Below are positions 1 to 64,000 of a DNA stretch of 64,000 bases, in pieces (positions within the stretch are counted from its first letter, which is position 1; the number at the start of each line of letters is the position of its first letter). The notes beneath the pieces are model-generated. The model saw only the letters and a list, made by a program, of their open reading frames with translations, had not been told where the DNA came from and did not search any database. This stretch comes from Halogranum rubrum (GTDB lineage: Archaea > Halobacteriota > Halobacteria > Halobacteriales > Haloferacaceae): contig NZ_FOTC01000002.1 of the NCBI RefSeq assembly GCF_900114455.1, forward strand, positions 1 through 64,000, given 5' to 3'. The position numbers and the translations under genes are program-made.

Positions 1-369
1 ATCCACCTCACGACCAGTATGAGGTCCGATTTCCGAATCGGGCCGCAGGTCACCCGCCGAAACGCGGGTGACCTGCTCTCAGTCGCCGCAGACCGTGGCT
101 ACGACGACAAAGCCTTCCGAGACGAACTCCGAGCGCAGGGAATTCGACCATTGATTAAGCATCGCATCTACTGGGCGCTCGATCACGCCCATAACGCCCG
201 CATGGATAGTGATCGGTATCACCAGCGTTCGATGGCTGAAACCGTCTTCTCATCAATCAAGCGCACGCTCGGCAGCGCCGTGCGTGCGCGAAGCTGGTGG
301 CTAGAGTTCCGCGAAATTATTCTCAAAGCTACCGTCTACAACCTTCGTCGGAGCGTGAGAAATCCGTGA
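1..369 (+). CDS. IS5-family transposase, C-terminal fragment (5' end outside window)
   Basis: The frame is open from the first base, so the gene starts upstream of the window and only about 122 codons are visible. The fragment carries the C-terminal part of a DDE transposase: an RGYDDKAFRDEL block followed by a Y-x2-R-x3-E-x6-K signature (RYHQRSMAETVFSSIK), whose Glu is the third catalytic acid in IS5-type enzymes. Haloarchaeal ISH elements of the IS5 family have this layout. The surrounding 1.2 kb is AT-richer than the rest of the window and carries small repeats, consistent with an insertion hot spot. Whether the element is intact cannot be judged here. Confidence 0.85.
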   Translation: MHLTTSMRSDFRIGPQVTRRNAGDLLSVAADRGYDDKAFRDELRAQGIRPLIKHRIYWALDHAHNARMDSDRYHQRSMAETVFSSIKRTLGSAVRARSWWLEFREIILKATVYNLRRSVRNP

Positions 370-401
370 AATCCACCGCCGTGTACCGAAGCTACAGAGC
401 C

Positions 402-474
402 CTATATTCAGCACGCCGCTTCTGACAGCATCTGGATAGGATTTTGCGGGCGTGCTGAACTCAGGGCGCAAGTC
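402..474. repeat. 73-nt hairpin repeat, copy 1
   Basis: It has the same length as the copy at 847-919. The first 27 bases are identical in both, the central bases differ, and a CGTGCTGAAC block and a GCGCAAGTC end are shared. Inside is an inverted repeat: TTCAGCACGCC at 407-417 pairs perfectly with GGCGTGCTGAA at 449-459 (11 bp). It begins 33 nt after the transposase stop, so it may be derived from the end of an insertion sequence, or be an independent mini-element. Confidence 0.75.
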
Positions 475-487
475 GGTCAAGAGTGCT

Positions 488-793
488 TCACCCAGGGCAT
501 CCGAAAACACAGCCGAAGACAAGGTAGAGTAGCACGGCTCCTGCAGTAAGCGAACTACCGAGGAAGAACAGAGAAGTGCTCAAATTCGAGTTCTCTCGAA
601 GTATGTACGGTATCGGTGACAGCAAAACGGATACAACACCTACCGCGAAGGAGCCGAAAATCAACTGATATCCAAGATTTGGATAATAGGACGTATTCAT
701 GAAGAACGAAACGAGAAGGATGAGCAAAGTCACAGGAATGAAACAAATTAGTGAGGAACGACGAGGGAGCAGGGAGTGTTTATTCTCTGCCAT
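488..793 (-). CDS. Small hydrophobic membrane protein, unknown function
   Basis: A 101-residue protein with a short basic N-terminus (PRRSS around residue 10) followed by about three hydrophobic stretches (near residues 15-32, 40-62 and 75-97), so it is probably integral to the membrane. No family was recognised. It lies in the AT-richer segment between two copies of the hairpin repeat, and its base composition is unlike the core genes further right, which suggests recent acquisition. No conserved partner is adjacent. Coding status rests on hydrophobicity pattern and ORF length only. Confidence 0.5.
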   Translation of the reverse strand: MAENKHSLLPRRSSLICFIPVTLLILLVSFFMNTSYYPNLGYQLIFGSFAVGVVSVLLSPIPYILRENSNLSTSLFFLGSSLTAGAVLLYLVFGCVFGCPG

Positions 794-846
794 GATTGAT
801 ACATATTTGCGGTAGCAATTAACTCATTGGCTGCAAGATACACCCT

Positions 847-919
847 CTATATTCAGCACGCCGCTTCTGACAGTCTCCGGGGAGGTCTCTGTGGCCGTGC
901 TGAACTTAGCGCGCAAGTC
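847..919. repeat. 73-nt hairpin repeat, copy 2
   Basis: Second full-length copy of the element at 402-474, in the same orientation. The stem here is TTCAGCACG (852-860) with CGTGCTGAA (896-904), 9 bp; the bases beyond it are no longer complementary. The loop sequence has diverged from copy 1, but length and both ends are kept. Confidence 0.75.
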
Positions 920-958
920 TCTCAGTAGATTCATTGTTTGATATTATGAGAATAACAC

Positions 959-1123
959 GTGGCTGCTAACGAATTTGAACCACGAGTGGTTGCCGCAGGA
1001 TTGCAGATTACGCTCATCGCCATTTTTCTCCTCATTGCGTCTGGCGATTTTAGTTTGCTCTTCGGAGTCAGCATTCTATTGCTCGTTGTAGGAACTGGAG
1101 CAACCATTGAGGGCATCATATGA
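959..1123 (+). CDS. Putative 54-residue membrane protein with GTG start
   Basis: Reading from GTG at 959 gives a 54-residue frame ending in TGA at 1121-1123. After a short polar N-terminus (about 10 residues, mixed charges) there are two hydrophobic segments, near residues 14-28 and 31-47, separated by a small Ser-Gly-Asp turn. This is the pattern of a small two-helix membrane protein. It sits between hairpin repeats 2 and 3. There is no recognised family and no clear ribosome binding site. The absence of stop codons plus a coherent hydrophobic pattern is the only support. Confidence 0.4.
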   Translation: MAANEFEPRVVAAGLQITLIAIFLLIASGDFSLLFGVSILLLVVGTGATIEGII

Positions 1124-1134
1124 TGCATACAGCC

Positions 1135-1161
1135 TCTGTATTCAGCATGCAGTTCTTGTCT
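1135..1161. repeat. Degenerate left end of the hairpin repeat, copy 3
   Basis: The stretch CTGTATTCAGCATGCAGTTC and the bases after it align with the conserved left end of the 73-nt repeats with several substitutions. No matching right arm follows, so this is a partial or decayed copy. It begins 11 nt after the stop of the small membrane ORF. Confidence 0.45.
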
Positions 1162-1273
1162 GTTAATGGATATTACGACAGAGTCCACGAGGATTGACGA
1201 GCGATTTGAATCGAATTTACAGCCTTTTCACTAGTTACACTCTTACCGGTGGCTACACTACTCTCGCTCAACA

Positions 1274-1645
1274 ATGTCCATCGACCGAGAAACCTTCGAG
1301 AACACGAGCGAGGACGAACTCACAGAGATCTCCGTCCCGGACCAAGTTCTCGGGTTTCTCGTCGCACACGAGGACCGCGCGTTCGAAGCACGCGAAATTG
1401 CAGCCCAAACAGAACTCGACGAGGGCGCAGTGAGTACTGCACTGACCCGACTCAAGAGTCGCGGGCTCGTCGAACACAAGGCAACGTACTGGGCCGTGAC
1501 GACCGACAACGACAGGCTCCAGTCGTACAGTGGCTACGAACGGGCGACGGCACTCTTCAACGAGCAACTCGGTCGCGAGAGCAAAGACGACTGGAAGGAA
1601 CACGCCCCCGAAGAGCCACATCCGAGTCTGGAGGACGCGGAGTGA
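1274..1645 (+). CDS. Winged-helix (MarR-like) protein, likely antitoxin of the following toxin
   Basis: A 123-residue acidic protein. Residues about 20-78 form a winged-helix DNA-binding region: VLGFLVAHEDRAFEAREIA, then a recognition-helix-like VSTALTRLKSRGLVE and a wing ending KATYWAVT. The C-terminal third is highly charged and probably disordered, as expected for an antitoxin tail that wraps a toxin. Its stop overlaps the start of the next gene by 4 nt (GTGA), so the two are translationally coupled. By family knowledge, DNA-binding antitoxins encoded immediately upstream of PemK/MazF toxins repress their own operon; that role is inferred here. Confidence 0.75.
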   Translation: MSIDRETFENTSEDELTEISVPDQVLGFLVAHEDRAFEAREIAAQTELDEGAVSTALTRLKSRGLVEHKATYWAVTTDNDRLQSYSGYERATALFNEQLGRESKDDWKEHAPEEPHPSLEDAE

Positions 1646-1992
1646 CGGACGAAGAATCTCCGATTTACGAACCCGGCGACGTCGTCTACGGCGAAGACCC
1701 ATTCAAAGGTGCAGAAGCCGCCCGCCCATGGCTCATCGTCTCGAATCACGAAGGACAGCCGTTCTACGGTGACCAGTACATCGCACTGACGTTGACGACG
1801 AAGACGTGGCACGACGACGTCATCGAGATTCCGGAGGCAAGCTGGATTCGTGGCGGAACTCCAGACGACAGTCGCGTCGTCCCGTGGGGAGTCCAGTCGA
1901 TTGGGAGTGGAGACATCGACTACTGGCAGGGAACACTCGACGACGAATTCGTCGCCGACGCGGTTCAGTCACTCGTCGACTACCTCGGTTGA
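1642..1992 (+). CDS. PemK/MazF-like growth inhibitor, putative type II toxin
   Basis: Translation from GTG at 1642 gives 116 residues. The N-terminal GDVVYGEDPF, then RPWLIVSN and the beta-rich YIALTLTTKT resemble the SH3-like barrel of PemK/MazF proteins, which in characterised members cleave mRNA. A longer upstream frame exists, but the GTG start is preferred because it overlaps the antitoxin stop by 4 nt and yields the family's usual length. The typical MazF residues after the first strand are only partly visible, so ribonuclease activity is an inference. Location beside IS and tRNA fragments suits a mobile toxin-antitoxin module. Confidence 0.7.
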   Translation: MTDEESPIYEPGDVVYGEDPFKGAEAARPWLIVSNHEGQPFYGDQYIALTLTTKTWHDDVIEIPEASWIRGGTPDDSRVVPWGVQSIGSGDIDYWQGTLDDEFVADAVQSLVDYLG

Positions 1993-2093
1993 CGGCCCGT
2001 CGCGAAGACCCGAGAACCACTCGGCAGCATACCTTGCGAAGCAATCTTTATACGAAAACACCGGGTTGAATGTACTTAGGTAGCCGTGAGCAT

Positions 2094-2173
2094 GGGTCGG
2101 CTGTCACCGAGCAATCGCAAGCACGACTGGCCTCATAACCGAGTGGTCATTGGTTCAAATCCGATAGGGCCCA
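2094..2173 (+). pseudogene. tRNA-Ile(CAT)-like 3' fragment, probable tRNA pseudogene or att remnant
   Basis: The 3' two-thirds looks like a tRNA. There is an anticodon loop CTCATAA (2132-2138, anticodon CAT), a variable loop, a paired T-arm ATTGG-TTCAAAT-CCGAT (2149-2165) and an acceptor 3' strand AGGGCCC with discriminator A (2173). The 5' side does not fit: the D-arm is absent or 19 nt long, the anticodon stem has two mismatches, and GGGTCGG pairs with only five acceptor bases. A TATA-like TTTATA lies at about 2047. This is the pattern left when a mobile element recombines with the 3' part of a tRNA gene. Confidence 0.5.
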
Positions 2174-2230
2174 TGAATTCTGCTGTGAACAACGTGTGTA
2201 GCGAATGCTGTACCGCTATCGGTTCGAATC

Positions 2231-2253
2231 CGCGAGACCCATGTGGGTGTCTC
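2231..2253 (-). terminator. Possible terminator hairpin downstream of the Bat regulator
   Basis: CGAGA-CCCA pairs with TGGG-TG-TCTCG around a 2-nt loop (bulge of TG on one side). It lies about 50 nt beyond the stop codon of the leftward Bat gene. There is no T-run after it, so function as a terminator is uncertain. It also overlaps the end of a second, weaker tRNA-like stretch. Confidence 0.25.
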
Positions 2254-2302
2254 GAACGACACGACCAGTGGATTCGGTGACACGAACAGTGGCAGCAGCG
2301 AC

Positions 2303-5155
2303 TTACTCGGTTTCGTCGTCGGGACGCTCTTCGTCGTCTCCTTCGACCAACTCCGAGAGGATGGCTCTGTGGGCTGCTCGGAGATGCTGATGGTAGGTCG
2401 GTGCCGAGATACCCAGTGACTCCGCGACGTCCTCGCCCGTACTCTCACGAGGCCACGAGTAGAACCCCGAGTGATACGCGGCCTGTACGGCCGAGCGTTG
2501 CTTGTCGGTGAGGTTCTCGTCGAAGACGTTTCTTACCTCGGGGTCGGAACGAGTGGTTTCGCGCCGGGCGGTGAACTCAGTGTTGGCGTAACGGGCGTTG
2601 ATTGCGTCGACGACGGTGCGGACGTCCGACTGTGGTCCGATGGTGGTTGTGAGTCGTGTCGTCCCCTGTTCGGACACGGCGGTCGTGATCTTGGCATCCT
2701 GTTCGGCCAGCGTCCGACCGATGGACTTCCCGGTGATGCTGATCTCGAACACGCACTCGTCGTCCGAGTCTTCCGAGACGAGACGTGCTCCGTTCACGGC
2801 GTCCATCCGGTCGAACACCGCGCGTACGTCGTCTACAGCGCCGGTTTCGACTGTGACGTAGTAGACGAAGTCGCCGTCCCGATTACGAACGGTATCGTTG
2901 AGACGGACAGTACAGTCGAGCTCCGCCGATACGGTGTTGAAGAAGAACGTCGGGTCGGCGCTCGAGAACTCCAGTTCGACGACGGTGTCTGCGAAGAGTC
3001 GCTGTTTCGTCTCGACGCCGTTTATCGCGTGTCCGATGACCTCGCCGAGTCGTCTGACGACGGTTCGTTCCTGGGTGTGACAGGGGTTCGTCCGTGTCGT
3101 ATAGAGGGTCAACACACCGTACGATGTCTCTTCGTACCCGATCGGAACCATCACCGCCGACCGGTCGCCGTGGTCTCGGGCTTGTGTCAGCCACGCGGCC
3201 GACTCGTCGCTCTCGTCGCTCTCGTCGATTTCTCGAACGACCTGTACCGCACCCGTTCGAATCGCTCGCATCGCCGCTTCCGATTCGAGTGCCGTTACGG
3301 TGTGAGAGTCTTCGAACGTTCCGTGCTTGGTGACGCTCGCTCGCAGTGTCCCCGTCCCGTCTTCGGGAGCGACTTCGCCGATAGAGGCGGCGGTGTAGAG
3401 GTCGGACCCGACGAGTGCCTCACAGACTGCTCGTTCGATTCCCTCGCGGTCGCCCCGCGCTATCAACGTCTGTGTGATGTCTTGGACGAGAGTGCTGAGG
3501 TCGTTCAGCGTTCGCAGGCGCTCGTTCGACCGTTCGAGTCGTGCAGCCGTCTCTTCGAGTTGTCCTTCGGTCCGCTTGCGCTCCGTGATGTCGGTGAGCG
3601 CTCCCGAGAACCGAACCGGCTCACCGTCGTCGTACTCGACTTCGCCTCGGGCGAGTACCCACCGAATCGCTCCTTCGCTATTGTAGACGCGGTACTCCGT
3701 CTCGAACTCGTTACCGGTGTCGAGTGCCCGTTGGATGGCAGTCGCTGTCCGGTCACGGTCGTCTTCGTGGATGGACTGCAGAAACGTCTCGAGGGAGATT
3801 CCTTCTTGAGCCAACTCCGGTTCGATGCCGAAGAGGTCCGCCAGCGCGGCGTCCCCCACTACGTCGTTCTCGGTGACGTCCCACACCCACGTTCCGACCG
3901 ACCCGACGGTCATCGCGGCTTCGAGTCGTTCTTCGGTCTCCCGGAGCGCCTGCTCTCGCTGTTTGCGTTCGCTGACGTCGTAGTAGAGTTCGAGTCGACC
4001 GCCAGCGTACTCGCCGGACTGAATCGGCTGACTCCGGTGTTCGAGAAAGCGTTCGGCACGGCCCGATTTCGGGAGGACGCGAACTTCGAACTCGTCGTCG
4101 GCCGACGTGTCGTCCTCGCTCGCGGCGGCGACGCCTTCGGCGAACGCCGCCGGGTCGGCGACCTGCGGTTTGAGTGATTCGTCGACCAGTTCGTCCATAC
4201 TACGGCCCTCGACCGGCGTCTCTTCGAGTCCGAAGTACCGTTCCGTCGTCCGGTTGGTCCACGCGACTCTGCCCGACGAGTCGACGATGAAGACCCCGAC
4301 GTCGGACTCGCCGAAGACGTCTTCGACGACCGACCGGTAGTAGTCGACCAACTCTCGTTGCCGCTTCTGTTCTGTAACGTCTCTGACCGTGCAGATGAGC
4401 CCGTCGTCTGCCGTCTTCGACAGCGAGTGCTGTTCGTCGAACGTCGTCCCGTCTGCGCGTAAGCCGGTGGTCTCACCCGACCAGTAACCGCCTTCGTCGA
4501 CGGACGGCAGAATCTCGTCGGCGACGCGGTCGACTTCGTCGTCTGGATAGATCGCTCGCCAGTGTAGTCCGAGCATCTCCTCTGGGTCGTACGCGTAGAG
4601 GTCGGCGTACGCTTGGTTGACGTACTCGAACGTACCGTCCTCGTCGAGCAGTGCGATACCTTCCTGTGTCGTCTCTAGTGCGTGATAGATGCGGTGGAGT
4701 TTCTCGTGTCGACCACTTTCCTGACCGTCGACGACCGAGCGGATTCGATGGACGAGAAGTGCCGTCTCGTCGCTGTGTGAGAGGTGAACGACGTCTGCAG
4801 CACCCGCCGAGAGTGCTTCGTCCGCGAGTCCCTCTCGTATCTCGTCGGTCACGAGGACGAACGGCAGTCCTGGATACTCGCGACTGACGTCGGCGAGCAC
4901 GCCCAACCCGTCGCCCTCTGAGAGTCGATACTCGCTGACGAGACAGTCGACGTCGAGTTCGCCGAGACGGTCGAGTACCTCGTCGGAACCGACTGTGTAG
5001 ACGTCGAGTCGGTCCGACGCCCCGAGTGCCGACGGAATCTCCTGTTCGCTCGCTTCGTCGGTGACGAACAGGACTCGAACCAAGGTGTGTTCGTTGTCCG
5101 CTCGACTCCCCTCGACAGAGCCTGAGTGGTCCCGTAACTCCTGTTCGTCGGCCAT
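2303..5155 (-). CDS. Bat-type multi-sensor transcriptional regulator (receiver-PAS-PAS-PAS-GAF-HTH_10)
   Basis: A soluble 950-residue regulator. Order: receiver-like domain (about 25-145), three PAS/PAC modules (about 155-265, 275-405 and 415-545), a GAF domain (about 570-725), a Bat linker and a C-terminal HTH_10 (about 890-940, containing DKQRSAVQAAYHSGF and GISAPTYHQHLRAA). Bacterio-opsin-activator proteins of this type bind DNA and respond to light, redox or small ligands. In the receiver the usual phospho-acceptor Asp is Glu (about residue 75, in CLVSEYRL) and the conserved Lys is not evident, so control by phosphorelay is unlikely. ATG 5155 is chosen over GTG 5167 because a TATA box lies 25 nt upstream of it. 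Confidence 0.9.
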   Translation of the reverse strand: MADEQELRDHSGSVEGSRADNEHTLVRVLFVTDEASEQEIPSALGASDRLDVYTVGSDEVLDRLGELDVDCLVSEYRLSEGDGLGVLADVSREYPGLPFVLVTDEIREGLADEALSAGAADVVHLSHSDETALLVHRIRSVVDGQESGRHEKLHRIYHALETTQEGIALLDEDGTFEYVNQAYADLYAYDPEEMLGLHWRAIYPDDEVDRVADEILPSVDEGGYWSGETTGLRADGTTFDEQHSLSKTADDGLICTVRDVTEQKRQRELVDYYRSVVEDVFGESDVGVFIVDSSGRVAWTNRTTERYFGLEETPVEGRSMDELVDESLKPQVADPAAFAEGVAAASEDDTSADDEFEVRVLPKSGRAERFLEHRSQPIQSGEYAGGRLELYYDVSERKQREQALRETEERLEAAMTVGSVGTWVWDVTENDVVGDAALADLFGIEPELAQEGISLETFLQSIHEDDRDRTATAIQRALDTGNEFETEYRVYNSEGAIRWVLARGEVEYDDGEPVRFSGALTDITERKRTEGQLEETAARLERSNERLRTLNDLSTLVQDITQTLIARGDREGIERAVCEALVGSDLYTAASIGEVAPEDGTGTLRASVTKHGTFEDSHTVTALESEAAMRAIRTGAVQVVREIDESDESDESAAWLTQARDHGDRSAVMVPIGYEETSYGVLTLYTTRTNPCHTQERTVVRRLGEVIGHAINGVETKQRLFADTVVELEFSSADPTFFFNTVSAELDCTVRLNDTVRNRDGDFVYYVTVETGAVDDVRAVFDRMDAVNGARLVSEDSDDECVFEISITGKSIGRTLAEQDAKITTAVSEQGTTRLTTTIGPQSDVRTVVDAINARYANTEFTARRETTRSDPEVRNVFDENLTDKQRSAVQAAYHSGFYSWPRESTGEDVAESLGISAPTYHQHLRAAHRAILSELVEGDDEERPDDETE

Positions 5156-5176
5156 ATCACCACACACCTACGGAGA

Positions 5177-5184
5177 CATATAAG
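5177..5184 (-). promoter_or_regulatory. TATA box of the Bat regulator gene
   Basis: CTTATATG read on the minus strand is centred 25 nt before the ATG at 5155. This is the spacing expected for a leaderless haloarchaeal transcript, and it supports that start codon. Confidence 0.55.
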
Positions 5185-5334
5185 TCTTCGAGACGGGTAC
5201 AGTCGTTTCCGTGTCTCGTCGTCGAGATAGACGGTCGAATCGACGTCGGACGAGAACTCACCACTCCCGGCCAGTCACCTCGCAGCGACGTCTCTCGTGG
5301 TCGAAGGGTATCGAAGAAAACGAAAGTAGTGATG

Positions 5335-5352
5335 CGTCGCCGTGTGGCGACG
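5335..5352 (-). terminator. cspA: Hairpin terminator after cspA copy 1
   Basis: CGTCGCC and GGCGACG form a perfect 7-bp stem around a 4-nt loop, 13 nt beyond the cspA stop. On the transcribed strand a T-rich CGTTTTCTTCG follows. The same stem, loop and T-rich block occur after cspA copy 2, which supports a real terminator. Confidence 0.65.
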
Positions 5353-5365
5353 AAAGAACTGCTAG

Positions 5366-5560
5366 TTACTGACGGACGACGTTCGTCGCGCGCGGGCCCT
5401 TCGGGGCCTGTTCGATGTCGAATTCGACCTCGGTCCCCTCGGTGAGGTCCTCGCCGCCAACGTCTTCCATGTGGAAGAACACGTCGTCGTCTGCGTCGTC
5501 AGTCGAGATGAAACCGTAGCCGCCTGTGTCGTTGAAGAAATCAACCTTACCGTTTGCCAT
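5366..5560 (-). CDS. cspA: Cold-shock domain protein CspA, copy 1
   Basis: A 64-residue single cold-shock domain. RNP1-like GGYGFIS and RNP2-like DVFFHMEDV are present, and the protein ends in the usual GPRATNVV. Such proteins bind single-stranded RNA or DNA and act as RNA chaperones. ATG 5560 gives the family's normal length; an in-frame extension upstream is non-conserved and AT-rich. It differs from the protein at 8147-8341 at only two positions (V/I in TEVEFD and the last residue Q/N). Its promoter is probably the TTAA at 5589-5592, about 30 nt upstream of the start. Confidence 0.95.
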   Translation of the reverse strand: MANGKVDFFNDTGGYGFISTDDADDDVFFHMEDVGGEDLTEGTEVEFDIEQAPKGPRATNVVRQ

Positions 5561-5744
5561 TGCAACTATACACAGACCGACGGCACGGTTAAGGGTTCTG
5601 TATTCGTCCGCGAATTCCATATTTTAGTTTACAAATGAGGTCACAAACGACTTATGAGTGCTTATTTGTCTATTTCTTTGGTTCTGTTCGACTTTGGTGC
5701 CTAGTTCGAAACAACGACTCCGTACTTCCGTGGTATCGGCAGTT
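5561..5744 (-). promoter_or_regulatory. Conserved upstream region of cspA copy 1
   Basis: Four blocks are shared with cspA copy 2 at exactly the same distances from the ATG: CACGGTTAAGGGTTCTG at 5584-5600 (contains the TATA-like TTAA), TTAGTTTACAAA at 5624-5635, ATTTGTCTAT at 5664-5673, and a 34-nt block at 5711-5744 with one mismatch (includes CTTCCGTGGTATCGGCAGTT). Bases between blocks are diverged, so the blocks look selected. The distal block lies about 120 bp beyond the likely TATA box, far for a haloarchaeal operator. Confidence 0.6.
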
Positions 5745-5790
5745 CATCCTTCGTGTAACTCGTGAACACGCCTCTCTGTCCGTATCGAAA

Positions 5791-7665
5791 TCACGGCACA
5801 CGGACGCCCCAGAAGAACGCGATTCCGAGGACGGTGACGACCGAGAGCAACAACTGCAGCGGTGCGCCGACGCGGAGGAAGTCCGAGAACGTGTACCCAC
5901 CCGGCCCGTAGACGAAGAGGTTCGTCTGGTAGCCGACGGGCGTCATGAACGCCGTCGAGGCGGCGAAGGTCACGGCTAAGACGAACGCGAACGCGTTCGC
6001 GCCGATGGACTGTGCGGCACTCGCCGCGACGGGAATCATCAACACGACGCTCGCGTTGTTGCTGATGACGCTTGTCAAGAGACCAGTCGCCATGTAGAAG
6101 ACCCACAGCACGCCGATGGCTGGGAGGACCGTCGACGTGGCGGCGACGGCGTCTCCGAGGAGCGACGCGGCCCCGGTCTCTTGGAGCGCCGTCCCGAGTG
6201 GGATGACTCCTGCGAGGAGGAAGATAACGTTCCACTCGACAGATTTGTAGAGTTCGTTCGGTTTGAGGACGCCGGTCCCAATCATCGCCACCACACCGGC
6301 GAGTGAGGAGACGACGATAGGATAGATGTTCAGTGCCGGAAGTGCGATGACGCCGGCGATGATTGCGACGGCGAACGGAATCTTCTCGGTCCGGTAGTCC
6401 ACGTCGTCGAACTCGTGGGCGACGATGAAGTCCTCGTTCTGTACGAGGCGAGTGAGACTGTCTGGTGGTGCCTGAACGAGCACCGTGTCACCGACGCGAA
6501 TCCGGATGTCTTCGAACCTGTCTCGGACGACTTCGCCACGGGTCCGGAAGGCGAGAACGTTCGCGTCGTAGCGCTGACGGAACGTCGAACTGGCGAGCGT
6601 CTCGCCGACGAGAAAGGACCCCGACGGGATGACGACTTCGACGAGTACCGGTTCTTCCTCGTCCGGATGGAGGTCAGTTTCCGACTGAGGCCCGCCGAGG
6701 AAGGTGAGTCCCTCGGCGTCCATGATCTGTTCGAGCGTCTGTCGGTTCGTCCGTACCCGGAGCGTATCGTTCTCGTGAATCTCTTTCCGTGCAAGCGGTT
6801 CGGAGAAGCGCTCACCGTACCGAATCAGCTGTAACACGTCGATGTCGAGGGTGTCGTCTCCTAACGCCTCGCCGACCGTCTGGCCGATGAGCGACGAACT
6901 CGCCGGGACGACGACGTCGGCGAGATACTCCTGCAGGGCGTACTCTTCGACCAAGTCGTCCTCGACGGGGACGCGTTCGGGGAGCAGGCGCACGCCTACA
7001 GTCATGAGGTAGAGCGCACCGACCACGAAGACGATGACACCGAGTTGGGTGAACTCGAACATCCCGAACGCGTGCAACCCGAGTTCGGGCGACTCTTCGC
7101 CGAGTTGGGCGGAGATGTCGCTGGCGAGGATGTTCGTGGACGTGCCGATGAGCGTGAGCATCCCGCCGAACATCGACGCGAACGAGAGCGGCATCAGCAG
7201 TTTCGACGGCGACGTCTTCCCCTCGTGGGCGAGGTCAGCAATCACGGGGACGAGAATCGCGACGACCGGCGTGTTGTTGATGACGCCCGAGATAGGGCCG
7301 GTGATGCCGATGGTCGCCGCAAGCTGTTTCCGGCGGTCGGTCCCCGCGAACGCGGCCATCTTCTTCCCGAGTTTCTGGACGATTCCGGTTCGATTGATGC
7401 CCGTACTCAGGATGAGCATGGCGAGGACGGTTATCGTCGCAGGACTGGCGAACCCCGAGATTCCCTCACGAGGGGTGATCTGGGTCCACGGTTCGAGTAC
7501 CATCAGGAGAACCATCACCAGGATTGCAGTGACGTCGATGGGGAGCCACTCGGTCGCAAACAAGACGAGTGCGAGGAGAATGAGCGCGAAGACGACGAGC
7601 ATGTCCACTGTTACCGACGTCGATGCCACACCCTGTACTGTCAGGGTGGGCACGAAGAAAGACAT
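5791..7665 (-). CDS. SLC13-family permease with two TrkA-C (RCK_C) domains
   Basis: A 624-residue membrane transporter. The N-terminal membrane block (about 1-235) starts with LFATEWLPIDVTAILVM and has SNTPVVA-type turns (GVINNTPVVAIL) typical of the ion-transporter (DASS/ArsB-like) superfamily. Residues about 245-330 and 345-415 are two soluble TrkA-C ligand-binding domains (for example SLIGQTVGEAL and SFLVGETLASS). A second membrane block (about 430-624) contains SVISNNASVVLMIPVA. By family knowledge these carry dicarboxylates, sulfate or other anions, coupled to sodium or protons; the substrate cannot be told here. It lies between the two cspA units, transcribed in the same direction. Confidence 0.85.
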   Translation of the reverse strand: MSFFVPTLTVQGVASTSVTVDMLVVFALILLALVLFATEWLPIDVTAILVMVLLMVLEPWTQITPREGISGFASPATITVLAMLILSTGINRTGIVQKLGKKMAAFAGTDRRKQLAATIGITGPISGVINNTPVVAILVPVIADLAHEGKTSPSKLLMPLSFASMFGGMLTLIGTSTNILASDISAQLGEESPELGLHAFGMFEFTQLGVIVFVVGALYLMTVGVRLLPERVPVEDDLVEEYALQEYLADVVVPASSSLIGQTVGEALGDDTLDIDVLQLIRYGERFSEPLARKEIHENDTLRVRTNRQTLEQIMDAEGLTFLGGPQSETDLHPDEEEPVLVEVVIPSGSFLVGETLASSTFRQRYDANVLAFRTRGEVVRDRFEDIRIRVGDTVLVQAPPDSLTRLVQNEDFIVAHEFDDVDYRTEKIPFAVAIIAGVIALPALNIYPIVVSSLAGVVAMIGTGVLKPNELYKSVEWNVIFLLAGVIPLGTALQETGAASLLGDAVAATSTVLPAIGVLWVFYMATGLLTSVISNNASVVLMIPVAASAAQSIGANAFAFVLAVTFAASTAFMTPVGYQTNLFVYGPGGYTFSDFLRVGAPLQLLLSVVTVLGIAFFWGVRVP

Positions 7666-7762
7666 ACCCGAAGGATAGCCCCAACGAGTGAAAAGCGCTG
7701 GTATCTGGGCCCCAGTCGTCTACTGAGTGACACCGGACGAACACAAGCGCCTCCCTATCTAC

Positions 7763-7984
7763 TCAGTCCTCTTCGTACGTTATCGTCAACGTTCCCGAAG
7801 CAGAATGCGCCGCCGCATCTCGGAGGGCTCGGAACTCGTCGAGCACTCGGTTCGCGTCGTCTGTTCCATCTCGGACCTGTTGTGACTCTTCTCGTATGGT
7901 GTCGTACACCCGGTCTAAGAGCCGTCTCACGGCGTCCGAATCCGTCTGCGAGTCGATTTCGAAGGTCGCTACGTGTCGTCGCAT
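7763..7984 (-). CDS. Small acidic conserved-type protein, unknown function
   Basis: From the ATG at 7984 the product is 73 residues (MRRHVATFEIDS... ending TITYEED). The middle is a charged amphipathic helix region (SDAVRRLLDRVYDTIREES) followed by a second helix (DEFRALRDAAAHS). No catalytic motif or metal-binding cysteine is visible. An upstream in-frame ATG at 8020 would add 12 residues with a poor match to haloarchaeal composition. It is oriented with the transporter downstream and cspA copy 2 upstream. Probably a haloarchaeal hypothetical protein. Confidence 0.55.
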   Translation of the reverse strand: MRRHVATFEIDSQTDSDAVRRLLDRVYDTIREESQQVRDGTDDANRVLDEFRALRDAAAHSASGTLTITYEED

Positions 7985-8117
7985 ACGGTTGATTCGGTCT
8001 CCACCGGGATAACACAGCACACGTCAGAGACGGCTCTCTGTTCGTCTACTTCGTCTGGGCTGTCGAGCACTGATGCGTCTCAACGACTATCTGACCGAAG
8101 AAAACGCAAGTACGCTA

Positions 8118-8135
8118 CGTCGCCGTGTGGCGACG
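8118..8135 (-). terminator. cspA: Hairpin terminator after cspA copy 2
   Basis: It has the same 7-bp CGTCGCC/GGCGACG stem and 4-nt loop as at 5335-5352, 11 nt beyond the stop codon. It is followed on the transcribed strand by a GCGTTTTCTTCG T-rich stretch. Conservation in both duplicates supports function. Confidence 0.65.
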
Positions 8136-8146
8136 AAATAACGCTA

Positions 8147-8341
8147 TTAGTTGCGAACGACGTTCGTCGCGCGCGGGCCCTTGGGAGCCTGTTCGATGTC
8201 GAACTCGATCTCGGTTCCCTCGGTGAGGTCCTCGCCGCCAACGTCTTCCATGTGGAAGAACACGTCGTCGTCTGCGTCGTCCGTCGAGATGAAACCGTAG
8301 CCGCCTGTGTCGTTGAAGAAATCAACTTTACCGTTTGCCAT
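8147..8341 (-). CDS. cspA: Cold-shock domain protein CspA, copy 2
   Basis: A 64-residue cold-shock domain protein, 62 of 64 residues identical to copy 1, with GGYGFIS and DVFFHMEDV RNA-binding motifs. It is a predicted cytoplasmic RNA chaperone. The start at ATG 8341 parallels copy 1. The duplicated unit runs from the terminator hairpin to the distal upstream block (about 408 nt here against 410 nt in copy 1), so whole expression units were copied, not just the coding region. Both genes are intact and probably both expressed. Confidence 0.95.
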   Translation of the reverse strand: MANGKVDFFNDTGGYGFISTDDADDDVFFHMEDVGGEDLTEGTEIEFDIEQAPKGPRATNVVRN

Positions 8342-8525
8342 TACAGATAGATACAGACTGACCACACGGTTAAGGGTTCTGAATCTGTCCGGAAATGCCC
8401 CGGATTAGTTGACAAAAGCCTTTGTAGATGGGTACTCGGTGGTCATTTGTCTATCACGTCGGTTCTGGACGGAGACCGTGCTCGGTTCGGAACAACGACC
8501 CCGTACTTCCGTGGTATCGGCAGTT
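8342..8525 (-). promoter_or_regulatory. Conserved upstream region of cspA copy 2 and its non-coding flank
   Basis: The blocks match copy 1 at identical offsets from the ATG: CACGGTTAAGGGTTCTG at 8365-8381, TTAGTTGACAAA at 8405-8416, ATTTGTCTAT at 8445-8454, and the 34-nt block at 8492-8525. The remaining gap up to the aldolase start (8526-8725) shows only a TTTATG at 8685-8690 that may be the aldolase TATA box; no other structure was seen there. Confidence 0.6.
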
Positions 8526-8725
8526 CTGACCGCAAGTCGGTCACGACGCGGCCGGTCGGTTTACTCGAATCGACACTCTCGACGCCGTCGGCTACACGGA
8601 CTGACAGATGCCTCGCCGGACAAACCGCCGAAACTCGCCGAACAGTTCCACGTCACTACACGAGACGCGAACCCGTACTGTGACTTTATGCTCCCCACAC
8701 TCGACACAGTAGTCGGTGGAGTAGT

Positions 8726-9718
8726 GTGACATTTTACGGCGGTAACGAACTGGCGGCAGTGTACGAAGACGCCCTCGGCGACGGGTTCGGCCTGATTGCG
8801 AGTAACATCGCCGAACCCAACACGATGATGGGTTTGATGGAGGGGGCGGCGCGCGTCGACTCCGACCTCCTCTTGCAACTCAGCAACGGTGCGTGTACGT
8901 TCGCTGGCAACGGCGACCCGATAGCGGGGCTGAAAGCGATGGGGACGTACATCGACCTCATCGCCGCACAGTACGACGTCGGCGTCTTTCTCAACATGGA
9001 CCATCAGACGGACCTCGACCGCATCCAACAACAAGTCGAGTTAGATATTCCCTCCTCGATTATGATCGACGCCTCGCACGAACCGTTCGAGGAGAACGTC
9101 GAACGGAGTCGCCGCGTCGTCGAGATGGTCGAAGAGCGTGGCGCGGATATCCTCGTCGAGGCCGAACTGGGCAAGATCAAAGGTGTCGAAGACGAAATCG
9201 TCGCCGACGAAGCGTTCTACACGGACCCCGAGCAGGCCGTCGAGTTCGTCGACCGGACGGGGTGTGACCTCTTGGCCATCTCCGTCGGAACGCAACACGG
9301 CGTCGCGAAAGGGAAGAATCTGGAACTTCGTCCCGACTTGGCCGCGGACATCCGAACGGCGCTCCACGACCACGGACTCGACGTTCCGCTCGTCCTCCAC
9401 GGGTCGTCGGGCGTCCAACCCGACCAACTCCAGTCGATGTTGCGACGGGGCGTCTGCAAGGTGAACAAAGACACACACTACCAGTACGAGTACACCCGAA
9501 CCGCCTTCGACTTCTACCGCGAACGCACCGACGACATCGTCCCACCGGACAGCGTCGACGACGACCGTGAGACGTTCTTCAACGACGTCGAGTGGGCACC
9601 GAACAAAGACACCTTCGACCCACGCGTCACCGGGCAACGGATTCGCGACCGAATCGCCGACGTCTACGCGGACCTCGCAGAGAGCGCCGGGAGCGCCGGC
9701 CGCAGTCGATACATCTAG
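8726..9718 (+). CDS. fba: Class II fructose-bisphosphate aldolase
   Basis: A 330-residue cytoplasmic zinc-dependent aldolase that interconverts fructose-1,6-bisphosphate with dihydroxyacetone phosphate and glyceraldehyde-3-phosphate. Class II hallmarks are visible: NMDHQTD (zinc-ligand His) at about 92-98, [14 protein letters not shown], a second metal/catalytic segment [24 protein letters not shown], and LHGSSGV near residue 233. The start is GTG 8726. The C-terminal 60 residues are longer than in short bacterial forms but fit haloarchaeal enzymes as I recall them. It is monocistronic here. Related aldolases acting on tagatose- or other sugar-bisphosphates cannot be excluded. Confidence 0.88.
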
Positions 9719-9993
9719 TCGGTCTGCGTCCGGACGACGGACTCGTGTTCGCTCGTGTCTCCGTGGCTCGACACCGACCGATGGCCGACTTCGCTCCGAT
9801 GGTTGGGATCACAGCGGATGCACCAACGACGTTTTGACCGCTGTTCCCGTCGACTCGCTCCCACCTGACTCGACAGAGCGGAGTTCGAGGCGGTGGTGAG
9901 TTTCGTCTTCTACAAGCGATGGGCCAGTTCGATTTGGAATCTTGTTTGAAGGGCGTTCACAACTCCGCTTCCAAAGCCACAACCGCATTAGAG

Positions 9994-11355
9994 ATGCCGT
10001 CCGTAGTCTACGACGGGTCAACACTCATGGACCGCTGGGAATACGCGCTCCTGACTGGAATCGCACTGACCGTCGTCGGGGTTGGCGTCCTGACGACGAA
10101 CCAACCGCTCGGGAGGTTCTTCGTCGAGAGTGTGACGACGGCGGCGACGACGACGGTGACGATGGCGTGGATTACGTGGTGGGCGCTCGTCGTCGGATTC
10201 GCCATCGCGGGCGGCGTGGAAGCGTGGGTCAACTCCGACGACATCGCCGACCTGATGGAGGGCAATGGCGCGAAAGCAATCGGCGCGGGGACGTTCTTCG
10301 GATTCGTCTCCTCGTCGTGTTCCTACAGTGCCATCGCGACGTCGAAGAACCTGTTCAAGAAGGGTGCGTCCGCCGCCGCCGCACTCGGTGCGTTCATGTT
10401 CGCGTCGACGAACCTCGTCATCGAAATCGGCGCGGTCATCTGGATTCTTCTCGGGTGGCAGTTCTTGCTCGCCGACTTCGTCGGCGGTCTGCTCCTCATC
10501 GGCCTCATGGCAGTCGCGTTCGTCTTCGTCGTTCCCGACGAGATTGTCGAAGAGGCGCGACAGAACGCGCTCGAAGACGGCGAACCGACCGCCCGAGACC
10601 CCGTCTGTGGGATGGAGGTCAACCCCGAGGAGACCGACTACAGCGTCAACCACGACGGGACGACCTACTACTTCTGTTCGGAGTCCTGTAAGGAGAGCTT
10701 CGACCCCGAAGAGGCGAACACGACCGTCCGAGAGCAGGCGACGTCGCTCTCCGGGTGGAAAGCGCTCGCAGACAAACAGTGGAAAGAGTGGGGGATGCTG
10801 TGGGACGAAATCGCTATCGGCTTCGTCTTCGCCGGACTCATCGCAGGGTTCATCCCCCAGAGCGTGTGGACGAGTCTCTTCTCGAACGGCAGTTCGGGTG
10901 CACCCGTGTTCGTCGTCTGGACGGCTATCCTCGGGGCACTCGTCGGCATCGCGACTTTCGTCTGCTCGGTCGGTAACGTGCCGTTCGGCACCGTTCTCTG
11001 GACGAAGGGCCTCCCGTTCGGGTCGGTCCTCTCCTACATCTACGCCGACCTCATCGTCCCGCCGATTATGGACGCCTATCGCGAGTACTACGGAACGACG
11101 TTCGCAGCACTGCTCTCGGTGATGATCTTCGTCGCGAGCGTCGTCGTCGGCGTCGCTGTTCACTTCCTGTTCTACGGACTCGGGTTGATTCCGGACCCGT
11201 CGACGGCACAGGTGGCCGAACTCCAAATCGAGATGAACTACAAACTCGTGTTGAACGTGTTGGCGACGGCGTTCTTCCTCGTCCTCTTCTGGCTTCACCG
11301 GACCGAGTCAATCGGGTCCGCTGGCGGAGACGAGATGGCGCACTCGGCCGACTGA
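9994..11355 (+). CDS. Permease with central YHS metal-binding domain
   Basis: From the ATG at 9994 the product has 453 residues. It has an N-terminal membrane block (about 15-180), a YHS domain (about 200-245, DPVCGMEVNPEE, then YYFCSESCKESF with four Cys), and a second membrane block (about 280-440). The membrane part contains SSSCSYSAIATSKNLFKKG and FVCSVGNVPFGTVLW, matching the two halves of DUF318/YraQ-ArsP-like permeases. YHS domains in this position usually bind copper or other soft metals, so metal or metalloid efflux is a reasonable guess. ATG 10027 or a start further upstream is also possible; no clear TATA box settles it. Confidence 0.8.
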   Translation: MPSVVYDGSTLMDRWEYALLTGIALTVVGVGVLTTNQPLGRFFVESVTTAATTTVTMAWITWWALVVGFAIAGGVEAWVNSDDIADLMEGNGAKAIGAGTFFGFVSSSCSYSAIATSKNLFKKGASAAAALGAFMFASTNLVIEIGAVIWILLGWQFLLADFVGGLLLIGLMAVAFVFVVPDEIVEEARQNALEDGEPTARDPVCGMEVNPEETDYSVNHDGTTYYFCSESCKESFDPEEANTTVREQATSLSGWKALADKQWKEWGMLWDEIAIGFVFAGLIAGFIPQSVWTSLFSNGSSGAPVFVVWTAILGALVGIATFVCSVGNVPFGTVLWTKGLPFGSVLSYIYADLIVPPIMDAYREYYGTTFAALLSVMIFVASVVVGVAVHFLFYGLGLIPDPSTAQVAELQIEMNYKLVLNVLATAFFLVLFWLHRTESIGSAGGDEMAHSAD

Positions 11356-11530
11356 GCATCGTTCGCCGGCGCTCGTCGAGGTGGTCTCCCGCCGTTCGCT
11401 GGGGTCCACCCTCGTTGCTTCGCGCAGTCTACCCACTGTGGTTCGAGCAACTCGATAGCTGTCGACAGAACGGAGGTGTGGGACGTCCTCACAACGGTAC
11501 TCGCGACAGTGGGTGGTTCGTTCTCTGTCT

Positions 11531-11890
11531 TCAGCGCTCGTCACGCTGGAGACGGGTCTCACGTCGGTCGAACTCCTCCTCGTTGATGTCGCCACGGGCG
11601 AACGCCGCGCGGAGTTCGTCCATCGCGGGGTCCGTACTGGCCCCGCCACCCGTCAGCGTCTGGTACGCGAGGTAGCCGACGCCGACGACGAGGGCGACCA
11701 ACAGCAGTTGGCTGACGAGGCCGACGGCGAACAGCCATCCCGGTGCGTTCGTGCCGTACATCCAGCCCATCATCGGGCCGCGGTACCCCATCATCCCACC
11801 ACCCATGAACAGTGTGGGGAGAACGACGAGTACGCCGAGTGCGACCAACGCGAGGACGACGAGGCGATTCGTAGTTGTCGTGGTTGCCAT
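11531..11890 (-). CDS. SHOCT-domain membrane protein
   Basis: A 119-residue protein with two hydrophobic segments (about 8-30 and 50-75) separated by a Met/Gly-rich loop (GGGMMGYRGPMMGWMYG). The C-terminal SHOCT domain (about 88-117) reads DPAMDELRAAFARGDINEEEFDRRE. SHOCT is a short oligomerisation-like tail common in archaeal membrane proteins. The Met-rich loop could bind a soft metal such as copper, and the gene is convergent with the YHS permease, but a functional link is inference only. Confidence 0.8.
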   Translation of the reverse strand: MATTTTTNRLVVLALVALGVLVVLPTLFMGGGMMGYRGPMMGWMYGTNAPGWLFAVGLVSQLLLVALVVGVGYLAYQTLTGGGASTDPAMDELRAAFARGDINEEEFDRRETRLQRDER

Positions 11891-12064
11891 GGTTACTCAC
11901 CTTCCGGAAGCGTCGAACCGAGACGCCTCCTCAGGTAGAGATACGCTCGGCTCGGTTAACCCCATTTTCCTTCCGAATACGAGCGTCTCAGCGGCTGGAA
12001 CCTCCGAAGACGAAGCTCTCCGCTGCCGCCACCGTAGAACCGAAAGCACACCGTACTCTCACGT

Positions 12065-12688
12065 TTACTCCGCGTGTCGCTTGAAGAAGAACTGCCGGAG
12101 ACGCTCCTCGTGGTCGCGTTCGGCGAGATGCGCCTCTACGTACCGAATCTGGGCGTCGAGTTCGGGCACGAGTCGATGTCGAATCGTGTTCACGCGGAGG
12201 TTCGTCAGCCAAATCTCGTCGACGAGTTGTTTCAATGCGCCTTCCATCTCTGCCAACGGGACGACTCGTTCGAGCAGTCGTTCGTGTGTCTCGGCTACCT
12301 CGTCGATGGCCGCACTCGTGCCCAAGACGCCGTAGCCCCGATAGTCAAGCGGTGTCTCGATAGCTCGACTCAGAATCATCGGGACTTCGACGCCGTGAAT
12401 GCGAAGTTCGGCGAAGCACACCTCCGGCGTCGTCGTCCGTGTCCACGCAGCGGTCCGAAGCGCGATTCCGCCTTCACGTTCCAGTGCACGCGTGCGAGTG
12501 GTGACGGCGTTCGCAAACGATTCCGACACGTCCGCGTAGTGTGTCTCGTATCGGCCCAAAAGGTCTAGCAAGTCGAAGATGAGTGCATCCCGCTTCAGTT
12601 CGAGGACGTGCTGTCCCTTCTGGGCCACGCGGAGTTCCGCTTCGAGACGGAGCCGTTCGTGTTGGGTCGGTATCGGGTACGTCGTCAT
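12065..12688 (-). CDS. ATP-synthase subunit D (AtpD)-like protein outside an ATPase operon
   Basis: From ATG 12688 the product has 207 residues, the usual size of archaeal A-type ATP synthase subunit D, the central-stalk coiled coil. The N-terminal TQHERLRLEAELRVAQKGQHVLELKRDALI matches the family's first long helix. The C-terminal LTNLRVNTIRHRLVPELDAQIRYVEAHLAERDHEE matches the second, where NALE-type residues normally occur. No other ATP synthase genes are nearby; the neighbours are CorA and a SHOCT protein. It is either a paralog or a protein reusing the coiled-coil stalk. An upstream in-frame start would give 224 residues. Confidence 0.8.
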   Translation of the reverse strand: MTTYPIPTQHERLRLEAELRVAQKGQHVLELKRDALIFDLLDLLGRYETHYADVSESFANAVTTRTRALEREGGIALRTAAWTRTTTPEVCFAELRIHGVEVPMILSRAIETPLDYRGYGVLGTSAAIDEVAETHERLLERVVPLAEMEGALKQLVDEIWLTNLRVNTIRHRLVPELDAQIRYVEAHLAERDHEERLRQFFFKRHAE

Positions 12689-12800
12689 GTCGGTGCGAAG
12701 ACGTGGTGATACGTTGGCCACCGAACACGATAGTCTCAACCCTACGCTCTGGTGGTTTCGACACTCTCTCCGGAGAGAGTGAGTCGGGCAGTAGCGAGGG

Positions 12801-13796
12801 TCATAGCCACCCCTGACGGGAGAAGTACACGCCAGACGTGAACGCGACGAGCGCCATGGCCAGCAAGACTGCGGGATAGCCGTAGACCCACGTGAGTTCG
12901 GGCATGTTGTACGGACTCCCCCTGAAGTTCATCCCGTAGAGTCCGGTGATGACTGTGAGCGGCAGGAGAATCGTCGCGACGGCGGTCAGTCGCTTCATCA
13001 CTTCGTTCGTCGACATCGACAGCGCGTTCAGGTAGATGTCGCGTGCACCGGTCGCTAGTTCACGATACGTCTCGGTCAACTCGACGAGTTGAATCAGGTT
13101 CTCGTAGACGTCTCTAAAGTACTTCTCCGACTCCGGTCGGACGTTGGGAGAGTCCCCACGAGCGAGTGAACTGGCGGCCTCTCGGCCGGGAATCAGCAAC
13201 TTTCGGATGCTGAGCAGTTCGCGTCGGACGTTGTTGATGTCCGCTAAGACCGACGTGTCGAGCGTCGTGATGACTGCGTCCTCGATGCGCTCTATCTGGA
13301 CCTCTATCTGGTCGAGAATCTCGAAGTAGTCGTCGACCAGTCCGTCGATGATTCGGTAGACGACGAAGTCTGCACCCCTGTCGAGTAGGTTCTGTTTGGG
13401 GTGGAGGGCCGTCTCCCACATCTCGTCGATGGAGTCGACTCGCCCCGGCGAGAGGCTCACGACCCAATCCGTCCCGAAGAACAGACCGACGGGGCCCTCT
13501 GTCACCTCCTCGGCGAACGACGTCTCGCCGCTCGCCAACCGCGCGGCCTTCATGAGGATGAACGTGTACTCGTCGAACTCGTGGACGGTGGCCCGGACGT
13601 TCGCCATCGTGTCGTCCGTCGAGAGTCCGTGAATCCCGAACACCGTTTCGAGTTGCCGTACCGCGTCGTCGGTCGCGTGTTCGATGCGGATCCATGCTGT
13701 TCCCGGTCGCTCTCTCGCTTCCTGTATGCTCTCGACGACCTGTGGCCCGTCTGCAGTGTATACGACCGCCCGTATCACCACCGAATCAACCTCCAC
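12801..13796 (-). CDS. corA: CorA-family magnesium/divalent cation channel
   Basis: A 331-residue inner-membrane channel subunit. The large soluble N-terminal domain (about 1-265) ends in the long stalk helix. The C-terminal two-helix pore region carries the CorA signature GLYGMNF (about residue 285), with the second transmembrane helix at about 303-322 and a short cytoplasmic tail FSRQGWL. The GMN loop is the ion selectivity filter in pentameric CorA. It takes up Mg2+, possibly also Co2+ or Ni2+. The first codons (MEVDSVV) precede IRAVVYTA; a start a few codons later is possible. Confidence 0.93.
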   Translation of the reverse strand: MEVDSVVIRAVVYTADGPQVVESIQEARERPGTAWIRIEHATDDAVRQLETVFGIHGLSTDDTMANVRATVHEFDEYTFILMKAARLASGETSFAEEVTEGPVGLFFGTDWVVSLSPGRVDSIDEMWETALHPKQNLLDRGADFVVYRIIDGLVDDYFEILDQIEVQIERIEDAVITTLDTSVLADINNVRRELLSIRKLLIPGREAASSLARGDSPNVRPESEKYFRDVYENLIQLVELTETYRELATGARDIYLNALSMSTNEVMKRLTAVATILLPLTVITGLYGMNFRGSPYNMPELTWVYGYPAVLLAMALVAFTSGVYFSRQGWL

Positions 13797-13844
13797 ATAC
13801 CGGACTAGAGGCCGCCTAACTACTTGTGCAGTGTCACGACGGTC

Positions 13845-14585
13845 TCACTCCGACTTCGGAGCCATCGCGGCCAACCGTCGACGTTCGTCGCGGAGAATGC
13901 GCTCCCACACGCCGAACAGCGCACTGTCCAGACCGTAGGCGTCGTCGATGTCGCGTACCCACACGTCGTCGGCGAAGAGCAGTTCCTGAAACCGTCGGAC
14001 GTCTTCGGAGAGACCCTCGCGTCGACCGGTGTAGTAGTCGACTGTCTCTCTACGCGTCCGTTCAACGAGCGACCGGGGAACGTCGATACCCGACTCGCGG
14101 GCGACGTAGTCGTACCACTCCAGATGGAGCAGTGCGTCGGCGAAGACGAACTGGTCGACGAAGCCGTCGACGTGGGCCAACGCCGACCGGCCGTCGACGT
14201 AGACGTCTCGCGGGCGACTGAAGCGCGGCACCGAGACGTGGTCGAGTCCAGTGGCGTACTCGCGGGCGACGCGCCGGAGGCGGTAGTCCGCAGCCTGCAC
14301 GAACGGTGCGAGTGCGAGTTCGTACCACAGCGGCATCCACTCGCAGAACGGGTCCGAGAAGACGGCGTCGGCGAGGAGGTCTGCGGCGACGGAACGGGCC
14401 AGTTCGGGTCGCAAAGCGGTGTCGCCGTCGCGCATCGCGTTCGTCGCCTCTCGAAAGTCCGCCTCGAACGTCCCCGTCTCGAACCCCATCCCCTCCGAGA
14501 CGGTGAGGACGTACTCGGCACCGACGCGGTACCAGTCGGCGAAATCCGCGGGCGAGTCGAGTCGGAGCAGCGAGATGACTGTCAC
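13845..14585 (-). CDS. Haloarchaeal conserved-type protein, unknown function
   Basis: A 246-residue soluble, largely helical, acidic protein. No catalytic motif, signal peptide or membrane segment was recognised. Visible features are a Trp/Tyr-rich middle (FCEWMPLWYELALAPF) and a charged C-terminal helix (FGVWERILRDERRRLAAM). It lies in a leftward run with the AI-2E permease upstream and corA downstream, with 48-60 nt gaps, so an operon is possible but not shown. Function unassigned. Confidence 0.75.
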   Translation of the reverse strand: MTVISLLRLDSPADFADWYRVGAEYVLTVSEGMGFETGTFEADFREATNAMRDGDTALRPELARSVAADLLADAVFSDPFCEWMPLWYELALAPFVQAADYRLRRVAREYATGLDHVSVPRFSRPRDVYVDGRSALAHVDGFVDQFVFADALLHLEWYDYVARESGIDVPRSLVERTRRETVDYYTGRREGLSEDVRRFQELLFADDVWVRDIDDAYGLDSALFGVWERILRDERRRLAAMAPKSE

Positions 14586-14645
14586 GCGTGGGTGTTCCGA
14601 CCGGAGGGAGGAAGCAGTGTCGCCCGCGTCGGTTCGCCGCTCGCC

Positions 14646-15785
14646 TCAGTCGTCGGTGTTCGTCCCAGTTTTCGGGTCGCTCCCGAGCGTCGTCGCCCTC
14701 GACGGTTGGGGTGTCAGCGGTTCGCCGCGCAGAAGGTTTCCGAAGACGATGTTGGCGAACTGCGCGAGCAAGACAGCCGCGAGTGGCCCCAAAAAGAGAC
14801 CGTACCAGCCGAACAGCGCCGTCCCGAGGACGTACGAGAAGAGGACGAGTCCCCGGTGGAGCGTCTGTCCCGAGATGATCGGTCGCAGGACAGCCTGCGG
14901 GAGGAAATCGAGGACGACGAACGAGACGACGACGAACGCGACGGGGAACCAGAGTACGCCGGTCGCGTCCGACCGGACGGTTTGCAGTCCCAACCACCCC
15001 GCCACGGGGAGATAGACCACTTTCCCGACGACGAGCGGAATGAACGTCGCCAGTCCGGTCAGGACGGCGAGGAGCGTGGGGAAAGGCACCGAAAGCGGGT
15101 CGGGGGCGATGTAGGCGAAGCCGTTGTAGACGACGATGGAGGTGAGCGTGACGAGCAGGACGGTCAGGACGTTACCGAAGTAGACGGTTTCGAGGTCCTG
15201 GTCGACCGCAGAGAGGAAGGCGTAAATCGCGGTGTGTTCGCTCCCGACTTCCGCGCTGAACCACTGTTCGAGGCGGTCGCCGTCTCGAAAGAGGAAGAAC
15301 GCGAACGTCAACGCGAGTGTGAGATGGAGGAGTCCGGTGGCGACGGTTCCGAACGTCGCGAGGACGGTGTCGAGACCGCTCTGTAGTTGCGAGACGTTCC
15401 CCAGTTGGTTGACGAACTGCATGGGTTGTTCGAGCACCGTCCCGAGCGACTGCGAGTTCCCCGGGAGTCGCTTGAGGACTAACTGGACCATGTTCTGGCC
15501 CGCGACCGAACTGAACTCTTGAAAGGCGACGAACCCGGTGTATCCGAGGAGTGCGAGGACGGGGACGACGAGACAGAGTATCGTCAGTGTCGCCGCGAGT
15601 CCGTCCGAGAAGCGACGTTCGAGACGGACGTGCATCGGGCGTGCCCCGTAGTAGATGAACAGTCCGAGAACGAACGTGCCGACGAACGAGTACAGAAAGA
15701 GTCCGAGTGTCGCGAAGAGCGCCAGCGCGATGACCCACCAACCGATACGTCTCCGCTCGATATCGAACGGCAGGTACTCGTCCAT
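14646..15785 (-). CDS. AI-2E-family transporter (PerM/YdiK-like permease)
   Basis: A 379-residue polytopic membrane protein with about eight hydrophobic segments. The first two helices are close to the N-terminus (WWVIALALFATLGLFLYSF), followed by a family-typical soluble loop (about 90-150). Further helices include LTLALTFAFFLFRDGD, and an FLPQAVLRPIISGQTLHRGL-type motif precedes the last helices (LGPLAAVLLAQFANIVF). Members export small molecules, including autoinducer-2 or protons/sodium; the substrate is unknown here. The last 25 residues are polar. Confidence 0.85.
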   Translation of the reverse strand: MDEYLPFDIERRRIGWWVIALALFATLGLFLYSFVGTFVLGLFIYYGARPMHVRLERRFSDGLAATLTILCLVVPVLALLGYTGFVAFQEFSSVAGQNMVQLVLKRLPGNSQSLGTVLEQPMQFVNQLGNVSQLQSGLDTVLATFGTVATGLLHLTLALTFAFFLFRDGDRLEQWFSAEVGSEHTAIYAFLSAVDQDLETVYFGNVLTVLLVTLTSIVVYNGFAYIAPDPLSVPFPTLLAVLTGLATFIPLVVGKVVYLPVAGWLGLQTVRSDATGVLWFPVAFVVVSFVVLDFLPQAVLRPIISGQTLHRGLVLFSYVLGTALFGWYGLFLGPLAAVLLAQFANIVFGNLLRGEPLTPQPSRATTLGSDPKTGTNTDD

Positions 15786-15971
15786 GGCGGGGACGACGCG
15801 CGCGGTTTCCTTTTAGCTACTGCCCGATTCGTCGGACGCTCTCGATGTTGCCCGGGAGTCTCCGAAAGCGTCCGATGTGTTTGGAGTGCCTGGTGTCGTT
15901 GGGGAACCAACCCGTGCCCGGAGTCGCTGAAGGGGCCGAAGCGTCAGACTGCGGGGTGTCCCGCCGTCAGA

Positions 15972-16003
15972 GGGACTGACTTAGGCCAATCCCTCTCAGT
16001 CCC
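15972..16003 (-). terminator. Possible hairpin at the end of the ferritin-like/membrane protein operon
   Basis: GGGACTGA (15972-15979) pairs perfectly with TCAGTCCC (15996-16003). The stem overlaps the stop codon of the 15996-16301 gene. No T-run follows on the minus strand, so termination activity is uncertain; an RNA-stability role is equally possible. Confidence 0.3.
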
Positions 16004-16301
16004 ACGTGACCCACGCGAGGAACGTGAGACCGACGGCCTCGAGGACGTGGAGTGCCAGCATCGCCTGCCACGCGACGGCCGGAACGGCCGTCCTGAACCA
16101 CACCGAGAGCGTCGGGTCCAGTTGGTAGTAGTAGAGCGCGGCGGCGTTTTCGGCCAGCAGGAACGTCGCGAAGACGAACAGTCCGAGGACGTGTTTCGAC
16201 CGCATCGCGGCGTAGTTGCGTCCCCAGAGGATGGCGAGCGACGCCAAGATGAGGACGTTCACCGCGGTGGCCAGTCGAGCCACGTCGACCCAGAGGTTCA
16301 T
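15996..16301 (-). CDS. Four-helix membrane protein, unknown function
   Basis: A 101-residue hydrophobic protein with about three to four transmembrane segments (near 5-24, 36-57, 68-85 and 86-100) and an NYAAMRSKHV cytoplasmic loop. No family was recognised. It starts 10 nt after the stop of the tandem ferritin-like lipoprotein and is almost certainly co-transcribed with it, so it may act with that protein at the membrane. No metal-binding cysteine is visible; single His residues lie at the SKHV and ALHV segments. Confidence 0.7.
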   Translation of the reverse strand: MNLWVDVARLATAVNVLILASLAILWGRNYAAMRSKHVLGLFVFATFLLAENAAALYYYQLDPTLSVWFRTAVPAVAWQAMLALHVLEAVGLTFLAWVTWD

Positions 16302-16310
16302 CTATACTGC

Positions 16311-17672
16311 CTACTCGACGATGAACTGCCCGGCAATCTCCGTGACCTCTTCCATGCTCTTCGCCTCGTCGACGCCCATCGGGAACGGTGACTCGACGTT
16401 GAGTTCGTTCAGGAAGGCGGCGTGGCGAGCCTCGACGCTGTGGATGCCGAGTGCGGCCGCGAAGATGTCGTCGTTGGCGACGGAGGGAGCGGCACCGGCG
16501 TAGGCGGCGACACCGGTGTTCTCCAGCGCCTTCGCGACACCGAGGTAGTCCGACGCCGTCTCGTAGCCGAAGTCGTACTCGGCCTCCTCGACGGGCGTTC
16601 CGCCCAACTGCTCGACGGTCTGCGTGAGCGCTTTCACGTGCGCGGCCTCGTGTTCGCCGACCATCTCGAGGTGGCCAGGCACCTTCATCTTCAGGCCGTC
16701 GTCGTAGTCCGCGAGCACCTTCGCGTTCATCAGTTCGTCCTCGGAGAACTCCGCCAGTCCGTCGCGGTAGAAGGCGTTCTCGAGGTGTTCGAGCGTCAGC
16801 GCGTAGTTCAGGATGTCGACGTCGGTCGTGCCGTCGTCCTTCTTCCGACCGAGTTTCGGCACCTCCATCTCGTCGCTGCGGGTGATGGCACCCGCATCGA
16901 CGTCGGAGGTGATGAACTGCCCCGCGATTTCGAGAATCTCCTCGACGGACTTCGCCTCGTCGACGGCCTTCGGGAACGGTGACTCGTCGTTGACGAGGTT
17001 GAGGAAACTCGCGTGGCGGGCCTCGACACTGTGGATTCCTGCGGCGGCCGCGAGGATGTCGGTGTCGACTACAGAGGGCGCGGCCCCGGCGTAGGCGGCG
17101 ACGCCGGTGTTCTCCAGTGCCATCCCCGTCGCGAGGAACTCCGTCGGCGTCTCGTAGCCGAAGTCGTACTCGGCCTCCTCGACGGGCGTTCCGCCCAACT
17201 GCTCGACGGTCTGCGTGAGCGCCTTCACGTGCGCGGCCTCGTGTTCGCCGACCACTTTCAGATACTCGGGAACGTCCATGCGGACCGCCTCGCCGAACTT
17301 CGAGAGCACGTTCGCGCCCATCAGTTCGTCGTCCGAGAACGTTTTCAGACCGTCGCGGTAGAAGGCGTTCTCGAGGTGTTCGAGCGTCAGCGCGTAGTTC
17401 AAGATGGGGACGTCGGGGTTCGTCTCCGCCATCGGCGTCTCGGTCGGTTCGTCGGTCATCTCCGGCGTCATCGTCGGCGTCTCGGTTGGTTCCTCAGTCG
17501 TCGTCGCCGAGCCACCACTGTCGCCGCCCATACAGCCAGCGAGGGCCGTCCCGCCGACGACTGCCATCGCACTCAATAGCTTTCGTCGCGACGTGGGGCG
17601 GATACCGCTCGCTGCGCGTTGGGTGGTCGGGTGCTGTTCGGGTCGGTGGGTGTCGGTGTTCTTGCGAGCCAT
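16311..17672 (-). CDS. Tat-exported lipoprotein with two tandem ferritin-like domains
   Basis: A 453-residue protein. N-terminus: Tat motif SRRKLLS (about 28-34), hydrophobic stretch and lipobox ALAGC with Cys47, then a Thr/Glu/Pro-rich linker (50-85). Two near-identical ferritin-like domains follow (about 90-265 and 286-453). Each contains the four-helix di-metal pattern: EHLENAFY, GEHEAAHV (ExxH), ENTGVAAY and SVEARHA (ExxH). The repeats stay close at the nucleotide level too, implying recent internal duplication or gene conversion. Anchored outside the cell membrane, it may bind iron or detoxify oxidants; function is inferred. Confidence 0.85.
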   Translation of the reverse strand: MARKNTDTHRPEQHPTTQRAASGIRPTSRRKLLSAMAVVGGTALAGCMGGDSGGSATTTEEPTETPTMTPEMTDEPTETPMAETNPDVPILNYALTLEHLENAFYRDGLKTFSDDELMGANVLSKFGEAVRMDVPEYLKVVGEHEAAHVKALTQTVEQLGGTPVEEAEYDFGYETPTEFLATGMALENTGVAAYAGAAPSVVDTDILAAAAGIHSVEARHASFLNLVNDESPFPKAVDEAKSVEEILEIAGQFITSDVDAGAITRSDEMEVPKLGRKKDDGTTDVDILNYALTLEHLENAFYRDGLAEFSEDELMNAKVLADYDDGLKMKVPGHLEMVGEHEAAHVKALTQTVEQLGGTPVEEAEYDFGYETASDYLGVAKALENTGVAAYAGAAPSVANDDIFAAALGIHSVEARHAAFLNELNVESPFPMGVDEAKSMEEVTEIAGQFIVE

Positions 17673-17790
17673 TGGGCTTCGACTGGAGCGAAGTCGTATC
17701 AGTTAATGAAGAATTTCCGAACTCCGACCTGAGTGGCTCCGAGGTGTCTCCGAGGTCTGTCCGGAGACTCACCCAAATCTTACCCAATTT

Positions 17791-17807
17791 AATCAGACTG
17801 TCTGATT
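17791..17807. promoter_or_regulatory. Perfect 17-bp palindrome upstream of the ferritin-like gene
   Basis: AATCAGAC-T-GTCTGATT is an 8-1-8 perfect inverted repeat in AT-rich DNA, between the MinD-partner stop and the ferritin-like gene. The likely TATA (CATTAACT on the minus strand, about 17703) is about 31 nt before the ATG, so the palindrome lies about 90 bp upstream of it. A dimeric regulator site is the simplest reading. Confidence 0.45.
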
Positions 17808-17830
17808 TTCCTACTAGTTCTGCACGTCGG

Positions 17831-18373
17831 CTATCTGTCGAGGGCGTCGTCGAATCCCCACTCTTCGGCCCGCTGTTCGGCTTCTTCGCGGGCCTGTTCG
17901 CGAATCGCGGCGATCTTCTCCTCGTCGTCGAGGAACGCTTCGAGTGCACTCTTGTCGTTCTGTGACTGCTCCTCGCGGTCGTCGGGAGCGAGCACACGGG
18001 TTCGCTCCGCCAACTCGCTGTCGGCAGCGAGTTCCTCGGCGGGCATCTCCGGCGAGACACGGAGTTCGGGCGTGTCGTGGGCGTCGCTGAGCGCGTCGCT
18101 CGACAGTTCGTACAGTTCGACCTTGTACGGGCCGGGGACGGCCAAGTCACCGAGTGCCTCGGCACCGCCACGGTCCGTCGCACCGTCGTACGCGAGGACG
18201 GGGACCCCACCCTCGAACGTCAACACGGCGCGGCGGTCGCCGCCGAGGAGGAGCGTGTCCTGCGGGCGGAACACCGCGTACCCAGTCAGTCGGCGGTCGA
18301 GTGCGGCCGAGAGCGCCGCTCCGGGGTCGGAGACGACGCGCGAGCGGACGAGGTCACCCTCGGGAAGCCTCAT
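17831..18373 (-). CDS. Partner protein of the MinD-like ATPase, unknown function
   Basis: Its ATG (18371-18373) overlaps the MinD-like stop (ATGA), so the two are translationally coupled; 180 residues. The N-terminal half is beta-rich (TGYAVFRPQDTLLLGGDRRAV, LTFEGGVPVLAYDG). The C-terminal 40 residues are a strongly charged helix (EEKIAAIREQAREEAEQRAEEWGF). No known domain was recognised. Tight coupling suggests it is an effector or cargo of the ATPase, as small partners often are for MinD/ParA proteins; that is inference. A longer frame upstream only overlaps the MinD gene and is rejected. Confidence 0.75.
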   Translation of the reverse strand: MRLPEGDLVRSRVVSDPGAALSAALDRRLTGYAVFRPQDTLLLGGDRRAVLTFEGGVPVLAYDGATDRGGAEALGDLAVPGPYKVELYELSSDALSDAHDTPELRVSPEMPAEELAADSELAERTRVLAPDDREEQSQNDKSALEAFLDDEEKIAAIREQAREEAEQRAEEWGFDDALDR

Positions 18374-19143
18374 GGCGTCTCGGGGACGACGGCGCTCCGG
18401 AAGCGTGCCGCGACGTCGTCTTCGTCGCCGTCGCGGACGTCGATGGCAGCGGCCGCCTCCCGGTAGGACGCCGCGGCGACCGAGTCGGGAGCGTGTGCGA
18501 GCAGTGGCTCTCCGGCCCGGCGGGCCGCCCGGACGACGTCGCTGTCTGGCACCGTCGTCAGCGTCTCGCCGCCGAAGTAGCGCTCGGCTTGGTCGGCGAC
18601 GCGGTCGATTCGCTCGTCGTCGTGGACTTTGTTGAACAGCACGCCCGCCGTCTCGGTGCCGTAGGACTGCGCGTACTCCTGGACCTTCAGGCCGTCCGAG
18701 AGGGAGGGAATCGTCGGCTGGAGGACCACGACGACCCGGTCGGCCAAGACGACTGGAAGCACGGCACTCTTCGACCCGAGTGCCGCCGGCGAGTCCAAGA
18801 GGACGACGTCCGTGTCGGCGGCGAGGTCGGCGACGACGTCTCGGAGGCGTCCGGGGTCTGCGGCTTCGAAGGCGGCGAGACTCGTCCCACACGGAACGAC
18901 GGACATCCCGAAGCGGTCGTACACTGCCTCGTCGACCCTCGTCCCAGTCTCCTCGACGAGCAGGTCGTGCAGCGTCACCTCGACGTCGTCGAGACCGGCG
19001 TGAAAGAGGAGGTTCGCCATCCCCGTGTCGGCGTCGATGACCGTCACGTCGTGGTCGGCCGCGAGCGCCATCCCCAGCGCGAGCGTACTCGTCGTCTTTC
19101 CAGTCCCACCCTTGCCACTCGCGACTGCGAACGCCTCCACCAT
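18370..19143 (-). CDS. MinD/ParA-like P-loop ATPase
   Basis: A 257-residue cytosolic ATPase starting at ATG 19143. The deviant Walker A is SGKGGTGKTT at residues 9-18 with the signature Lys, then VIDADTGMANL (Walker A-prime/switch I) and VVLLDSPAAL (switch II). MinD-like proteins dimerise on membranes and position cell structures such as motility or division complexes; the target here is unknown. Promoter: TTTTAAA about 30 nt upstream of the start on the minus strand. A C-terminal membrane-targeting helix is not obvious. It is coupled to the downstream unknown gene. A much longer in-frame ORF extends upstream but lacks family similarity there. Confidence 0.88.
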   Translation of the reverse strand: MVEAFAVASGKGGTGKTTSTLALGMALAADHDVTVIDADTGMANLLFHAGLDDVEVTLHDLLVEETGTRVDEAVYDRFGMSVVPCGTSLAAFEAADPGRLRDVVADLAADTDVVLLDSPAALGSKSAVLPVVLADRVVVVLQPTIPSLSDGLKVQEYAQSYGTETAGVLFNKVHDDERIDRVADQAERYFGGETLTTVPDSDVVRAARRAGEPLLAHAPDSVAAASYREAAAAIDVRDGDEDDVAARFRSAVVPETP

Positions 19144-19247
19144 AGTCCGTGGTTGCTGGCTAATGTGGTTTAAAACTTGGGTGAGAGTACCGAAACAATC
19201 GGTGCTGCTGCCCGAAGGGCTAACTCGCCCACGGCTGTAGAGTCTGT

Positions 19248-19397
19248 ATGACCGTCGAGAGTTCAGCGAAACTCGACACCCCCGAGTCGTCGCCAGCGCG
19301 CAAACTCGCCGCCGTCGCCGCCGCGGTGATGGTCGTCGTCGCGTTCGCCGTCGGCTTCCGCCGTGACGACGAACCGGACCTCGAACCACCGTTCTGA
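19248..19397 (+). CDS. Single-pass membrane microprotein (49 residues)
   Basis: ATG 19248 to TGA 19397 encodes a polar N-terminus (about 18 residues), one transmembrane segment (LAAVAAAVMVVVAFAVGF, about 20-37) and an acidic tail (RRDDEPDLEPPF). Positive charges flank the helix on both sides. Codon choice (GTC, GCC, GAC) is typical of the core genes here. It lies between the MinD gene, which diverges from it, and the formate dehydrogenase genes 95 nt downstream. Function unknown. Confidence 0.55.
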   Translation: MTVESSAKLDTPESSPARKLAAVAAAVMVVVAFAVGFRRDDEPDLEPPF

Positions 19398-19491
19398 CTC
19401 GGTCTCGTTTTCCACCGTCGCAGACAACCGGCAAGATACGTGCTAGCAGTCGCCACAACGCTTTCGTGCTATCCCTCCTGAGCATCAGAAG

Positions 19492-21087
19492 ATGACGGAG
19501 ACGAACGGAACGACTGCGACGACGCACGTCGTTCGAATCTGTACGGGGACGGACTCGCTCGACCGGACCCGGTCGCTCGCCACTGTCGCCCGCGACGAGG
19601 CGACGACGGCGACGGTGCTGGAGGTCGGACCGGCCGGCGTCGGTGACCTCGCGCCGCTGGTCCTCACGACGCACGACGGCGTGACGGCGTTCCACGCCGA
19701 CCCCACTGCCGACGACGTTCGAGCGCTGGTTCGAGCGGTCGAGGACGGCGACGTGTCGACCGACGCGGCACACGCGGTCGTCGACCACGACCCGGACAGC
19801 GGAACGCTTCCGCTTCCGGAGAACGGCCCCCTCGCCGTCGGACGGCGGCGGGTACTCGCTCGCGCGGGGTGGACCGTTCCCGGCGAGCAACTGGACGAGC
19901 GACTGGCGACCGACGTCGTCCGCGACGACGCCGACGGGGCGGACGACCTGATTCGACGCGTCGGTCTGCTCGGTCGCGGCCGCGGCGACGGAAGTACGGA
20001 CGTGCCCGTAATCGAGGAGTGGGACCGCGCCCGCGAGACGGTCGAGTCCGAGGGGCAAGACCCCGTCCTCGTGGTCAACGCCAACGAGAGTGACGACCGA
20101 AACCGGACGGACAGCACGCTCCTCGAAGCGGACCCGGCCGCTGTCGTCGACGGCGCCCTCGCCGTGGCCGACCTACTGGCCGTCGAAGACGTCGTCGTCT
20201 ACTGTAACGAAGCGGACTACCTCGCGCGCGACCGAGTTCGAGCGGCCGTCGACACCGTCTGTGAACACGTCGACCCGCCGAAACGCCCGCAGGTCGTCGC
20301 CGGCCCGGACAGGTACATCGCCGGTGAGATGACGATGGCGCTGGAAGCGATGGAGGGTAACGACCGACTGGAGGCGAGACTCCGCCCCCCGACGCCGGCC
20401 CAGCACGGTCTCTACGGTCGGCCGACCGTGATCCACACCCCGCGGACGATAGCACAGATACGCGAACTACTCCTCGACTCCGACGCCTTCGACGCCGGCG
20501 ACGCCGACCCGGGGACGCGACTGCTGACCGTCTCTGGCGACGTGGACGCACCCGCGACGGTCGAACTCTCGACTGGCGGGTCGCTGGAGGCGATTCGCGA
20601 GGCAGTGACGCTCGACGGGTCGTTCAAGATGGCCTGCGTCGGCGGGCAGTTCGGCGGCCTCACTCGGTCGCTCGACTACGCGCCGAGCGCATCCGGTCTC
20701 TCGGGTGCGGGACTCGGCACGGAAGGCGCGGTCGAACTGCTCGCCGACTCGCGGTGTGCCGTCGCCACCGCGGGCAAGCGTGCCCGGTTCGCCGAGGAGG
20801 AGAACTGCGGGCGCTGTGTCCCCTGTCGGGAAGGTTCAGTCCAACTGACGGACCTGCTTCGAGACGTCTATCAGGGCGAGTACAAAGACGGGATGCTCCG
20901 AGAACTGACTCGAACCATGCGGACCACCAGCACCTGCGACTTCGGACGGAGCGCGGCCCGCCCGGTCAGTACGGCGATGGACCGCTTCGAGACGGAGTTC
21001 CACGCCCACGCTGAAGGGCGCTGTCCCAGCGGCGAGTGCAAGACGAAACGACACGCCGAACGCGAACGAGGAGAAGTGACGACATGA
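19492..21087 (+). CDS. NuoF/HoxF-like iron-sulfur subunit of a formate dehydrogenase
   Basis: A 531-residue protein. The C-terminal third matches the NADH-dehydrogenase 51-kDa/HoxF/FdhB fold: an SLBB-like segment (VELSTGGSLEAI), GSFKMACVGGQFGGL, and the 4Fe-4S motif ENCGRCVPCREGS near residue 440, with the fourth Cys in TSTCDFG. The N-terminal half is acidic and poorly conserved, and the glycine-rich FMN/NADH-binding loop of NuoF was not found, so the electron partner may differ from NAD. Its stop overlaps the next ATG (ATGA), coupling it to the catalytic subunit. Confidence 0.8.
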   Translation: MTETNGTTATTHVVRICTGTDSLDRTRSLATVARDEATTATVLEVGPAGVGDLAPLVLTTHDGVTAFHADPTADDVRALVRAVEDGDVSTDAAHAVVDHDPDSGTLPLPENGPLAVGRRRVLARAGWTVPGEQLDERLATDVVRDDADGADDLIRRVGLLGRGRGDGSTDVPVIEEWDRARETVESEGQDPVLVVNANESDDRNRTDSTLLEADPAAVVDGALAVADLLAVEDVVVYCNEADYLARDRVRAAVDTVCEHVDPPKRPQVVAGPDRYIAGEMTMALEAMEGNDRLEARLRPPTPAQHGLYGRPTVIHTPRTIAQIRELLLDSDAFDAGDADPGTRLLTVSGDVDAPATVELSTGGSLEAIREAVTLDGSFKMACVGGQFGGLTRSLDYAPSASGLSGAGLGTEGAVELLADSRCAVATAGKRARFAEEENCGRCVPCREGSVQLTDLLRDVYQGEYKDGMLRELTRTMRTTSTCDFGRSAARPVSTAMDRFETEFHAHAEGRCPSGECKTKRHAERERGEVTT

Positions 21088-24000
21088 GCACAGACGACCC
21101 ATCAGGCGAGCGAGAATCGGCACCCGCCCCGGCGATGCCGGGGATTCCAGATTTGGAGGACCCCCGACCCAGCACGCCGCTGACGGAGGACTTCAACACC
21201 GGGACGGCGAACGACCCCGAGACGGGGACGCGCGGCGAGGAGATGACACACCTCACCATCGACGGTCAGTCTATCGCCGTCCCACCGGGGTCGACGGTCA
21301 TCGAGGCGATGGAAGCGGTCGATACCGACGAAGAGGTGCCGGCGCTCTGCTACTACGACCGTGGAACAGAACAGTCAGAGAACGTCGGCCCGCGCAGCGA
21401 GTGTCGGACCTGCATGGTCGAGACGGAGGAGTACGGACTCGTCCCCTCCTGTAGCTTCCCGGCCGAGGACGACCTGACCGTCCGCACCGCCGCCGAGGAC
21501 GCCGCCGAGGCCCGCGACGTCAACCTCGATTTGGTGCTCTCGAACCACAACCTCCGGTGTACGACCTGCGGACAGAACGGTCGCTGTGAGTTGCAAGACA
21601 CCTCCATCGAACACGGCGTCGAGGAACCGAGATACGGCGTCTTCGAGGACCGCGACGAGTACGAACCGCTCGACGACACCTCCTCGGTCATCCAGATAGA
21701 CCGCAACAAGTGTATCCTCTGTAACCGCTGTGTCGAGGCCTGCAACGACGTGCAGGTCGAAGGCGTCCTCAGAATCGAGGGACAGGGGTCGGACACGCGA
21801 ATCGGCTTCCAGTCCGACGTCGACACGATGCAGGAGTCGACCTGTGTCTCGTGTGGCCACTGTGCGACGGTCTGTCCGACCGGGTCGCTGGTCGAGCAGG
21901 GACTCGTCGACAGCGCGACTATCCCGCTGCCGGGGTTCAACCAGAAGAACTCCATCGGGAAGGTCATCGAGGGTGACCGCGCCCAGAAGGCCGACGAGTC
22001 GAGTGCGCCGAACCGCGGCGTCTCGTCGGCGTCGTCGGCCGAAGACGACGAGGTGGACGTCTCCGAGACGTCCGGCGTCGCACGCTTCATGGCGAAGGCC
22101 AAACAGCAGGCGACGGACACGGGTAAACAACTCACCGACGAGGCGCTGAAACAGGCCGAACACGCCGGCGAGAAGTTCGCCTCGGAGGCGTTCACCATCG
22201 GGCAACTGTTCGACGTCGCCGAGGTCATCAGCGACGCGCGACTGGGCCGAATCACGAAGGCCGAGACGACCTGTAACTACTGTGCGGTCGGGTGTCGGTT
22301 CGAACTGTACGGGAAAGACGGCGACGTACTCGGCGTCCGCCCGGCGGACCCCGAGGCGACGCCGGCCAACGACTTCTCGACGTGTGTGAAAGGGAAGTTC
22401 GGCTACGACTTCGTCGACAGCGACGACCGGTTGACCACGCCGTTGATTCGAGAGGGTGACGAGTTCCGCGAAGCCAGTTGGGAGGAGGCGTACGACCGAA
22501 TCTACGAAGAGTTGAGCGAAATCCAGCGCGAACACGGCGACGATTCGGTCGCCGTCACCTCCTCCTCGAAGTGCACGAACGAGGAGAACTTCCTGAACCA
22601 GAAGTTCGCTCGGCAGGTGTTGCACACCCCGCACGTCGACAACTGTGCGCGCCTCTGTCACTCTTCGACGGTGACGGGGCTGAAGCAGACGGTCGGATTC
22701 GGGGCGATGACCAACCGCATCAACGAGGATATCGGCGAGACGGACTGCTATCTCATCACCGGGTCGAACACCACCGAGGGCCATCCGGTGCTCGCCACGC
22801 GCATCAAGCAGAACGTCCGCGACGGTGCGGACCTGTTCGTCTTCGAACCGCGCGAAATCGGCATGGCAGAGCACGCCACGCAGTACACGCGGACGAAACC
22901 CGGCGAGGACATCGCGTGGCTCAACGGGATGGTTCGCCACATCATCGAGGAGGACCTCCACGACACCGAGTTCATCGAGGAACGGACGAAGCACTTCGAC
23001 GATGTCAAAGAGAAGGTCGAACCGTTCACGCCCGAGAAGGTAGAGGAACTCTCCGGCGTCTCGCCCGAGGAGTTGAAGAACGCCGCCGAGACGATTGCGA
23101 AAGCCGACACCTGTATCTTCGGATGGGCGATGGGGATGACCCAACACGCCCACGGAACACGCAACGTCCTCGCCATCACGAATCTCGCGCTCGTCACCGG
23201 CAACTTAGGAAAGCCCGGCGCGGGTCTCTCGCCGTTCCGCGGGCAGAACAACGTGCAGGGCGGCGGCGGCGACATGGGACCGGCCCCGCACAACCTACCG
23301 GGGTATCAGGACCCCACCGACGACGAGGTGGCCGACAAGTTCGAGCGAGTCTGGGGCGAGCGCCCACCACAGGAGACGGGTCTCCGACTTCCCGAACAGT
23401 ACGAGGCGATGACCGACGGGGAGATTCGAGGGATGTTCATCATGGGCGAGAACCCGGTGCTCTCGGAGCCAGACATCCGAGAGGCCGAACACGCGATTCA
23501 GGAACTCGACTTCCTCGCGGTGCAGGACATCTTCCTGACCGAGACGGCGGAGTTCGCCGACGTGGTGCTTCCAGCGGCCTCGGCGGCTGAGAAGTACGGC
23601 ACGTTCACTAACACCGAACGTCGCGTCCAGATGGTCAGACCAGCAGTCGAACCGCCGGGTGAGGCAAAGACGGACCTACGTATCCTCTGTGACCTCGCCC
23701 AGCGGTTCGGCTACGACTGGGACTACACCTCGCCGGCCGACGTGATGGACGAGATTTCCCAACTCGTCCCCATCTACGGCGGCATCACCTACGACCGCTT
23801 GGAGTCGACGCCGGAGGGGCTTCAGTGGCCCTGCGAGGAGGAGGACGACCCGGGGACGCCGTTCCTCTACGAAGAGGAGTTCAACTTCGACGACGGCCTC
23901 GCCCGATTCGTCCCCGCCGACTACGCGGGGCCGGTGGAGATGCCCGACGAGGAGTTCCCGCTGATGCTCACGTCGGGTCGCGTGCTCTACCACTGGCACA

Positions 24001-24389
24001 CCGGGACGATGACGCGCCGGACGCAGGTATCGATGGACCACGTCCCCGAGAGTTTCGTCACCATCCACCCGGAGATGGCCGAGCAGTTGGGTGTGAAAGA
24101 CGACGAGTACGTGCGAGTCACCTCCCGTCGCGGCGACATCGTCGTCAAGGCGGACGTCCACGAGATGTCCGACCCCGGCGTCGTCTTCATCCCGATGCAC
24201 TTCGCGCAGGGAGCCATCAACGAACTCACGCAGCACGAACTCGACCCGGACTCCTACATCCCCGAGTACAAGGTGACGAGCGTCCGCATCGAACCGGTCG
24301 GCCCGGACCCGGACGTCGACCCACTGCCGGTCGAACCGCCGACGGGTGAAGTCGAAGGCCGACCCGACGAAGGGACCGCCGACGACTGA
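21084..24389 (+). CDS. Formate dehydrogenase alpha subunit (molybdopterin, NuoG-like N-terminus)
   Basis: 1101 residues, from the coupled ATG 21084. Order: 2Fe-2S ferredoxin (about 55-135, SECRTCMVE), His-Cys 4Fe-4S (NHNLRCTTCGQNGRCEL), two 4Fe-4S motifs (CILCNRCVEAC and CVSCGHCATVC), an unusual charged helical linker (about 325-385, MAKAKQQATDTGKQ), then the molybdopterin oxidoreductase starting with TTCNYCAVGCRF (about 395). Cys525 in CARLCHS aligns with the catalytic selenocysteine of bacterial FdhF, and the His after it is kept. The dinucleotide-binding domain is C-terminal (about 950-1075). Predicted cytoplasmic oxidation of formate to CO2; other Mo-bisMGD substrates cannot be excluded. 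Confidence 0.88.
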   Translation: MSTDDPSGERESAPAPAMPGIPDLEDPRPSTPLTEDFNTGTANDPETGTRGEEMTHLTIDGQSIAVPPGSTVIEAMEAVDTDEEVPALCYYDRGTEQSENVGPRSECRTCMVETEEYGLVPSCSFPAEDDLTVRTAAEDAAEARDVNLDLVLSNHNLRCTTCGQNGRCELQDTSIEHGVEEPRYGVFEDRDEYEPLDDTSSVIQIDRNKCILCNRCVEACNDVQVEGVLRIEGQGSDTRIGFQSDVDTMQESTCVSCGHCATVCPTGSLVEQGLVDSATIPLPGFNQKNSIGKVIEGDRAQKADESSAPNRGVSSASSAEDDEVDVSETSGVARFMAKAKQQATDTGKQLTDEALKQAEHAGEKFASEAFTIGQLFDVAEVISDARLGRITKAETTCNYCAVGCRFELYGKDGDVLGVRPADPEATPANDFSTCVKGKFGYDFVDSDDRLTTPLIREGDEFREASWEEAYDRIYEELSEIQREHGDDSVAVTSSSKCTNEENFLNQKFARQVLHTPHVDNCARLCHSSTVTGLKQTVGFGAMTNRINEDIGETDCYLITGSNTTEGHPVLATRIKQNVRDGADLFVFEPREIGMAEHATQYTRTKPGEDIAWLNGMVRHIIEEDLHDTEFIEERTKHFDDVKEKVEPFTPEKVEELSGVSPEELKNAAETIAKADTCIFGWAMGMTQHAHGTRNVLAITNLALVTGNLGKPGAGLSPFRGQNNVQGGGGDMGPAPHNLPGYQDPTDDEVADKFERVWGERPPQETGLRLPEQYEAMTDGEIRGMFIMGENPVLSEPDIREAEHAIQELDFLAVQDIFLTETAEFADVVLPAASAAEKYGTFTNTERRVQMVRPAVEPPGEAKTDLRILCDLAQRFGYDWDYTSPADVMDEISQLVPIYGGITYDRLESTPEGLQWPCEEEDDPGTPFLYEEEFNFDDGLARFVPADYAGPVEMPDEEFPLMLTSGRVLYHWHTGTMTRRTQVSMDHVPESFVTIHPEMAEQLGVKDDEYVRVTSRRGDIVVKADVHEMSDPGVVFIPMHFAQGAINELTQHELDPDSYIPEYKVTSVRIEPVGPDPDVDPLPVEPPTGEVEGRPDEGTADD

Positions 24390-24440
24390 GCACCGACCAC
24401 GAACAGAGGCTACTTTTCGCTGCCGACAGAACACCCACTC

Positions 24441-25055
24441 ATGCGCTCAGCAGTCGTCGTCGCCGGTGGTCGCTCGACACGGTTCGGCGACGCCGACAAA
24501 GCCGTCGCCGAACTCGCCGGAACGCCGATGATTCGTCGCGTCGCCGACCGCCTCGTCTCCACCGTCGACGAACTCGTCGTCAACTGCCGCGCCGACCAGC
24601 GGGCAGCAATCGAATCGGCGATGGGCGACTATCCGCTCCCCGTTCGATACGCCCTCGACACCGACACCGACGAGGGACCGATGGCCGGTATCGGAACCGG
24701 ACTCGGCGCGTGCGACGGCGAGTACGCCGTCGTCGTCGCCTGCGACATGCCCTTCGTCGACTCGGGAGTCGTCGAGTACCTGTTCGAGCGAGCGGAAGAG
24801 GAGAACGTCGACGCCGCGGTTCCGAAACTCGACGACGGGTGGTACCAGACGACGCAAGCCGTTTATCGAGCAGACGCGATGGCGGCGGCCTGTGAGGCCG
24901 CACTGGAACGCGGCGACCGGAAGATTCTCGCGCCGCTGGAGGAGTTAGCGTGGGTCGTCGTCGAGGAGAGCGAAATTCGGGAACACGGCGACGTCGGGAC
25001 GTTCGAGAATGTGAACACGCGTGACGAGTTCGAAGATGCACAGACGCGGTTCTGA
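24441..25055 (+). CDS. mobA: Molybdenum cofactor guanylyltransferase MobA
   Basis: A 204-residue nucleotidyltransferase. Signature N-terminus: VVVAGGRSTRFGDADKAVAEL (GTP-binding LAGGxxxRxGxxK with Lys), then GPMAGIGTGL, and the Mg-binding VVVACDMPFVD. It links GMP from GTP to molybdopterin, giving the MGD form that the neighbouring formate dehydrogenase subunit needs. It starts 51 nt after the catalytic subunit and is probably co-transcribed. Related CobY/IspD-type transferases were considered, but context and DMPF motif favour MobA. Confidence 0.88.
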   Translation: MRSAVVVAGGRSTRFGDADKAVAELAGTPMIRRVADRLVSTVDELVVNCRADQRAAIESAMGDYPLPVRYALDTDTDEGPMAGIGTGLGACDGEYAVVVACDMPFVDSGVVEYLFERAEEENVDAAVPKLDDGWYQTTQAVYRADAMAAACEAALERGDRKILAPLEELAWVVVEESEIREHGDVGTFENVNTRDEFEDAQTRF

Positions 25056-25090
25056 ACCTACTGGCACTTCGGTACTTTCAACCCCCTAAC

Positions 25091-25098
25091 TATTTTAT
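25091..25098 (+). promoter_or_regulatory. TATA box of the 25121 gene
   Basis: TATTTTAT is centred 26-27 nt before the ATG at 25121, the leaderless spacing. It indicates the following gene has its own promoter independent of mobA. Confidence 0.55.
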
Positions 25099-25120
25099 CG
25101 GCGCTCCTGATACGGGGTGC

Positions 25121-25921
25121 ATGGACCGTCCCCATCTCGTCGCCCTCCTCGTCGTTCTCGTCGGCATCGTCGCCGTCCCTGTCTCTCTCACTGCGTTCGA
25201 CCCACCCACGGCGAACTCGCTCTCCGCAGACCAGACGTATCCCGCTGGTGCAGGCCCGGACTCCGTCGACTTCGAGGCACTCGACGCCGACGAACACAAC
25301 GTCTCCTATGCACCCCGCGAACACTGGGACGCGTACGTCCTCAACTACACCGAACCCGACGAGGGAGCACGAGTCGAGGGCGTGTACTACATCAACTCGA
25401 CCACGGGCGAGATACTCGCCGACCGGTGGCACGATGCGAAGGTGTACCGCCACGGAAAGACGTACGTGTTCTACCAACCCGCGTCCGGACTCGACGAGCA
25501 CAGACGAGAGATGTTCGAAGCGGACAACCAGTTCGTCTACGACGACACCACTGACGCGTTCTACCGATACGACCCACACGTCGGGAAGATACACCCCACG
25601 ACCATCGGACGGCATCCAGACATCCTCGAACTGTACACGTGGGAAGCCGTCGGCACGGAGAACCACTACGGCGTCCCAGTACTCGTCTACCGAGCGACCG
25701 GTGAGCGGTCCGGCGACTACGTCCCGCAACTCGTCGAAGGGACGTTCGAACTCGGTGTCGACGACGGCGTTATCTACGGCTTCGACATTACGGTCCGAGA
25801 AGAAGGTGAGTACCACTACACCTACGACGTCGCACCGACCGAGTTTCCGGACCACGAGTGGGTCGACACCGCAGAGCGACTCGCCGGGAACACCACGAGC
25901 GACAACACCAGCAGTTCCTGA
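25121..25921 (+). CDS. Exported or membrane-anchored protein, unknown function
   Basis: 266 residues. One N-terminal hydrophobic helix (about 4-24, LVALLVVLVGIVAVPVSLTAF) is followed by a fully polar, Tyr-rich extracellular-type domain (about 30-255) with many NYT/NST sequons and a Ser/Thr-rich end. The helix may be an uncleaved anchor. No lipobox Cys. Domain not recognised; repeated Tyr and charged beta-strand patterns (AYVLNYTEPDEG, EGVYYINSTTGEI, VFYQPASGL) suggest a beta-rich fold. Confidence 0.72.
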   Translation: MDRPHLVALLVVLVGIVAVPVSLTAFDPPTANSLSADQTYPAGAGPDSVDFEALDADEHNVSYAPREHWDAYVLNYTEPDEGARVEGVYYINSTTGEILADRWHDAKVYRHGKTYVFYQPASGLDEHRREMFEADNQFVYDDTTDAFYRYDPHVGKIHPTTIGRHPDILELYTWEAVGTENHYGVPVLVYRATGERSGDYVPQLVEGTFELGVDDGVIYGFDITVREEGEYHYTYDVAPTEFPDHEWVDTAERLAGNTTSDNTSSS

Positions 25922-26047
25922 CTACGTAGCCGTGGTTCCGCGACGGTCGGCTCAGCAGTAGTCGGCAACGTTCTCGCGGACGACTGTCGTCTCGCCGTAG
26001 CGGACAGCGACGATAGTCGTCGTCTAGTGGGCGACTCGGGCGCTCCT

Positions 26048-26776
26048 CTACGTCACCACGTCCACCAGCGGGTCGTCGGTGTTCATCCGCGCCAGCACCA
26101 CTCGCGGGACGTTCACGCGCTCGTGAATCCCCTCCGCAATCTCTCGGCCGACCGCTTCCAACTCCTCGTCGTCGACCATGTTTATCAGCGGAATCACCGT
26201 CGCACGCGGGAGGATGCCCTTCCGTCCGCCGTCACGACTCGCCAGTACCTCGGCGACGTCCTCGGCACCGATGGTGTCGCCTAACTCCAACCCCGTGACG
26301 TCGGCGACGCGTTCGGGTCGGTGGACGTGTTCGTCGGTGAGCGGTTTCCCGACGACTTTCGCGCTGGCGATGGGAATCACGGTGTCGGCCATCGCTGGAA
26401 CCTGCGGTTCGTGTTCGTTGGGCGCTTTCAGCCAGCGGGTCCGCGCCCCGTCGGCCTTCACGAACACGGCGTCGGCGTGGCCGCTAGCGCGAATCGCCGT
26501 CACGAGCGCCGGGTCGTAGCCGCGGTATCGGTCGTCGCGTTCCTGTTCGGGGACGAGTCCGAGCGGCCACGACTCGTTGGTCCGGAGCGCCTCGACCGGT
26601 GCGTCGGTGACGGCGACGTGGGCTACCTGGTCGTCGAAGATGGGGATACGAACCGTCGCGGTGACGACGCCACGTGGGACGCGGTTCGCCAGCGAGTAGA
26701 GTGTCGTCTTCTTCCCGCCCGCGCCGACGACGCAGACCATCCCCGACTCCGCCGCGAGTGCCTCGACGATGTCCAT
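26048..26776 (-). CDS. YqeC-family protein (selenium/molybdenum hydroxylase accessory family)
   Basis: 242 residues with an N-terminal P-loop-like VVGAGGKKTTLYSLAN (about 15-30), then VTATVRIPIF, KADGARTRWLKAPNEHEP and IPLINMVDDEE, which together define the YqeC family. In bacteria YqeC is linked to selenium-dependent molybdenum hydroxylases and is often near MobA-like and XdhC genes. No selenocysteine gene is seen in this window, and the formate dehydrogenase uses Cys, so a general role in molybdenum or other cofactor handling is more likely here. It lies 51 nt downstream of cbiP, in the same orientation. Confidence 0.75.
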   Translation of the reverse strand: MDIVEALAAESGMVCVVGAGGKKTTLYSLANRVPRGVVTATVRIPIFDDQVAHVAVTDAPVEALRTNESWPLGLVPEQERDDRYRGYDPALVTAIRASGHADAVFVKADGARTRWLKAPNEHEPQVPAMADTVIPIASAKVVGKPLTDEHVHRPERVADVTGLELGDTIGAEDVAEVLASRDGGRKGILPRATVIPLINMVDDEELEAVGREIAEGIHERVNVPRVVLARMNTDDPLVDVVT

Positions 26777-26827
26777 GTGTCTCTGTCTCCGTGCTCGGTC
26801 AAAAAGTGTCGTGGCGAACTGCTCGGT

Positions 26828-28444
26828 TCAGTGTCGACTATCGAGGCCGAGTGCGGCGACGTCGACGTGGTCGGCGACGAGCGTGGCCGCGCGGTCGAAC
26901 GGCGAGCGAGTCGCTTCGCCCGGTTTCGGTCGGAGACGACCGGCCGCTGCGAAGGTCACGTCGAGGAACGCGTCGCGAGCGACCTGGTTCTCGAACAGAC
27001 CGTGGAGATACGTCCCGAGGACGTTCGCGTTCGCCGCGCCCAGTGTCGCCCCGTCGGACTCGGCCACGTCATCGTCGTCCGTACGTTCGTCATCGTCACC
27101 GGTAGTACGTTCACCGTCTCGCGTGCGCGTGAACGGTGTCTCGATTTCGTCGTCGCCGACTGCTCGTGTCTGTCCCGTGTGAATCTCGTACCCCTCGACC
27201 GTCCCACGAGCGCCCGCGAGTGGTCCCGTTCCGTCTAGACGCCACCGCGCTTCGGTGACGCGTTTCTTCGGGTCGAATCGCGTCTCGACTGGAAGGAGGC
27301 CGAACCCACCCACCGACTCCGCCTCGCCCGTCCCTTCGACGGCGGCGTTCGTGAGGCGTTCGCCGAGGAACTGATAGCCGCCGCACAGGCCGACGAGTGG
27401 CCCGTCGAAGGCGGCGAGTGCGGCACCGAGACCAGCCTCTCGTGCCGCCAGTAGGTCGTCGACGGTGTTCTTCGTCCCCGGGAGGACGACGGCGTCGGCG
27501 TCGGCGAGGGGGTCGTCGAGTGGGACGTACGCGACGCGAACGCCGGGTTCGGCGGCGAGCGGTTCGAGGTCGGTGAAGTTCGAGATGTGCGGGAGTCGAG
27601 GAACGGCGACGGTCACGCTCTCGGCCGCTGCGACGCCGTCGCTGTCGCCGACGACCGACCGCTCCCCGACCGGCGGGAGTGAGACGCTGTCCTCGGCGGG
27701 GAGACCCGGGTCGTCGTACGGGAGGACGCCGAGAACGGGGACACCAGTTCGCTCCTCGAAAGCGTCTAGCCCCGGTTCGAGGATGGACAGGTCGCCGCGA
27801 AACTTGTTGACGACGACGCCGACGACCTGCTCGCGGAGGTCGTCGGGCAGCAGTTCGAGCGTCCCGACGAGACTGGCGAAGACGCCGCCGCGTTCGATGT
27901 CGGCGACGAGGAGGATGTCTGCACCACTTGTTCGAGCGGTCTCGACGTTCGCTAAATCTCTGTCGTGGAGGTTAATCTCCGCAATCGAGCCAGCACCCTC
28001 GGCGACGACGACGTCGTGGGCGTCGGCGAGTCGTTCGTGGGCGTCTCTCGCTGCATCCCGCGCGTCGTGCCAGTGGTCGCTGTAGTAGTGTCCCGCCTCG
28101 AAGTTCCCGACTGCCACGCCGTCGACGACGAGTTGTGACTGGCCATCCCCGCGCGGTTTCAGGAGCACCGGGTTGTGGTCGGTGGTCGGTCGAACCCGTG
28201 CTGCTCGGGCTTGGACGTACTGCGAGACGCCGATTTCGCCGAAGGCGGTCGACTCGTCTTCTCGGTCACCGACGACGGCCGACGACCGCGGGACGGCCCG
28301 CGCGTTGTTGCTCATGTTCTGCGCCTTGAACGGCGCGACGGAGACGCCCTGGTCGGCGAGATGGCGACACAGACCGGCGACGACGGTGCTCTTGCCGACG
28401 TGACTGGCTGTACCGGCGACGAGAAGTGTTCGTGTGGCGGGCAT
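26828..28444 (-). CDS. cbiP: Cobyric acid synthase CbiP/CobQ
   Basis: 538 residues from ATG 28444. N-terminal ATP-binding dethiobiotin-synthetase-like domain ([17 protein letters not shown] at about 8-24, FKAQNMSNN). C-terminal class I glutamine amidotransferase-like domain with catalytic [10 protein letters not shown] and His in [10 protein letters not shown]. It amidates four side chains of the corrin ring during cobalamin synthesis. A long in-frame region upstream of the ATG lacks similarity and is excluded. Promoter: TATATA near 28510, with a short inverted repeat GGCTG-N6-CAGCC at 28518-28533 between this gene and the divergent beta-propeller gene. The acidic insert before the C-terminus (about 465-490) is haloarchaeal in style. 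Confidence 0.93.
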
Positions 28445-28562
28445 CGTCGACAGTTCGGCGTGCACTGCAATCAACGCACCCGGTTCGGTTTCGTCACGGC
28501 CGAATACGCTATATACTGGCTGTCGAATCAGCCGATTTATTCTCCGTATAATAACACTCTCA

Positions 28563-29879
28563 ATGCGCGTAGTTGACGTGTCTATGTCGAAGCAAGACGA
28601 CGCGACACGCCGAACCGTACTGAAGTTTCTTGGAGTCACTGCGAGTGTGGGGGCCGTCGGAGCGGGACACGCGGGTGCACGGATGCTCGACGGAGCGCCG
28701 AACTCGACCGACGTCAGCACCGAGAGTTCACTCGCCCTCGACGACGTCGCCGTCTCCGAGGAGTGGCCGCAGGTGCAAGGAAACGCCGCGAAGACGGGTG
28801 TCGCCTCGTCGGGTCCGCGCTCGAACGTCGGTGTCGCGTGGCAGTTCGGTGCAGACGACGAGCAGAGCTACGGCGACCCAGTCGTCGCCGACGGTGCCGT
28901 CTACGCGACGACCGAGGAGGGCCTCGTCTCGCTGACGACCGAAGGCGAGTTCCGATGGTTCGCCGACGCCGCTGGCGACGAGGAGTTCCGATACTCCGCA
29001 CCCGCTGTCGACGGCGACACCGTCTACGTCGCCGCAAAAGCCGCCGAGACCGACTGCAACGAGAAGACCGGGAGCGCACTCGTCGCCCTCGACGTCGAAG
29101 ACGGCACAGAACAGGGACGGACACCGCTCGACGGCGGGAACGACTCGTATCAATCGTTGACCGTCGACGACGGGATGGTCTACGCGTTCGGGACGGAGAC
29201 GATGACAGACGGCGGTACGCTGCTCGCAATCGACACGGCCTCCGGTGAGGAACAGTGGCGGTTCGGTGTCGAGGGCTCCGGCATCGCGAGTCTGAACTCC
29301 TCGCCAGCAGCCGTTTCCGACGGAGCGGTCTACCTCGCGAGCGACCGACTCTACGCACTCGACGCGGAGACGGGTGAAGAGCAGTGGGTCGCCGAGACGA
29401 GCGCCCTCAAGTCGATGCAAGAGGCGACGCCGACCGTCGTCGGCGACACCGTCTACGTCGGTGCGGGTAGATACGAAGACACGGTCTACGCCGTCGACAC
29501 CGAGGACGGAAGCATTCGCTGGGAGAATCAACCCGACGGCCCGGGCTACGGCGTCGGCTACTGGACGTCGGCGGCTGTCGCCGGTGACTACGTGGTCTTC
29601 GGCTTCCAACCCGTCGAAGAAGGCAGGACGCGAGGGCACTACGCGTTCGACCGCGAAGACGGGTCGGTCGCGTGGAACGTCACGGGTACCGTCGTCGCAC
29701 CGGCCGCCACGGAGGACCTCGTCTACACCGGACGGAAGGCCCTGAACGCCGCCGACGGGAGCGTCGCGTGGGAGTTCGGCGACGACGTCCCGTTCGGCAC
29801 CACCGCTCCCGCCGTCGTCGACGACACCGTCTACGTCGGCGGCGCGAGTCTCACGGCTATCACCGGCGATACTGTCTGA
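28563..29879 (+). CDS. Tat-exported PQQ-like beta-propeller protein
   Basis: 438 residues if the first ATG (28563) is used; a second ATG at 28584 is equally possible. Tat motif [11 protein letters not shown] is followed by a short hydrophobic segment. The mature part is a run of about seven PQQ/YVTN-type blades, each with an AxxGxxxWxF-like strand (for example [27 protein letters not shown]). Such propellers act as extracytoplasmic scaffolds or quinoprotein-like subunits; no PQQ-ligand set was verified. TATA-like TTTATT lies 26 nt before ATG 28563. It is convergent with cobO, with 4 nt between stops. Confidence 0.82.
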
Positions 29880-29883
29880 TCGG

Positions 29884-30624
29884 TCAGTACTCGGTTCCCT
29901 TCCGAGCGCGTTGCCCCGTCTCGAACGGGTGTTTTTCCATCTTGACCTGCGTGATGAGGTCGGCAACGTCGTCGAGATAGTCCGGTCGTTCGTGACTCCC
30001 CGTGAGTACGAGTTCGAGGTTCTCGGGCTTGGACTCGACGAAGTCGACGACGGCCGACTCGTCGAGCAGTCCCATCGAGACGGCGTAGAGCACCTCGTCG
30101 ATGATGAGCATGTGGACACCGTCTTCGGCCGGTCCGTCGAGCGGCAGCGGTTTCGAGAGGTCTGCCTCGCCCGCCGCGGCGACGAGTTCTCGTGCGCGCT
30201 CGAACCCCGCTTCAGCCTGCGTAGCGTGGTCGGCCTCGTCGCTGCCGTCGCGCATCCCGGCCCACCCGTAGTGACCGAGGTTCTCGTAGGTGATGCCGGG
30301 GACGGCGGCGATAGCGTTGTACTCGCCGCGGACGTCCTCGACGCTGTCCGCGCCGCCCTTCATCAGTTGGAGCAGGTGGACTCGAAAGCCGTGGCCAGCG
30401 GCGCGAAAGCCCATGCCGAGTGCGGCGGTGGTCTTGCCCTTCCCGCCACCCCACCACACTTGGACGAGTCCGAACTCGTCGGGGGCGCTCGGTTCGATGG
30501 TCCGGGCATCGGGCTTTCGGCCCTTTCCGGGCGTGTTCTTTCGGACGTCGTCTGCGGTGTGTGTCGTGTCCGTCGTGTCCGTCGCGTTCGTCGTGTCTGC
30601 GGTGTGTGAATCGTCGTTACTCAT
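29884..30624 (-). CDS. cobO: Cob(I)alamin/cobyrinic acid a,c-diamide adenosyltransferase
   Basis: 246 residues. The first 45 are polar and repetitive (Thr/Asp-rich), then the CobA/CobO P-loop core: VQVWWGGGKGKTTAALGMGF (Walker A), QLMKGG, and a Walker B-like MLIIDEVLYAV. The C-terminal ELVLTGSHERPDYL is typical. It transfers the 5'-deoxyadenosyl group from ATP to Co(I) corrinoids. Its start overlaps the stop of the upstream glycosidase gene by 8 nt. The disordered N-terminal extension is a haloarchaeal embellishment. Confidence 0.9.
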   Translation of the reverse strand: MSNDDSHTADTTNATDTTDTTHTADDVRKNTPGKGRKPDARTIEPSAPDEFGLVQVWWGGGKGKTTAALGMGFRAAGHGFRVHLLQLMKGGADSVEDVRGEYNAIAAVPGITYENLGHYGWAGMRDGSDEADHATQAEAGFERARELVAAAGEADLSKPLPLDGPAEDGVHMLIIDEVLYAVSMGLLDESAVVDFVESKPENLELVLTGSHERPDYLDDVADLITQVKMEKHPFETGQRARKGTEY

Positions 30625-31888
30625 GTGTCATGTCACTCGCCCAGTCGAGATACAGGGCGGCACTCCACGAGAATCGGTCGCTCCCGCGGCCTGCGCCCGT
30701 CTCCGGGTTGAAGTATTCGCGGAACCCTTCTTCCTCCAAGAGTTCGAGGCTGTCCTCCTCGATTCGGTCGGCGGTGTCGACGGCGCCGTAGCGCCGCAGT
30801 CCGTCGGCGAGAAGCCAGTTGACGTTCATCCACGCCGGCCCGCGCCAGTAACGGTCGTAGTCCATGTCGGGGCCGACGTAGGAGGGGCAGGCGTAGTCGT
30901 AGTCGAGGAAGTTCTCTCGCAGATTCTCGCGGAGACGGCCGAACTGCTCGTTCGTCGGTACCTCGCCGAAAACGCTGACGAGACCGGCGACGGAGTTCAC
31001 GCGCAGTTTCCGGTCGTTCACACGGTCGTAGGAGACGAACGTCCCCAACTCCTCGTCCCACAGTCGCTCGCGCATCCCGGCGCGACTGTGTTCGGCCTGT
31101 CGCCGCCACTCGTCGGCTTTGGCTTCGTCGCCCGCACCCGCGTAGAGCGCGGCGAGGTCGTCGCAGGCGCGGACGAAGATGCTGTTCGTCAGCACGTCCT
31201 CGACGAGGAACGGACACACCTCTCGGAGTCGGGACTCGTCCCAGTCGAGCGCCTTCCCCTGTCGGACGAGCGCGACGTAGCGGTCGTAGTCCCAGTCGGT
31301 CGGTCGCTGTTCGGAGAGGTCGGCGGACTTGCGGTCTTTCCGCGCGTAGTCGAGGTTCGTGGCGATGTCCGCTGGGTCGAACGACTCTAAGACGGGAACC
31401 CACGCAGGAGAGTCGTCCATCCCTGTCGCCCAGGGGTGGCGAACGTAGACGGTGTCGCCGTCGAACGACCGTTCGTCGACCCACCACGAGAGATGCTGGT
31501 CGAGGAGTGGAAGCATCTCGTCGCGGAACGCGTCGTCGCTGGTCACCTCGTAGACGCGGCGGGCGGCGGGCACGAGCATCGGCGGTTGGGTGATACCGCT
31601 CGTCGCTACCTCGTCCGTGCCCGCCTCCCACTCGTCGGGTCCGGGAAAGTAGCCCTCCGCGTCGGCCCAGAACGCTATCTGCGGCACCATCCCGTTCGGC
31701 CACATCGCGTCGAGCAGTGTCCGTAACTCCTGTTTCGCCGCCGCCTCGTCGACGTGGGCGAGACCGACGGCGATGAACGCCGAGTCCCAGTTCCACTGGT
31801 AGGGATAGAGTGTCGACGAAGGGATAGTGTACCCCTCGTGGCGGTTCTCGCGGAGGATTGCGACGGCTTGCTCTCGTCGGTCGGTCAT
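30617..31888 (-). CDS. GH63/MGH1-like (trehalase-fold) glycoside hydrolase
   Basis: 423 residues from ATG 31888. Motifs of the (alpha/alpha)6 glucosidase/mannosylglycerate hydrolase family: YPYQWNWDSAFIAVGLAHVD near the N-terminus, GMVPQIAFW, GMDDSPAWVPVL (active-site loop) and YWRGPAWMNVNWLLADGL. The usual acid residues lie in WDS and near DDSP. Likely substrate: an alpha-linked disaccharide or a compatible solute such as trehalose or mannosylglycerate; not resolvable here. It is translated within the cobalamin cluster, overlapping cobO by 8 nt and 53 nt after cbiA, which is unusual company for a glycosidase. Cytoplasmic: no signal peptide. Confidence 0.82.
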   Translation of the reverse strand: MTDRREQAVAILRENRHEGYTIPSSTLYPYQWNWDSAFIAVGLAHVDEAAAKQELRTLLDAMWPNGMVPQIAFWADAEGYFPGPDEWEAGTDEVATSGITQPPMLVPAARRVYEVTSDDAFRDEMLPLLDQHLSWWVDERSFDGDTVYVRHPWATGMDDSPAWVPVLESFDPADIATNLDYARKDRKSADLSEQRPTDWDYDRYVALVRQGKALDWDESRLREVCPFLVEDVLTNSIFVRACDDLAALYAGAGDEAKADEWRRQAEHSRAGMRERLWDEELGTFVSYDRVNDRKLRVNSVAGLVSVFGEVPTNEQFGRLRENLRENFLDYDYACPSYVGPDMDYDRYWRGPAWMNVNWLLADGLRRYGAVDTADRIEEDSLELLEEEGFREYFNPETGAGRGSDRFSWSAALYLDWASDMTHE

Positions 31889-31941
31889 GTGAGAGAGACC
31901 CCCGCACCGGGAGTTTTGCCTTTCGGTCGACGCATCGCGCA

Positions 31942-33264
31942 TCACGACAACTCCGAAACGAACCGGTCGAACGCGCCGCTCGCGGCGTGGACGTGCGCGT
32001 AGGTGCCGAGCGTCCGGTATTCGGTCAGACCGTCGTGGTCGCCGTCGATTCCCGTTCCTCTCTCCACGTCGAAGGCGAACCGTGCATCGTCAGCGACGCT
32101 CGCCTCGGAGTAGTGGAACTCGTGCCCGCGGAGCGTCTCTCCCGGCCCGGCGGTGAGCGTCCCATCTCGTGCGACCAGTTCGACGTGGTCCAGCGCCCGA
32201 TACCGGTCGGCCATCCGGACGCTCGCGGGCAGTACGCCCGCCATCTCGAACGTCTCGCCCTCCGTCGTCGTCAGCGACTCGGCCAGCGCCATCAGGCCGC
32301 CGCACTCGCCGAGGACCGGCAGTCCCTCGGATGCACGGTCGGCCAGCGTCGCCAACGCCGGACTCGATTCGAGTGCTTCGGTGTGGAGTTCGGGGTAGCC
32401 GCCGGGGAGGTAGACGCCGTCGCACTCGGGCAGGTCGTCGCCTGCGGTCGGTGCGAAGGGAACGACGGTCGCTCGCGCGCGAAGTCGCTCGCGGACGGCC
32501 GGGTAGACGAACCGAAAGGCGGCGTCGTCGGCGACGGCGATTCGGGGGGCGTCGGCGATTTGAGCCAGGTCCGAATCGCTCGGGTCGTCGGGGACGTCTG
32601 CCTCACGCGCCACGTCGAGCAGTCGGTCCACGTCCAAGCAATCTGCCGCGGCGTCGAGTGCGTCGGGCGTCAACGACGACTCCTCGCCGAGCACGAGACC
32701 GAGATGTCGCTCGGGAATCGTCAGGTCGTCGCGTGGCGGAATCCGACCGAAGTACGTCAAGTCGTCCGGAAGCGCGTTCACGATGCCCTGCTCGTGTCGC
32801 CCGCCGTGGGCGCGTGTGGCGACGACGCCCGCGACGTCGACGTCGTGGCCGGTGTGTTCGGTGTAGCGTTGGAAGCCGAGTGCGGTGGCGGCGACGCTCT
32901 CCATGCCCGCACTCGCGTCGACGACGAGGACGACCGGCAGGTCGAGCAGTTCGGCGACGCGGGCGGTCGACGTGTCGGGGTCGCCAGCACCGTCGTACAG
33001 TCCCATCATCCCCTCGACGACGCAGACGTCACCCGCACCGCGAGCATAGTTCTCGCGGAGTCCTCGCTCGCCTTGCAGCCACGGGTCGAGCGTCCGCGAG
33101 GCGCGCCACGTCGTCGCGGTGTGGTGACTCGGGTCGATGAAGTCCGGCCCGGCTTTCGCCGGTTGGACGGTTCGACCCTCCCGTTGCAGCGCACGGCAAA
33201 CTGCGAGCGTCGTCACGGTCTTCCCGACGCTCGACGCGGTGCCGGCGACGACCAGGCCCTTCAC
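31942..33264 (-). CDS. cbiA: Cobyrinic acid a,c-diamide synthase CbiA
   Basis: 440 residues, GTG start at 33264. The ATP-binding N-terminal domain has AGTASSVGKTVTTLAVC and GPDFIDPSHH (substrate loop), and a GMMGLYDG motif. The C-terminal amidotransferase domain has LGECGGLMAL (nucleophile Cys) and a His in GTYAHVHA. It amidates the a and c side chains of cobyrinic acid. The TATA-like TATACTTTAATTC (about 33304-33316) and a short palindrome at 33279-33289 precede it. It heads the cbiA-glycosidase-cobO leftward run. Confidence 0.93.
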   Translation of the reverse strand: MKGLVVAGTASSVGKTVTTLAVCRALQREGRTVQPAKAGPDFIDPSHHTATTWRASRTLDPWLQGERGLRENYARGAGDVCVVEGMMGLYDGAGDPDTSTARVAELLDLPVVLVVDASAGMESVAATALGFQRYTEHTGHDVDVAGVVATRAHGGRHEQGIVNALPDDLTYFGRIPPRDDLTIPERHLGLVLGEESSLTPDALDAAADCLDVDRLLDVAREADVPDDPSDSDLAQIADAPRIAVADDAAFRFVYPAVRERLRARATVVPFAPTAGDDLPECDGVYLPGGYPELHTEALESSPALATLADRASEGLPVLGECGGLMALAESLTTTEGETFEMAGVLPASVRMADRYRALDHVELVARDGTLTAGPGETLRGHEFHYSEASVADDARFAFDVERGTGIDGDHDGLTEYRTLGTYAHVHAASGAFDRFVSELS

Positions 33265-33278
33265 CGTCTCACCTCTAC

Positions 33279-33289
33279 ATTCATTGAAT
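33279..33289. promoter_or_regulatory. Short palindrome at the cbiA transcription start region
   Basis: ATTCA-T-TGAAT is a perfect 5-1-5 inverted repeat, 15 nt upstream of the cbiA GTG and about 20-25 nt downstream of its TATA-like element. A repressor there would block transcription start. The motif was not seen before the other cobalamin genes. No cobalamin riboswitch was seen in this gap (33265-33406). Confidence 0.25.
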
Positions 33290-33406
33290 ATGGATTACTA
33301 CAACTATACTTTAATTCGATGGTCGATACGCAGTGCGAAGCAGTCAGACCCAAAAGACAATCAACTGGAAGATACGTACATCGACACAGTCTAGGTGAGA
33401 TTGAAA

Positions 33407-33901
33407 ATGGTTTCACGGAGAGCGATACTGTCGTGTGCCCTACCGGCCGTGTCTGCCTTGGCAGGATGTACCTCGCAGGGAGTCGGTGGTCCAAAGTTGG
33501 TTCGAAGCCTCGGATTTCGACGGACCGAGGAGTTCCTCGCACAGCAGTCGTCGTTAGATGCGCAGCGACCGACGGTCGCCAGCGTCCTGGTTACCAAACA
33601 GAACGCCGAGTCAGCAGTGGCCAACTGGGAGATGCTTCTGGACTCGACAGCACAGCCTTACAAGGAGACGGAGTACGGATCGAAGTTTCTCGTCGTCCAC
33701 GTCGGCGTGGTCGACCGTGGGCAGCAGATTTCGGTCGACCGACCGACCGTCGAAAACGGCAATCTGTCGTACGACGTATCGGTCGTCGCAGGGTCGGAAG
33801 ATCCACCAAACACTGACGGACCGATCTTCTCCTACCGTATCGAGCAGTGGAGAGCAGGACCGCTCTTCGCACCGAAGTCGGTCTCCACGACGCTCTCCTG
33901 A
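33407..33901 (+). CDS. Tat-type lipoprotein, unknown function
   Basis: 164 residues from ATG 33407. N-terminus SRRAILSCALPAVSALAGC: a Tat-like RR, hydrophobic core and lipobox Cys at about 21. The mature domain (about 140 residues) is beta-rich with no recognised motif; Cys residues are limited to the signal region. It is divergent from cbiA and convergent with cbiZ. A secreted component for corrinoid salvage is conceivable from location, but nothing in the sequence shows it. Confidence 0.7.
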   Translation: MVSRRAILSCALPAVSALAGCTSQGVGGPKLVRSLGFRRTEEFLAQQSSLDAQRPTVASVLVTKQNAESAVANWEMLLDSTAQPYKETEYGSKFLVVHVGVVDRGQQISVDRPTVENGNLSYDVSVVAGSEDPPNTDGPIFSYRIEQWRAGPLFAPKSVSTTLS

Positions 33902-33960
33902 GTCTCTCGCAGTAACGACTCACCACCGTCCCGGCCCGAGCACGAGGAAAGCCAAGGAGA

Positions 33961-34668
33961 CTAATCGAGCGGTTCGACGTCGGCGCGTTCGTCGGTGACG
34001 ACGCCGTAGGCCGCCTCGGCGACAGATTCCGGAAGGTCGACGTCGCCCACCGCGTACCGGGAGTCGAGTGAAGCGACGAGTGCGTCGCGGACGCAGGCCC
34101 GCGTCGCCGCACCGACGCCGGTCGCACTCCCCGAGAACGCGGCCTCTTCACCGCTTGGGTCGCAGGCGACGATGACCGCATCCGTCGTCGTCCCGGTGAA
34201 CCCCATCTTCGCTAGCAACGTGGCCGTCTTGGCCTCGGCGACGACGGTGAGCAGGTTGGGAAGTGCACCCGGCGCGAGCGAGCGAGTCGTCCCGACGACG
34301 ACGTTGATAGTCCCAACCGGGCGGTCGTCACTCCTCGGTTCACCTCGCTCGTCCGTCGGTTCGAGCGGCAACGTCGCCGGATTCGACACGCCCGCCGTCA
34401 CGACGGCTTCGACCGGTCCGAGTCGGGCGCGGTGGGCGTGTCGCTGTTCGACGCCCGTGAGGAGGGTCGGCCCGGGGTCGTCGAACCCTGCTCGCTGGCG
34501 ACGCTCGTCGATGTACTCGTCTAAGTCCATCTCGGGCCACCCGTCGGGGACGGTGACGTTGTAGGCGGCCGGTCCGTGTGACTCGCCGCCCGCATAGCCC
34601 GTCGAGAGCCAGCGCGTCTCGTCGCGAGCGATTCGGCAGACGCCGTCTCGGACCGTCGTCTCGAACAC
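33961..34668 (-). CDS. cbiZ: Adenosylcobinamide amidohydrolase CbiZ
   Basis: 235 residues. It shows the CbiZ pattern TAGVSNPATLP, GTINVVVGTTRSLAPGALPNLL, and EAKTATLLAKMGFTGTTTDAVIVAC. The enzyme removes the aminopropanol tail from adenosylcobinamide or pseudocobalamin, giving adenosylcobyric acid for re-entry into synthesis, the archaeal salvage route. It follows cobD by 12 nt in the same direction and is the last gene of the cobalamin operon running from 39579 to 33961. Confidence 0.92.
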   Translation of the reverse strand: MFETTVRDGVCRIARDETRWLSTGYAGGESHGPAAYNVTVPDGWPEMDLDEYIDERRQRAGFDDPGPTLLTGVEQRHAHRARLGPVEAVVTAGVSNPATLPLEPTDERGEPRSDDRPVGTINVVVGTTRSLAPGALPNLLTVVAEAKTATLLAKMGFTGTTTDAVIVACDPSGEEAAFSGSATGVGAATRACVRDALVASLDSRYAVGDVDLPESVAEAAYGVVTDERADVEPLD

Positions 34669-34680
34669 GCTCGTCGCCCC

Positions 34681-35691
34681 TCAGACGCCTCGGAGTGCTT
34701 CGAGCAGTTGGTCGTTCTCCTTCGCTCGTTTGACGGCGACGCGGACGTGCGAATCCAGCCCGCGGAAGGTGGTCGCATCGCGGATGGCGACGCCGCGTTC
34801 GCGCGTCGTGTCGACGACGGTCTGGACGTCGCGGTCACCGACGTCGAGCAGGAGGAAGGGGGCCGACGACGGTCTGACGTCGAACTCGTGGGCGAGGACG
34901 TCAGCCATCCGCGTCCGCTCTCGTCGGACGCGTTCGCGGGTCTCCTCGACGAACTCGGTCTGCTTCATGCAGTACGCGCCGACGTCGGCGGCGGGAGTGC
35001 TGAGGCCCCACGCCGGCCGAGCGGTTTCGAGTCGTTCGCGTAAGTCACCGCTCGCGGCGACGTAGCCCGCCCGCAGGCCGGGGAGACCGAACATCTTCGT
35101 CAGCGAGCGAGCGACGATGACGCCGCGCATCCCGCCGAGCGAGGGCGACTCCGTGAAGTCGAGAAACGCCTCGTCGACGAGGAGCGTCGTGTCCGCCCGG
35201 CGGCACTGCTGGGCGAACCACTGGAGTTCGCCAGGGTCGTAGAGTTGGCCGGTCGGGTTGTTCGGGTTACAGACGACGACGACCGAGTGCGGTTCGGGGT
35301 CGATGTCGAGCACCGTGTCGGCGTCGACGAACTCGGGTTCGCCACCCTGCAGACGGACTTCTCGGGCGTACTCGCCGAAACTCGGGGCGGGAACGGCCAC
35401 CGAGTCACCGGGACTGACGGTGACACCGAGTCCCAGTCGGATGGCGATGAGTCCGCCTGCGGTCGGGATGACGTGTTGGGGGTCACAGCCAGCGTAGTCG
35501 GCGCCGGCGGTCCGGTACTCGGTGTAGTCGTCGGTGTGGTACTGGGTCGAGGCGGCGAACGCGGCGTCGTAGACGGTCGACGCCCCGCGTGGGCGGACGG
35601 GATTGATGTTGGCGCTAAAATCGAGAATATCGGCGTCAGCGACCCCGCCGTGAGGGACGTGTGCGACGTCGTGGAGGGACTCAGGGTCCAT
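34681..35691 (-). CDS. cobD: L-threonine-O-3-phosphate decarboxylase CobD (aminotransferase fold)
   Basis: 336 residues from ATG 35691. It is a PLP fold-type I enzyme: substrate/PLP segments HGG and [25 protein letters not shown], and the Schiff-base Lys in [17 protein letters not shown]. It makes (R)-1-amino-2-propanol phosphate used by CbiB. The closely related HisC family is the alternative, but its place between cobT and cbiZ favours CobD. The start overlaps the end of cobT by 11 nt. Confidence 0.9.
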
Positions 35692-36673
35692 TGTCCACTT
35701 CCAGACGCTGGAGTGAGTCAAACGTTTTGGCTGCCACATCGTCTAACACGCCCGCTCGCTCGGCGAGGGCGAGCGCTCCGCCCATGCCTGCACCCTCTTT
35801 CGCGACCCCTTCGGCGTAACTCGCGAGACCGACGTGGTCGACGGCGTCGAACCCGGGGTCGGAGACGGTGACACCGAGGTCCAGCGCACTGGCGGCGGCT
35901 TCGAAGTCCGGCACGCTGTCGGCGACGTAGGACGTCGTCGCCAGCGACAGCGGCGCCTCGATTCCGGCGTGTCGGACGAGGGCGGCGGCGGTCAACATCT
36001 GCGTCCCGCCGCCGAGGACGACGCGCGTCCCCGTCTCCAGCGCGCCGACGGTGAGCCCCGCGACGACGGCGAGAACCGGGTCGCCCATGCGTCGGACGGC
36101 CGTCTTCGGTTCGCCCGCGGCGTCACCCGTTTGGAGGTTGCTCGCCTCCAGTCCCGCTGCGACGACCTCCTCTTTCAGTTCCATCGGGTTCTCCGGCAGC
36201 GACGAGGAGACGCTCCACTCCTCGCCGAGTGCGCGGAGGACGCCGAGTGCCGTCGTCGTCCCGCCGGGTATCGTCTCGCCGAGGACGAACTCCTCGGCCG
36301 GGAGTTTCCAGCCGAACTGCCGGGCCGCCTCGAACGCACCCGGTGCGCTCGGGACGGGGTCCTGTTCGCGGATGTCGCCACCGGGACGCGCACCGACCGT
36401 CACGGTCGGGGCACCGGTCGGGATGCCGAGGCCACCGTCGACGGTGACCACGTCGAACCCGGCGAGTTCCCGCGCCGCCCGCGTGACGAGTGCAGGCGTC
36501 GGACAGCCAGTCGGACTCATCGGCACCTCGGGCGCCCGAACGACGTCGCCGTAGGTGAGTAGCTCTGCGTCCGCACCGGGAGTGTGGCCGAGCAGGTCTT
36601 TGTCCGCGCCCGCGGCACTGATACCGTCTATCTCGGCCGTCGCCGTCGTCCCAGCGACGAGAATCAGTCGCAC
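35681..36673 (-). CDS. cobT: Nicotinate-nucleotide:dimethylbenzimidazole phosphoribosyltransferase-like protein (UPF0284/TIGR00303 type)
   Basis: 330 residues from GTG 36673; a much longer in-frame extension upstream overlaps cobY and has no similarity. Motifs: [29 protein letters not shown], and [15 protein letters not shown], which matches the nucleotide-binding glycine loop of the CobT superfamily. It activates the lower-ligand base as alpha-ribotide. The archaeal family has diverged from bacterial CobT, so base specificity is uncertain. It overlaps cobY by 10 nt upstream and cobD by 11 nt downstream. Confidence 0.85.
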
Positions 36674-37287
36674 AGTCCCTCCGCCAGTTCTCGGTCTGCA
36701 GGTCGGTTCACGTTCACACTGAGTCGAATGTCGTGACTGCAGTACAAGTGGTCGTCGCTTCCGGCGACGACGTTCACGCCGGTCGGTGCGAGTTCTCGTC
36801 CCTCGTGGTCGAACGACGTGTCGACGCTCGCGCCGAGTCGTCGCTTGACCGCGGCGGGCACGCAGACGGTGAGCGAGGGCGGGTCGTCGCCAGGTGCGTC
36901 TCCGGTGACGGCGTCGAACCGGTCCAGTACCGTGTCGACCACCTCGGCGTCGAGCAGCGGCAGGTCGGCGACGACGGTGAGCACGGGCGTCTCCACGCGG
37001 TCGAGTTCGAGTGCGTAGCCGAGGTCGGCGACGTAGCCCTCGCCGGGCGCGTCGACGAGTGTACAGTCCCGCTCGTGGCGTTCGAGTCGTTCGAGTTCGA
37101 GTTCGAGATGGTCGCGCGTCGCCGGCGCGTGCGGCGAGACGACGGCGTGCACGTTGCCGAGGCGACTCCCGTCGAGAGCGGCGAGCACCCGGTCGACCAT
37201 CGGAACCCCGCCCACTTCGACGAGCGGCTTCTCGACGTCGCCGCCGAGTCGTGTTCCCCGACCACCGCACATCAGAAGTACGTCCAC
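36664..37287 (-). CDS. cobY: GTP:adenosylcobinamide-phosphate guanylyltransferase CobY
   Basis: 207 residues from GTG 37287. Nucleotidyltransferase N-terminus [22 protein letters not shown] (GTP-binding with Lys), PMVDRVL, and VVADLPLLD as the metal-binding Asp segment. CobY is the archaeal replacement for the guanylyltransferase part of bacterial CobU and lacks kinase motifs, as here. It forms adenosylcobinamide-GDP for CobS. It overlaps cobS by 16 nt. Confidence 0.9.
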
Positions 37288-38069
37288 GCGACCACCCCCG
37301 CGTGCAGCGCGACGAGTCTGGTGAGTTCGTTCGCGGTGCCGAGGACGTCGCCGGAGACGCCGCCGAGCGTGCGCGTCGCCCACCAGCCGACACCGAGGGC
37401 GACGACGGGCGTCACGAGGAGTGCGGCCAGTGCACCCGCGGTGGCCGGACCGGGAACGAGTAACAGGGGCAGTGAGAGCGTGAGTACGGGGACGACCCAC
37501 CAGCCGTCGACGCTGTCGACGAGTTGTGCCCCGAGTCCCTCGTGCGGCGACCGACCGACGCAGACGAGCAGCGCCATCGCCATCTTCGCGGCCACCTCGG
37601 CGGCGACGACGAGACGCAGTGCGGGAAACACACCCCACCCGCTCGTCGGGAGACCGAGCGCACCCAGCGCGAGTGCGACGACGACGAGGACGACGGCGAG
37701 CGTTCCGCCGACGCCCGTCTCGGAGTCTTTGAGCACTGCCAGTCGACGCTCGCTGTCGCCGTGGACCGAGAAGGCGTCACCGACGTCGGCGAGGCCGTCG
37801 GCGTGAGTGATACCGGTCGTCGCGTAGAGCGCGAGTAGATAGCCCGCGACGGCGGCGTTCAGCGGGAGCGGCGGGAGGCGCGGGACGAGCGGAAGTGCCG
37901 AGAGCAGCGCCGGGAGGAAGAACGGCGCGGCCGCGAACACGCCGACGAGGTAGCCGACCAGCGGAAACGCGATTGGTGTCCGCCGAAAGGCGTCCCACTC
38001 GGCTTCGCCGCCGCCGACAGGGAGACGGGTGAGGAAGGCCACGCCGCCGCGGAGGGCCGTCAGAACCAC
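37272..38069 (-). CDS. cobS: Cobalamin (5'-phosphate) synthase CobS
   Basis: 265 residues from GTG 38069. Polytopic membrane enzyme with about six to seven hydrophobic segments. CobS family motifs: FLTRLPVGG near the N-terminus, [13 protein letters not shown] and [21 protein letters not shown], carrying the Asp residues of the active site. It joins adenosylcobinamide-GDP with the alpha-ribazole(-phosphate), the last assembly step, at the membrane. It overlaps cbiB by 10 nt. Confidence 0.93.
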
Positions 38070-38962
38070 ACTACCACTCCGGCGAGCGCCACGGCGAGTA
38101 AGCCTGCTCCGGTGACGACGCGGACGGCGTGTTCCGCGTCGACGGCCGTCGGGAGCGGATGACCGGCGTTGAGTCGGTAGTGCCCGGTCTTCTCCAGTCG
38201 GACGTCGAGTGCGACGGCGAGCGTCGCCATCGGCCACCCGGAGTTCGGCGAACTCGGGACGCGGGCGTCCTCACGGGCACGGTGGAGTGCAGTCGGGTCG
38301 TGTGCTGCGAGGGCAAGCAAGAGGGCGCTCAGGCGGGCCGGAACCCACATGACCGCGTCGTCGAGGCGGGCGGGTGCCCAGCCGACGGGTTTCGACCGGT
38401 AGCCGAGCATCGAGTCGAGCGTGTTGACCGCCTTGACCCACACCGCGGCGGCCGTCCCGAGCGAGAGCGAGAGCGGCGCGAAGAGCACGAACCCGAGCAG
38501 CGGACCGACGAGTCCGTCGGCGAGGTTCTCGGCGAGACTCTCGACGGCCGCGCTCCGAACCTCGCCGCGAGAGAGCGCACTCGCGTCACGGCCGGCCAGC
38601 GCCCGGAGTTCGGTGCGGGCCGCCTCGAGGTCACGTTCCGTCAAGGCGACGACGTCGCGCGTCGTGTCGGTGAGCATCCGGAGACTCGTCGTCGAAAACA
38701 GGACGACTGCCGCGAGCAGTGCGCCGGCCGCCGGCAGTATCGACACGACGGCGTCGACGACGCTCCAGACGACGAACGCCGCGAGAAACGGCAGGCCGAG
38801 TGCGACGACGACGCTCGCGGCCCGCGGGTTCGACCACTCCCGGTCGAACGGTTCGACGATTTTGCCGAACCAGACGACGGGGTGCACACGCGTCGGTGGT
38901 TCGGCGAAGACGACGTCCAACCCCGCACCGAGGACGACGGCGGTAGTCGCCGTCAGCCCCAT
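38060..38962 (-). CDS. cbiB: Adenosylcobinamide-phosphate synthase CbiB
   Basis: 300 residues from ATG 38962 (an ATG five codons upstream is also possible). Membrane protein with about four to five helices. CbiB features: GLDVVFAEPPTRVHPVVWFGK near the N-terminus, VESLAENLADGLVGPLLGF, and NTLDSMLGYR. It attaches the aminopropanol(-phosphate) arm to adenosylcobyric acid. It overlaps the HAD gene upstream and cobS downstream, so it sits in a compact operon. Confidence 0.93.
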   Translation of the reverse strand: MGLTATTAVVLGAGLDVVFAEPPTRVHPVVWFGKIVEPFDREWSNPRAASVVVALGLPFLAAFVVWSVVDAVVSILPAAGALLAAVVLFSTTSLRMLTDTTRDVVALTERDLEAARTELRALAGRDASALSRGEVRSAAVESLAENLADGLVGPLLGFVLFAPLSLSLGTAAAVWVKAVNTLDSMLGYRSKPVGWAPARLDDAVMWVPARLSALLLALAAHDPTALHRAREDARVPSSPNSGWPMATLAVALDVRLEKTGHYRLNAGHPLPTAVDAEHAVRVVTGAGLLAVALAGVVVWF

Positions 38963-39579
38963 CTGTCCTCCAACCACGCGGGGAACGACGACAGCGGGAC
39001 GTCGGCTACGTCCACGAACGTGCCGCCGAGTTCGGTGATTCCGCCGTCCGTCTCCGGGTCGTCGCCGACGTGTATCAGGTCACTCACGTCGACACCCAGC
39101 GCGCCGGCGACGGTGGTGAACGCGTCCGGATGCGGTTTACGCCACCCGCAGGCCACACTCGTGGTGATGGCGTCGAAGTCGTCGCGAGCGATGTCGGCCC
39201 GAACGAGCGTCCGACCGACGAGTTCCGGCACGCTACAGTTCGAGAGGAGGCCGACTGGTCCGCGGGCGGCGGCGGCCGCGACGGCCTCGCGCGCGCCGGG
39301 ACGCCTGGTCACGTCGGGGTCGAACGCGCTGACGACGGCGTGTCGAGGCGCATTGTTCGGGGCGTCGACACCGCGACTGGCGAGGGCGGCACTGACGTGG
39401 GCGGGGAGGGGGACTTCGGCCCCGTCGGGCGCGTCGATGTGGACCTCGCGGTAGGCGTCGTCCCAGTCGTTGGGGACGGCCACGCCGCGCGCATCCAGTT
39501 CAGCGGCGACTGCTCGTGCCGGGTTCTCGGGGTACGACACGTCGACGAGCGTTCCGAACAGGTCGAAGGAGACTGCCAC
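38953..39579 (-). CDS. HAD-superfamily hydrolase, first gene of the cobalamin operon
   Basis: 208 residues with GTG start. HAD motifs I-IV: SFDLFGTLVDV (nucleophile Asp), LLSNCSVPE, GWRKPHPDAF (Lys), HVGDDPETD. A small alpha-helical cap lies between motifs I and II. It is probably a phosphatase acting on a small phospho-metabolite. It is translationally coupled to cbiB and opens the operon HAD-cbiB-cobS-cobY-cobT-cobD-cbiZ. No known alpha-ribazole-phosphate phosphatase (CobC or CobZ type) is visible in this cluster, so this enzyme is a candidate for that missing step. Inference only. Confidence 0.85.
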   Translation of the reverse strand: MAVSFDLFGTLVDVSYPENPARAVAAELDARGVAVPNDWDDAYREVHIDAPDGAEVPLPAHVSAALASRGVDAPNNAPRHAVVSAFDPDVTRRPGAREAVAAAAARGPVGLLSNCSVPELVGRTLVRADIARDDFDAITTSVACGWRKPHPDAFTTVAGALGVDVSDLIHVGDDPETDGGITELGGTFVDVADVPLSSFPAWLEDRWG

Positions 39580-39633
39580 TGTGACGTGATTACCGAAAGT
39601 AGACTTGAACTTAGTGGTCGATAACGACAGAAC

Positions 39634-40686
39634 TCAGACGGCCAACGTCTCGTCGAGTACGCGGAACCAGTTCCCGTGGGCGATTCGGGCCAACTCGTCG
39701 TCGTCGAAGCCGCGGGTCCGCAACTCCTCGAACAGGTCTGGAACGCCGCGAACGTCGCCGAGCGTGTCTGGAATCGTGGTTCCGTCGAAGTCTGACCCGA
39801 AGGCGACGTGGTCGACACCGAGACGGTCGGCGACGTACTCGACGTGGTCGACGAGAGTCGAGAGCGGCACGTCGTCGTCGAACTCGCCGTCGGGCCGCAA
39901 GTCGCTCACGCCGAAGGTGATACCGACGACGCCGCCGGATTCGGCGACGGCGTCGAGTTGTTCGTCGGTCAGATTGCGCGACGACGGACAGAGCGCGTGG
40001 GCCGCCGTGTGCGTGACGACGAGGGGGTCTGTCGATATCTCGGCTACGTCCCAGAACCCGCGTTCGTTGAGATGCGCGCAGTCGACGACGATGCCGAGGT
40101 CGTTGCAGGCGCCGACGAGTGCTCGACCGGCGTCCGTCAGTCCGGGGCCGACGTCGGGCGAGGACGGGTATCGGAAGGGGACGCCGTAGCCGAAGGCGTT
40201 CTCTCGACTCCAGACGAGGCCGATGGAGCGAATCCCGGCGTCGTAGAGTTCCGTGAGGTTCGAGAGGTCTGGTCTGACGGCTTCGGCCCCTTCGAGATGC
40301 GGGAGGGCGACGAGCGTCCCCTCTCTGAAACAGTCGCGGAGTTCGGCGGCGGTCCGGACGACGCGAATCGCGCCGTCGGCGTCTGCTTCGAGCGACGAGA
40401 GGAGCGCGAGCAGTTCCTCACTCACTTCCGCGGCGTAGTCGGTCCGAACCGTCGGTGGATGTGGCACCTCGTAGCCGTCGTCGGTCTCCCGGAGGTCGAG
40501 TTCGTCCTCGTTCGGGGTGAACATCGCGAAGAAACCGCCGCCGAACCCGGCCGCCAGTGCGCGTGGTAAGTCGAGATGTCCGCGCGCGCTCGCTTCGAGA
40601 AAGGAGCGGTTCCCGCTGCGGGCGTTCAGTAAGTCGAGCAGTGTGTCGTTGTGACCGTCGAAGACGAGTGGAGCGGAACGAGACAT
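39634..40686 (-). CDS. Membrane-dipeptidase/renal-dipeptidase-family metallopeptidase (M19)
   Basis: 350 residues. M19 zinc-site residues: FDGHNDTLLD (HxD) at the N-terminus, the bridging Glu in LPHLEGAEAV, the His in VVTHTAAHALC, and a C-terminal DFDGT segment. The family hydrolyses dipeptides, including D-amino-acid-containing ones, in a di-zinc TIM barrel. No signal peptide is seen, so it is cytoplasmic. It lies 54 nt upstream of the HAD-cbi operon in the same direction, but has no known role in cobalamin synthesis. Confidence 0.9.
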   Translation of the reverse strand: MSRSAPLVFDGHNDTLLDLLNARSGNRSFLEASARGHLDLPRALAAGFGGGFFAMFTPNEDELDLRETDDGYEVPHPPTVRTDYAAEVSEELLALLSSLEADADGAIRVVRTAAELRDCFREGTLVALPHLEGAEAVRPDLSNLTELYDAGIRSIGLVWSRENAFGYGVPFRYPSSPDVGPGLTDAGRALVGACNDLGIVVDCAHLNERGFWDVAEISTDPLVVTHTAAHALCPSSRNLTDEQLDAVAESGGVVGITFGVSDLRPDGEFDDDVPLSTLVDHVEYVADRLGVDHVAFGSDFDGTTIPDTLGDVRGVPDLFEELRTRGFDDDELARIAHGNWFRVLDETLAV

Positions 40687-40806
40687 GGGACGTAGAGAAT
40701 AACTACTGGCTCTGCGACGGGCGGCTACCTCAACTTTACGTCCCCTGTCGTTCCCTTCCGGTAGTGTCGTGCCGTGAACTCCCCGAGTCGAGGAATCTCG
40801 TCGACG

Positions 40807-41220
40807 CTACGGACGGTCTGGCTGCGTCTCGTTTTCGGCTTCAGCAACCTCGCCGACGTCCCGCTCCTCGTTGTACTCGTTTTCGGTGCGTCCGTCGGCG
40901 CTCCCGGTGAGTTCGTTGTACAGCGCCTCGCGGACCTCCTCGGAGGATTCGAACTCCTCTTTGTCGGTCATTCGGTCGAAGACGCTCCCGAGCGACTCCG
41001 TCTCGTTGACCAAGTCGAGCGGTTGGTCGGCGTACTCGCTGGCGAGTTCCTCCGTCGTCACCGGATACTTCTGGTCGCGAAGCAGTGTCTCCGTCTCGTT
41101 GAGGACGTGTTCGACCTCTTCGGCGCGTTCGTGCTTTCGAGATTCGGCGCTGTCCGTGACGCTGTCTTTCTTCTCGGCGTTGTCGACACTCGGAGCGGTT
41201 GCGTCGTGGTCCTCACTCAT
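40807..41220 (-). CDS. Acidic haloarchaeal protein of DUF5789-like type
   Basis: 137 residues, very acidic. The core (about 45-115: YPVTTEELASEYADQPLDL, ETESLGSVFDRM, FESSEEVREALYNELTG) resembles the haloarchaeal DUF5789 family as I recall it. Both ends are charged and disordered. No catalytic motif. Lone gene between the dipeptidase and aIF2-beta. Possibly a DNA- or protein-binding small factor; function unknown. Confidence 0.7.
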   Translation of the reverse strand: MSEDHDATAPSVDNAEKKDSVTDSAESRKHERAEEVEHVLNETETLLRDQKYPVTTEELASEYADQPLDLVNETESLGSVFDRMTDKEEFESSEEVREALYNELTGSADGRTENEYNEERDVGEVAEAENETQPDRP

Positions 41221-41356
41221 ACTTCCGGATTCGGCTGGGAACGGTAAGGATGTGGTGGCCCCCCGGTAGTCTCACCTCGTCACAGAGCGGTCGCTCTCGG
41301 AGGCGAGCGGCCGAAAAACGTCGTCGGAAAGGGTCGAGAGCGGTCGAAGGCGAAGT

Positions 41357-41965
41357 TCAGGCCAGCCGAGCGAACGCGAGCGTGCCGCTGACGTTCTCGA
41401 TGTAGATGTTCACGACGTCGCCTTCCTGCGCACCGGGGACGAAGATGGTGTACTTGCCCTTCTCGGCGACACCGTCGCCTTTGCGGCCAGTACCGGTAAT
41501 CTTGACCTCGTAGGTCTTGCCCTCTTCGACGTCCGGGACGTTCGTGCGCTGGCTGGAGCGCTTGCGCTTTGCGACTGGTCGGAACGCACCACACGCCTCA
41601 CACCGCAGCATCTGGTTGCGGTTCTCCATGACGAGTCGCGTGTCGGGGAGGCCACACTCCGAACAGGTGACGTACTCCTCGATGTAACTCGTGACGGCGG
41701 CGTCGAAGTCCTGCGCGGTGAAACTCCCGTTGTAGCGAGCGCGGCCGTCGGCGTACTGACCGGCGGTACCGAGTTCGCGCTGGATGGCCGAGTGGAGATG
41801 CTCGGGGTCGCGCGACAGTGCGTCGGCGATAGACGAGAGGTTAGTCAGTCGGGTGAACGCCCCGTCTTTCTGTGCCTGCGGGTCGGGAACCGAGAGACGC
41901 TCGTCGGACCCTCCGAGGTCCGGGACGGCGTCGAGCGCCCGGTCGAGACTGGCTTGATAGTCCAT
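41357..41965 (-). CDS. Translation initiation factor aIF2-beta/aIF5-like with C-terminal TRAM domain
   Basis: 202 residues from ATG 41965. The eIF2-beta/eIF5 core (about 20-125, RARYNGSFTAQDFDAAVTSYI) is followed by a zinc ribbon (CSEC at about 109 and CEAC at about 130). The TRAM domain (about 150-202, GKTYEVKITGTGRKGDGVAEKG) is an RNA-binding module fused at the C-terminus. aIF2-beta helps deliver initiator tRNA to the ribosome; the TRAM fusion is known in haloarchaea. A longer frame starting at 42055 lacks similarity upstream. Confidence 0.9.
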   Translation of the reverse strand: MDYQASLDRALDAVPDLGGSDERLSVPDPQAQKDGAFTRLTNLSSIADALSRDPEHLHSAIQRELGTAGQYADGRARYNGSFTAQDFDAAVTSYIEEYVTCSECGLPDTRLVMENRNQMLRCEACGAFRPVAKRKRSSQRTNVPDVEEGKTYEVKITGTGRKGDGVAEKGKYTIFVPGAQEGDVVNIYIENVSGTLAFARLA

Positions 41966-42147
41966 AGAGGTTCGTGGAGAAGGACACGTATAGGCGTTCC
42001 GAGAGAGTACTTCCCGCAGGCGCGACGGTGTGTCGAATTCGACCGTCGGACCCACCGCGGAACTCGTCGTCTTAACCCGACGATAACCCTACGCGGAGAC
42101 TGCTTACTGCGTGGATAATAACGTACGCGTTCAGAGTACGGACTCTC

Positions 42148-43491
42148 ATGTCTTCGGACACGAACCGCCGGTCGTTCCTCGGAGCGGTCGGTCTACTGGC
42201 TACCGGAAGCGCCGCCGCGCTCGGACAGTCTTCGGTCGTCCAAGCCGAATCTGACGCATCTTCGTCCGTCGGAACCGACGCGGCTACGAACGCCGACGTC
42301 GCCGGCGACCTGACACGTCCGCTCGACATCGACGGGTGGACGCAGTACAACGCGAACGCCGCGAACACCGCGAATCCCGCCGTCGACGCCCCGCGCGCCG
42401 CGTTCGAGACGAAGTGGCGTACCCCCGTCGGCGAGGTGTCCGAGCAGTCCGCCGTCGTCGGCGAGACGCTGTACGTACCCGCCCGAGACGGCCCGTCCGG
42501 TTCGGAGACGGGAGCCGTTCACGCCGTCGACGCCGACGACGGGTCCGTGTCGTGGACGACTCCGGCGGCCGACCCGCGCGCGCCGGCCGCGACGACCGAC
42601 GCCGTCTACGTCAGCGACTCTCACGGTCTGCACGCGCTGGACCCCTCGGACGGGAGCGAACGATGGACGTTCGCCCGCGGCGACGGAGCGGAAAGCGATG
42701 GAGAGACGCTCTGGTCGGAGAGAGGTGCGCCCGCATCCGCCCCGGCGCTCACAGACGCTGCGGTGTTCGTCGCGCTCCCCGACGCGCTCTACGCGCTCGA
42801 CCGGACGGACGGGTCGGTCCTCTGGAAGTGCCAAATCGACGACCCGGACTCGGACGGCGTCTCCACGCGCGGGGTGCCGGCCGTCGGCGAGGAGACGGTC
42901 TACTTCGCCGCCGGTTCACGAGCCGACCAGACGGTCCACGCCGTCGACGCCACGACCGGCGAAGAGCGGTGGACCGCGCCGGGGTTCGGAACGTCCGTCG
43001 CCGTCGGCGACGCGGTCGTCGTGCGCACGAAGATCAGAGGCGGTGACGCAATCCGCGCGCTCGACGAGCGGACCGGAGAGGAGCGGTGGCGATTCGTCAC
43101 CGGACACACGGGCATGGTGGCCGTCGACGACGACACCGTCTACTGCGTCGTCGGCTTCTCCACGTACTCGCTCGTCGCGCTCGACGTCGAGACGGGTGAG
43201 ACGCGCTGGCGACAACACGAGTCGCGGGGGCCGTATCCGTTCTTCGTCGACGTGGGCGTCGTCGTCGCGGGCGACACGCTCTACCTCGGGAGCAACGAGG
43301 GACTCCTGACGCTCGACACGGCGGCCGGGGCGTTCCTCGACGTCCACGAGTTCGCGGACGACAACGAGTTCTGGCCGCCCGTGGTCGCAGACGGGGCGGT
43401 GTACGTGAGCGACGAGCGCTCTTTCGGCGGGGACGCCGAACTGTACGCGCTGACGCAGGGAGAAGGGGGCGAACCGGACGAAGACTGCTGA
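42148..43491 (+). CDS. Second Tat-exported PQQ-like beta-propeller protein
   Basis: 447 residues. Tat motif NRRSFLGAV (about 6-14) with a hydrophobic core to about 30, then a short low-complexity linker. The body (about 60-440) is a series of beta-propeller blades of the PQQ/YVTN kind (for example VHAVDADDGSVSWTTP, LHALDPSDGSERWTF, VHAVDATTGEERW). It is similar in plan to the protein at 28563-29879, with different blade sequences, so an older paralog. Function unknown: extracytoplasmic scaffold or substrate-binding protein. Confidence 0.85.
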   Translation: MSSDTNRRSFLGAVGLLATGSAAALGQSSVVQAESDASSSVGTDAATNADVAGDLTRPLDIDGWTQYNANAANTANPAVDAPRAAFETKWRTPVGEVSEQSAVVGETLYVPARDGPSGSETGAVHAVDADDGSVSWTTPAADPRAPAATTDAVYVSDSHGLHALDPSDGSERWTFARGDGAESDGETLWSERGAPASAPALTDAAVFVALPDALYALDRTDGSVLWKCQIDDPDSDGVSTRGVPAVGEETVYFAAGSRADQTVHAVDATTGEERWTAPGFGTSVAVGDAVVVRTKIRGGDAIRALDERTGEERWRFVTGHTGMVAVDDDTVYCVVGFSTYSLVALDVETGETRWRQHESRGPYPFFVDVGVVVAGDTLYLGSNEGLLTLDTAAGAFLDVHEFADDNEFWPPVVADGAVYVSDERSFGGDAELYALTQGEGGEPDEDC

Positions 43492-43594
43492 CACTACCTC
43501 GGTTCGAGAGAGCCGTCTCTAGATAACCGGCTCGTTCATCTTTGCTCTTTGCTCTCGGTTTTAGGGCTGTCCAAAAGCGACGTAGTTATCAATG

Positions 43595-43610
43595 TTTAGG
43601 TGGGCCTAAA
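43595..43610. promoter_or_regulatory. DtxR/SirR-type operator candidate TTTAGG-TGGG-CCTAAA
   Basis: A perfect 6-bp inverted repeat with 4-bp spacer, ending 4 nt before the ATG of the FAD oxidoreductase gene. The arms fit the TTAGG...CCTAA pattern of iron or manganese DtxR-family boxes. A TATA-like TAGTTATC lies about 25-30 nt upstream of the ATG, so binding here would block transcription start and translation of a leaderless message. Confidence 0.5.
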
Positions 43611-43614
43611 ATGC

Positions 43615-44715
43615 ATGTCAGAAGCCACCGGAGCGGCTGAGTCGGCCGACCCGACTGACCAGACCGAATCGAACGCCGAGTACGACTACGACGTCGTCGT
43701 CGTAGGCGGCGGTCCCACTGGCTGTTCAGCAGGAGTGTTTCTCGCACGGTACGGACTCGATGTCGCCGTCCTCGACCGTGGTAACTCCTCGATTCAGCGG
43801 TGTGCGTATCTGGAAAACTATCTCGGCTTCCCGGCCGGTATCGACGTCCAGACGTTCTACGGGTTGCTGCACGACCACGTCGAAGAAGCCGGCTGTGCCC
43901 TCGTTCGGGAGATGGTCGAGACGGTCGACCGAACCGAAGATGGCCGTCTCACCGTCGAGACACAAGATGGAACGGCGGTGACGACGAGACGGGTCGTCGC
44001 GGCCGCTCGATACGACGTCGAGTTCCTCCGTCCACTCGGTGGCGACGAGATGTTCGTCACGCACACACACGGCGACGACGAACACGAGCACTTCGACCGC
44101 GACTATCCGAACGAAGACGGAACGACGCCGCTCGACGGCGTGTACGTGGCAGCACCGGTGTCGGACGCCGAGGCGCAGGCTATCATGTCTGCCGGTCACG
44201 GCGCGCAGGTCGCCCGAACCGTTCTCGAAGACATCCGACGTGACGTCGGCTATCCCGACGACGTCGCCGGCCATTGGGACTGGGTTCGACAGGAGGCCGA
44301 CCTGACTGGCGAGTGGGCCGACACGGACCGCTGGCGAGAGTGGTTCGACGACCGGGTGCCGGACGACCACGGCCTCGACGAGACGCGACTGACCGAACTT
44401 CGTGAGCGCGAGATCGAGCGACGCCTCGCGACGTATCTCACTGACGACGAAATCGAACGCCGCATCCAGCGTGGCCACGAGCGCCTGCTCGAACACGTCG
44501 ACGACGACGCTATCCTTCGAGCAGCGAGTGAGATAGCGGCCGAGCGACAGCGAGAGCCGCAGTCCCGATTTCATATCGTGGATATTGGTTTACGGGTGCC
44601 GTGCGTGCGTGTACGCGTAAATCAAAACGATGAATTCGATGAATTGTACCGGAAATCGCACTGGAGACACGGAGACTCGACTCAGTTGAATCAGTCCAAC
44701 CAGTCGAATCTGTGA
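43615..44715 (+). CDS. FAD-dependent oxidoreductase, thioredoxin-reductase-like, probably metal-regulated
   Basis: 366 residues. FAD-binding dinucleotide motif VVVVGGGPTGCSAGVFLA (about 27-44), then LENYLGFPAGIDVQTFYGLL typical of TrxR-like proteins, and the distal YVAAPVSDAEAQAIMSAGHGAQVA flavin loop. The redox CxxC pair of true thioredoxin reductases is absent, so the electron acceptor is different; a ferric-siderophore or other reductase is one possibility given the DtxR-type operator. The last 45 residues (after SRFHIVD) are AT-richer and end in repeats (QLNQSNQSNL), which may be a frameshifted or newly added tail. Confidence 0.78.
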   Translation: MSEATGAAESADPTDQTESNAEYDYDVVVVGGGPTGCSAGVFLARYGLDVAVLDRGNSSIQRCAYLENYLGFPAGIDVQTFYGLLHDHVEEAGCALVREMVETVDRTEDGRLTVETQDGTAVTTRRVVAAARYDVEFLRPLGGDEMFVTHTHGDDEHEHFDRDYPNEDGTTPLDGVYVAAPVSDAEAQAIMSAGHGAQVARTVLEDIRRDVGYPDDVAGHWDWVRQEADLTGEWADTDRWREWFDDRVPDDHGLDETRLTELREREIERRLATYLTDDEIERRIQRGHERLLEHVDDDAILRAASEIAAERQREPQSRFHIVDIGLRVPCVRVRVNQNDEFDELYRKSHWRHGDSTQLNQSNQSNL

Positions 44716-44759
44716 GGTCCGTCGACTGTGACAAGCGGCCAGAGACGTCGTCGTTCAGT

Positions 44760-45749
44760 CTACCAGCGCTGGTGGACGTGTTCGCGCACGTAGTCGTCGT
44801 ACACCTGCGTGACCTGTTGGTGTTGGTCGGCCGAGAGCGGCGGGAGGTCTGCGGCGGCGACGTTAGTCTCGATGTGTTCGGGTGACGTCGACCCCGGGAT
44901 GACCGTCGTGACGGCGTCGAACGAGAGAATCCAACGGAGGGTGAACTGCGCCATCGACATCGTTTCCGGGACGAGTGGTCGAAGTGCGTCGACGGCGTCG
45001 AGTCCGGCCTCGAAGGGGACGCCAGCGAACGTCTCGCCGACGTCGAACGCCTCGCCTTCGCGGTTGTAGTTTCGGTGGTCGTTCTCCGGGAACTCGGTGT
45101 CTCGGTCGATGGTCCCGGTCAGCAGTCCCGAGGCGAGTGGGACGCGGACGATGATGCCGACGTCGCGTCGTTTCGCCTCGTGGAAGAGCAGGTCGGCGGG
45201 TCGCTGGCGGAACGGGTTGAAGACGAGTTGGATCGTCTCGACGCCGGGATACTCCATGGCTTTCAGCCCCTCCTCGACCTTCTCGACGCTGACTCCGTAG
45301 GCGTCGACTCTCCCACTCGCTCGCAGTTCGTCGAGTGCGTCGAACGTCTCGGGTTGGTAGTAGACTTGGGTCGGTGGACAGTGCAACTGGAGGAGGTCCA
45401 GCGAGTCCACACCGAGGTTCTCACGGCTTCGGTCGACGAAGCGTTCGAGGTTCTCGTGGTTGTAGCCAGCGGGTTCGTGTGGGTCGAGTCGACGACCCGC
45501 CTTCGTGGCGACAGTGACGTCGTCGAACGCGTCGCGTTCGTCGAGCACGGTGCCGATGTTGCGTTCGCTCTTGCCGTCGCCGTAGACGTCGGCGGTGTCG
45601 AGGAAGTCGATACCGGCGTCGAGTGCCGTTCGGACGGCCTCACGTCCTTCTTCGTCGTTCACGTCACCCCAGTCGCTACCGATGTTCCAGGTGCCGAGAC
45701 CGACTTCGGTGACACTGTACCCCGTGGTTCCGAGTGTTCTTTGCTCCAT
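44760..45749 (-). CDS. Aldo/keto reductase
   Basis: 329 residues from ATG 45749. NADPH-dependent (alpha/beta)8 reductase. Catalytic tetrad visible: Asp and Tyr in FLDTADVYGDGKSE, Lys in VATKAG, His in LQLHCPP. The C-terminal half has the cofactor-binding PGSTSPEHIE segment. Of the many substrates of this family none can be assigned. Monocistronic, convergent with the FAD oxidoreductase. Confidence 0.9.
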   Translation of the reverse strand: MEQRTLGTTGYSVTEVGLGTWNIGSDWGDVNDEEGREAVRTALDAGIDFLDTADVYGDGKSERNIGTVLDERDAFDDVTVATKAGRRLDPHEPAGYNHENLERFVDRSRENLGVDSLDLLQLHCPPTQVYYQPETFDALDELRASGRVDAYGVSVEKVEEGLKAMEYPGVETIQLVFNPFRQRPADLLFHEAKRRDVGIIVRVPLASGLLTGTIDRDTEFPENDHRNYNREGEAFDVGETFAGVPFEAGLDAVDALRPLVPETMSMAQFTLRWILSFDAVTTVIPGSTSPEHIETNVAAADLPPLSADQHQQVTQVYDDYVREHVHQRW

Positions 45750-45973
45750 ACCCGCTCTTCGCACTCCTGATGGGTAAGTTTCGGTGGCGTCAGGTCTCTC
45801 GACTTACACTGTCTCGGTCACACACGAACTGTCGCTCATTACCACTCACGACAGTCGTCGGCCGTCTCGACCGTCCGGTGGTTTCGTCGCTCGGTGGCTG
45901 ACAGCACAGTACGTGCGTTCGTGTCAGACACGCTCAGCGAACACCTATTACTGTCGTGTCCCGATGGGTGACA

Positions 45974-46567
45974 GTGGATATCAACCCAGAGAACGCCGTA
46001 GACGACATGTACCGTCTCTTGACGAGTCTCATCGTCCCTCGCCCAATCGGGTGGGTGTCGACACGGAGCGTCGACGGCGTCGACAACTTGGCTCCGTTCA
46101 GTTTCTACATGGGAATCATCGAGGCGAACCCACCGGTCGTCATGTTCTCGGCCGAGGACCGAGTGGACGGGACACTCAAAGACTCGACGCGGAACGTCCT
46201 CGAAACGGAGGCGTTCGGTCTCAATCTCGTCACGACCGACCTCGTCGACCAGATGGACCGCACGAGCCAGTCTGTCGATTCGGACGTCGACGAGTTCGAC
46301 GTCGCCGGACTCGACCGGTCTGAAGGGGAGGTAGTAGACGTCCCACTCGTCGCTGCGGCGAAGGCGACGATGGAGTGCTCACTACACGACACGATGGACA
46401 TCGGAGACCACACCGTCGTCTTCGGACGAATCGAACACATACACGTCGACGACGAGCTACTGACCGACGGAAAGATCGACGTCGAGAAAGTAGATGCGGT
46501 CGGTCGATTGACCGGTTCGTACTACGCTCGCCTCGAACCGTTCCAAGTCGACCGAGAGTGGCAGTAA
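45974..46567 (+). CDS. Flavin reductase-like FMN-binding protein
   Basis: 197 residues from GTG 45974 (starts at 45956 and 45968 are also open; TATA-like CTATTAC at 45943-45949 suits 45968 or 45974). Flavin-reductase/FMN-binding split-barrel pattern: YRLLTSLIVPRPIGWVSTRS, NLAPFSFYMGI, PPVVMFSAE, then FGLNLVT. The C-terminal GDHTVVFGRIEHIHVDD is typical. It probably reduces free flavin or passes electrons to a partner oxygenase; the partner is not adjacent. Confidence 0.88.
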   Translation: MDINPENAVDDMYRLLTSLIVPRPIGWVSTRSVDGVDNLAPFSFYMGIIEANPPVVMFSAEDRVDGTLKDSTRNVLETEAFGLNLVTTDLVDQMDRTSQSVDSDVDEFDVAGLDRSEGEVVDVPLVAAAKATMECSLHDTMDIGDHTVVFGRIEHIHVDDELLTDGKIDVEKVDAVGRLTGSYYARLEPFQVDREWQ

Positions 46568-46625
46568 TCGTCTTCCGTCGCCGAGTCCCGACGGCTCGCG
46601 ATGGCTCGTCGGTCGGAATCAGAGA

Positions 46626-46803
46626 AGTCCGCTCTCCCCATCCTCGTGAGCGAAGCGAACGAGGGCTCGTGACGAGCGCAGCGAAGTCACGGTGGTTTGA
46701 ATCCACTCGCTTCCCGCTCCCTACTCAAATCGGGGCTCAGGAGACTCAGAACCCGACACGACTCACTCGCTACGCTCGCTCGTGTAGCGTCGAGAGAAAT
46801 GAG
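46626..46803. repeat. Scrambled tRNA-Tyr 3'-end copies and inverted repeats upstream of tRNA-Tyr
   Basis: A 14-nt exact copy of the tRNA-Tyr 3' end (AGTCCGCTCTCCCC) sits at 46626-46639 and again at the gene itself (46802-46815), as direct repeats. TCAAATCGGGG at 46725-46735 matches the tRNA T-arm in the opposite orientation. GCTCGTGACGAGC at 46665-46677 is a perfect palindrome. These look like leftovers of integration at tRNA-Tyr. No integrase lies nearby, and no gene is seen in this gap. Confidence 0.5.
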
Positions 46804-46877
46804 TCCGCTCTCCCCGATTTGAACGGGGGGCAAGCCGATCTACAGTCGGCTGCTCTGCCAGGCTGAGCTAAGAGCGG
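46804..46877 (-). tRNA. tRNA-Tyr (GTA)
   Basis: 74 nt folding as a full cloverleaf: acceptor CCGCTCT/AGAGCGG with C1-G72 (archaeal Tyr feature), D-arm GCTC/GAGC, anticodon stem GCCGA/TCGGC with loop CTGTAGA (anticodon GTA), T-arm CCCCG-TTCAAAT-CGGGG, discriminator A. CCA is not encoded. No intron. A TATA-like TTAACATA lies about 28 nt upstream on the minus strand. Confidence 0.95.
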
Positions 46878-46997
46878 TCACTGCTTTCTTGTCGACACGG
46901 TATGTTAACGATTACTGTTTGTCGTAGTCGTGACCCACGTGAGCGACCGACATGAAGTAAGATTGAAATAGTCCCACACGAATGGCATGACGAACAG

Positions 46998-47561
46998 ATG
47001 AGCAAGATCACGTTCCGCGCGGACGACGACCTCGTCGAGCGACTCGAAAGGCTCGACACTTCGAAGAGCGAGGTCATGCGCGAGGCGCTTCGAGCCTATC
47101 TCGACGGCCTCGACGACGTGGAACGTGAACAACGTGACCGGTCGCCCGACGTGCAGTCCGTCGACGACGCACTCGCCGCCCGGGTCGACGATCTCATCGC
47201 GGAGCGACTGGACGAGGCACTCGCTCGCCGCTCTCGTCGGACGAACAATTTGAGTGTTACCGTGACCGTCGACGGCGTCGCATCCGACACTGTCGCGACA
47301 GACACCGTTACCGAATCGAGAGACGGCGTCCGTAAGACACCGGCAGACGGTCCGGAACCCGACTCAGAAGACGAACAGACACCGTCCTGTGGGCAGTGTG
47401 GTGAATCGATAGACGGAGACCATATCTACTGTCCGAACTGTGGAGAGAAGACGGCACGCCGGTCGTTCTGTGAATGTGGTGACGAGATTCGGTCCGACTG
47501 GGCGTTCTGTCCGACTTGTGGCCGTCGGACGCCCGCCGCCGACGTTCTCGACCGGTCGTAG
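46998..47561 (+). CDS. cdrL: CdrL-like ribbon-helix-helix / double zinc-ribbon regulator
   Basis: 187 residues. The N-terminal ribbon-helix-helix (about 1-40, ITFRADDDLVERLERLDTS then KSEVMREALRAYL) binds DNA as a dimer; a charged linker follows (45-115). The C-terminal double zinc ribbon has CGQCGES, YCPNCGEK, CECGDEI and FCPTCGRR (about 130-180). In Haloferax and Halobacterium the long RHH protein CdrL is encoded next to CdrS and ftsZ2 and helps control division genes; the match in order and domains supports the name. ATG 46998 is about 30 nt after a TATA-like TTGAAATAG. Confidence 0.87.
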   Translation: MSKITFRADDDLVERLERLDTSKSEVMREALRAYLDGLDDVEREQRDRSPDVQSVDDALAARVDDLIAERLDEALARRSRRTNNLSVTVTVDGVASDTVATDTVTESRDGVRKTPADGPEPDSEDEQTPSCGQCGESIDGDHIYCPNCGEKTARRSFCECGDEIRSDWAFCPTCGRRTPAADVLDRS

Positions 47562-47597
47562 ACGTACTGAAGTGGCGTATACGCCCGAAACGGGTGT

Positions 47598-47771
47598 GTC
47601 TTACGGATCGCCGATACTTTTATAACCCATGCCAATGTGGGTACTTTCGCGTAAGACGGTTGTCTTACACTACTGGTCTCGCGGCGTGGACGTCGTCCGC
47701 GTCATGCGATTTTGGTGTGTATGACGTCCGCACGGGCCGCGCGCCCACCGTCTTACCGGGGGAATATAAGC
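47598..47771 (+). promoter_or_regulatory. cdrS-ftsZ2 promoter and leader with repeated GTCTTAC sites
   Basis: TATA-like CTTTTATAACCC lies at 47617-47628, about 150 nt before the cdrS ATG. GTCTTAC occurs at 47598-47604, 47662-47668 and 47750-47756, and once inverted (GTAAGAC at 47651-47657), so 47651-47668 is a perfect 7-4-7 palindrome placed just after the expected transcription start. GGGGGAATATAAGC before the ATG may serve as a ribosome-binding region. These are fitting sites for a dimeric RHH repressor, probably CdrS or CdrL. Confidence 0.6.
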
Positions 47772-47960
47772 ATGGAGCGTGTGACACTACGAATTCCGAA
47801 GCAGCAGATAGAAGAGGTCGAACAGATGGTCGAAACGGGGCAGTTCCCGAATCGAAGCGAAGCGATCCGATCGGCGGTTCGTGAGATGCTCAACGAACAG
47901 GGAGAGAGCCGTGATTCGGGCAAGAAAGAGACCACGAAGCGCAGCTGGGCGAGGGTGTAA
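47772..47960 (+). CDS. cdrS: CdrS, short ribbon-helix-helix cell-division regulator
   Basis: 62 residues from ATG 47772. A single RHH domain: strand [23 protein letters not shown], then [15 protein letters not shown], and a short charged tail. In Haloferax volcanii and Halobacterium CdrS is a global regulator of cell division that is co-transcribed with ftsZ2. Here ftsZ2 starts 3 nt after its stop, the same layout. It may bind the repeated GTCTTAC sites upstream and regulate itself. Confidence 0.92.
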
Positions 47961-47963
47961 CTG

Positions 47964-49142
47964 ATGCAAGATATCGTCCAGGACGCGCTAGAAAACGCAG
48001 AAGCAGAGCAGTCCAAGATGGCGTCCGCCGACGACGACGACGAGTTCGGTGAACCTCGTATCGTCATCGTCGGCTGTGGTGGTGCTGGGAACAACACCAT
48101 CAACCGCCTGTACAACATCGGTGTCGAAGGCGCAGATACGGTCGCCATCAACACCGACAAACAGCACCTCAAGATGATCGAGGCCGACACGAAAATTCTC
48201 GTCGGCAAGTCCCTGACGCAGGGGCTCGGTGCTGGTGGCGACCCCTCGATGGGCGAGCGAGCGACCGAGATGGCGCAGGGAACCATCAAAGAGGTTCTCG
48301 GCAACGCCGACCTCGTGTTCGTCACCGCCGGCATGGGTGGCGGAACCGGGACGGGTGCAGCGCCCGTCGTCGCCAAGATCGCCAAAGAACAGGGCGCAAT
48401 CGTCGTCGGGATGGTCTCGACGCCGTTCAACGTCGAGCGTGCGCGGACGGTCAAGGCCGAAGAAGGACTGGAGAAGCTCCGCAACGAAGCGGACTCCATC
48501 ATCGTCCTCGACAACAACCGCCTGCTCGACTACGTCCCCAACCTGCCCATCGGTAAGGCGTTCTCGGTCATGGACCAGATCATCGCCGAGACGGTCAAAG
48601 GTATCTCGGAGACCATCACCCAGCCCTCGCTCATCAATCTGGACTACGCAGACATGTCCACGATTATGAACCAGGGCGGCGTCGCGGTGATGCTCGTCGG
48701 CGAGACCCAAGACAAGAACAAGACCCAAGAAGTGGTCAACGACGCGATGAACCACCCACTGCTGGACGTCGACTACCGGGGCGCTTCCGGTGGTCTCGTC
48801 CACATCACGGGCGGTCCCGACCTCACGCTCAAGGAGGCCGAGGGAATCGCGGACAACATCACCGAACGCCTCGAAGCGAGCGCCAACGTCATCTGGGGCG
48901 CACGCATCCACGAGGAGTACAAAGGCAAGGTTCGCGTCATGGCCATCATGACCGGCGTTCAGAGCGCGCAGGTGCTCGGCCCGACGACGCAGAAACAGGC
49001 CGACAAATCGCGTGCGAGTATCAACGGCCAGCAGGCTTCGGAGTTCAACTCGAACTCGAACCAGCGTTCGGGTGAGGCCTGGCAGTCTGACGGCGGACAG
49101 GACGAAGTCGAGAAGAACAACGGTCTCGACGTCATCCGCTGA
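47964..49142 (+). CDS. ftsZ2: Cell division GTPase FtsZ2
   Basis: 392 residues. Tubulin-fold GTPase: [10 protein letters not shown] (G1) near residue 36, tubulin signature [12 protein letters not shown] (about 110-121), T7 catalytic loop NLDYADM (about 224-230), all intact. The N-terminal [16 protein letters not shown] extension and the Asn/Ser/Gln-rich C-terminal tail ending GLDVIR resemble haloarchaeal FtsZ2, which acts with FtsZ1 at the division ring and drives constriction. FtsZ1 is not in this window. Co-transcribed with cdrS. Confidence 0.95.
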
Positions 49143-49265
49143 CGATCGCAGCCCACCTCTCGAACTACGACACCCACTTTCTCTTCGTTTTTGGCGCTCA
49201 CTCACTGAGCGACAGCACTCGTCGTCGGGCGAGGTCTTACGTCCTACCAGTCGTCACGTTGACTA

Positions 49266-49871
49266 ATGACCGACTCGGACACCATCCGGACGTATCAATC
49301 CGTCGCCGAGGAGTACGCCGAACGTAACGGAAACCGCTCGGGCGTCGGACACCTCGTCGACGCGTTTCTCGACGCCATCAACGCCACTGACACAGACGAC
49401 GAGTCGACCTACGTCGCCGACATCGGCTGTGGGCCGGGGTGGGAGTCGGCTACCTTCGGCGCGGCCGGTCACGACGTCGTCGCCGTCGACCTCACACCGG
49501 CGTTCCTCCGACTCGCTCGTGAGAACGCACCCGAGGCGAGGGTCGCTCGAATGGACATGCGAACGCTCGGCCTCCAGCGCAACACGTTCCACGGGCTGTG
49601 GGTCTGTGCGTCGTTCCTCCACGTCCCGCGTACAGATGCCCGAGACACGCTACGCGAGTTCTGCCGCGTCCTTCGTCCGGGTGGGGCACTCCTCCTCTCG
49701 GTCAAAGGGGGCGACGGAGAGAAAGGCGGCGACGTGTACGACGACGACGGCCGTCGGTTCACGCTCTACCGTCCAGACGAGCTTCGAACGATGGTCTCGG
49801 AAGCAGGATTCGAGGTAGAGTCGGTCAGCGCCGACGACGAGACGTGGATTCAACTACTGGCACGCACCTAA
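49266..49871 (+). CDS. Class I SAM-dependent methyltransferase
   Basis: 201 residues. Motif I is VADIGCGPGWESATFG (about 52-67), the acidic residue after strand 2 is in VVAVDLTP, and motif IV-like LHVPRTDARDTLREFCRVLRPGG follows, then LSVKGGDGEKGG. A small-molecule or biosynthetic substrate is likely. It stands alone between ftsZ2 (same direction, 123 nt) and convergent ncsA. The exact substrate is unknown. Confidence 0.85.
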   Translation: MTDSDTIRTYQSVAEEYAERNGNRSGVGHLVDAFLDAINATDTDDESTYVADIGCGPGWESATFGAAGHDVVAVDLTPAFLRLARENAPEARVARMDMRTLGLQRNTFHGLWVCASFLHVPRTDARDTLREFCRVLRPGGALLLSVKGGDGEKGGDVYDDDGRRFTLYRPDELRTMVSEAGFEVESVSADDETWIQLLART

Positions 49872-49894
49872 ACGGGAGTCTCGATTTGACCGGT

Positions 49895-50875
49895 CTAAAC
49901 GGCCTCGATAGCTTCGATGAGTCGGCACTTCCGACACACGTCCCGCGCTGTCGTCGACCCACAGCGTTCGCACTCGTTCAGGTCGACGCCCTCGCCGTCG
50001 CCGTCCTTGTCACCGCGGTATCGCTCGGCGGCCAGTTGCGCCAACTCTTCGTACCCGGCCATGATGGAGTGACGCGTCCCGGGGTGGTTCTCCTCCAGTT
50101 TGAGCATCAACTGCTGAATCTCGCCACGGAACGCCTCGCTGGCGTGCGGACACTCGGTGATGTGCGCGGGGAGGTCTTTCAGATGTGCGTAGAGGGCGAC
50201 TTCCTTCTCGGGGACGTCACGCAGGGGTTTCGCCCGCGGGATGAAGTCGTCCTGTTCGTTCCGGTCGTCGAAGCCGCCGATGCTGGCGTCGAAGTGCTTG
50301 GCGACCTGTTTGACGTCGCCTTCGAGGAAGTTCATCAACGCCGTCTCCGCCTCGTCGTCGAGGTTGTGGCCCGTCAGGAGTTTGTCCGCACCGAACTCGT
50401 CGGCGAAGTTCTCCAAGAGGTCACGGCGGAACACCCCGCAGTAGGCGCAGGGAGCCATGTCCATCGGGTCTTTCTCGGCGACGTCGTCCATCTTGACCCC
50501 CAACTCGTCTTCGTAGGTGACGAGTTCGTGGCGCATCTCCAACTTCTCGGCCAACTCGACGCAGGCGTCGACGCTCTTGTCGCGATAGCCTTCGATACCC
50601 TCGTGAATCGTCAGCGCAATCATCTCGATTCGGGGGTCTCTCCCGAACGTCTCGTCGAGGATGTGGGTGAGCACGACGCTGTCTTTCCCGCCGGAGAGTC
50701 CGATGACCCACGTCTCGGGATCCTCGGGCGTCGCGTCGGCGGGAAGCATACTGTCCTCGCGGATGCGGCGGCGGACACGTTTGTCGACCGAGGCACAGAA
50801 GTGGTCCTCACAGAGATGTGCCCCGGAGTAGCCCGCGTGCATCACCGCGTCGCGGTCGCACTTGTCGCACTCCAT
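49895..50875 (-). CDS. ncsA: tRNA 2-thiolation enzyme NcsA (Ctu1/TtcA family)
   Basis: 326 residues from ATG 50875. N-terminal zinc site (CDKC, CEDHFC), PP-loop IGLSGGKDSVVL (about 73), CAYCGVFRRDLL as the central Cys pair, and a C-terminal zinc ribbon (CERCGSTTARDVCRKC). It adenylates and thiolates U34 of tRNAs for Lys, Glu and Gln. In Haloferax volcanii NcsA works with the ubiquitin-like SAMP2. Position beside ftsZ2 matches that genome from memory. Confidence 0.93.
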   Translation of the reverse strand: MECDKCDRDAVMHAGYSGAHLCEDHFCASVDKRVRRRIREDSMLPADATPEDPETWVIGLSGGKDSVVLTHILDETFGRDPRIEMIALTIHEGIEGYRDKSVDACVELAEKLEMRHELVTYEDELGVKMDDVAEKDPMDMAPCAYCGVFRRDLLENFADEFGADKLLTGHNLDDEAETALMNFLEGDVKQVAKHFDASIGGFDDRNEQDDFIPRAKPLRDVPEKEVALYAHLKDLPAHITECPHASEAFRGEIQQLMLKLEENHPGTRHSIMAGYEELAQLAAERYRGDKDGDGEGVDLNECERCGSTTARDVCRKCRLIEAIEAV

Positions 50876-50997
50876 TACCGGGTCTTTGCCGACGGCCGGG
50901 CATGACCGTTTCGTCTCGGAGACTCGCGGAGTCGACCGTGGCTCTCGGGAAGCCTGTGAGGAAACCGTTTTGCGCGACGAGTGGCAAGGGGCCAACG

Positions 50998-51648
50998 ATG
51001 GACCGAACCGCCGCCCTCGACCGTGTCGACGTGATTCTCGATGCCGTCGAGAACGAGTCGATGCCCGTCCCCGTCCGCGAGGTGTGGGTCTACGGCGACG
51101 TCGCACTCGGCCTCGACCCTATCGACCGCTTGGACGTCTATCTGACCAAGGATATGCTGCTCCGTGGCGACGGGAGCGAGGAACAAGAACGCTACTTCGA
51201 GGAGGAGTACGGGGTGAGAGGCGTCGGCAAGAGCGTCTCCGCGGCGTGGGCCGAACAGTATCCCGAGCACCTTCGTGCCAACGACAACGGCCACGCTGCC
51301 CCCGAGAAGTGTCTCGCCGCTCACCTCGTCGACGGCGACGACCCTATCCACCTCGAAGTCTGCAACACGAGTTTCGACAACAACGTCACCCAGCGACTCC
51401 GCGGGGCGATGGCCCGAGAGGCGTACGAACAGATTCTCGACCCGCGCGGCGTCTGTCTGTGGGCCGAGGGCACACGCGCCGACGAGACGATGCAGAAACT
51501 CCGCGGCGGCGAACTCCCCTTCCCGACACTCTCTGGTGCGCTGGAGATGCTCGGATTGGACGAAGAGACGGCGACGGAGGCGGCCAGCGCGGTGGAAGCC
51601 CACAGAGCGAAACAGACCGGGTCGACCGTCCGCGGCGACGTGGTCTGA
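50998..51648 (+). CDS. Haloarchaeal conserved-type protein, unknown function
   Basis: 216 residues from ATG 50998, which is 122 nt from and divergent to ncsA. A soluble, acidic, mixed alpha/beta protein. Segments MDRTAALDRVDVILDAVENE and VWVYGDVALGLDPIDRLDVYLTKD at the N-terminus resemble a nucleotidyltransferase-like strand pattern (VYGDVALG...DRLDVYL), though the catalytic GS-DxD motif of that fold is not clear. The end is Thr/Glu-rich. Function unassigned. Confidence 0.75.
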   Translation: MDRTAALDRVDVILDAVENESMPVPVREVWVYGDVALGLDPIDRLDVYLTKDMLLRGDGSEEQERYFEEEYGVRGVGKSVSAAWAEQYPEHLRANDNGHAAPEKCLAAHLVDGDDPIHLEVCNTSFDNNVTQRLRGAMAREAYEQILDPRGVCLWAEGTRADETMQKLRGGELPFPTLSGALEMLGLDEETATEAASAVEAHRAKQTGSTVRGDVV

Positions 51649-51678
51649 GGCTTCACCTCTTCGGCTTCTTCGACGCTA

Positions 51679-52917
51679 TCAACCCTGCATCTGCTCGAAC
51701 ACCGCGTCCCGCTGAATCGCCTGTCGGACGGTTTCGGGCTCTTCGAGCAGGTGGAACTTCATCACGCTCCCGCGGGCACGGCCCCGGCCCTCGAACTCCT
51801 GTCCGAGGATGTCGAGGAACGCCTGTTCGCGAAGCAGGTCGTACACGCGGCGCTGTGAGAGTTGGTTCACGTCGAGCGTCGTCGTGAGTTCACAGTACTT
51901 GTCGTAGATGTCGTTGGACTCTATCTTCGACTCTCGGCGTGCGGCGGTGAGTTCGGCGACGGCGAGTACCGTCAGTTTCGCCTGTGTGGGCTGTCCTTGC
52001 AGGAGGTCACGGAATCGGTTGACGTCGGCGAGACTTCGGGCGTCGCGAACGTGCTCTTCTCGTACGTGGTCGTCGTCGCGTTCCTCGGCAATCTCGCCAG
52101 CGTGCCGGAGGATGTCGAGTGCCTTTCGCGCGTCACCGTGTTCGCTCGCCGCGAAGGCGGCCGAGAGTGGGATGACGTCCGTCGTGAGCACGTCCGGTTT
52201 GAACGCGTCTTCGCGGTTCTCCATGATGAGGCGCAACTGCTCGGCGTCGTACGGCGGGAAGATGAACTCGCGTTCCTGGAGACTGCTCTTGACTCGCTGT
52301 TCGAGTTTGTCCTGATAGCTGATCTTGTTCGAGATGGCGATGATGCCGATCTTACAGGAGTCGAGTTTCCCCGCCTCGCCCGCCCGCGAGAGCTGCATCA
52401 GAATCTCGTCGTTGCCGAGTTTGTCTATCTCGTCGAGGATGATGATGGCGACGTCGAACCGCGAGTCGAGAATCTCCCAGAACCGGCCGTAGTAGTCGTC
52501 CGTCGCGATGCCCGTCCGCGGAATCGTCACGTCCGTCTCGGCGACGGCGTTGAGTTGCGTCGCCAGCGTCGAGATGGCGCGTGTCTCGGTGTTCGACTGT
52601 GCGCAGTCGATGTACGCCGTCCCGACGGTCGTCCCGTGGTTCTCGGCGGCGCGTTTGGCCCGCTGAGTGACGTGCTTCGCGACGAGCGACTTGCCCGTCC
52701 CGGTCTTTCCGTAGACGATCATGTTCCGGGGTGACCCGCCCGCAATAGCGGGGTTGAGGGCGTTGGCGACCTTCTTTATCTGTTCGTCGCGGCCGACGAT
52801 GCGCTCCTCGTTCGGGATGTGCTCGATTTCGAGCAGTTCTTTCCGGGTGAAGATGGGACTCTCGACACGGAACAGGGGGTCTGCTCCCCCGCTCGTGTCG
52901 TCCCCGTCGTCTGGCAT
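51679..52917 (-). CDS. Orc1/Cdc6 replication initiator
   Basis: 412 residues from ATG 52917. AAA+ ATPase: Walker A YGKTGTGKSLVAKHV (about 64-78), Walker B IILDEIDKLG (about 162), sensor I IGIIAISNK, sensor II GDARKALDIL, then a C-terminal winged helix (about 320-412). It binds origin recognition boxes and loads MCM. The gene lies directly beside an origin of the matching type, and an ORB starts 16 nt beyond the promoter GTTTAACC, hinting at autoregulation. Which haloarchaeal Orc paralog it is cannot be decided here. Confidence 0.93.
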   Translation of the reverse strand: MPDDGDDTSGGADPLFRVESPIFTRKELLEIEHIPNEERIVGRDEQIKKVANALNPAIAGGSPRNMIVYGKTGTGKSLVAKHVTQRAKRAAENHGTTVGTAYIDCAQSNTETRAISTLATQLNAVAETDVTIPRTGIATDDYYGRFWEILDSRFDVAIIILDEIDKLGNDEILMQLSRAGEAGKLDSCKIGIIAISNKISYQDKLEQRVKSSLQEREFIFPPYDAEQLRLIMENREDAFKPDVLTTDVIPLSAAFAASEHGDARKALDILRHAGEIAEERDDDHVREEHVRDARSLADVNRFRDLLQGQPTQAKLTVLAVAELTAARRESKIESNDIYDKYCELTTTLDVNQLSQRRVYDLLREQAFLDILGQEFEGRGRARGSVMKFHLLEEPETVRQAIQRDAVFEQMQG

Positions 52918-52940
52918 ACGACGGGCTTCAGACGGCCCCG

Positions 52941-52950
52941 GTTTAACCGT
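52941..52950 (-). promoter_or_regulatory. Promoter of orc1/cdc6
   Basis: GTTTAACCGT (GGTTAAAC read on the minus strand) is centred about 28 nt before the ATG at 52917. It gives a leaderless or near-leaderless transcript. The first ORB begins at 52962, within reach for binding that blocks the promoter. Confidence 0.5.
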
Positions 52951-52961
52951 GTATATTTGCG

Positions 52962-52986
52962 ACCCCCGCGTTTCGAGCGTAACGTC
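52962..52986 (+). repeat. ORB-like repeat, copy a
   Basis: CCCCCGCGTTTCGAGCGTAA fits the shared pattern C-rich/CGTTTCGAGCGTAA. It lies just upstream of the orc1 promoter. Confidence 0.65.
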
Positions 52987-53039
52987 CGTACAGTGGTCAA
53001 CGCGACGGATTAACACGGTTCACCGCTCCTGCCGGCCAA

Positions 53040-53060
53040 CACCGCGTTTCGAACGTATCG
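53040..53060 (+). repeat. ORB-like repeat, copy b
   Basis: CACCGCGTTTCGAACGTATC matches the ORB core with one extra substitution (AACGTA). Same orientation as copy a, about 78 nt away. Confidence 0.6.
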
Positions 53061-53088
53061 TCGAGTACCGAGAGGATTCGCCGACCCG

Positions 53089-53111
53089 ACCCCTCGTTTC
53101 AACCGTAAAAC
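53089..53111 (+). repeat. ORB-like repeat, copy c
   Basis: ACCCCTCGTTTCAACCGTAA contains the CGTTTC core with the second half altered (AACCGTAA). Same orientation as copies a and b. Confidence 0.55.
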
Positions 53112-53167
53112 CCTGCTTTCGTCACTTTTGGGCGCTCTAAAGTGGCCGAGGGCTGTGATGGATGATA

Positions 53168-53189
53168 CCGTCGTTCGAGCGTAACTGCG
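53168..53189 (+). repeat. ORB-like repeat, copy d
   Basis: CCGTCGTTCGAGCGTAACTG contains CGTTCGAGCGTAA, one T shorter than the consensus. Same orientation. Confidence 0.55.
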
Positions 53190-53225
53190 ATACACACTGT
53201 CGGCGTGGCTAGTCGTTGACTCGAG

Positions 53226-53254
53226 ACACACACCCCACGTTTCGAGCGTAAGAC
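53226..53254 (+). repeat. ORB repeat, copy e (left arm of the DUE)
   Basis: ACACACACCCCACGTTTCGA followed by GCGTAAGACG. It is the longest match, and its reverse complement recurs almost exactly as copy f at 53670-53696, on the far side of the DUE. Confidence 0.75.
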
Positions 53255-53480
53255 GCTGCGAGTGGGGGTGAGTGGAGTCGAAGCGGTGGGTTTCGCGAGT
53301 CGTCGCCGCACCGTACGACGATGCCGACACGCTGTCGTCGCCGCCGCCAACACCGCGAGGACAGACGACACACTGTCTGACAGTCCGGTCGGGCGCTCTG
53401 TACCCGGAGTGTACACTCGCTCACTCCCGTGTACTCTCACTTATTCACGCCGAGTCGAGCGACTGGTTCGTGTGGAACAC

Positions 53481-53502
53481 GGTGGAACGTCACCGTTCCA
53501 CC
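53481..53502. repeat. Perfect 9-4-9 inverted repeat next to the DUE
   Basis: GGTGGAACG-TCAC-CGTTCCACC. It lies 43 nt before the AT-rich unwinding region. A related GTGGAACA is just upstream (53472). It could be a binding site for an initiator or regulator distinct from the ORBs. Confidence 0.6.
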
Positions 53503-53545
53503 TCCAAAAAGACGAATCGAGCCTACGGGTTCCTACCGAGGTACG

Positions 53546-53577
53546 GTATATAAAAATATCGAATAAATGTCATTATC
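53546..53577. other. AT-rich duplex unwinding element candidate
   Basis: ATATAAAAATATCGAATAAA followed by TGTCATTA is about 85% A+T in a GC-rich genome. It lies between ORB copies e and f and next to the inverted repeat, the expected site of strand opening. Confidence 0.65.
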
Positions 53578-53669
53578 GGGCGTTCTCGCCACTCTGTCAG
53601 ACAACACATCCAACCTATCCCATCTCACATTCAGTCGGCTCAGAAACACTGAGGGGCCTTTTCGACTAG

Positions 53670-53696
53670 TTACGCTCGAAACGTGGGGTGTGTCTC
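53670..53696 (-). repeat. ORB repeat, copy f (right arm, inverted)
   Basis: TTACGCTCGAAACGTGGGGT followed by GTGTCTC is the reverse complement of copy e over about 22 bases. It closes the origin on the methyltransferase side. A CTCCCCC run that could be the G-string follows immediately. Confidence 0.75.
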
Positions 53697-53777
53697 CCCC
53701 ACCACAGACACGTCTCGAAGTTGTCGAGAATACGCCACGATTCGCTCGTTCGACGCTTCGCCTGTAGTCCCGGGGCG

Positions 53778-54593
53778 TCACTCGACGCTCGTCGACGACA
53801 CGCGACCGACGGTCACGTCGAAGGGGACGACTTCGACTCGCCGATACTCCTCTTCCTGTATCTGTGCGACGACGTCGCGGCCCATCGCTCGCCACGCCCG
53901 GCGGAGTTCGTCGTACGTCTCAGTCGAGAGCGCCCGACGAAGCTCTGTCTCGTGGTCGGCGAGACCGGCCCCACTGGCCTTTCGCGCGGCGTCTTGCAGG
54001 TCTGCTTCGTCGTACGGCGCGTCGACGACTTTCTCGTGGTCGTACCGGCGTGACCGTACGTCGGCCAACCCACAGTCGCGGAACGTCTCTCCGACCGTCT
54101 CGCCGAGAGCGACGTCGGTCTCGACACCGGCCAGATACGCCTCGCGAACCCGGCGTTCCAGCGTGACCTCCTCTGAGACGGTCGAATCGACGCTGACGTC
54201 GGCGTTGTCGGGTTCGACGGCGGCGACGAGGTCAGACGAGACGCGAGCGAACTCCTCGACTGCCGCCGTCGGGTCGGGGAGATTCACGAGCAAAGCTTGG
54301 CAGATTACGAGGTCGAAGGTATCGTCGGCGAAGGGGAGTCCGGTCGCGTCGCCGGCGACGATAGGGAGACCGGTCTCCTCGCGAGCGACCCGGAGGAGGT
54401 CACGGTCGGCGTCGACACAGACCACGTCGGCGTCGCTCTCGTCGGCCAACACGCGCGACAGTTCGCCCGTCCCGCATCCGACGTCCAGGATTCGACTCCG
54501 CGAGTCGAGGTCGAGATTCGCGAGCGCCGCACGGGAGTCCGCCCACATCCCCTCGCGCGTCCGTCGAAGATACTCGGCTGAGAACCTGCGCAC
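53778..54593 (-). CDS. Class I SAM-dependent methyltransferase
   Basis: 271 residues. Motif I ILDVGCGTGELSRVLA (about 35-50), VVCVDADRDLL, GDATGLPFADDTFDLVICQALL with motif IV-like features. The C-terminal 80 residues form an extra helical and beta region (TETYDELRRAWRAMGRDV) that may recognise the substrate. Small molecule or lipid substrate unknown. It transcribes away from the origin, its stop being at the origin boundary. Confidence 0.85.
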   Translation of the reverse strand: MRRFSAEYLRRTREGMWADSRAALANLDLDSRSRILDVGCGTGELSRVLADESDADVVCVDADRDLLRVAREETGLPIVAGDATGLPFADDTFDLVICQALLVNLPDPTAAVEEFARVSSDLVAAVEPDNADVSVDSTVSEEVTLERRVREAYLAGVETDVALGETVGETFRDCGLADVRSRRYDHEKVVDAPYDEADLQDAARKASGAGLADHETELRRALSTETYDELRRAWRAMGRDVVAQIQEEEYRRVEVVPFDVTVGRVSSTSVE

Positions 54594-54707
54594 GCCCCTC
54601 GGTTCACGAGTCGCGGTGAAAAACCAGTCGACTCTCTGTGTCGGTCCCTCGGCTGTTCGGTCGTTCGGTCTCTCGGCTGTTCGGTCTCTCGTTCGGCGGT
54701 CGTCTAA

Positions 54708-56129
54708 TCACTCAGCGTTCCGGCGACGGACTGCTTCGACGGCGATAGCGGCTAGTGCAATCGCCGCCGCGAGGAAGCCGAACCCCGGTACGGCGACGTC
54801 AGTCGTCTCGCCTCCTGTGCTCTCTGTTCTGTTTACTCCGTTTGCTCCCGTCTCGTTTGCAGATTCGTTGGAGTAGCGGGCGGTCGAGGTCCGAGACGAA
54901 GAGAGGGTTCGCTCCCGGCCAGACGGTCTCGGAACCGTACCGGATGGGTCCACTCGAACCGTCGCGACGACGCCAGCGTGGTCCGACGCCCAGAGTCGGC
55001 GCGTCTCGCCGTCGACGGTAGTCGACACGCGGTCGGCGGAGTGGAGACCGACGCGGTCGACGTCGACCACCGGGCCGACGTCGCGGAGCAGAACCAAGTC
55101 GAGTCGCTTCGAGAGCATCGAGCGGGTCCTTCTGAGGGTCGGATGCTGACAACAGGTGTAGCCCGCGCTGTCGGGCTCTCTTTCTGCGTACGCGTCGACG
55201 AAGAACTGAGTCAAGAGGTCGTAGGTCACCGTTTCGCTGCCGTCGGCGGGGCTGTTGAAGTCGCCGACGAGTACGACCGGCCGGTCGAGTGCGGTCAGGT
55301 CGACGACGAGTTCTCGCGCCTGGTCGAGTTGCGTCGACGCCGACGTACTGTCGAGATGTGTGTTGACGAAGGTGAACTCGGTGTCGTCGACTTCGACGTC
55401 GATTCCGCAGTAACCGCGGACGAGTGGGAACTCGACACCGTCCGGGAACGGGATGGTGACTGTCGCGTCGTACGTGTGTCTGCGTGGGTTGTGTGTGACG
55501 AGTCCTTGCCGAGCGAGAACCACGTCTCGGTCGGTGAGTCGGACGTCAGCCAGTCCCGCATCGAGGTCCGCCGGCAGTTCGACGTCCGTATTGGTGACCG
55601 AACTGACGACTCCGTAGGTCAGTCCCCGTTCGGCGAGTGCCGACTGGACGAGACCGAGAAAGTCGAGGTAGTACTCGCTGGCGTTCGTCCGTCCGGCGTC
55701 ACTGACGTAGTCGCCCGGCAGTTGGAGTCGGAGCAGTGTCACCTCCTGTAGCCCGACGAGGTCTGGACGGGCCTCCGCGATATCGTCGGCAATCGCTTCC
55801 GCTCTGGCGTCGAATCGGCTCCGTTCGATGTCGGCGAGTAAGTCGGCGACGACCGTTCCCATCTCCTCTTCGGCCGACTGGAGGAGCAGTCGTCTGGGGT
55901 CCACACCGACGTAGAGATTCCGTGTCATGACCGTCACGAGCGGTGGTTCGGCCGTCGATTCGCTCTGTTTCGCCATCGTCTCGGTGTCGGTACGTTTGTC
56001 TCTGTCGCCGACTTCGTTCCAGTTTCCGTTCGTGCGGCCGAGACTCGGTGCGGCCACGACACCACCGGCTATTCCACGGAGGACGCTGCGTCGGGAGAAG
56101 GTCTGTTGCTTCACGAGTCGGACTCTCAC
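54708..56129 (-). CDS. Tat-exported endonuclease/exonuclease/phosphatase-family protein with PGF-CTERM-like anchor
   Basis: About 473 residues from GTG 56129 (GTG 56114 also possible; an ATG at 56180 would be too far upstream of the Tat motif). Tat motif FSRRSVLRGIAGG; mature EEP fold (about 60-395) with LVGLQEVTLLRL (Glu metal ligand), NTHLDS (Asn/His), GDFNSPADG (Asp, Asn) and WASDHAGVVA (catalytic Asp-His). The Ser/Thr-rich stalk ends in VPGFGFLAAAIALAAIAVEAVRRR, resembling a PGF-CTERM archaeosortase signal. It probably cleaves nucleic acids or phosphodiesters at the cell surface; which one is unknown. Confidence 0.82.
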   Translation of the reverse strand: MRVRLVKQQTFSRRSVLRGIAGGVVAAPSLGRTNGNWNEVGDRDKRTDTETMAKQSESTAEPPLVTVMTRNLYVGVDPRRLLLQSAEEEMGTVVADLLADIERSRFDARAEAIADDIAEARPDLVGLQEVTLLRLQLPGDYVSDAGRTNASEYYLDFLGLVQSALAERGLTYGVVSSVTNTDVELPADLDAGLADVRLTDRDVVLARQGLVTHNPRRHTYDATVTIPFPDGVEFPLVRGYCGIDVEVDDTEFTFVNTHLDSTSASTQLDQARELVVDLTALDRPVVLVGDFNSPADGSETVTYDLLTQFFVDAYAEREPDSAGYTCCQHPTLRRTRSMLSKRLDLVLLRDVGPVVDVDRVGLHSADRVSTTVDGETRRLWASDHAGVVATVRVDPSGTVPRPSGRERTLSSSRTSTARYSNESANETGANGVNRTESTGGETTDVAVPGFGFLAAAIALAAIAVEAVRRRNAE

Positions 56130-56310
56130 GGTAACGGCGAGGCGAGACCGTCTCGTCGGAGCATTCGCTCGCGGGGACACGGCGGCCTACCGAGTTCACG
56201 CCGCGACGGATTCACCGCGCGAACAGCACGCGTCGAGGCCGCCGAGGCTGTCGTCTGTCACTGACCAAGTCGTCGCCAACAGTAATGAACTTTCCAGCGC
56301 GAGCGCAGTG

Positions 56311-57975
56311 TCAGCGTTCTCGGTCGAACAGCATCGTGAGCATCTTTTCGAGTCCGATTCGTGTATGTTCGTGGAACGTCGCCGCCGAGAGGTCGAAGGA
56401 GGCGGCGACCTCTTCACCCGAACTCTCACGCGGCCACTCGAAGAACCCGGCGTGGTACGCCGCCCGCAACATCGACAACTGGCGGTCGGTCAGTCGCTCT
56501 GTCAGTTCGTCCCAGTACTCCGACAGTGTCTGCGTCTCTCGCTTGACCTCACGTTTCGAAATCAGTTCGGCGTTCGTGAACTCCGAGCGGACCGCTTCGA
56601 TGACCTCTCGAATGTCTGCGCCCGTGACGGCCTCGGCGGTAACTCGGACGTCGCCGTCGACGGCGGTGGCGGTGTGAACGTTCACACCGTACTCCGCGAG
56701 CAGCGAGACGAGAGAGGTGTTCGACACCGCATACTCCAAGCGAAGACCGTCGTCGTACGTCGAGATGACGCTGACGTTCTCGACGGTGTCGACGGTTTCG
56801 GCGACGGCTTCGACCGTCGCCGCGTCGGTTCCGTCGACCGTCGCGTACTGGAGGACTGCGTCGTCCGCGAGTGGGACGAACCCAGTCAACTCCACCTCAC
56901 AGTCCGCGCGGGCCGAGAGAACCGTGAGGAACGATTCGGGGTCACCGACGACGAACTCCAGTTCGGTGACGAAGTCGGCGTAGAGGAGTCGTCGGTTCTC
57001 GATAGCGTTACTCGCGTGGCCCAGCGTCTCACCGAGTACCGCGAAGGCGGCACGTTCCCACTCACTGAACGCCGTCTCCGTGTTCGAGTGGACGACGAGT
57101 ACGCCGTAGCGAGCGTCACGGTACTGGAGCGGAACGGCGACGTACGACCGATAGCCGTCGTCGAGTCCCAAGGACTGTACCGCGCCCGCGGCGTCGCCCG
57201 TCGCGTGGACGACGGTCGGTCGATCACTGTTCAGCGCCGACCGAACGCCCGTTTGCTTCGCTTCGTCGGCCGTCAGTTGGTCGATACTCGTCACCGACGA
57301 CTCGTCCATCCCGGTGCTGGTCCGAACCGAGATTGTCTCGTCTTGCCCGTTCGTACTCGCGACCCACGCGGCTTCGTAGTGCACCGACTCGGCGAGTCGG
57401 TCACAGACGATGTCTTCGAGTTCGGCGCGTGTCTCGACCTCGAGCAACGACTGGATGATGTCGCGGATGAGGACGTTGATACTGTCGACCGTCCGAAGCT
57501 GCGTGTTCTGACGTTCGGCGTCGAGTTCCGACAGTTTACGCTCGGTGACGTCGAGATGTAAGACGAGCGCGAACCGCCGGCCGTCGTGGCGAAATCGGAT
57601 GGCGCGCATGGCGAACCAACGCCGTTCGTCGGGACCGTGACACGGATACTCCAGTGAGAATTCGTCGCGCTCGCCGTCGAGGACGGAACGGATACCTCGA
57701 CCCGCATCGGTGGCACCTGCTCCCGTACTTGTGTCGCAGACCGAGAGGTAGTTCGTCCCCAGCATCTGCGGTGAACCCGGAAAGTCGTTGTCGCGGGCGA
57801 ACCGTTGCCACGCGTGGTTGGTGTATACGATATCACCCGCTCCGTCCAGAATAGCGACCTGTGTCGGCAGCGCGTCGAGACTCGCTTTCGCGAGTGGATG
57901 CGTCTCGAACTCGTCAGTCCGTGGGGGACCCTCGGAACCGTACGTCTCGGTTGGTCCCTCTGTTGCGTCGTCCAT
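56311..57975 (-). CDS. Second Bat-type regulator (PAS-GAF-HTH_10)
   Basis: 554 residues. PAS domain (about 34-150, GDIVYTNHAWQRFA), GAF domain (about 170-325, ending FAVLGETLGHASNAIENRRLL), a Bat linker (about 330-485), and C-terminal HTH_10 (about 490-545: LTDRQLSMLRAAYHAGFFEWPR, LSAATFHEHTRIG). The same plan as the regulator at 2303-5155 but without a receiver and with one PAS. It senses a small molecule, oxygen or light and acts on DNA; target unknown. The nearest neighbour is the divergently placed nuclease-like gene only by distance, so no partner is indicated. Confidence 0.9.
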   Translation of the reverse strand: MDDATEGPTETYGSEGPPRTDEFETHPLAKASLDALPTQVAILDGAGDIVYTNHAWQRFARDNDFPGSPQMLGTNYLSVCDTSTGAGATDAGRGIRSVLDGERDEFSLEYPCHGPDERRWFAMRAIRFRHDGRRFALVLHLDVTERKLSELDAERQNTQLRTVDSINVLIRDIIQSLLEVETRAELEDIVCDRLAESVHYEAAWVASTNGQDETISVRTSTGMDESSVTSIDQLTADEAKQTGVRSALNSDRPTVVHATGDAAGAVQSLGLDDGYRSYVAVPLQYRDARYGVLVVHSNTETAFSEWERAAFAVLGETLGHASNAIENRRLLYADFVTELEFVVGDPESFLTVLSARADCEVELTGFVPLADDAVLQYATVDGTDAATVEAVAETVDTVENVSVISTYDDGLRLEYAVSNTSLVSLLAEYGVNVHTATAVDGDVRVTAEAVTGADIREVIEAVRSEFTNAELISKREVKRETQTLSEYWDELTERLTDRQLSMLRAAYHAGFFEWPRESSGEEVAASFDLSAATFHEHTRIGLEKMLTMLFDRER

Positions 57976-58153
57976 CTACGTGTGACCCGGTTTACTCATA
58001 TCTACTCGCTCGACGACAGTTGACCCGTGCGACGGCGTTCGGTGGCATTCGACTGCGTCTGACCGCTTCACACTACACAGCGTCTGTAGCAACAAAAATC
58101 TGTTCACAGCGGAACATCGGCGTAAGTTCGTCTCGCCGGTCCGAGACCCCCGG

Positions 58154-59089
58154 TCAGCGACGCCCGACACGACGTACCAGTAACGCGAGTCCGTACCCAC
58201 CGATGGCGACGAGCACGATAGTGCCTCCGGCGGCCAACCCGTAGCTGTAGGAGAGCCCGATGCCGACGACGACGGCCAGCTCGGCTGCGACGACGGCGAC
58301 GAGCATCGACTCCCGGAAGCTTCGACTCAACTGTGCGGCGGTCGCCACGGGGACGACGAGCATCGCGGCGACGAGGATGACGCCCATAATCTGCATCGCG
58401 GCGACGACGACGAACGCGGTGAGGACGACGAGCAGACGCGTCGTCTGTGTCACGTCGATACCCGCGACCTGGGCGGCCGTCTCGTCGAAGGTGACGGCGA
58501 CGAACTGCCGATAGTACCGCCAGACGATGCCGACGACGGCGAGGCTCAAGAGCGAGAGGACGAGTGCGTCCTCACGACGGACGGTCGAGAGACTCCCGAA
58601 CAGATACTGGTTGATGCTCACCGCGATGCCACCGTCGGTCAGACTCACCAGCACGGTTCCCAGTGCGAACCCACCGGAGAGGACGATGGCCATCGAGACG
58701 TCACCGTAGGTGTCGGTTCGCTCGGCGATGAGTTGCACCAGCAGGGACGCGAGGACGGCGACGACCAGTGCGGTCAGCGTCGGCGACACGGGTAACGCGG
58801 TGGCCGACCCGAGGAACAGTCCGACTGCGACCCCAGCGAACGCGGCGTGTGCCAGCGTGTCGCCGATGAGTGCCAGTTCGCGGTGGACGAGAAACGACCC
58901 CACGAGCGGCGCGACGACGCCCACACAGACGCCCGCGAGCAACGCTCGCTGCATGAACGGGTAGCAGACGAGGTCGACACCGACCGCTCCGAACAGGCGG
59001 CAGAACGCACTACCGACGAAGCCGAGAAGCGCGGTAAACGCGTCGAGAATCGAGTCGACGACGGCCGTGATGGTGCCGGCGTCAGTCAT
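58154..59089 (-). CDS. znuB: Zinc-type metal ABC transporter permease ZnuB
   Basis: 311 residues from ATG 59089. ABC-3 family membrane permease with about eight helices (FMQRALLAGVCVGVVAPLVGSFLVHRELALIGDTLAHAAFAG at the N-terminus, and MQIMGVILVAAMLVVPVATAA in the middle). It forms the channel for Zn2+ (Mn2+ and Fe2+ permeases look similar). The start overlaps the znuC stop by 8 nt. Substrate assignment as zinc rests on the His-rich ZnuA and ZnuC encoded in the same operon. Confidence 0.9.
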   Translation of the reverse strand: MTDAGTITAVVDSILDAFTALLGFVGSAFCRLFGAVGVDLVCYPFMQRALLAGVCVGVVAPLVGSFLVHRELALIGDTLAHAAFAGVAVGLFLGSATALPVSPTLTALVVAVLASLLVQLIAERTDTYGDVSMAIVLSGGFALGTVLVSLTDGGIAVSINQYLFGSLSTVRREDALVLSLLSLAVVGIVWRYYRQFVAVTFDETAAQVAGIDVTQTTRLLVVLTAFVVVAAMQIMGVILVAAMLVVPVATAAQLSRSFRESMLVAVVAAELAVVVGIGLSYSYGLAAGGTIVLVAIGGYGLALLVRRVGRR

Positions 59090-59864
59090 GGTGCTCGTGG
59101 TCGTGGTCGTGGTCGTGTTCGACGATACGCTGGTTGGCACCGTACGCCTGCGCGAGTGCGTCGCTCTCGGCGAAGCCGTCGGCGTCGCCGTGGAAGTACA
59201 GCCGTCGGTTCACGCAGGCGACGTGCGTCGCGTACGTCGTCACGACGCCGATATCGTGTTCGACGAGGACGACCGTCATCCCCTCGCGGTTGAGGGTTGC
59301 GAGCAACTCGAAGAACGACTCACGAGAGGCGGCGTCGACGCCGACGGTCGGTTCGTCGAGGACGAGCATCTCGGCTTCGGTCGCCAGTGCTCGCGCGATG
59401 AACACTCGCTGTCGCTGGCCGCCGGAGAGAGCGCCGAGTCGTCGAGTGTCGAGGTCGGTGATACCGACTGTCGCCAGCGCGTCGTCGACCGCTGTGCGGT
59501 CTTCGCGGCGGAACCGCCCGTGTGGGACGTGGGGATACCGCCCCATCCGAACGACTTCGCGGACGGTCACGGGCATCTTCCGGCCAGCCGTCGCGGCGGC
59601 CTGGGCGACGTAACCGACACGCGTCCCCGTGTCGACTTCGTGTGCAGGCTGGCCGAACAACCGAACGCGCCCTGCATCAGGTCGGTCGAGTCCGAGCAGG
59701 AGTCGGACGAGTGTGCTCTTTCCCGACCCGTTCGGCCCGACCAGTCCCAGGAAGTCGCCCGCGTCGAGACCGAACGAGACGGCTTCGACGGCCGGTGTCT
59801 CGCTGTACCCGAACGTGACGTCTTCGAACGTGGCGACCGCTCGCCCACTGTCACGCTCGCTCAC
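59082..59864 (-). CDS. znuC: Zinc-type ABC transporter ATP-binding protein ZnuC
   Basis: 260 residues from GTG 59864, overlapping znuA by 4 nt. Walker A GPNGSGKSTL (about 42-51), signature LSGGQRQRVFIARAL (about 145), Walker B MLVLDEPTVGVDA, and switch His in LVEHDIG. The C-terminus ends in the metal-binding tail EHDHDHDHEHHD, as found in zinc transporter ATPases. It powers import through ZnuB. A much longer in-frame ORF upstream lacks similarity. Confidence 0.92.
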   Translation of the reverse strand: MSERDSGRAVATFEDVTFGYSETPAVEAVSFGLDAGDFLGLVGPNGSGKSTLVRLLLGLDRPDAGRVRLFGQPAHEVDTGTRVGYVAQAAATAGRKMPVTVREVVRMGRYPHVPHGRFRREDRTAVDDALATVGITDLDTRRLGALSGGQRQRVFIARALATEAEMLVLDEPTVGVDAASRESFFELLATLNREGMTVVLVEHDIGVVTTYATHVACVNRRLYFHGDADGFAESDALAQAYGANQRIVEHDHDHDHEHHD

Positions 59865-60943
59865 GTCGCCCCCAACGCCGTCGACAACGAGTCGAGGTTC
59901 ACCTCGCGCATCACGTCGAGGTAGCCCCAGCCTCGCTCGGCCCACTCGGGTTTGACCGTCGGGATGGGTGTGAGCGGCAGTACCGTCGTCGCGTCCGTCT
60001 CCGCGACCAACTGTTGTGCGGCCCGGTCGGACTCGAAGACGGGGGTGAGAACGTGGTCGAGGTCGTGTTCCTCGACGACGCGTTGCGCCTCGCGAATCGC
60101 CTTCGGCGACGGCGTCGCGTCGGGTGCGACGCCAGTCAGTGCGTGGACTTCGAAGTCGTACCGATTGCCGAGATACTGAAACGCGTTGTGTCCGGCGACG
60201 AGGACGACGTCGCGGCTCCGGTCGGCGAGTCGGTCCTCGAACTCGGTGTCGAGCGCATCGAGGTCGGCAGCGAACGACTTCGCGTTCGTCTCGTAGGCGT
60301 CCCGACTCTCGGCGTCTACCTCTGTGAGTCCCGCACGGACGTTCTCGACGGCCTGCTTCGCTCGTGTCGGGTCGAGCCAGAAGTGCGGGTCCATCGCCCC
60401 GTGGTCGTGGCCGTCTTCGTCTCCCTCGGTGGCTTCGGACTCGTGGTCGTTCGTCTCGTGGTGCTCCTCGCCGTGTTCGTCCGTCCCGTTTCCTCCCGTC
60501 TCGTGACCATCGTGGTCGTCGTGTGCGTCGCTTCCGTCGTTCGTTCCCGGTGCGGGTAACAGGTCGACACCGTGCCGAATCGGAATCGCCGAAACGGCGG
60601 GAGCGTCCTGTTCGAGGTTGGCGACGATGTCGTCGGCCCACGGCTGAAACTCCTCGCCGACGTAGACGACGACGTCCGACTCGACGACGGCGCGCTGGAC
60701 GTCGGGTCCCGGCTCCCAGCCGTGTCCGTGTTGGCCGAACGGAACCAGGTCCGTCACCGTCGCGGCGTCACCGGCAACTCGCCGCGTGAAGTCACCGGCG
60801 ACGAAGAACGACGACTGAACGTCGAGTCGCCCGTCGGTCTGGTTCTGGTCTGCCGGTGACGTCTCCGCGAGACAGCCCGAGAGACCCGTTGCTGCAGCAG
60901 CGATACCGGCAGCGAGAACCGCCCGTCGTGTGTGTGACTGCAT
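59861..60943 (-). CDS. znuA: Zinc-binding lipoprotein ZnuA
   Basis: 360 residues from ATG 60943 (the GTG just before it is also possible). Lipoprotein signal THTRRAVLAAGIAAAATGLSG-Cys with Tat-like RR, then the cluster A-I binding protein fold: VPFGQHGHGWEP, HFWLDPTRAKQAVENV, and AGHNAFQYLGNRYDFEV (His ligands). A His/Asp/Glu-rich loop (about 140-185, HDDHDGHETGG and EEHHETNDHE) is typical of zinc members. It captures Zn2+ outside the cell for ZnuB/ZnuC. Confidence 0.92.
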   Translation of the reverse strand: MQSHTRRAVLAAGIAAAATGLSGCLAETSPADQNQTDGRLDVQSSFFVAGDFTRRVAGDAATVTDLVPFGQHGHGWEPGPDVQRAVVESDVVVYVGEEFQPWADDIVANLEQDAPAVSAIPIRHGVDLLPAPGTNDGSDAHDDHDGHETGGNGTDEHGEEHHETNDHESEATEGDEDGHDHGAMDPHFWLDPTRAKQAVENVRAGLTEVDAESRDAYETNAKSFAADLDALDTEFEDRLADRSRDVVLVAGHNAFQYLGNRYDFEVHALTGVAPDATPSPKAIREAQRVVEEHDLDHVLTPVFESDRAAQQLVAETDATTVLPLTPIPTVKPEWAERGWGYLDVMREVNLDSLSTALGAT

Positions 60944-60944
60944 C

Positions 60945-61014
60945 ACTGATTAACAACTCTATCTTGGTCGTTATTAAATTCTACTACTCGTCGTTCACGT
61001 GTTGTTAAATCAGT
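60945..61014. promoter_or_regulatory. znuA promoter with flanking inverted repeat (candidate zinc operator)
   Basis: ACTGATTAACAAC (60945-60957) and GTTGTTAAATCAGT (61001-61014) are inverted copies differing by one inserted base. The first lies at the znuA transcription start. The TATA-like TTTAATAA (about 60971-60978, minus strand) is 26-28 nt upstream of the ATG, between the arms. The right arm lies 46 nt before lplA, so it could also affect that gene. A DtxR/MarR/ArsR-type zinc regulator is a candidate binder. Confidence 0.5.
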
Positions 61015-61059
61015 CGTCGTCGCCACAACCGCTTTGCGTGGACCGCCCAACGGGGAACT

Positions 61060-61875
61060 ATGGCTGACACCGACGTTCGAGACAGGGCCTGGCGACTCAT
61101 CCGCGAGCAGTCGTGGTCAGGTGCCATGAACATGGCACTCGACGAGATAGCTGCCGAGACGGCCGCAGACGGCGGTCCACGAACGGTCCGCGTCTACCGC
61201 TGGAACCCGAGTACGCTCTCACTCGGCTACCGACAGGACCCCGACACCGTCGACTGGGCGTTCTGTGAGCGCGAAGGGATCGAAGTCACTCGCCGACAGA
61301 CCGGCGGCGGCGGCATCTATCACGACACGAACGGCGACATCTCCTACTCTATCGTCGCCCCGAAGGACGAACTGCCGTCGAGTCTCATGGACTGCTATCA
61401 CCTGCTCTGTACGCCGGTTCTCGACGCCTTCGAGCGAATGGGCGTCGCCGCCGACTTCGCCGAGAAAGAACTCCCCGAGATTTACCATCCGGCCTGCTAT
61501 CTGCGCGAACTGCACCCCGCCCACGACATCGTCGCCGACGGGCGGAAGATAAGCGGTAACGCCCAGTATCGCCGGAAGAACGCCGTCATCCAACACGGGT
61601 CACTCACGTACTCGGTCGACGCCGAACGTCACCTCTCGACGTTCACGGGACACGACGTCTCTCCCGAGACGTTCCGTGAGCGCGTCACCGGCATCGACGA
61701 GGAGAGCGAGACGAGTCGCTCCGAAGCAGTCTCCGCCGTCGAACGCGCACTCGCCGACTGGGCGGCGGCCGACGACGGGTCGTGGACCGACGACGAACTA
61801 GAGCGGGCGAGAGAACGAGCAGCGGAGAAGTACGCCGACGACGACTGGGTGCGACGGCGTCCGGACGAGCGATAG
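61060..61875 (+). CDS. lplA: Lipoate-protein ligase A family protein
   Basis: 271 residues. Biotin/lipoyl-ligase fold: [45 protein letters not shown] (substrate loop), and the catalytic Lys in [15 protein letters not shown], then HGSLTYSVD. It attaches lipoate or a related acyl group to E2/GcvH-type proteins. The C-terminal accessory part is short and charged. It is divergent from znuA and faces the convergent peroxiredoxin. Confidence 0.9.
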
Positions 61876-61885
61876 CACCAGCGCG

Positions 61886-62419
61886 TCAGAACCCGAAACT
61901 GTCCGTCTCCTCGACGCCGAACTCCCGTCGAATGGCGTCGTGAATCTCACCGACCGGCGGCGTGTCTCGCGTCGGGTCCAACCAGTGCTCGCTCAGCCAA
62001 CGGTACCGAACCGTCCGGTCTCGGTCGATGAGGAAACACGAGCGCCGGGCACGCCGCGAGAGACCGAACGCGCGGTAGTCGACGCCGAACGCCTCCGCGA
62101 CGTCGAGGTCCGGGTCGGCGTAGAGCGGAAAGCCGAGGTTCAGATGGTTGATGAACCGTCGGTGGAGTCCGACGCTGGATTTGCTGATGCCGACGACCTG
62201 TACCGTCTCGTTCGTGGAGAACCAATCGAAGTCCCGGAACGAACACCACTCGGAAACGCAGTCCGGACTGAAGTCGGCCGTGTAGAACGACAACAACACC
62301 GGTCGGTCTTCGAGCAACGCGGACAACGCGACACGCTCTGTCTCACCATCTGCCCGGACGAGCGGTGCGGTGAAGTCCGGTGCGACCTCACCGACTGCCA
62401 GGCCCGTAGAACTACCCAT
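61886..62419 (-). CDS. BCP/PrxQ-type peroxiredoxin
   Basis: 177 residues from ATG 62419. AhpC/TSA fold: [11 protein letters not shown], then the peroxidatic region [13 protein letters not shown], where Cys54 and Cys59 give the C-x4-C pair typical of bacterioferritin comigratory-protein-like peroxiredoxins; a conserved RDRTVRYRW strand follows. It reduces peroxides via thioredoxin-like donors. Convergent with lplA, 10 nt between stops. Confidence 0.85.
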
Positions 62420-62515
62420 ATATTTCAACAGTCTTCACGTCCAATAGGTATTTGCGTAACCGACGTCCTCCCCGACTCCGAAGTCCCTTTTTACACCCGC
62501 CGCTTTCCCACCCGC

Positions 62516-63385
62516 ATGCACGTCGGAGCACACGTATCCATCTCCAGTTCGAAAGTCTCTAGTGACGACGAGACGCCGCCGCACGGCAGCATCGCAAACG
62601 CCGTCCACCGGCAGGTCGCCTTCGGCGGCGACTGCGGGCAGATTTTCACCACCTCCCCGCAGGTCTGGCGCGACCCGGAGATCAGCGACGAAGACGCCGA
62701 ACTGTTCAAACGCGAGACCGAAGAGAAACTCGACGGCCCCTGGGTCATCCACGCCTCCTATCTCGTGAATCTCTGTACGCCGAAAGACGGCCTGCGTGAG
62801 AAGTCCATCGCCTCCATGCAGACGGAAGTCGACACGGCGGCGAGACTCGGTATCCCGTACGTCAACGTCCACCTCGGCGCGCACACGGGTGCCGGTGTCG
62901 AGGGCGGTCTGGAGAATGCGGCGAGTGCGCTCGACGAACTCGACGTTCCCGACGGCGTGACGATTCTCATCGAGAGCGACGCCGGTAGTGGGACCAAACT
63001 CGGTGGCGACTTCGAGCATCTCGCTACCGTCCTCGAAGCGTCCGAACAGGACCTCGACATCTGTCTCGACACGGCCCACGCTTTCGCGGCGGGCTACGAC
63101 CTCTCGACAGCGGAAGGCGTCGAGGAGACGGTGGCCGAACTCGACGACGTCGTCGGCTTAGAGCACCTCGAATATATCCACCTCAACGACTCCAAACACG
63201 AGTGTGGGACGAACAAAGACGAACACGCACTCATCGGCGAGGGTCTCATCGGTGAGGAAGGGATGCGCGCGTTCGTCAACCATCCGGACCTCGAAGACGT
63301 GCCGATGGCGCTCGAAACCCCGACAGAAGACGGCAAAGGGTTCGCGTGGAACATCCAGCGCGTCCACGAACTCCGCGAGGAGTAA
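62516..63385 (+). CDS. nfo: Endonuclease IV (AP endonuclease, Nfo)
   Basis: 289 residues from ATG 62516. TIM barrel with tri-zinc site: [12 protein letters not shown] (His), [10 protein letters not shown] (His), NVHLGAHTG (His), [20 protein letters not shown] (Glu), [13 protein letters not shown] (Asp/His), [24 protein letters not shown] (Asp, His) and LETPTEDG (Glu). It cleaves DNA at abasic sites in base excision repair. Longer in-frame upstream sequence is not conserved and overlaps the convergent peroxiredoxin. Confidence 0.93.
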
Positions 63386-63434
63386 CCTCTCTCCCGACAG
63401 AAGCACCCTTGGTCCCCCGAATCGACGTTCGACT

Positions 63435-64000
63435 GTGACTGCGACACTCAGACTCGCAACCGAAGACGACGCGGCGGCGATTCAGCGCATCTACGCACCG
63501 TACGTCGAGGAGACGGCGATTACCTTCGAACTCGAACCGCCATCGACGGCGGAGATTCGTGAGCGCATCGACGACACCCTCACCGACTACCCGTGGTTGG
63601 TCTGTGAGGCTGACGACGACGTCGTCGGTTACGCGTACGCGGGACCGGTGCGAAAGCGCGAGGCCTACCAGTGGTCCGTCGAGAGTTCGGTCTACGTCGA
63701 CTCGGCCGCTCACCGAAACGGCGTCGCCCGCGGCCTGTACGAGTCGCTCCTCGAACTCCTCGAACTCCACGGGTACATCACCGTCTACGCGGTGGCGACG
63801 CTGCCGAATCCGGGAAGTGTCGCACTCCACGAGTCGTTCGGCTTCGACCACGACGCGACGTTCGAGAAGATGGGGTACAAACACGGCGAGTGGCACGACG
63901 TCGGGTGGTGGTCACTCGCCGTGCGCGAGCATCCGGCCGACCCGGACCCACCGCTGTCGCTCGCGGTGGCACGAGAACGCGACGAGTGGGACGAGCGCCT
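63435..64000 (+). CDS. GNAT acetyltransferase, phosphinothricin-type (3' end outside window)
   Basis: From GTG 63435 about 188 residues are visible before the window ends, with no stop yet. N-terminal ATLRLATEDDAAAIQRIY and ITFELEPPS, then acetyl-CoA region VDSAAHRNGVARGLYESLLELL and the C-terminal NPGSVALHESFGF are typical of the PAT/GNAT family, which acetylates amines such as phosphinothricin or amino acids. The end DVGWWSLAV is also usual. The final residues may be an acidic tail continuing beyond the window. Confidence 0.88.
   Translation, partial: MTATLRLATEDDAAAIQRIYAPYVEETAITFELEPPSTAEIRERIDDTLTDYPWLVCEADDDVVGYAYAGPVRKREAYQWSVESSVYVDSAAHRNGVARGLYESLLELLELHGYITVYAVATLPNPGSVALHESFGFDHDATFEKMGYKHGEWHDVGWWSLAVREHPADPDPPLSLAVARERDEWDER

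Follow-up and report, generated by a model that had tools for sequence, protein, structure and literature searches.

A conserved multi-box upstream module, probably a cis-regulatory DNA element, in one class of haloarchaeal csp genes

Regulation of archaeal transcription has mostly been described in terms of one or two sites located beside the BRE/TATA elements. In the upstream activating sequences of haloarchaea, such as those of bop and gvp, the activator site is short, promoter-proximal and located directly above the BRE. The archaeal Lrp proteins bind semipalindromic sites at two- or three-turn spacing, or stretches of more than 100 bp, with wrapping of the DNA (PMC2995911; BarR, PMC10201364). 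For the csp genes of haloarchaea, a rise in the cold was reported in Halobacterium NRC-1 (cspD1, 2.3-fold; cspD2, 3.1-fold) (PMC1971269), and deletion of cspD1 in Halobacterium NRC-1 leads to sensitivity to paraquat (PMC5605881). The csp upstream module described herein is far longer than the one or two sites of most archaeal promoters, and no earlier description of it was found in the open-access literature searched, subscription papers lying outside that search.

The window analysed, a stretch of 64,000 nt from Halogranum rubrum (contig NZ_FOTC01000002.1, positions 1 to 64,000), carries two csp genes, csp1 (5366..5560) and csp2 (8147..8341), on the minus strand, on which all features of the window given below are also located. 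Each encodes a 64-aa cold-shock domain protein (Pfam CSD PF00313, E=1e-19 for csp1 and 9e-19 for csp2; 70.6 and 67.5 bits, both over the Pfam cut-off of 27). Between csp1 and csp2 there are 11 nucleotide differences in 192 nt of coding sequence and 2 residue differences in 64, in agreement with the 62 of 64 identical residues counted in an initial sequence-only reading of this locus. Within the genus, the csp coding sequences show just 5-16 differences in 192 nt, with upstream regions 53-69% identical, and the small number of synonymous differences may reflect either codon constraint or gene conversion. In the genus-mate H. amylolyticum CGMCC 1.10121, a transporter gene and one csp gene lie in synteny with csp1 but csp2 is lacking at that place, owing either to its gain in the host or to its loss in H. 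amylolyticum. Judged from this synteny and from the overall upstream identity of 69% between the two copies, the csp1/csp2 pair is more than a simple recent duplication. On the 3' side of csp1 lies the gene for a PAS/GAF/BAT/HTH_10 regulator (window 2303-5167, minus strand), which elsewhere is unlinked to csp.

The upstream blocks of csp1 and csp2 are in register at a constant offset of 2781 nt, confirming the equal distances from both start codons that the initial reading had pointed out. The two copies match at 34 of 35 positions in the segment from -185 to -151, at 21 of 35 from -150 to -116, at 9 of 20 from -100 to -81 and at 18 of 21 from -45 to -25, and the match drops to 15/34 and 9/40 past -186. 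The distal block with its single mismatch and the divergence between blocks had thus been correctly described. Two occurrences of the 26-nt core were counted in the window, with 0 expected from shuffles, and the whole host genome likewise has two when up to 3 mismatches are allowed. The near-identity over 35 nt is peculiar to the csp1/csp2 pair, H. amylolyticum keeping only about the first 20 nt near-identical, and the class-wide consensus of the distal block is degenerate.

No match to the exact 26-mer was detected in other genomes among the GTDB contigs searched, and conservation appeared only with a degenerate search. The exact search is misleading when taken alone as a test of conservation, as tolerant comparison does find the block, in the form GAACTG.GGATACC.CGGAAG...TCGTTGTG, at -182 to -187 of many haloarchaeal csp genes. 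By an iterated profile (>40 bits), the module class includes 78 of 159 haloarchaeal csp upstream regions, which is not an unbiased fraction because the set was collected by similarity to csp1, and close relatives are over-represented in it. The module is about 185 bp in length, with a sharp outer edge at -186 from the ATG. In ATG-anchored ungapped profiles, the information of the module genes exceeds background from -190 to -50; that of the other csp genes is about 0.05 bit past about -70, with no distal conservation. A sequence-only model, designated R1, was built with both window copies in its training set, and under strict filters it detected the module in 167 of 391 Halobacteria genomes, representing 8 families and 52 of the 86 haloarchaeal genera in the sample (about 60%). 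The block is therefore not limited to a recent duplication, and the search upstream of csp in other haloarchaea that the initial reading had proposed reveals it, in degenerate form, in many genera. When loci beyond the first-look set were sampled, 18 of 18 directly adjoined a csp ATG, most of them belonging to other families and about three to the family of the window. With R1, no sequence of the host genome other than the csp1 and csp2 copies scored above noise, the next having an E value of about 0.1.

The module consists of the boxes E1 to E6 together with the core promoter, and extends in csp1 from -1 to -185 (5561..5745; R1 106.6 bits, E=2e-30) and in csp2 over the corresponding region (8342..8526; 98.6 bits, E=6.5e-28), both scores being those of training-set copies. 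In the consensus, the boxes are located at -186 (E1), -157 (E2), about -127 (E3), -112 (E4), -83 (E5) and -47 (E6, continuing into BRE/TATA). E1, which in csp1 reads GAACTGCCGATACCACGGAA (5726..5745; in csp2, 8507..8526), has the class consensus gAActg.gGat.C..cgGaA, and E2 (5697..5717 and 8478..8498) the consensus tcgttgtG.CGaa.c.g.cac. The weaker E3, agAAccga (5673..5687 and 8454..8468), lies within a stretch of variable length and is followed by E4, ATAGACAAAT in csp1 (5656..5672; in csp2, 8437..8453), with the consensus tGG.CaAAt.tccAC. E5 (5630..5642 and 8411..8423; consensus ggAtaTTcGT) is an inverted relative of E4, and E6 with the BRE/TATA, ACGAATACAGAACCCTTAACC in csp1 (5586..5607; in csp2, 8367..8388), includes the TATA-like CTTAACC at -33..-27.

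The spacing is near-fixed between E1 and E2 (29 bp in 50/51), between E4 and E5 (29 in 37/42) and between E5 and E6 (36 in 38/45), while that between E2 and E4 ranges from 44 to 47. By these box spacings the module is composed of two rigid halves and a slightly variable connecting stretch. The spacing scan was window-restricted and used matrices from the same alignment, and an independent test was provided by a cross-family held-out scan, in which matrices trained on the family of the window were run against positions -300 to -60 upstream of 70 csp genes from other families, regardless of class; the families of named loci were assigned from genus names, leaning towards exclusion. The best match lay no more than 4 nt from the expected position for E1 in 37 of the 70 regions (3 in shuffled sequences), for E2 in 27 (2 shuffled), for E4 in 28 (2 shuffled) and for E5 in 20 (5 shuffled). 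A palindromic tendency was detected for E2 (p=0.001) and for E4, E5 and E1 (p 0.013-0.028), the values being uncorrected for seven tests. Similarity from box to box was significant only for E4 and E5, as inverted copies, and hence a single motif common to all boxes was dropped as a candidate, and two or more different proteins may take part. The steps between box centres are about 30.5, 39, 31 and 29-30 bp by our own estimates from the palindrome axes, not by tool output; the gap of about 39 bp, between E2 and E4, varies by a few bp and does not correspond to an integral number of helical turns.

Except for csp, one other target of the module was found. In the host a copy lies at G000:C6:933031-933188 (L263:5032-5189; R1 E=0.11), and in H. 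amylolyticum (G001) at C24:66884-67067 (L261:2385-2568; E=1.5e-9), both preceding a conserved small-protein operon that encodes a 66-aa Cys-rich protein and then a protein of 81/93 aa, with no Pfam family for these small proteins. The host E1 at this locus is identical to the csp E1 at 19 of 20 positions, and the distance from E1 to TATA is 150 nt in the host and 154 nt in H. amylolyticum, compared with 153 nt in csp1 and csp2. Since the host E value by itself is at chance level, it is the matching G001 locus and the TATA spacing that point to reuse of the distal part of the module for one non-csp target in two Halogranum genomes. A relic of a csp gene was considered at this locus and rejected, as no csp remnant is detectable there.

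A second class of csp promoters, present in many haloarchaea, carries the palindrome CGTGGTACCACGAC at about -57, just above BRE/TATA (e.g. L145 and L176; host copy, G000:C6:1025612-1025625). This class is like the module class in gene family and core promoter layout, but has a single palindrome beside the BRE and no distal conservation. Similarity between E1 and the second-class palindrome is not significant. One convincing case of a promoter combining both classes was found (G002:C2:646208-646400; L262:2209-2401), in which the distal boxes are present and the second-class palindrome replaces E6; with this case alone, hybrid promoters were rejected as a recurring type. On the basis of the module, the csp paralogues fall into promoter classes for which different regulation is to be expected.

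Both csp genes of the window are followed on the 3' side of the stop codon by the hairpin CGTCGCC-ACAC-GGCGACG (5335..5352 for csp1 and 8118..8135 for csp2) and then by a T-rich stretch; the initial reading had described one hairpin common to both units, as a terminator. Its offset is 2783 nt, against 2781 nt upstream, so that the hairpin is shifted by 2 nt relative to the upstream blocks. Among 156 csp genes from all promoter classes, 92 have a perfect stem of 6 bp or more, most often GTCGCC/GGCGAC, against 1 among shuffled sequences; stems were counted if starting within 22 nt of the stop, and nearly all start at 9-16 nt. By these counts, the stem-loop belongs to the 3'-UTR of csp genes in general and is not confined to the module class. 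It may be a putative terminator, stabiliser or processing mark; in H. volcanii, RNA processing sites are densest around the stop of cspA4 (PMC8303175).

As to the nature of the upstream region, the initial reading had named three options, a site for a regulator, a small RNA and a leader element. A 5' leader RNA starting near -185 and acting as a cold thermosensor, as in E. coli cspA, would be in keeping with the length and the sharp 5' edge of the region and with weak matches to the Rfam cspA thermoregulator (RF01766), but these matches (27.8 and 23.9 bits) are far under the gathering cut-off of 78 and fall largely on the coding sequence and the 3' side, not on the upstream module. Moreover, RNAalifold gave 0 consensus pairs and no covariation (69 or 40 sequences, with both strands in one run and the sense strand in the other), and for both copies in the window the predicted folding was no more stable than in shuffles (z 0.04 and -1.06). 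No conserved promoter signal was seen upstream of -186 in the class consensus or profiles, and the position of the TATA-like CTTAACC predicts that transcription begins a few nt ahead of the ATG and gives a near-leaderless csp mRNA, with which the 5-nt 5'UTR of H. salinarum cspA1 determined by dRNA-seq (PMC8303175) would be in line by analogy. A leader RNA is, on this evidence, highly improbable. Length and conservation would also permit a small RNA, either separate or divergent, or else a small peptide, which we regard as quite unlikely given the near-constant distance to the csp TATA, the reverse-strand consensus without a conserved TATA and the lack of covariation, and, for the peptide, length changes of 1-3 nt. 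Duplication or gene conversion alone, with no function past the core promoter, would account for a distal match of the pair greater than relatives retain and for csp1 and csp2 coding sequences that are unusually alike too; the recurrence of the boxes at equal distances across many genera and families contradicts this explanation, which is almost certainly wrong. With no RNA fold, no conserved promoter signal above -186, a TATA near the ATG and an RF01766 score below the cut-off, an array of DNA operators is the best reading. Among the options offered initially, the regulator site, in the form of an array, is thus the one supported, by the near-fixed distance in many genera, the four palindromic-tending boxes and the reuse before a non-csp operon, while the small RNA and the leader are not supported.

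The blocks are thus probably parts of one cis-regulatory DNA module of about 185 bp, a multi-box operator or enhancer of this csp paralogue class. In the proposed mechanism, the canonical BRE/TATA promoter would yield a csp mRNA nearly without leader, and the boxes E6 (adjoining the BRE), E5, E4, E2 and E1 would be stacked upstream of it to an outer edge at about -186, their centres lying 29-31 bp apart, or about three helical turns, except for the one longer gap. These boxes would be occupied, for the most part along a single face of the DNA, by one or several regulators that are sequence-specific and probably dimeric and that would act jointly on the basal promoter, probably as activators under stress. 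Stress signals are suggested by the rise of csp genes in the cold together with the paraquat sensitivity of the cspD1 deletion. No gene apart from csp itself recurs among the neighbours of csp as a candidate regulator, and identification of the regulator through linkage was dropped for this reason.

A specific form of the multi-box operator would be an Lrp/AsnC-type octamer, or a row of dimers, bound to boxes three turns apart and wrapping about 150 bp of DNA upstream of csp. The known site spacing and wrapping of archaeal Lrp (PMC2995911, PMC10201364) and our estimated centre steps favour this form, and by analogy Lrp-type regulators may serve as the closest working model for the module. It is nevertheless rather unlikely, because the boxes share no single significant motif beyond E4-E5, csp has no linked Lrp gene, haloarchaea have many Lrp proteins, and the single 39-bp gap does not fit whole turns of the helix. 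Put forward tentatively, and somewhat less likely than not, is a class-wide archaeal enhancer, in which a new regulator would form a nucleoprotein array of about 150 bp and near-fixed geometry, spanning about 14 helical turns, and would thereby control csp and a few other operons. If so, the enhancer array would act further upstream than in the usual view of archaeal promoters. The multi-box module as such could offer a clean handle on a new stress regulator in tractable organisms.

Compared with the systems described so far, the module resembles the E. coli cspA leader (RF01766) in that conservation extends far upstream of a gene for a cold-shock protein; the E. coli leader is, however, a transcribed and structured RNA, in contrast to a haloarchaeal module in which no fold was found and an mRNA predicted to be near-leaderless. 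The operators of Ss-LrpB and BarR include several degenerate semipalindromic sites with about three-turn spacing over 100 bp or more beside the promoter, which the boxes of the module may resemble in their palindromic tendency and estimated centre steps, but the haloarchaeal module differs from these in its target gene, in its near-fixed distance from csp class-wide and in boxes that are not clearly one motif. The upstream activating sequences of bop and gvp resemble E6 in their place next to the BRE, whereas the csp module extends 150 bp above the TATA.
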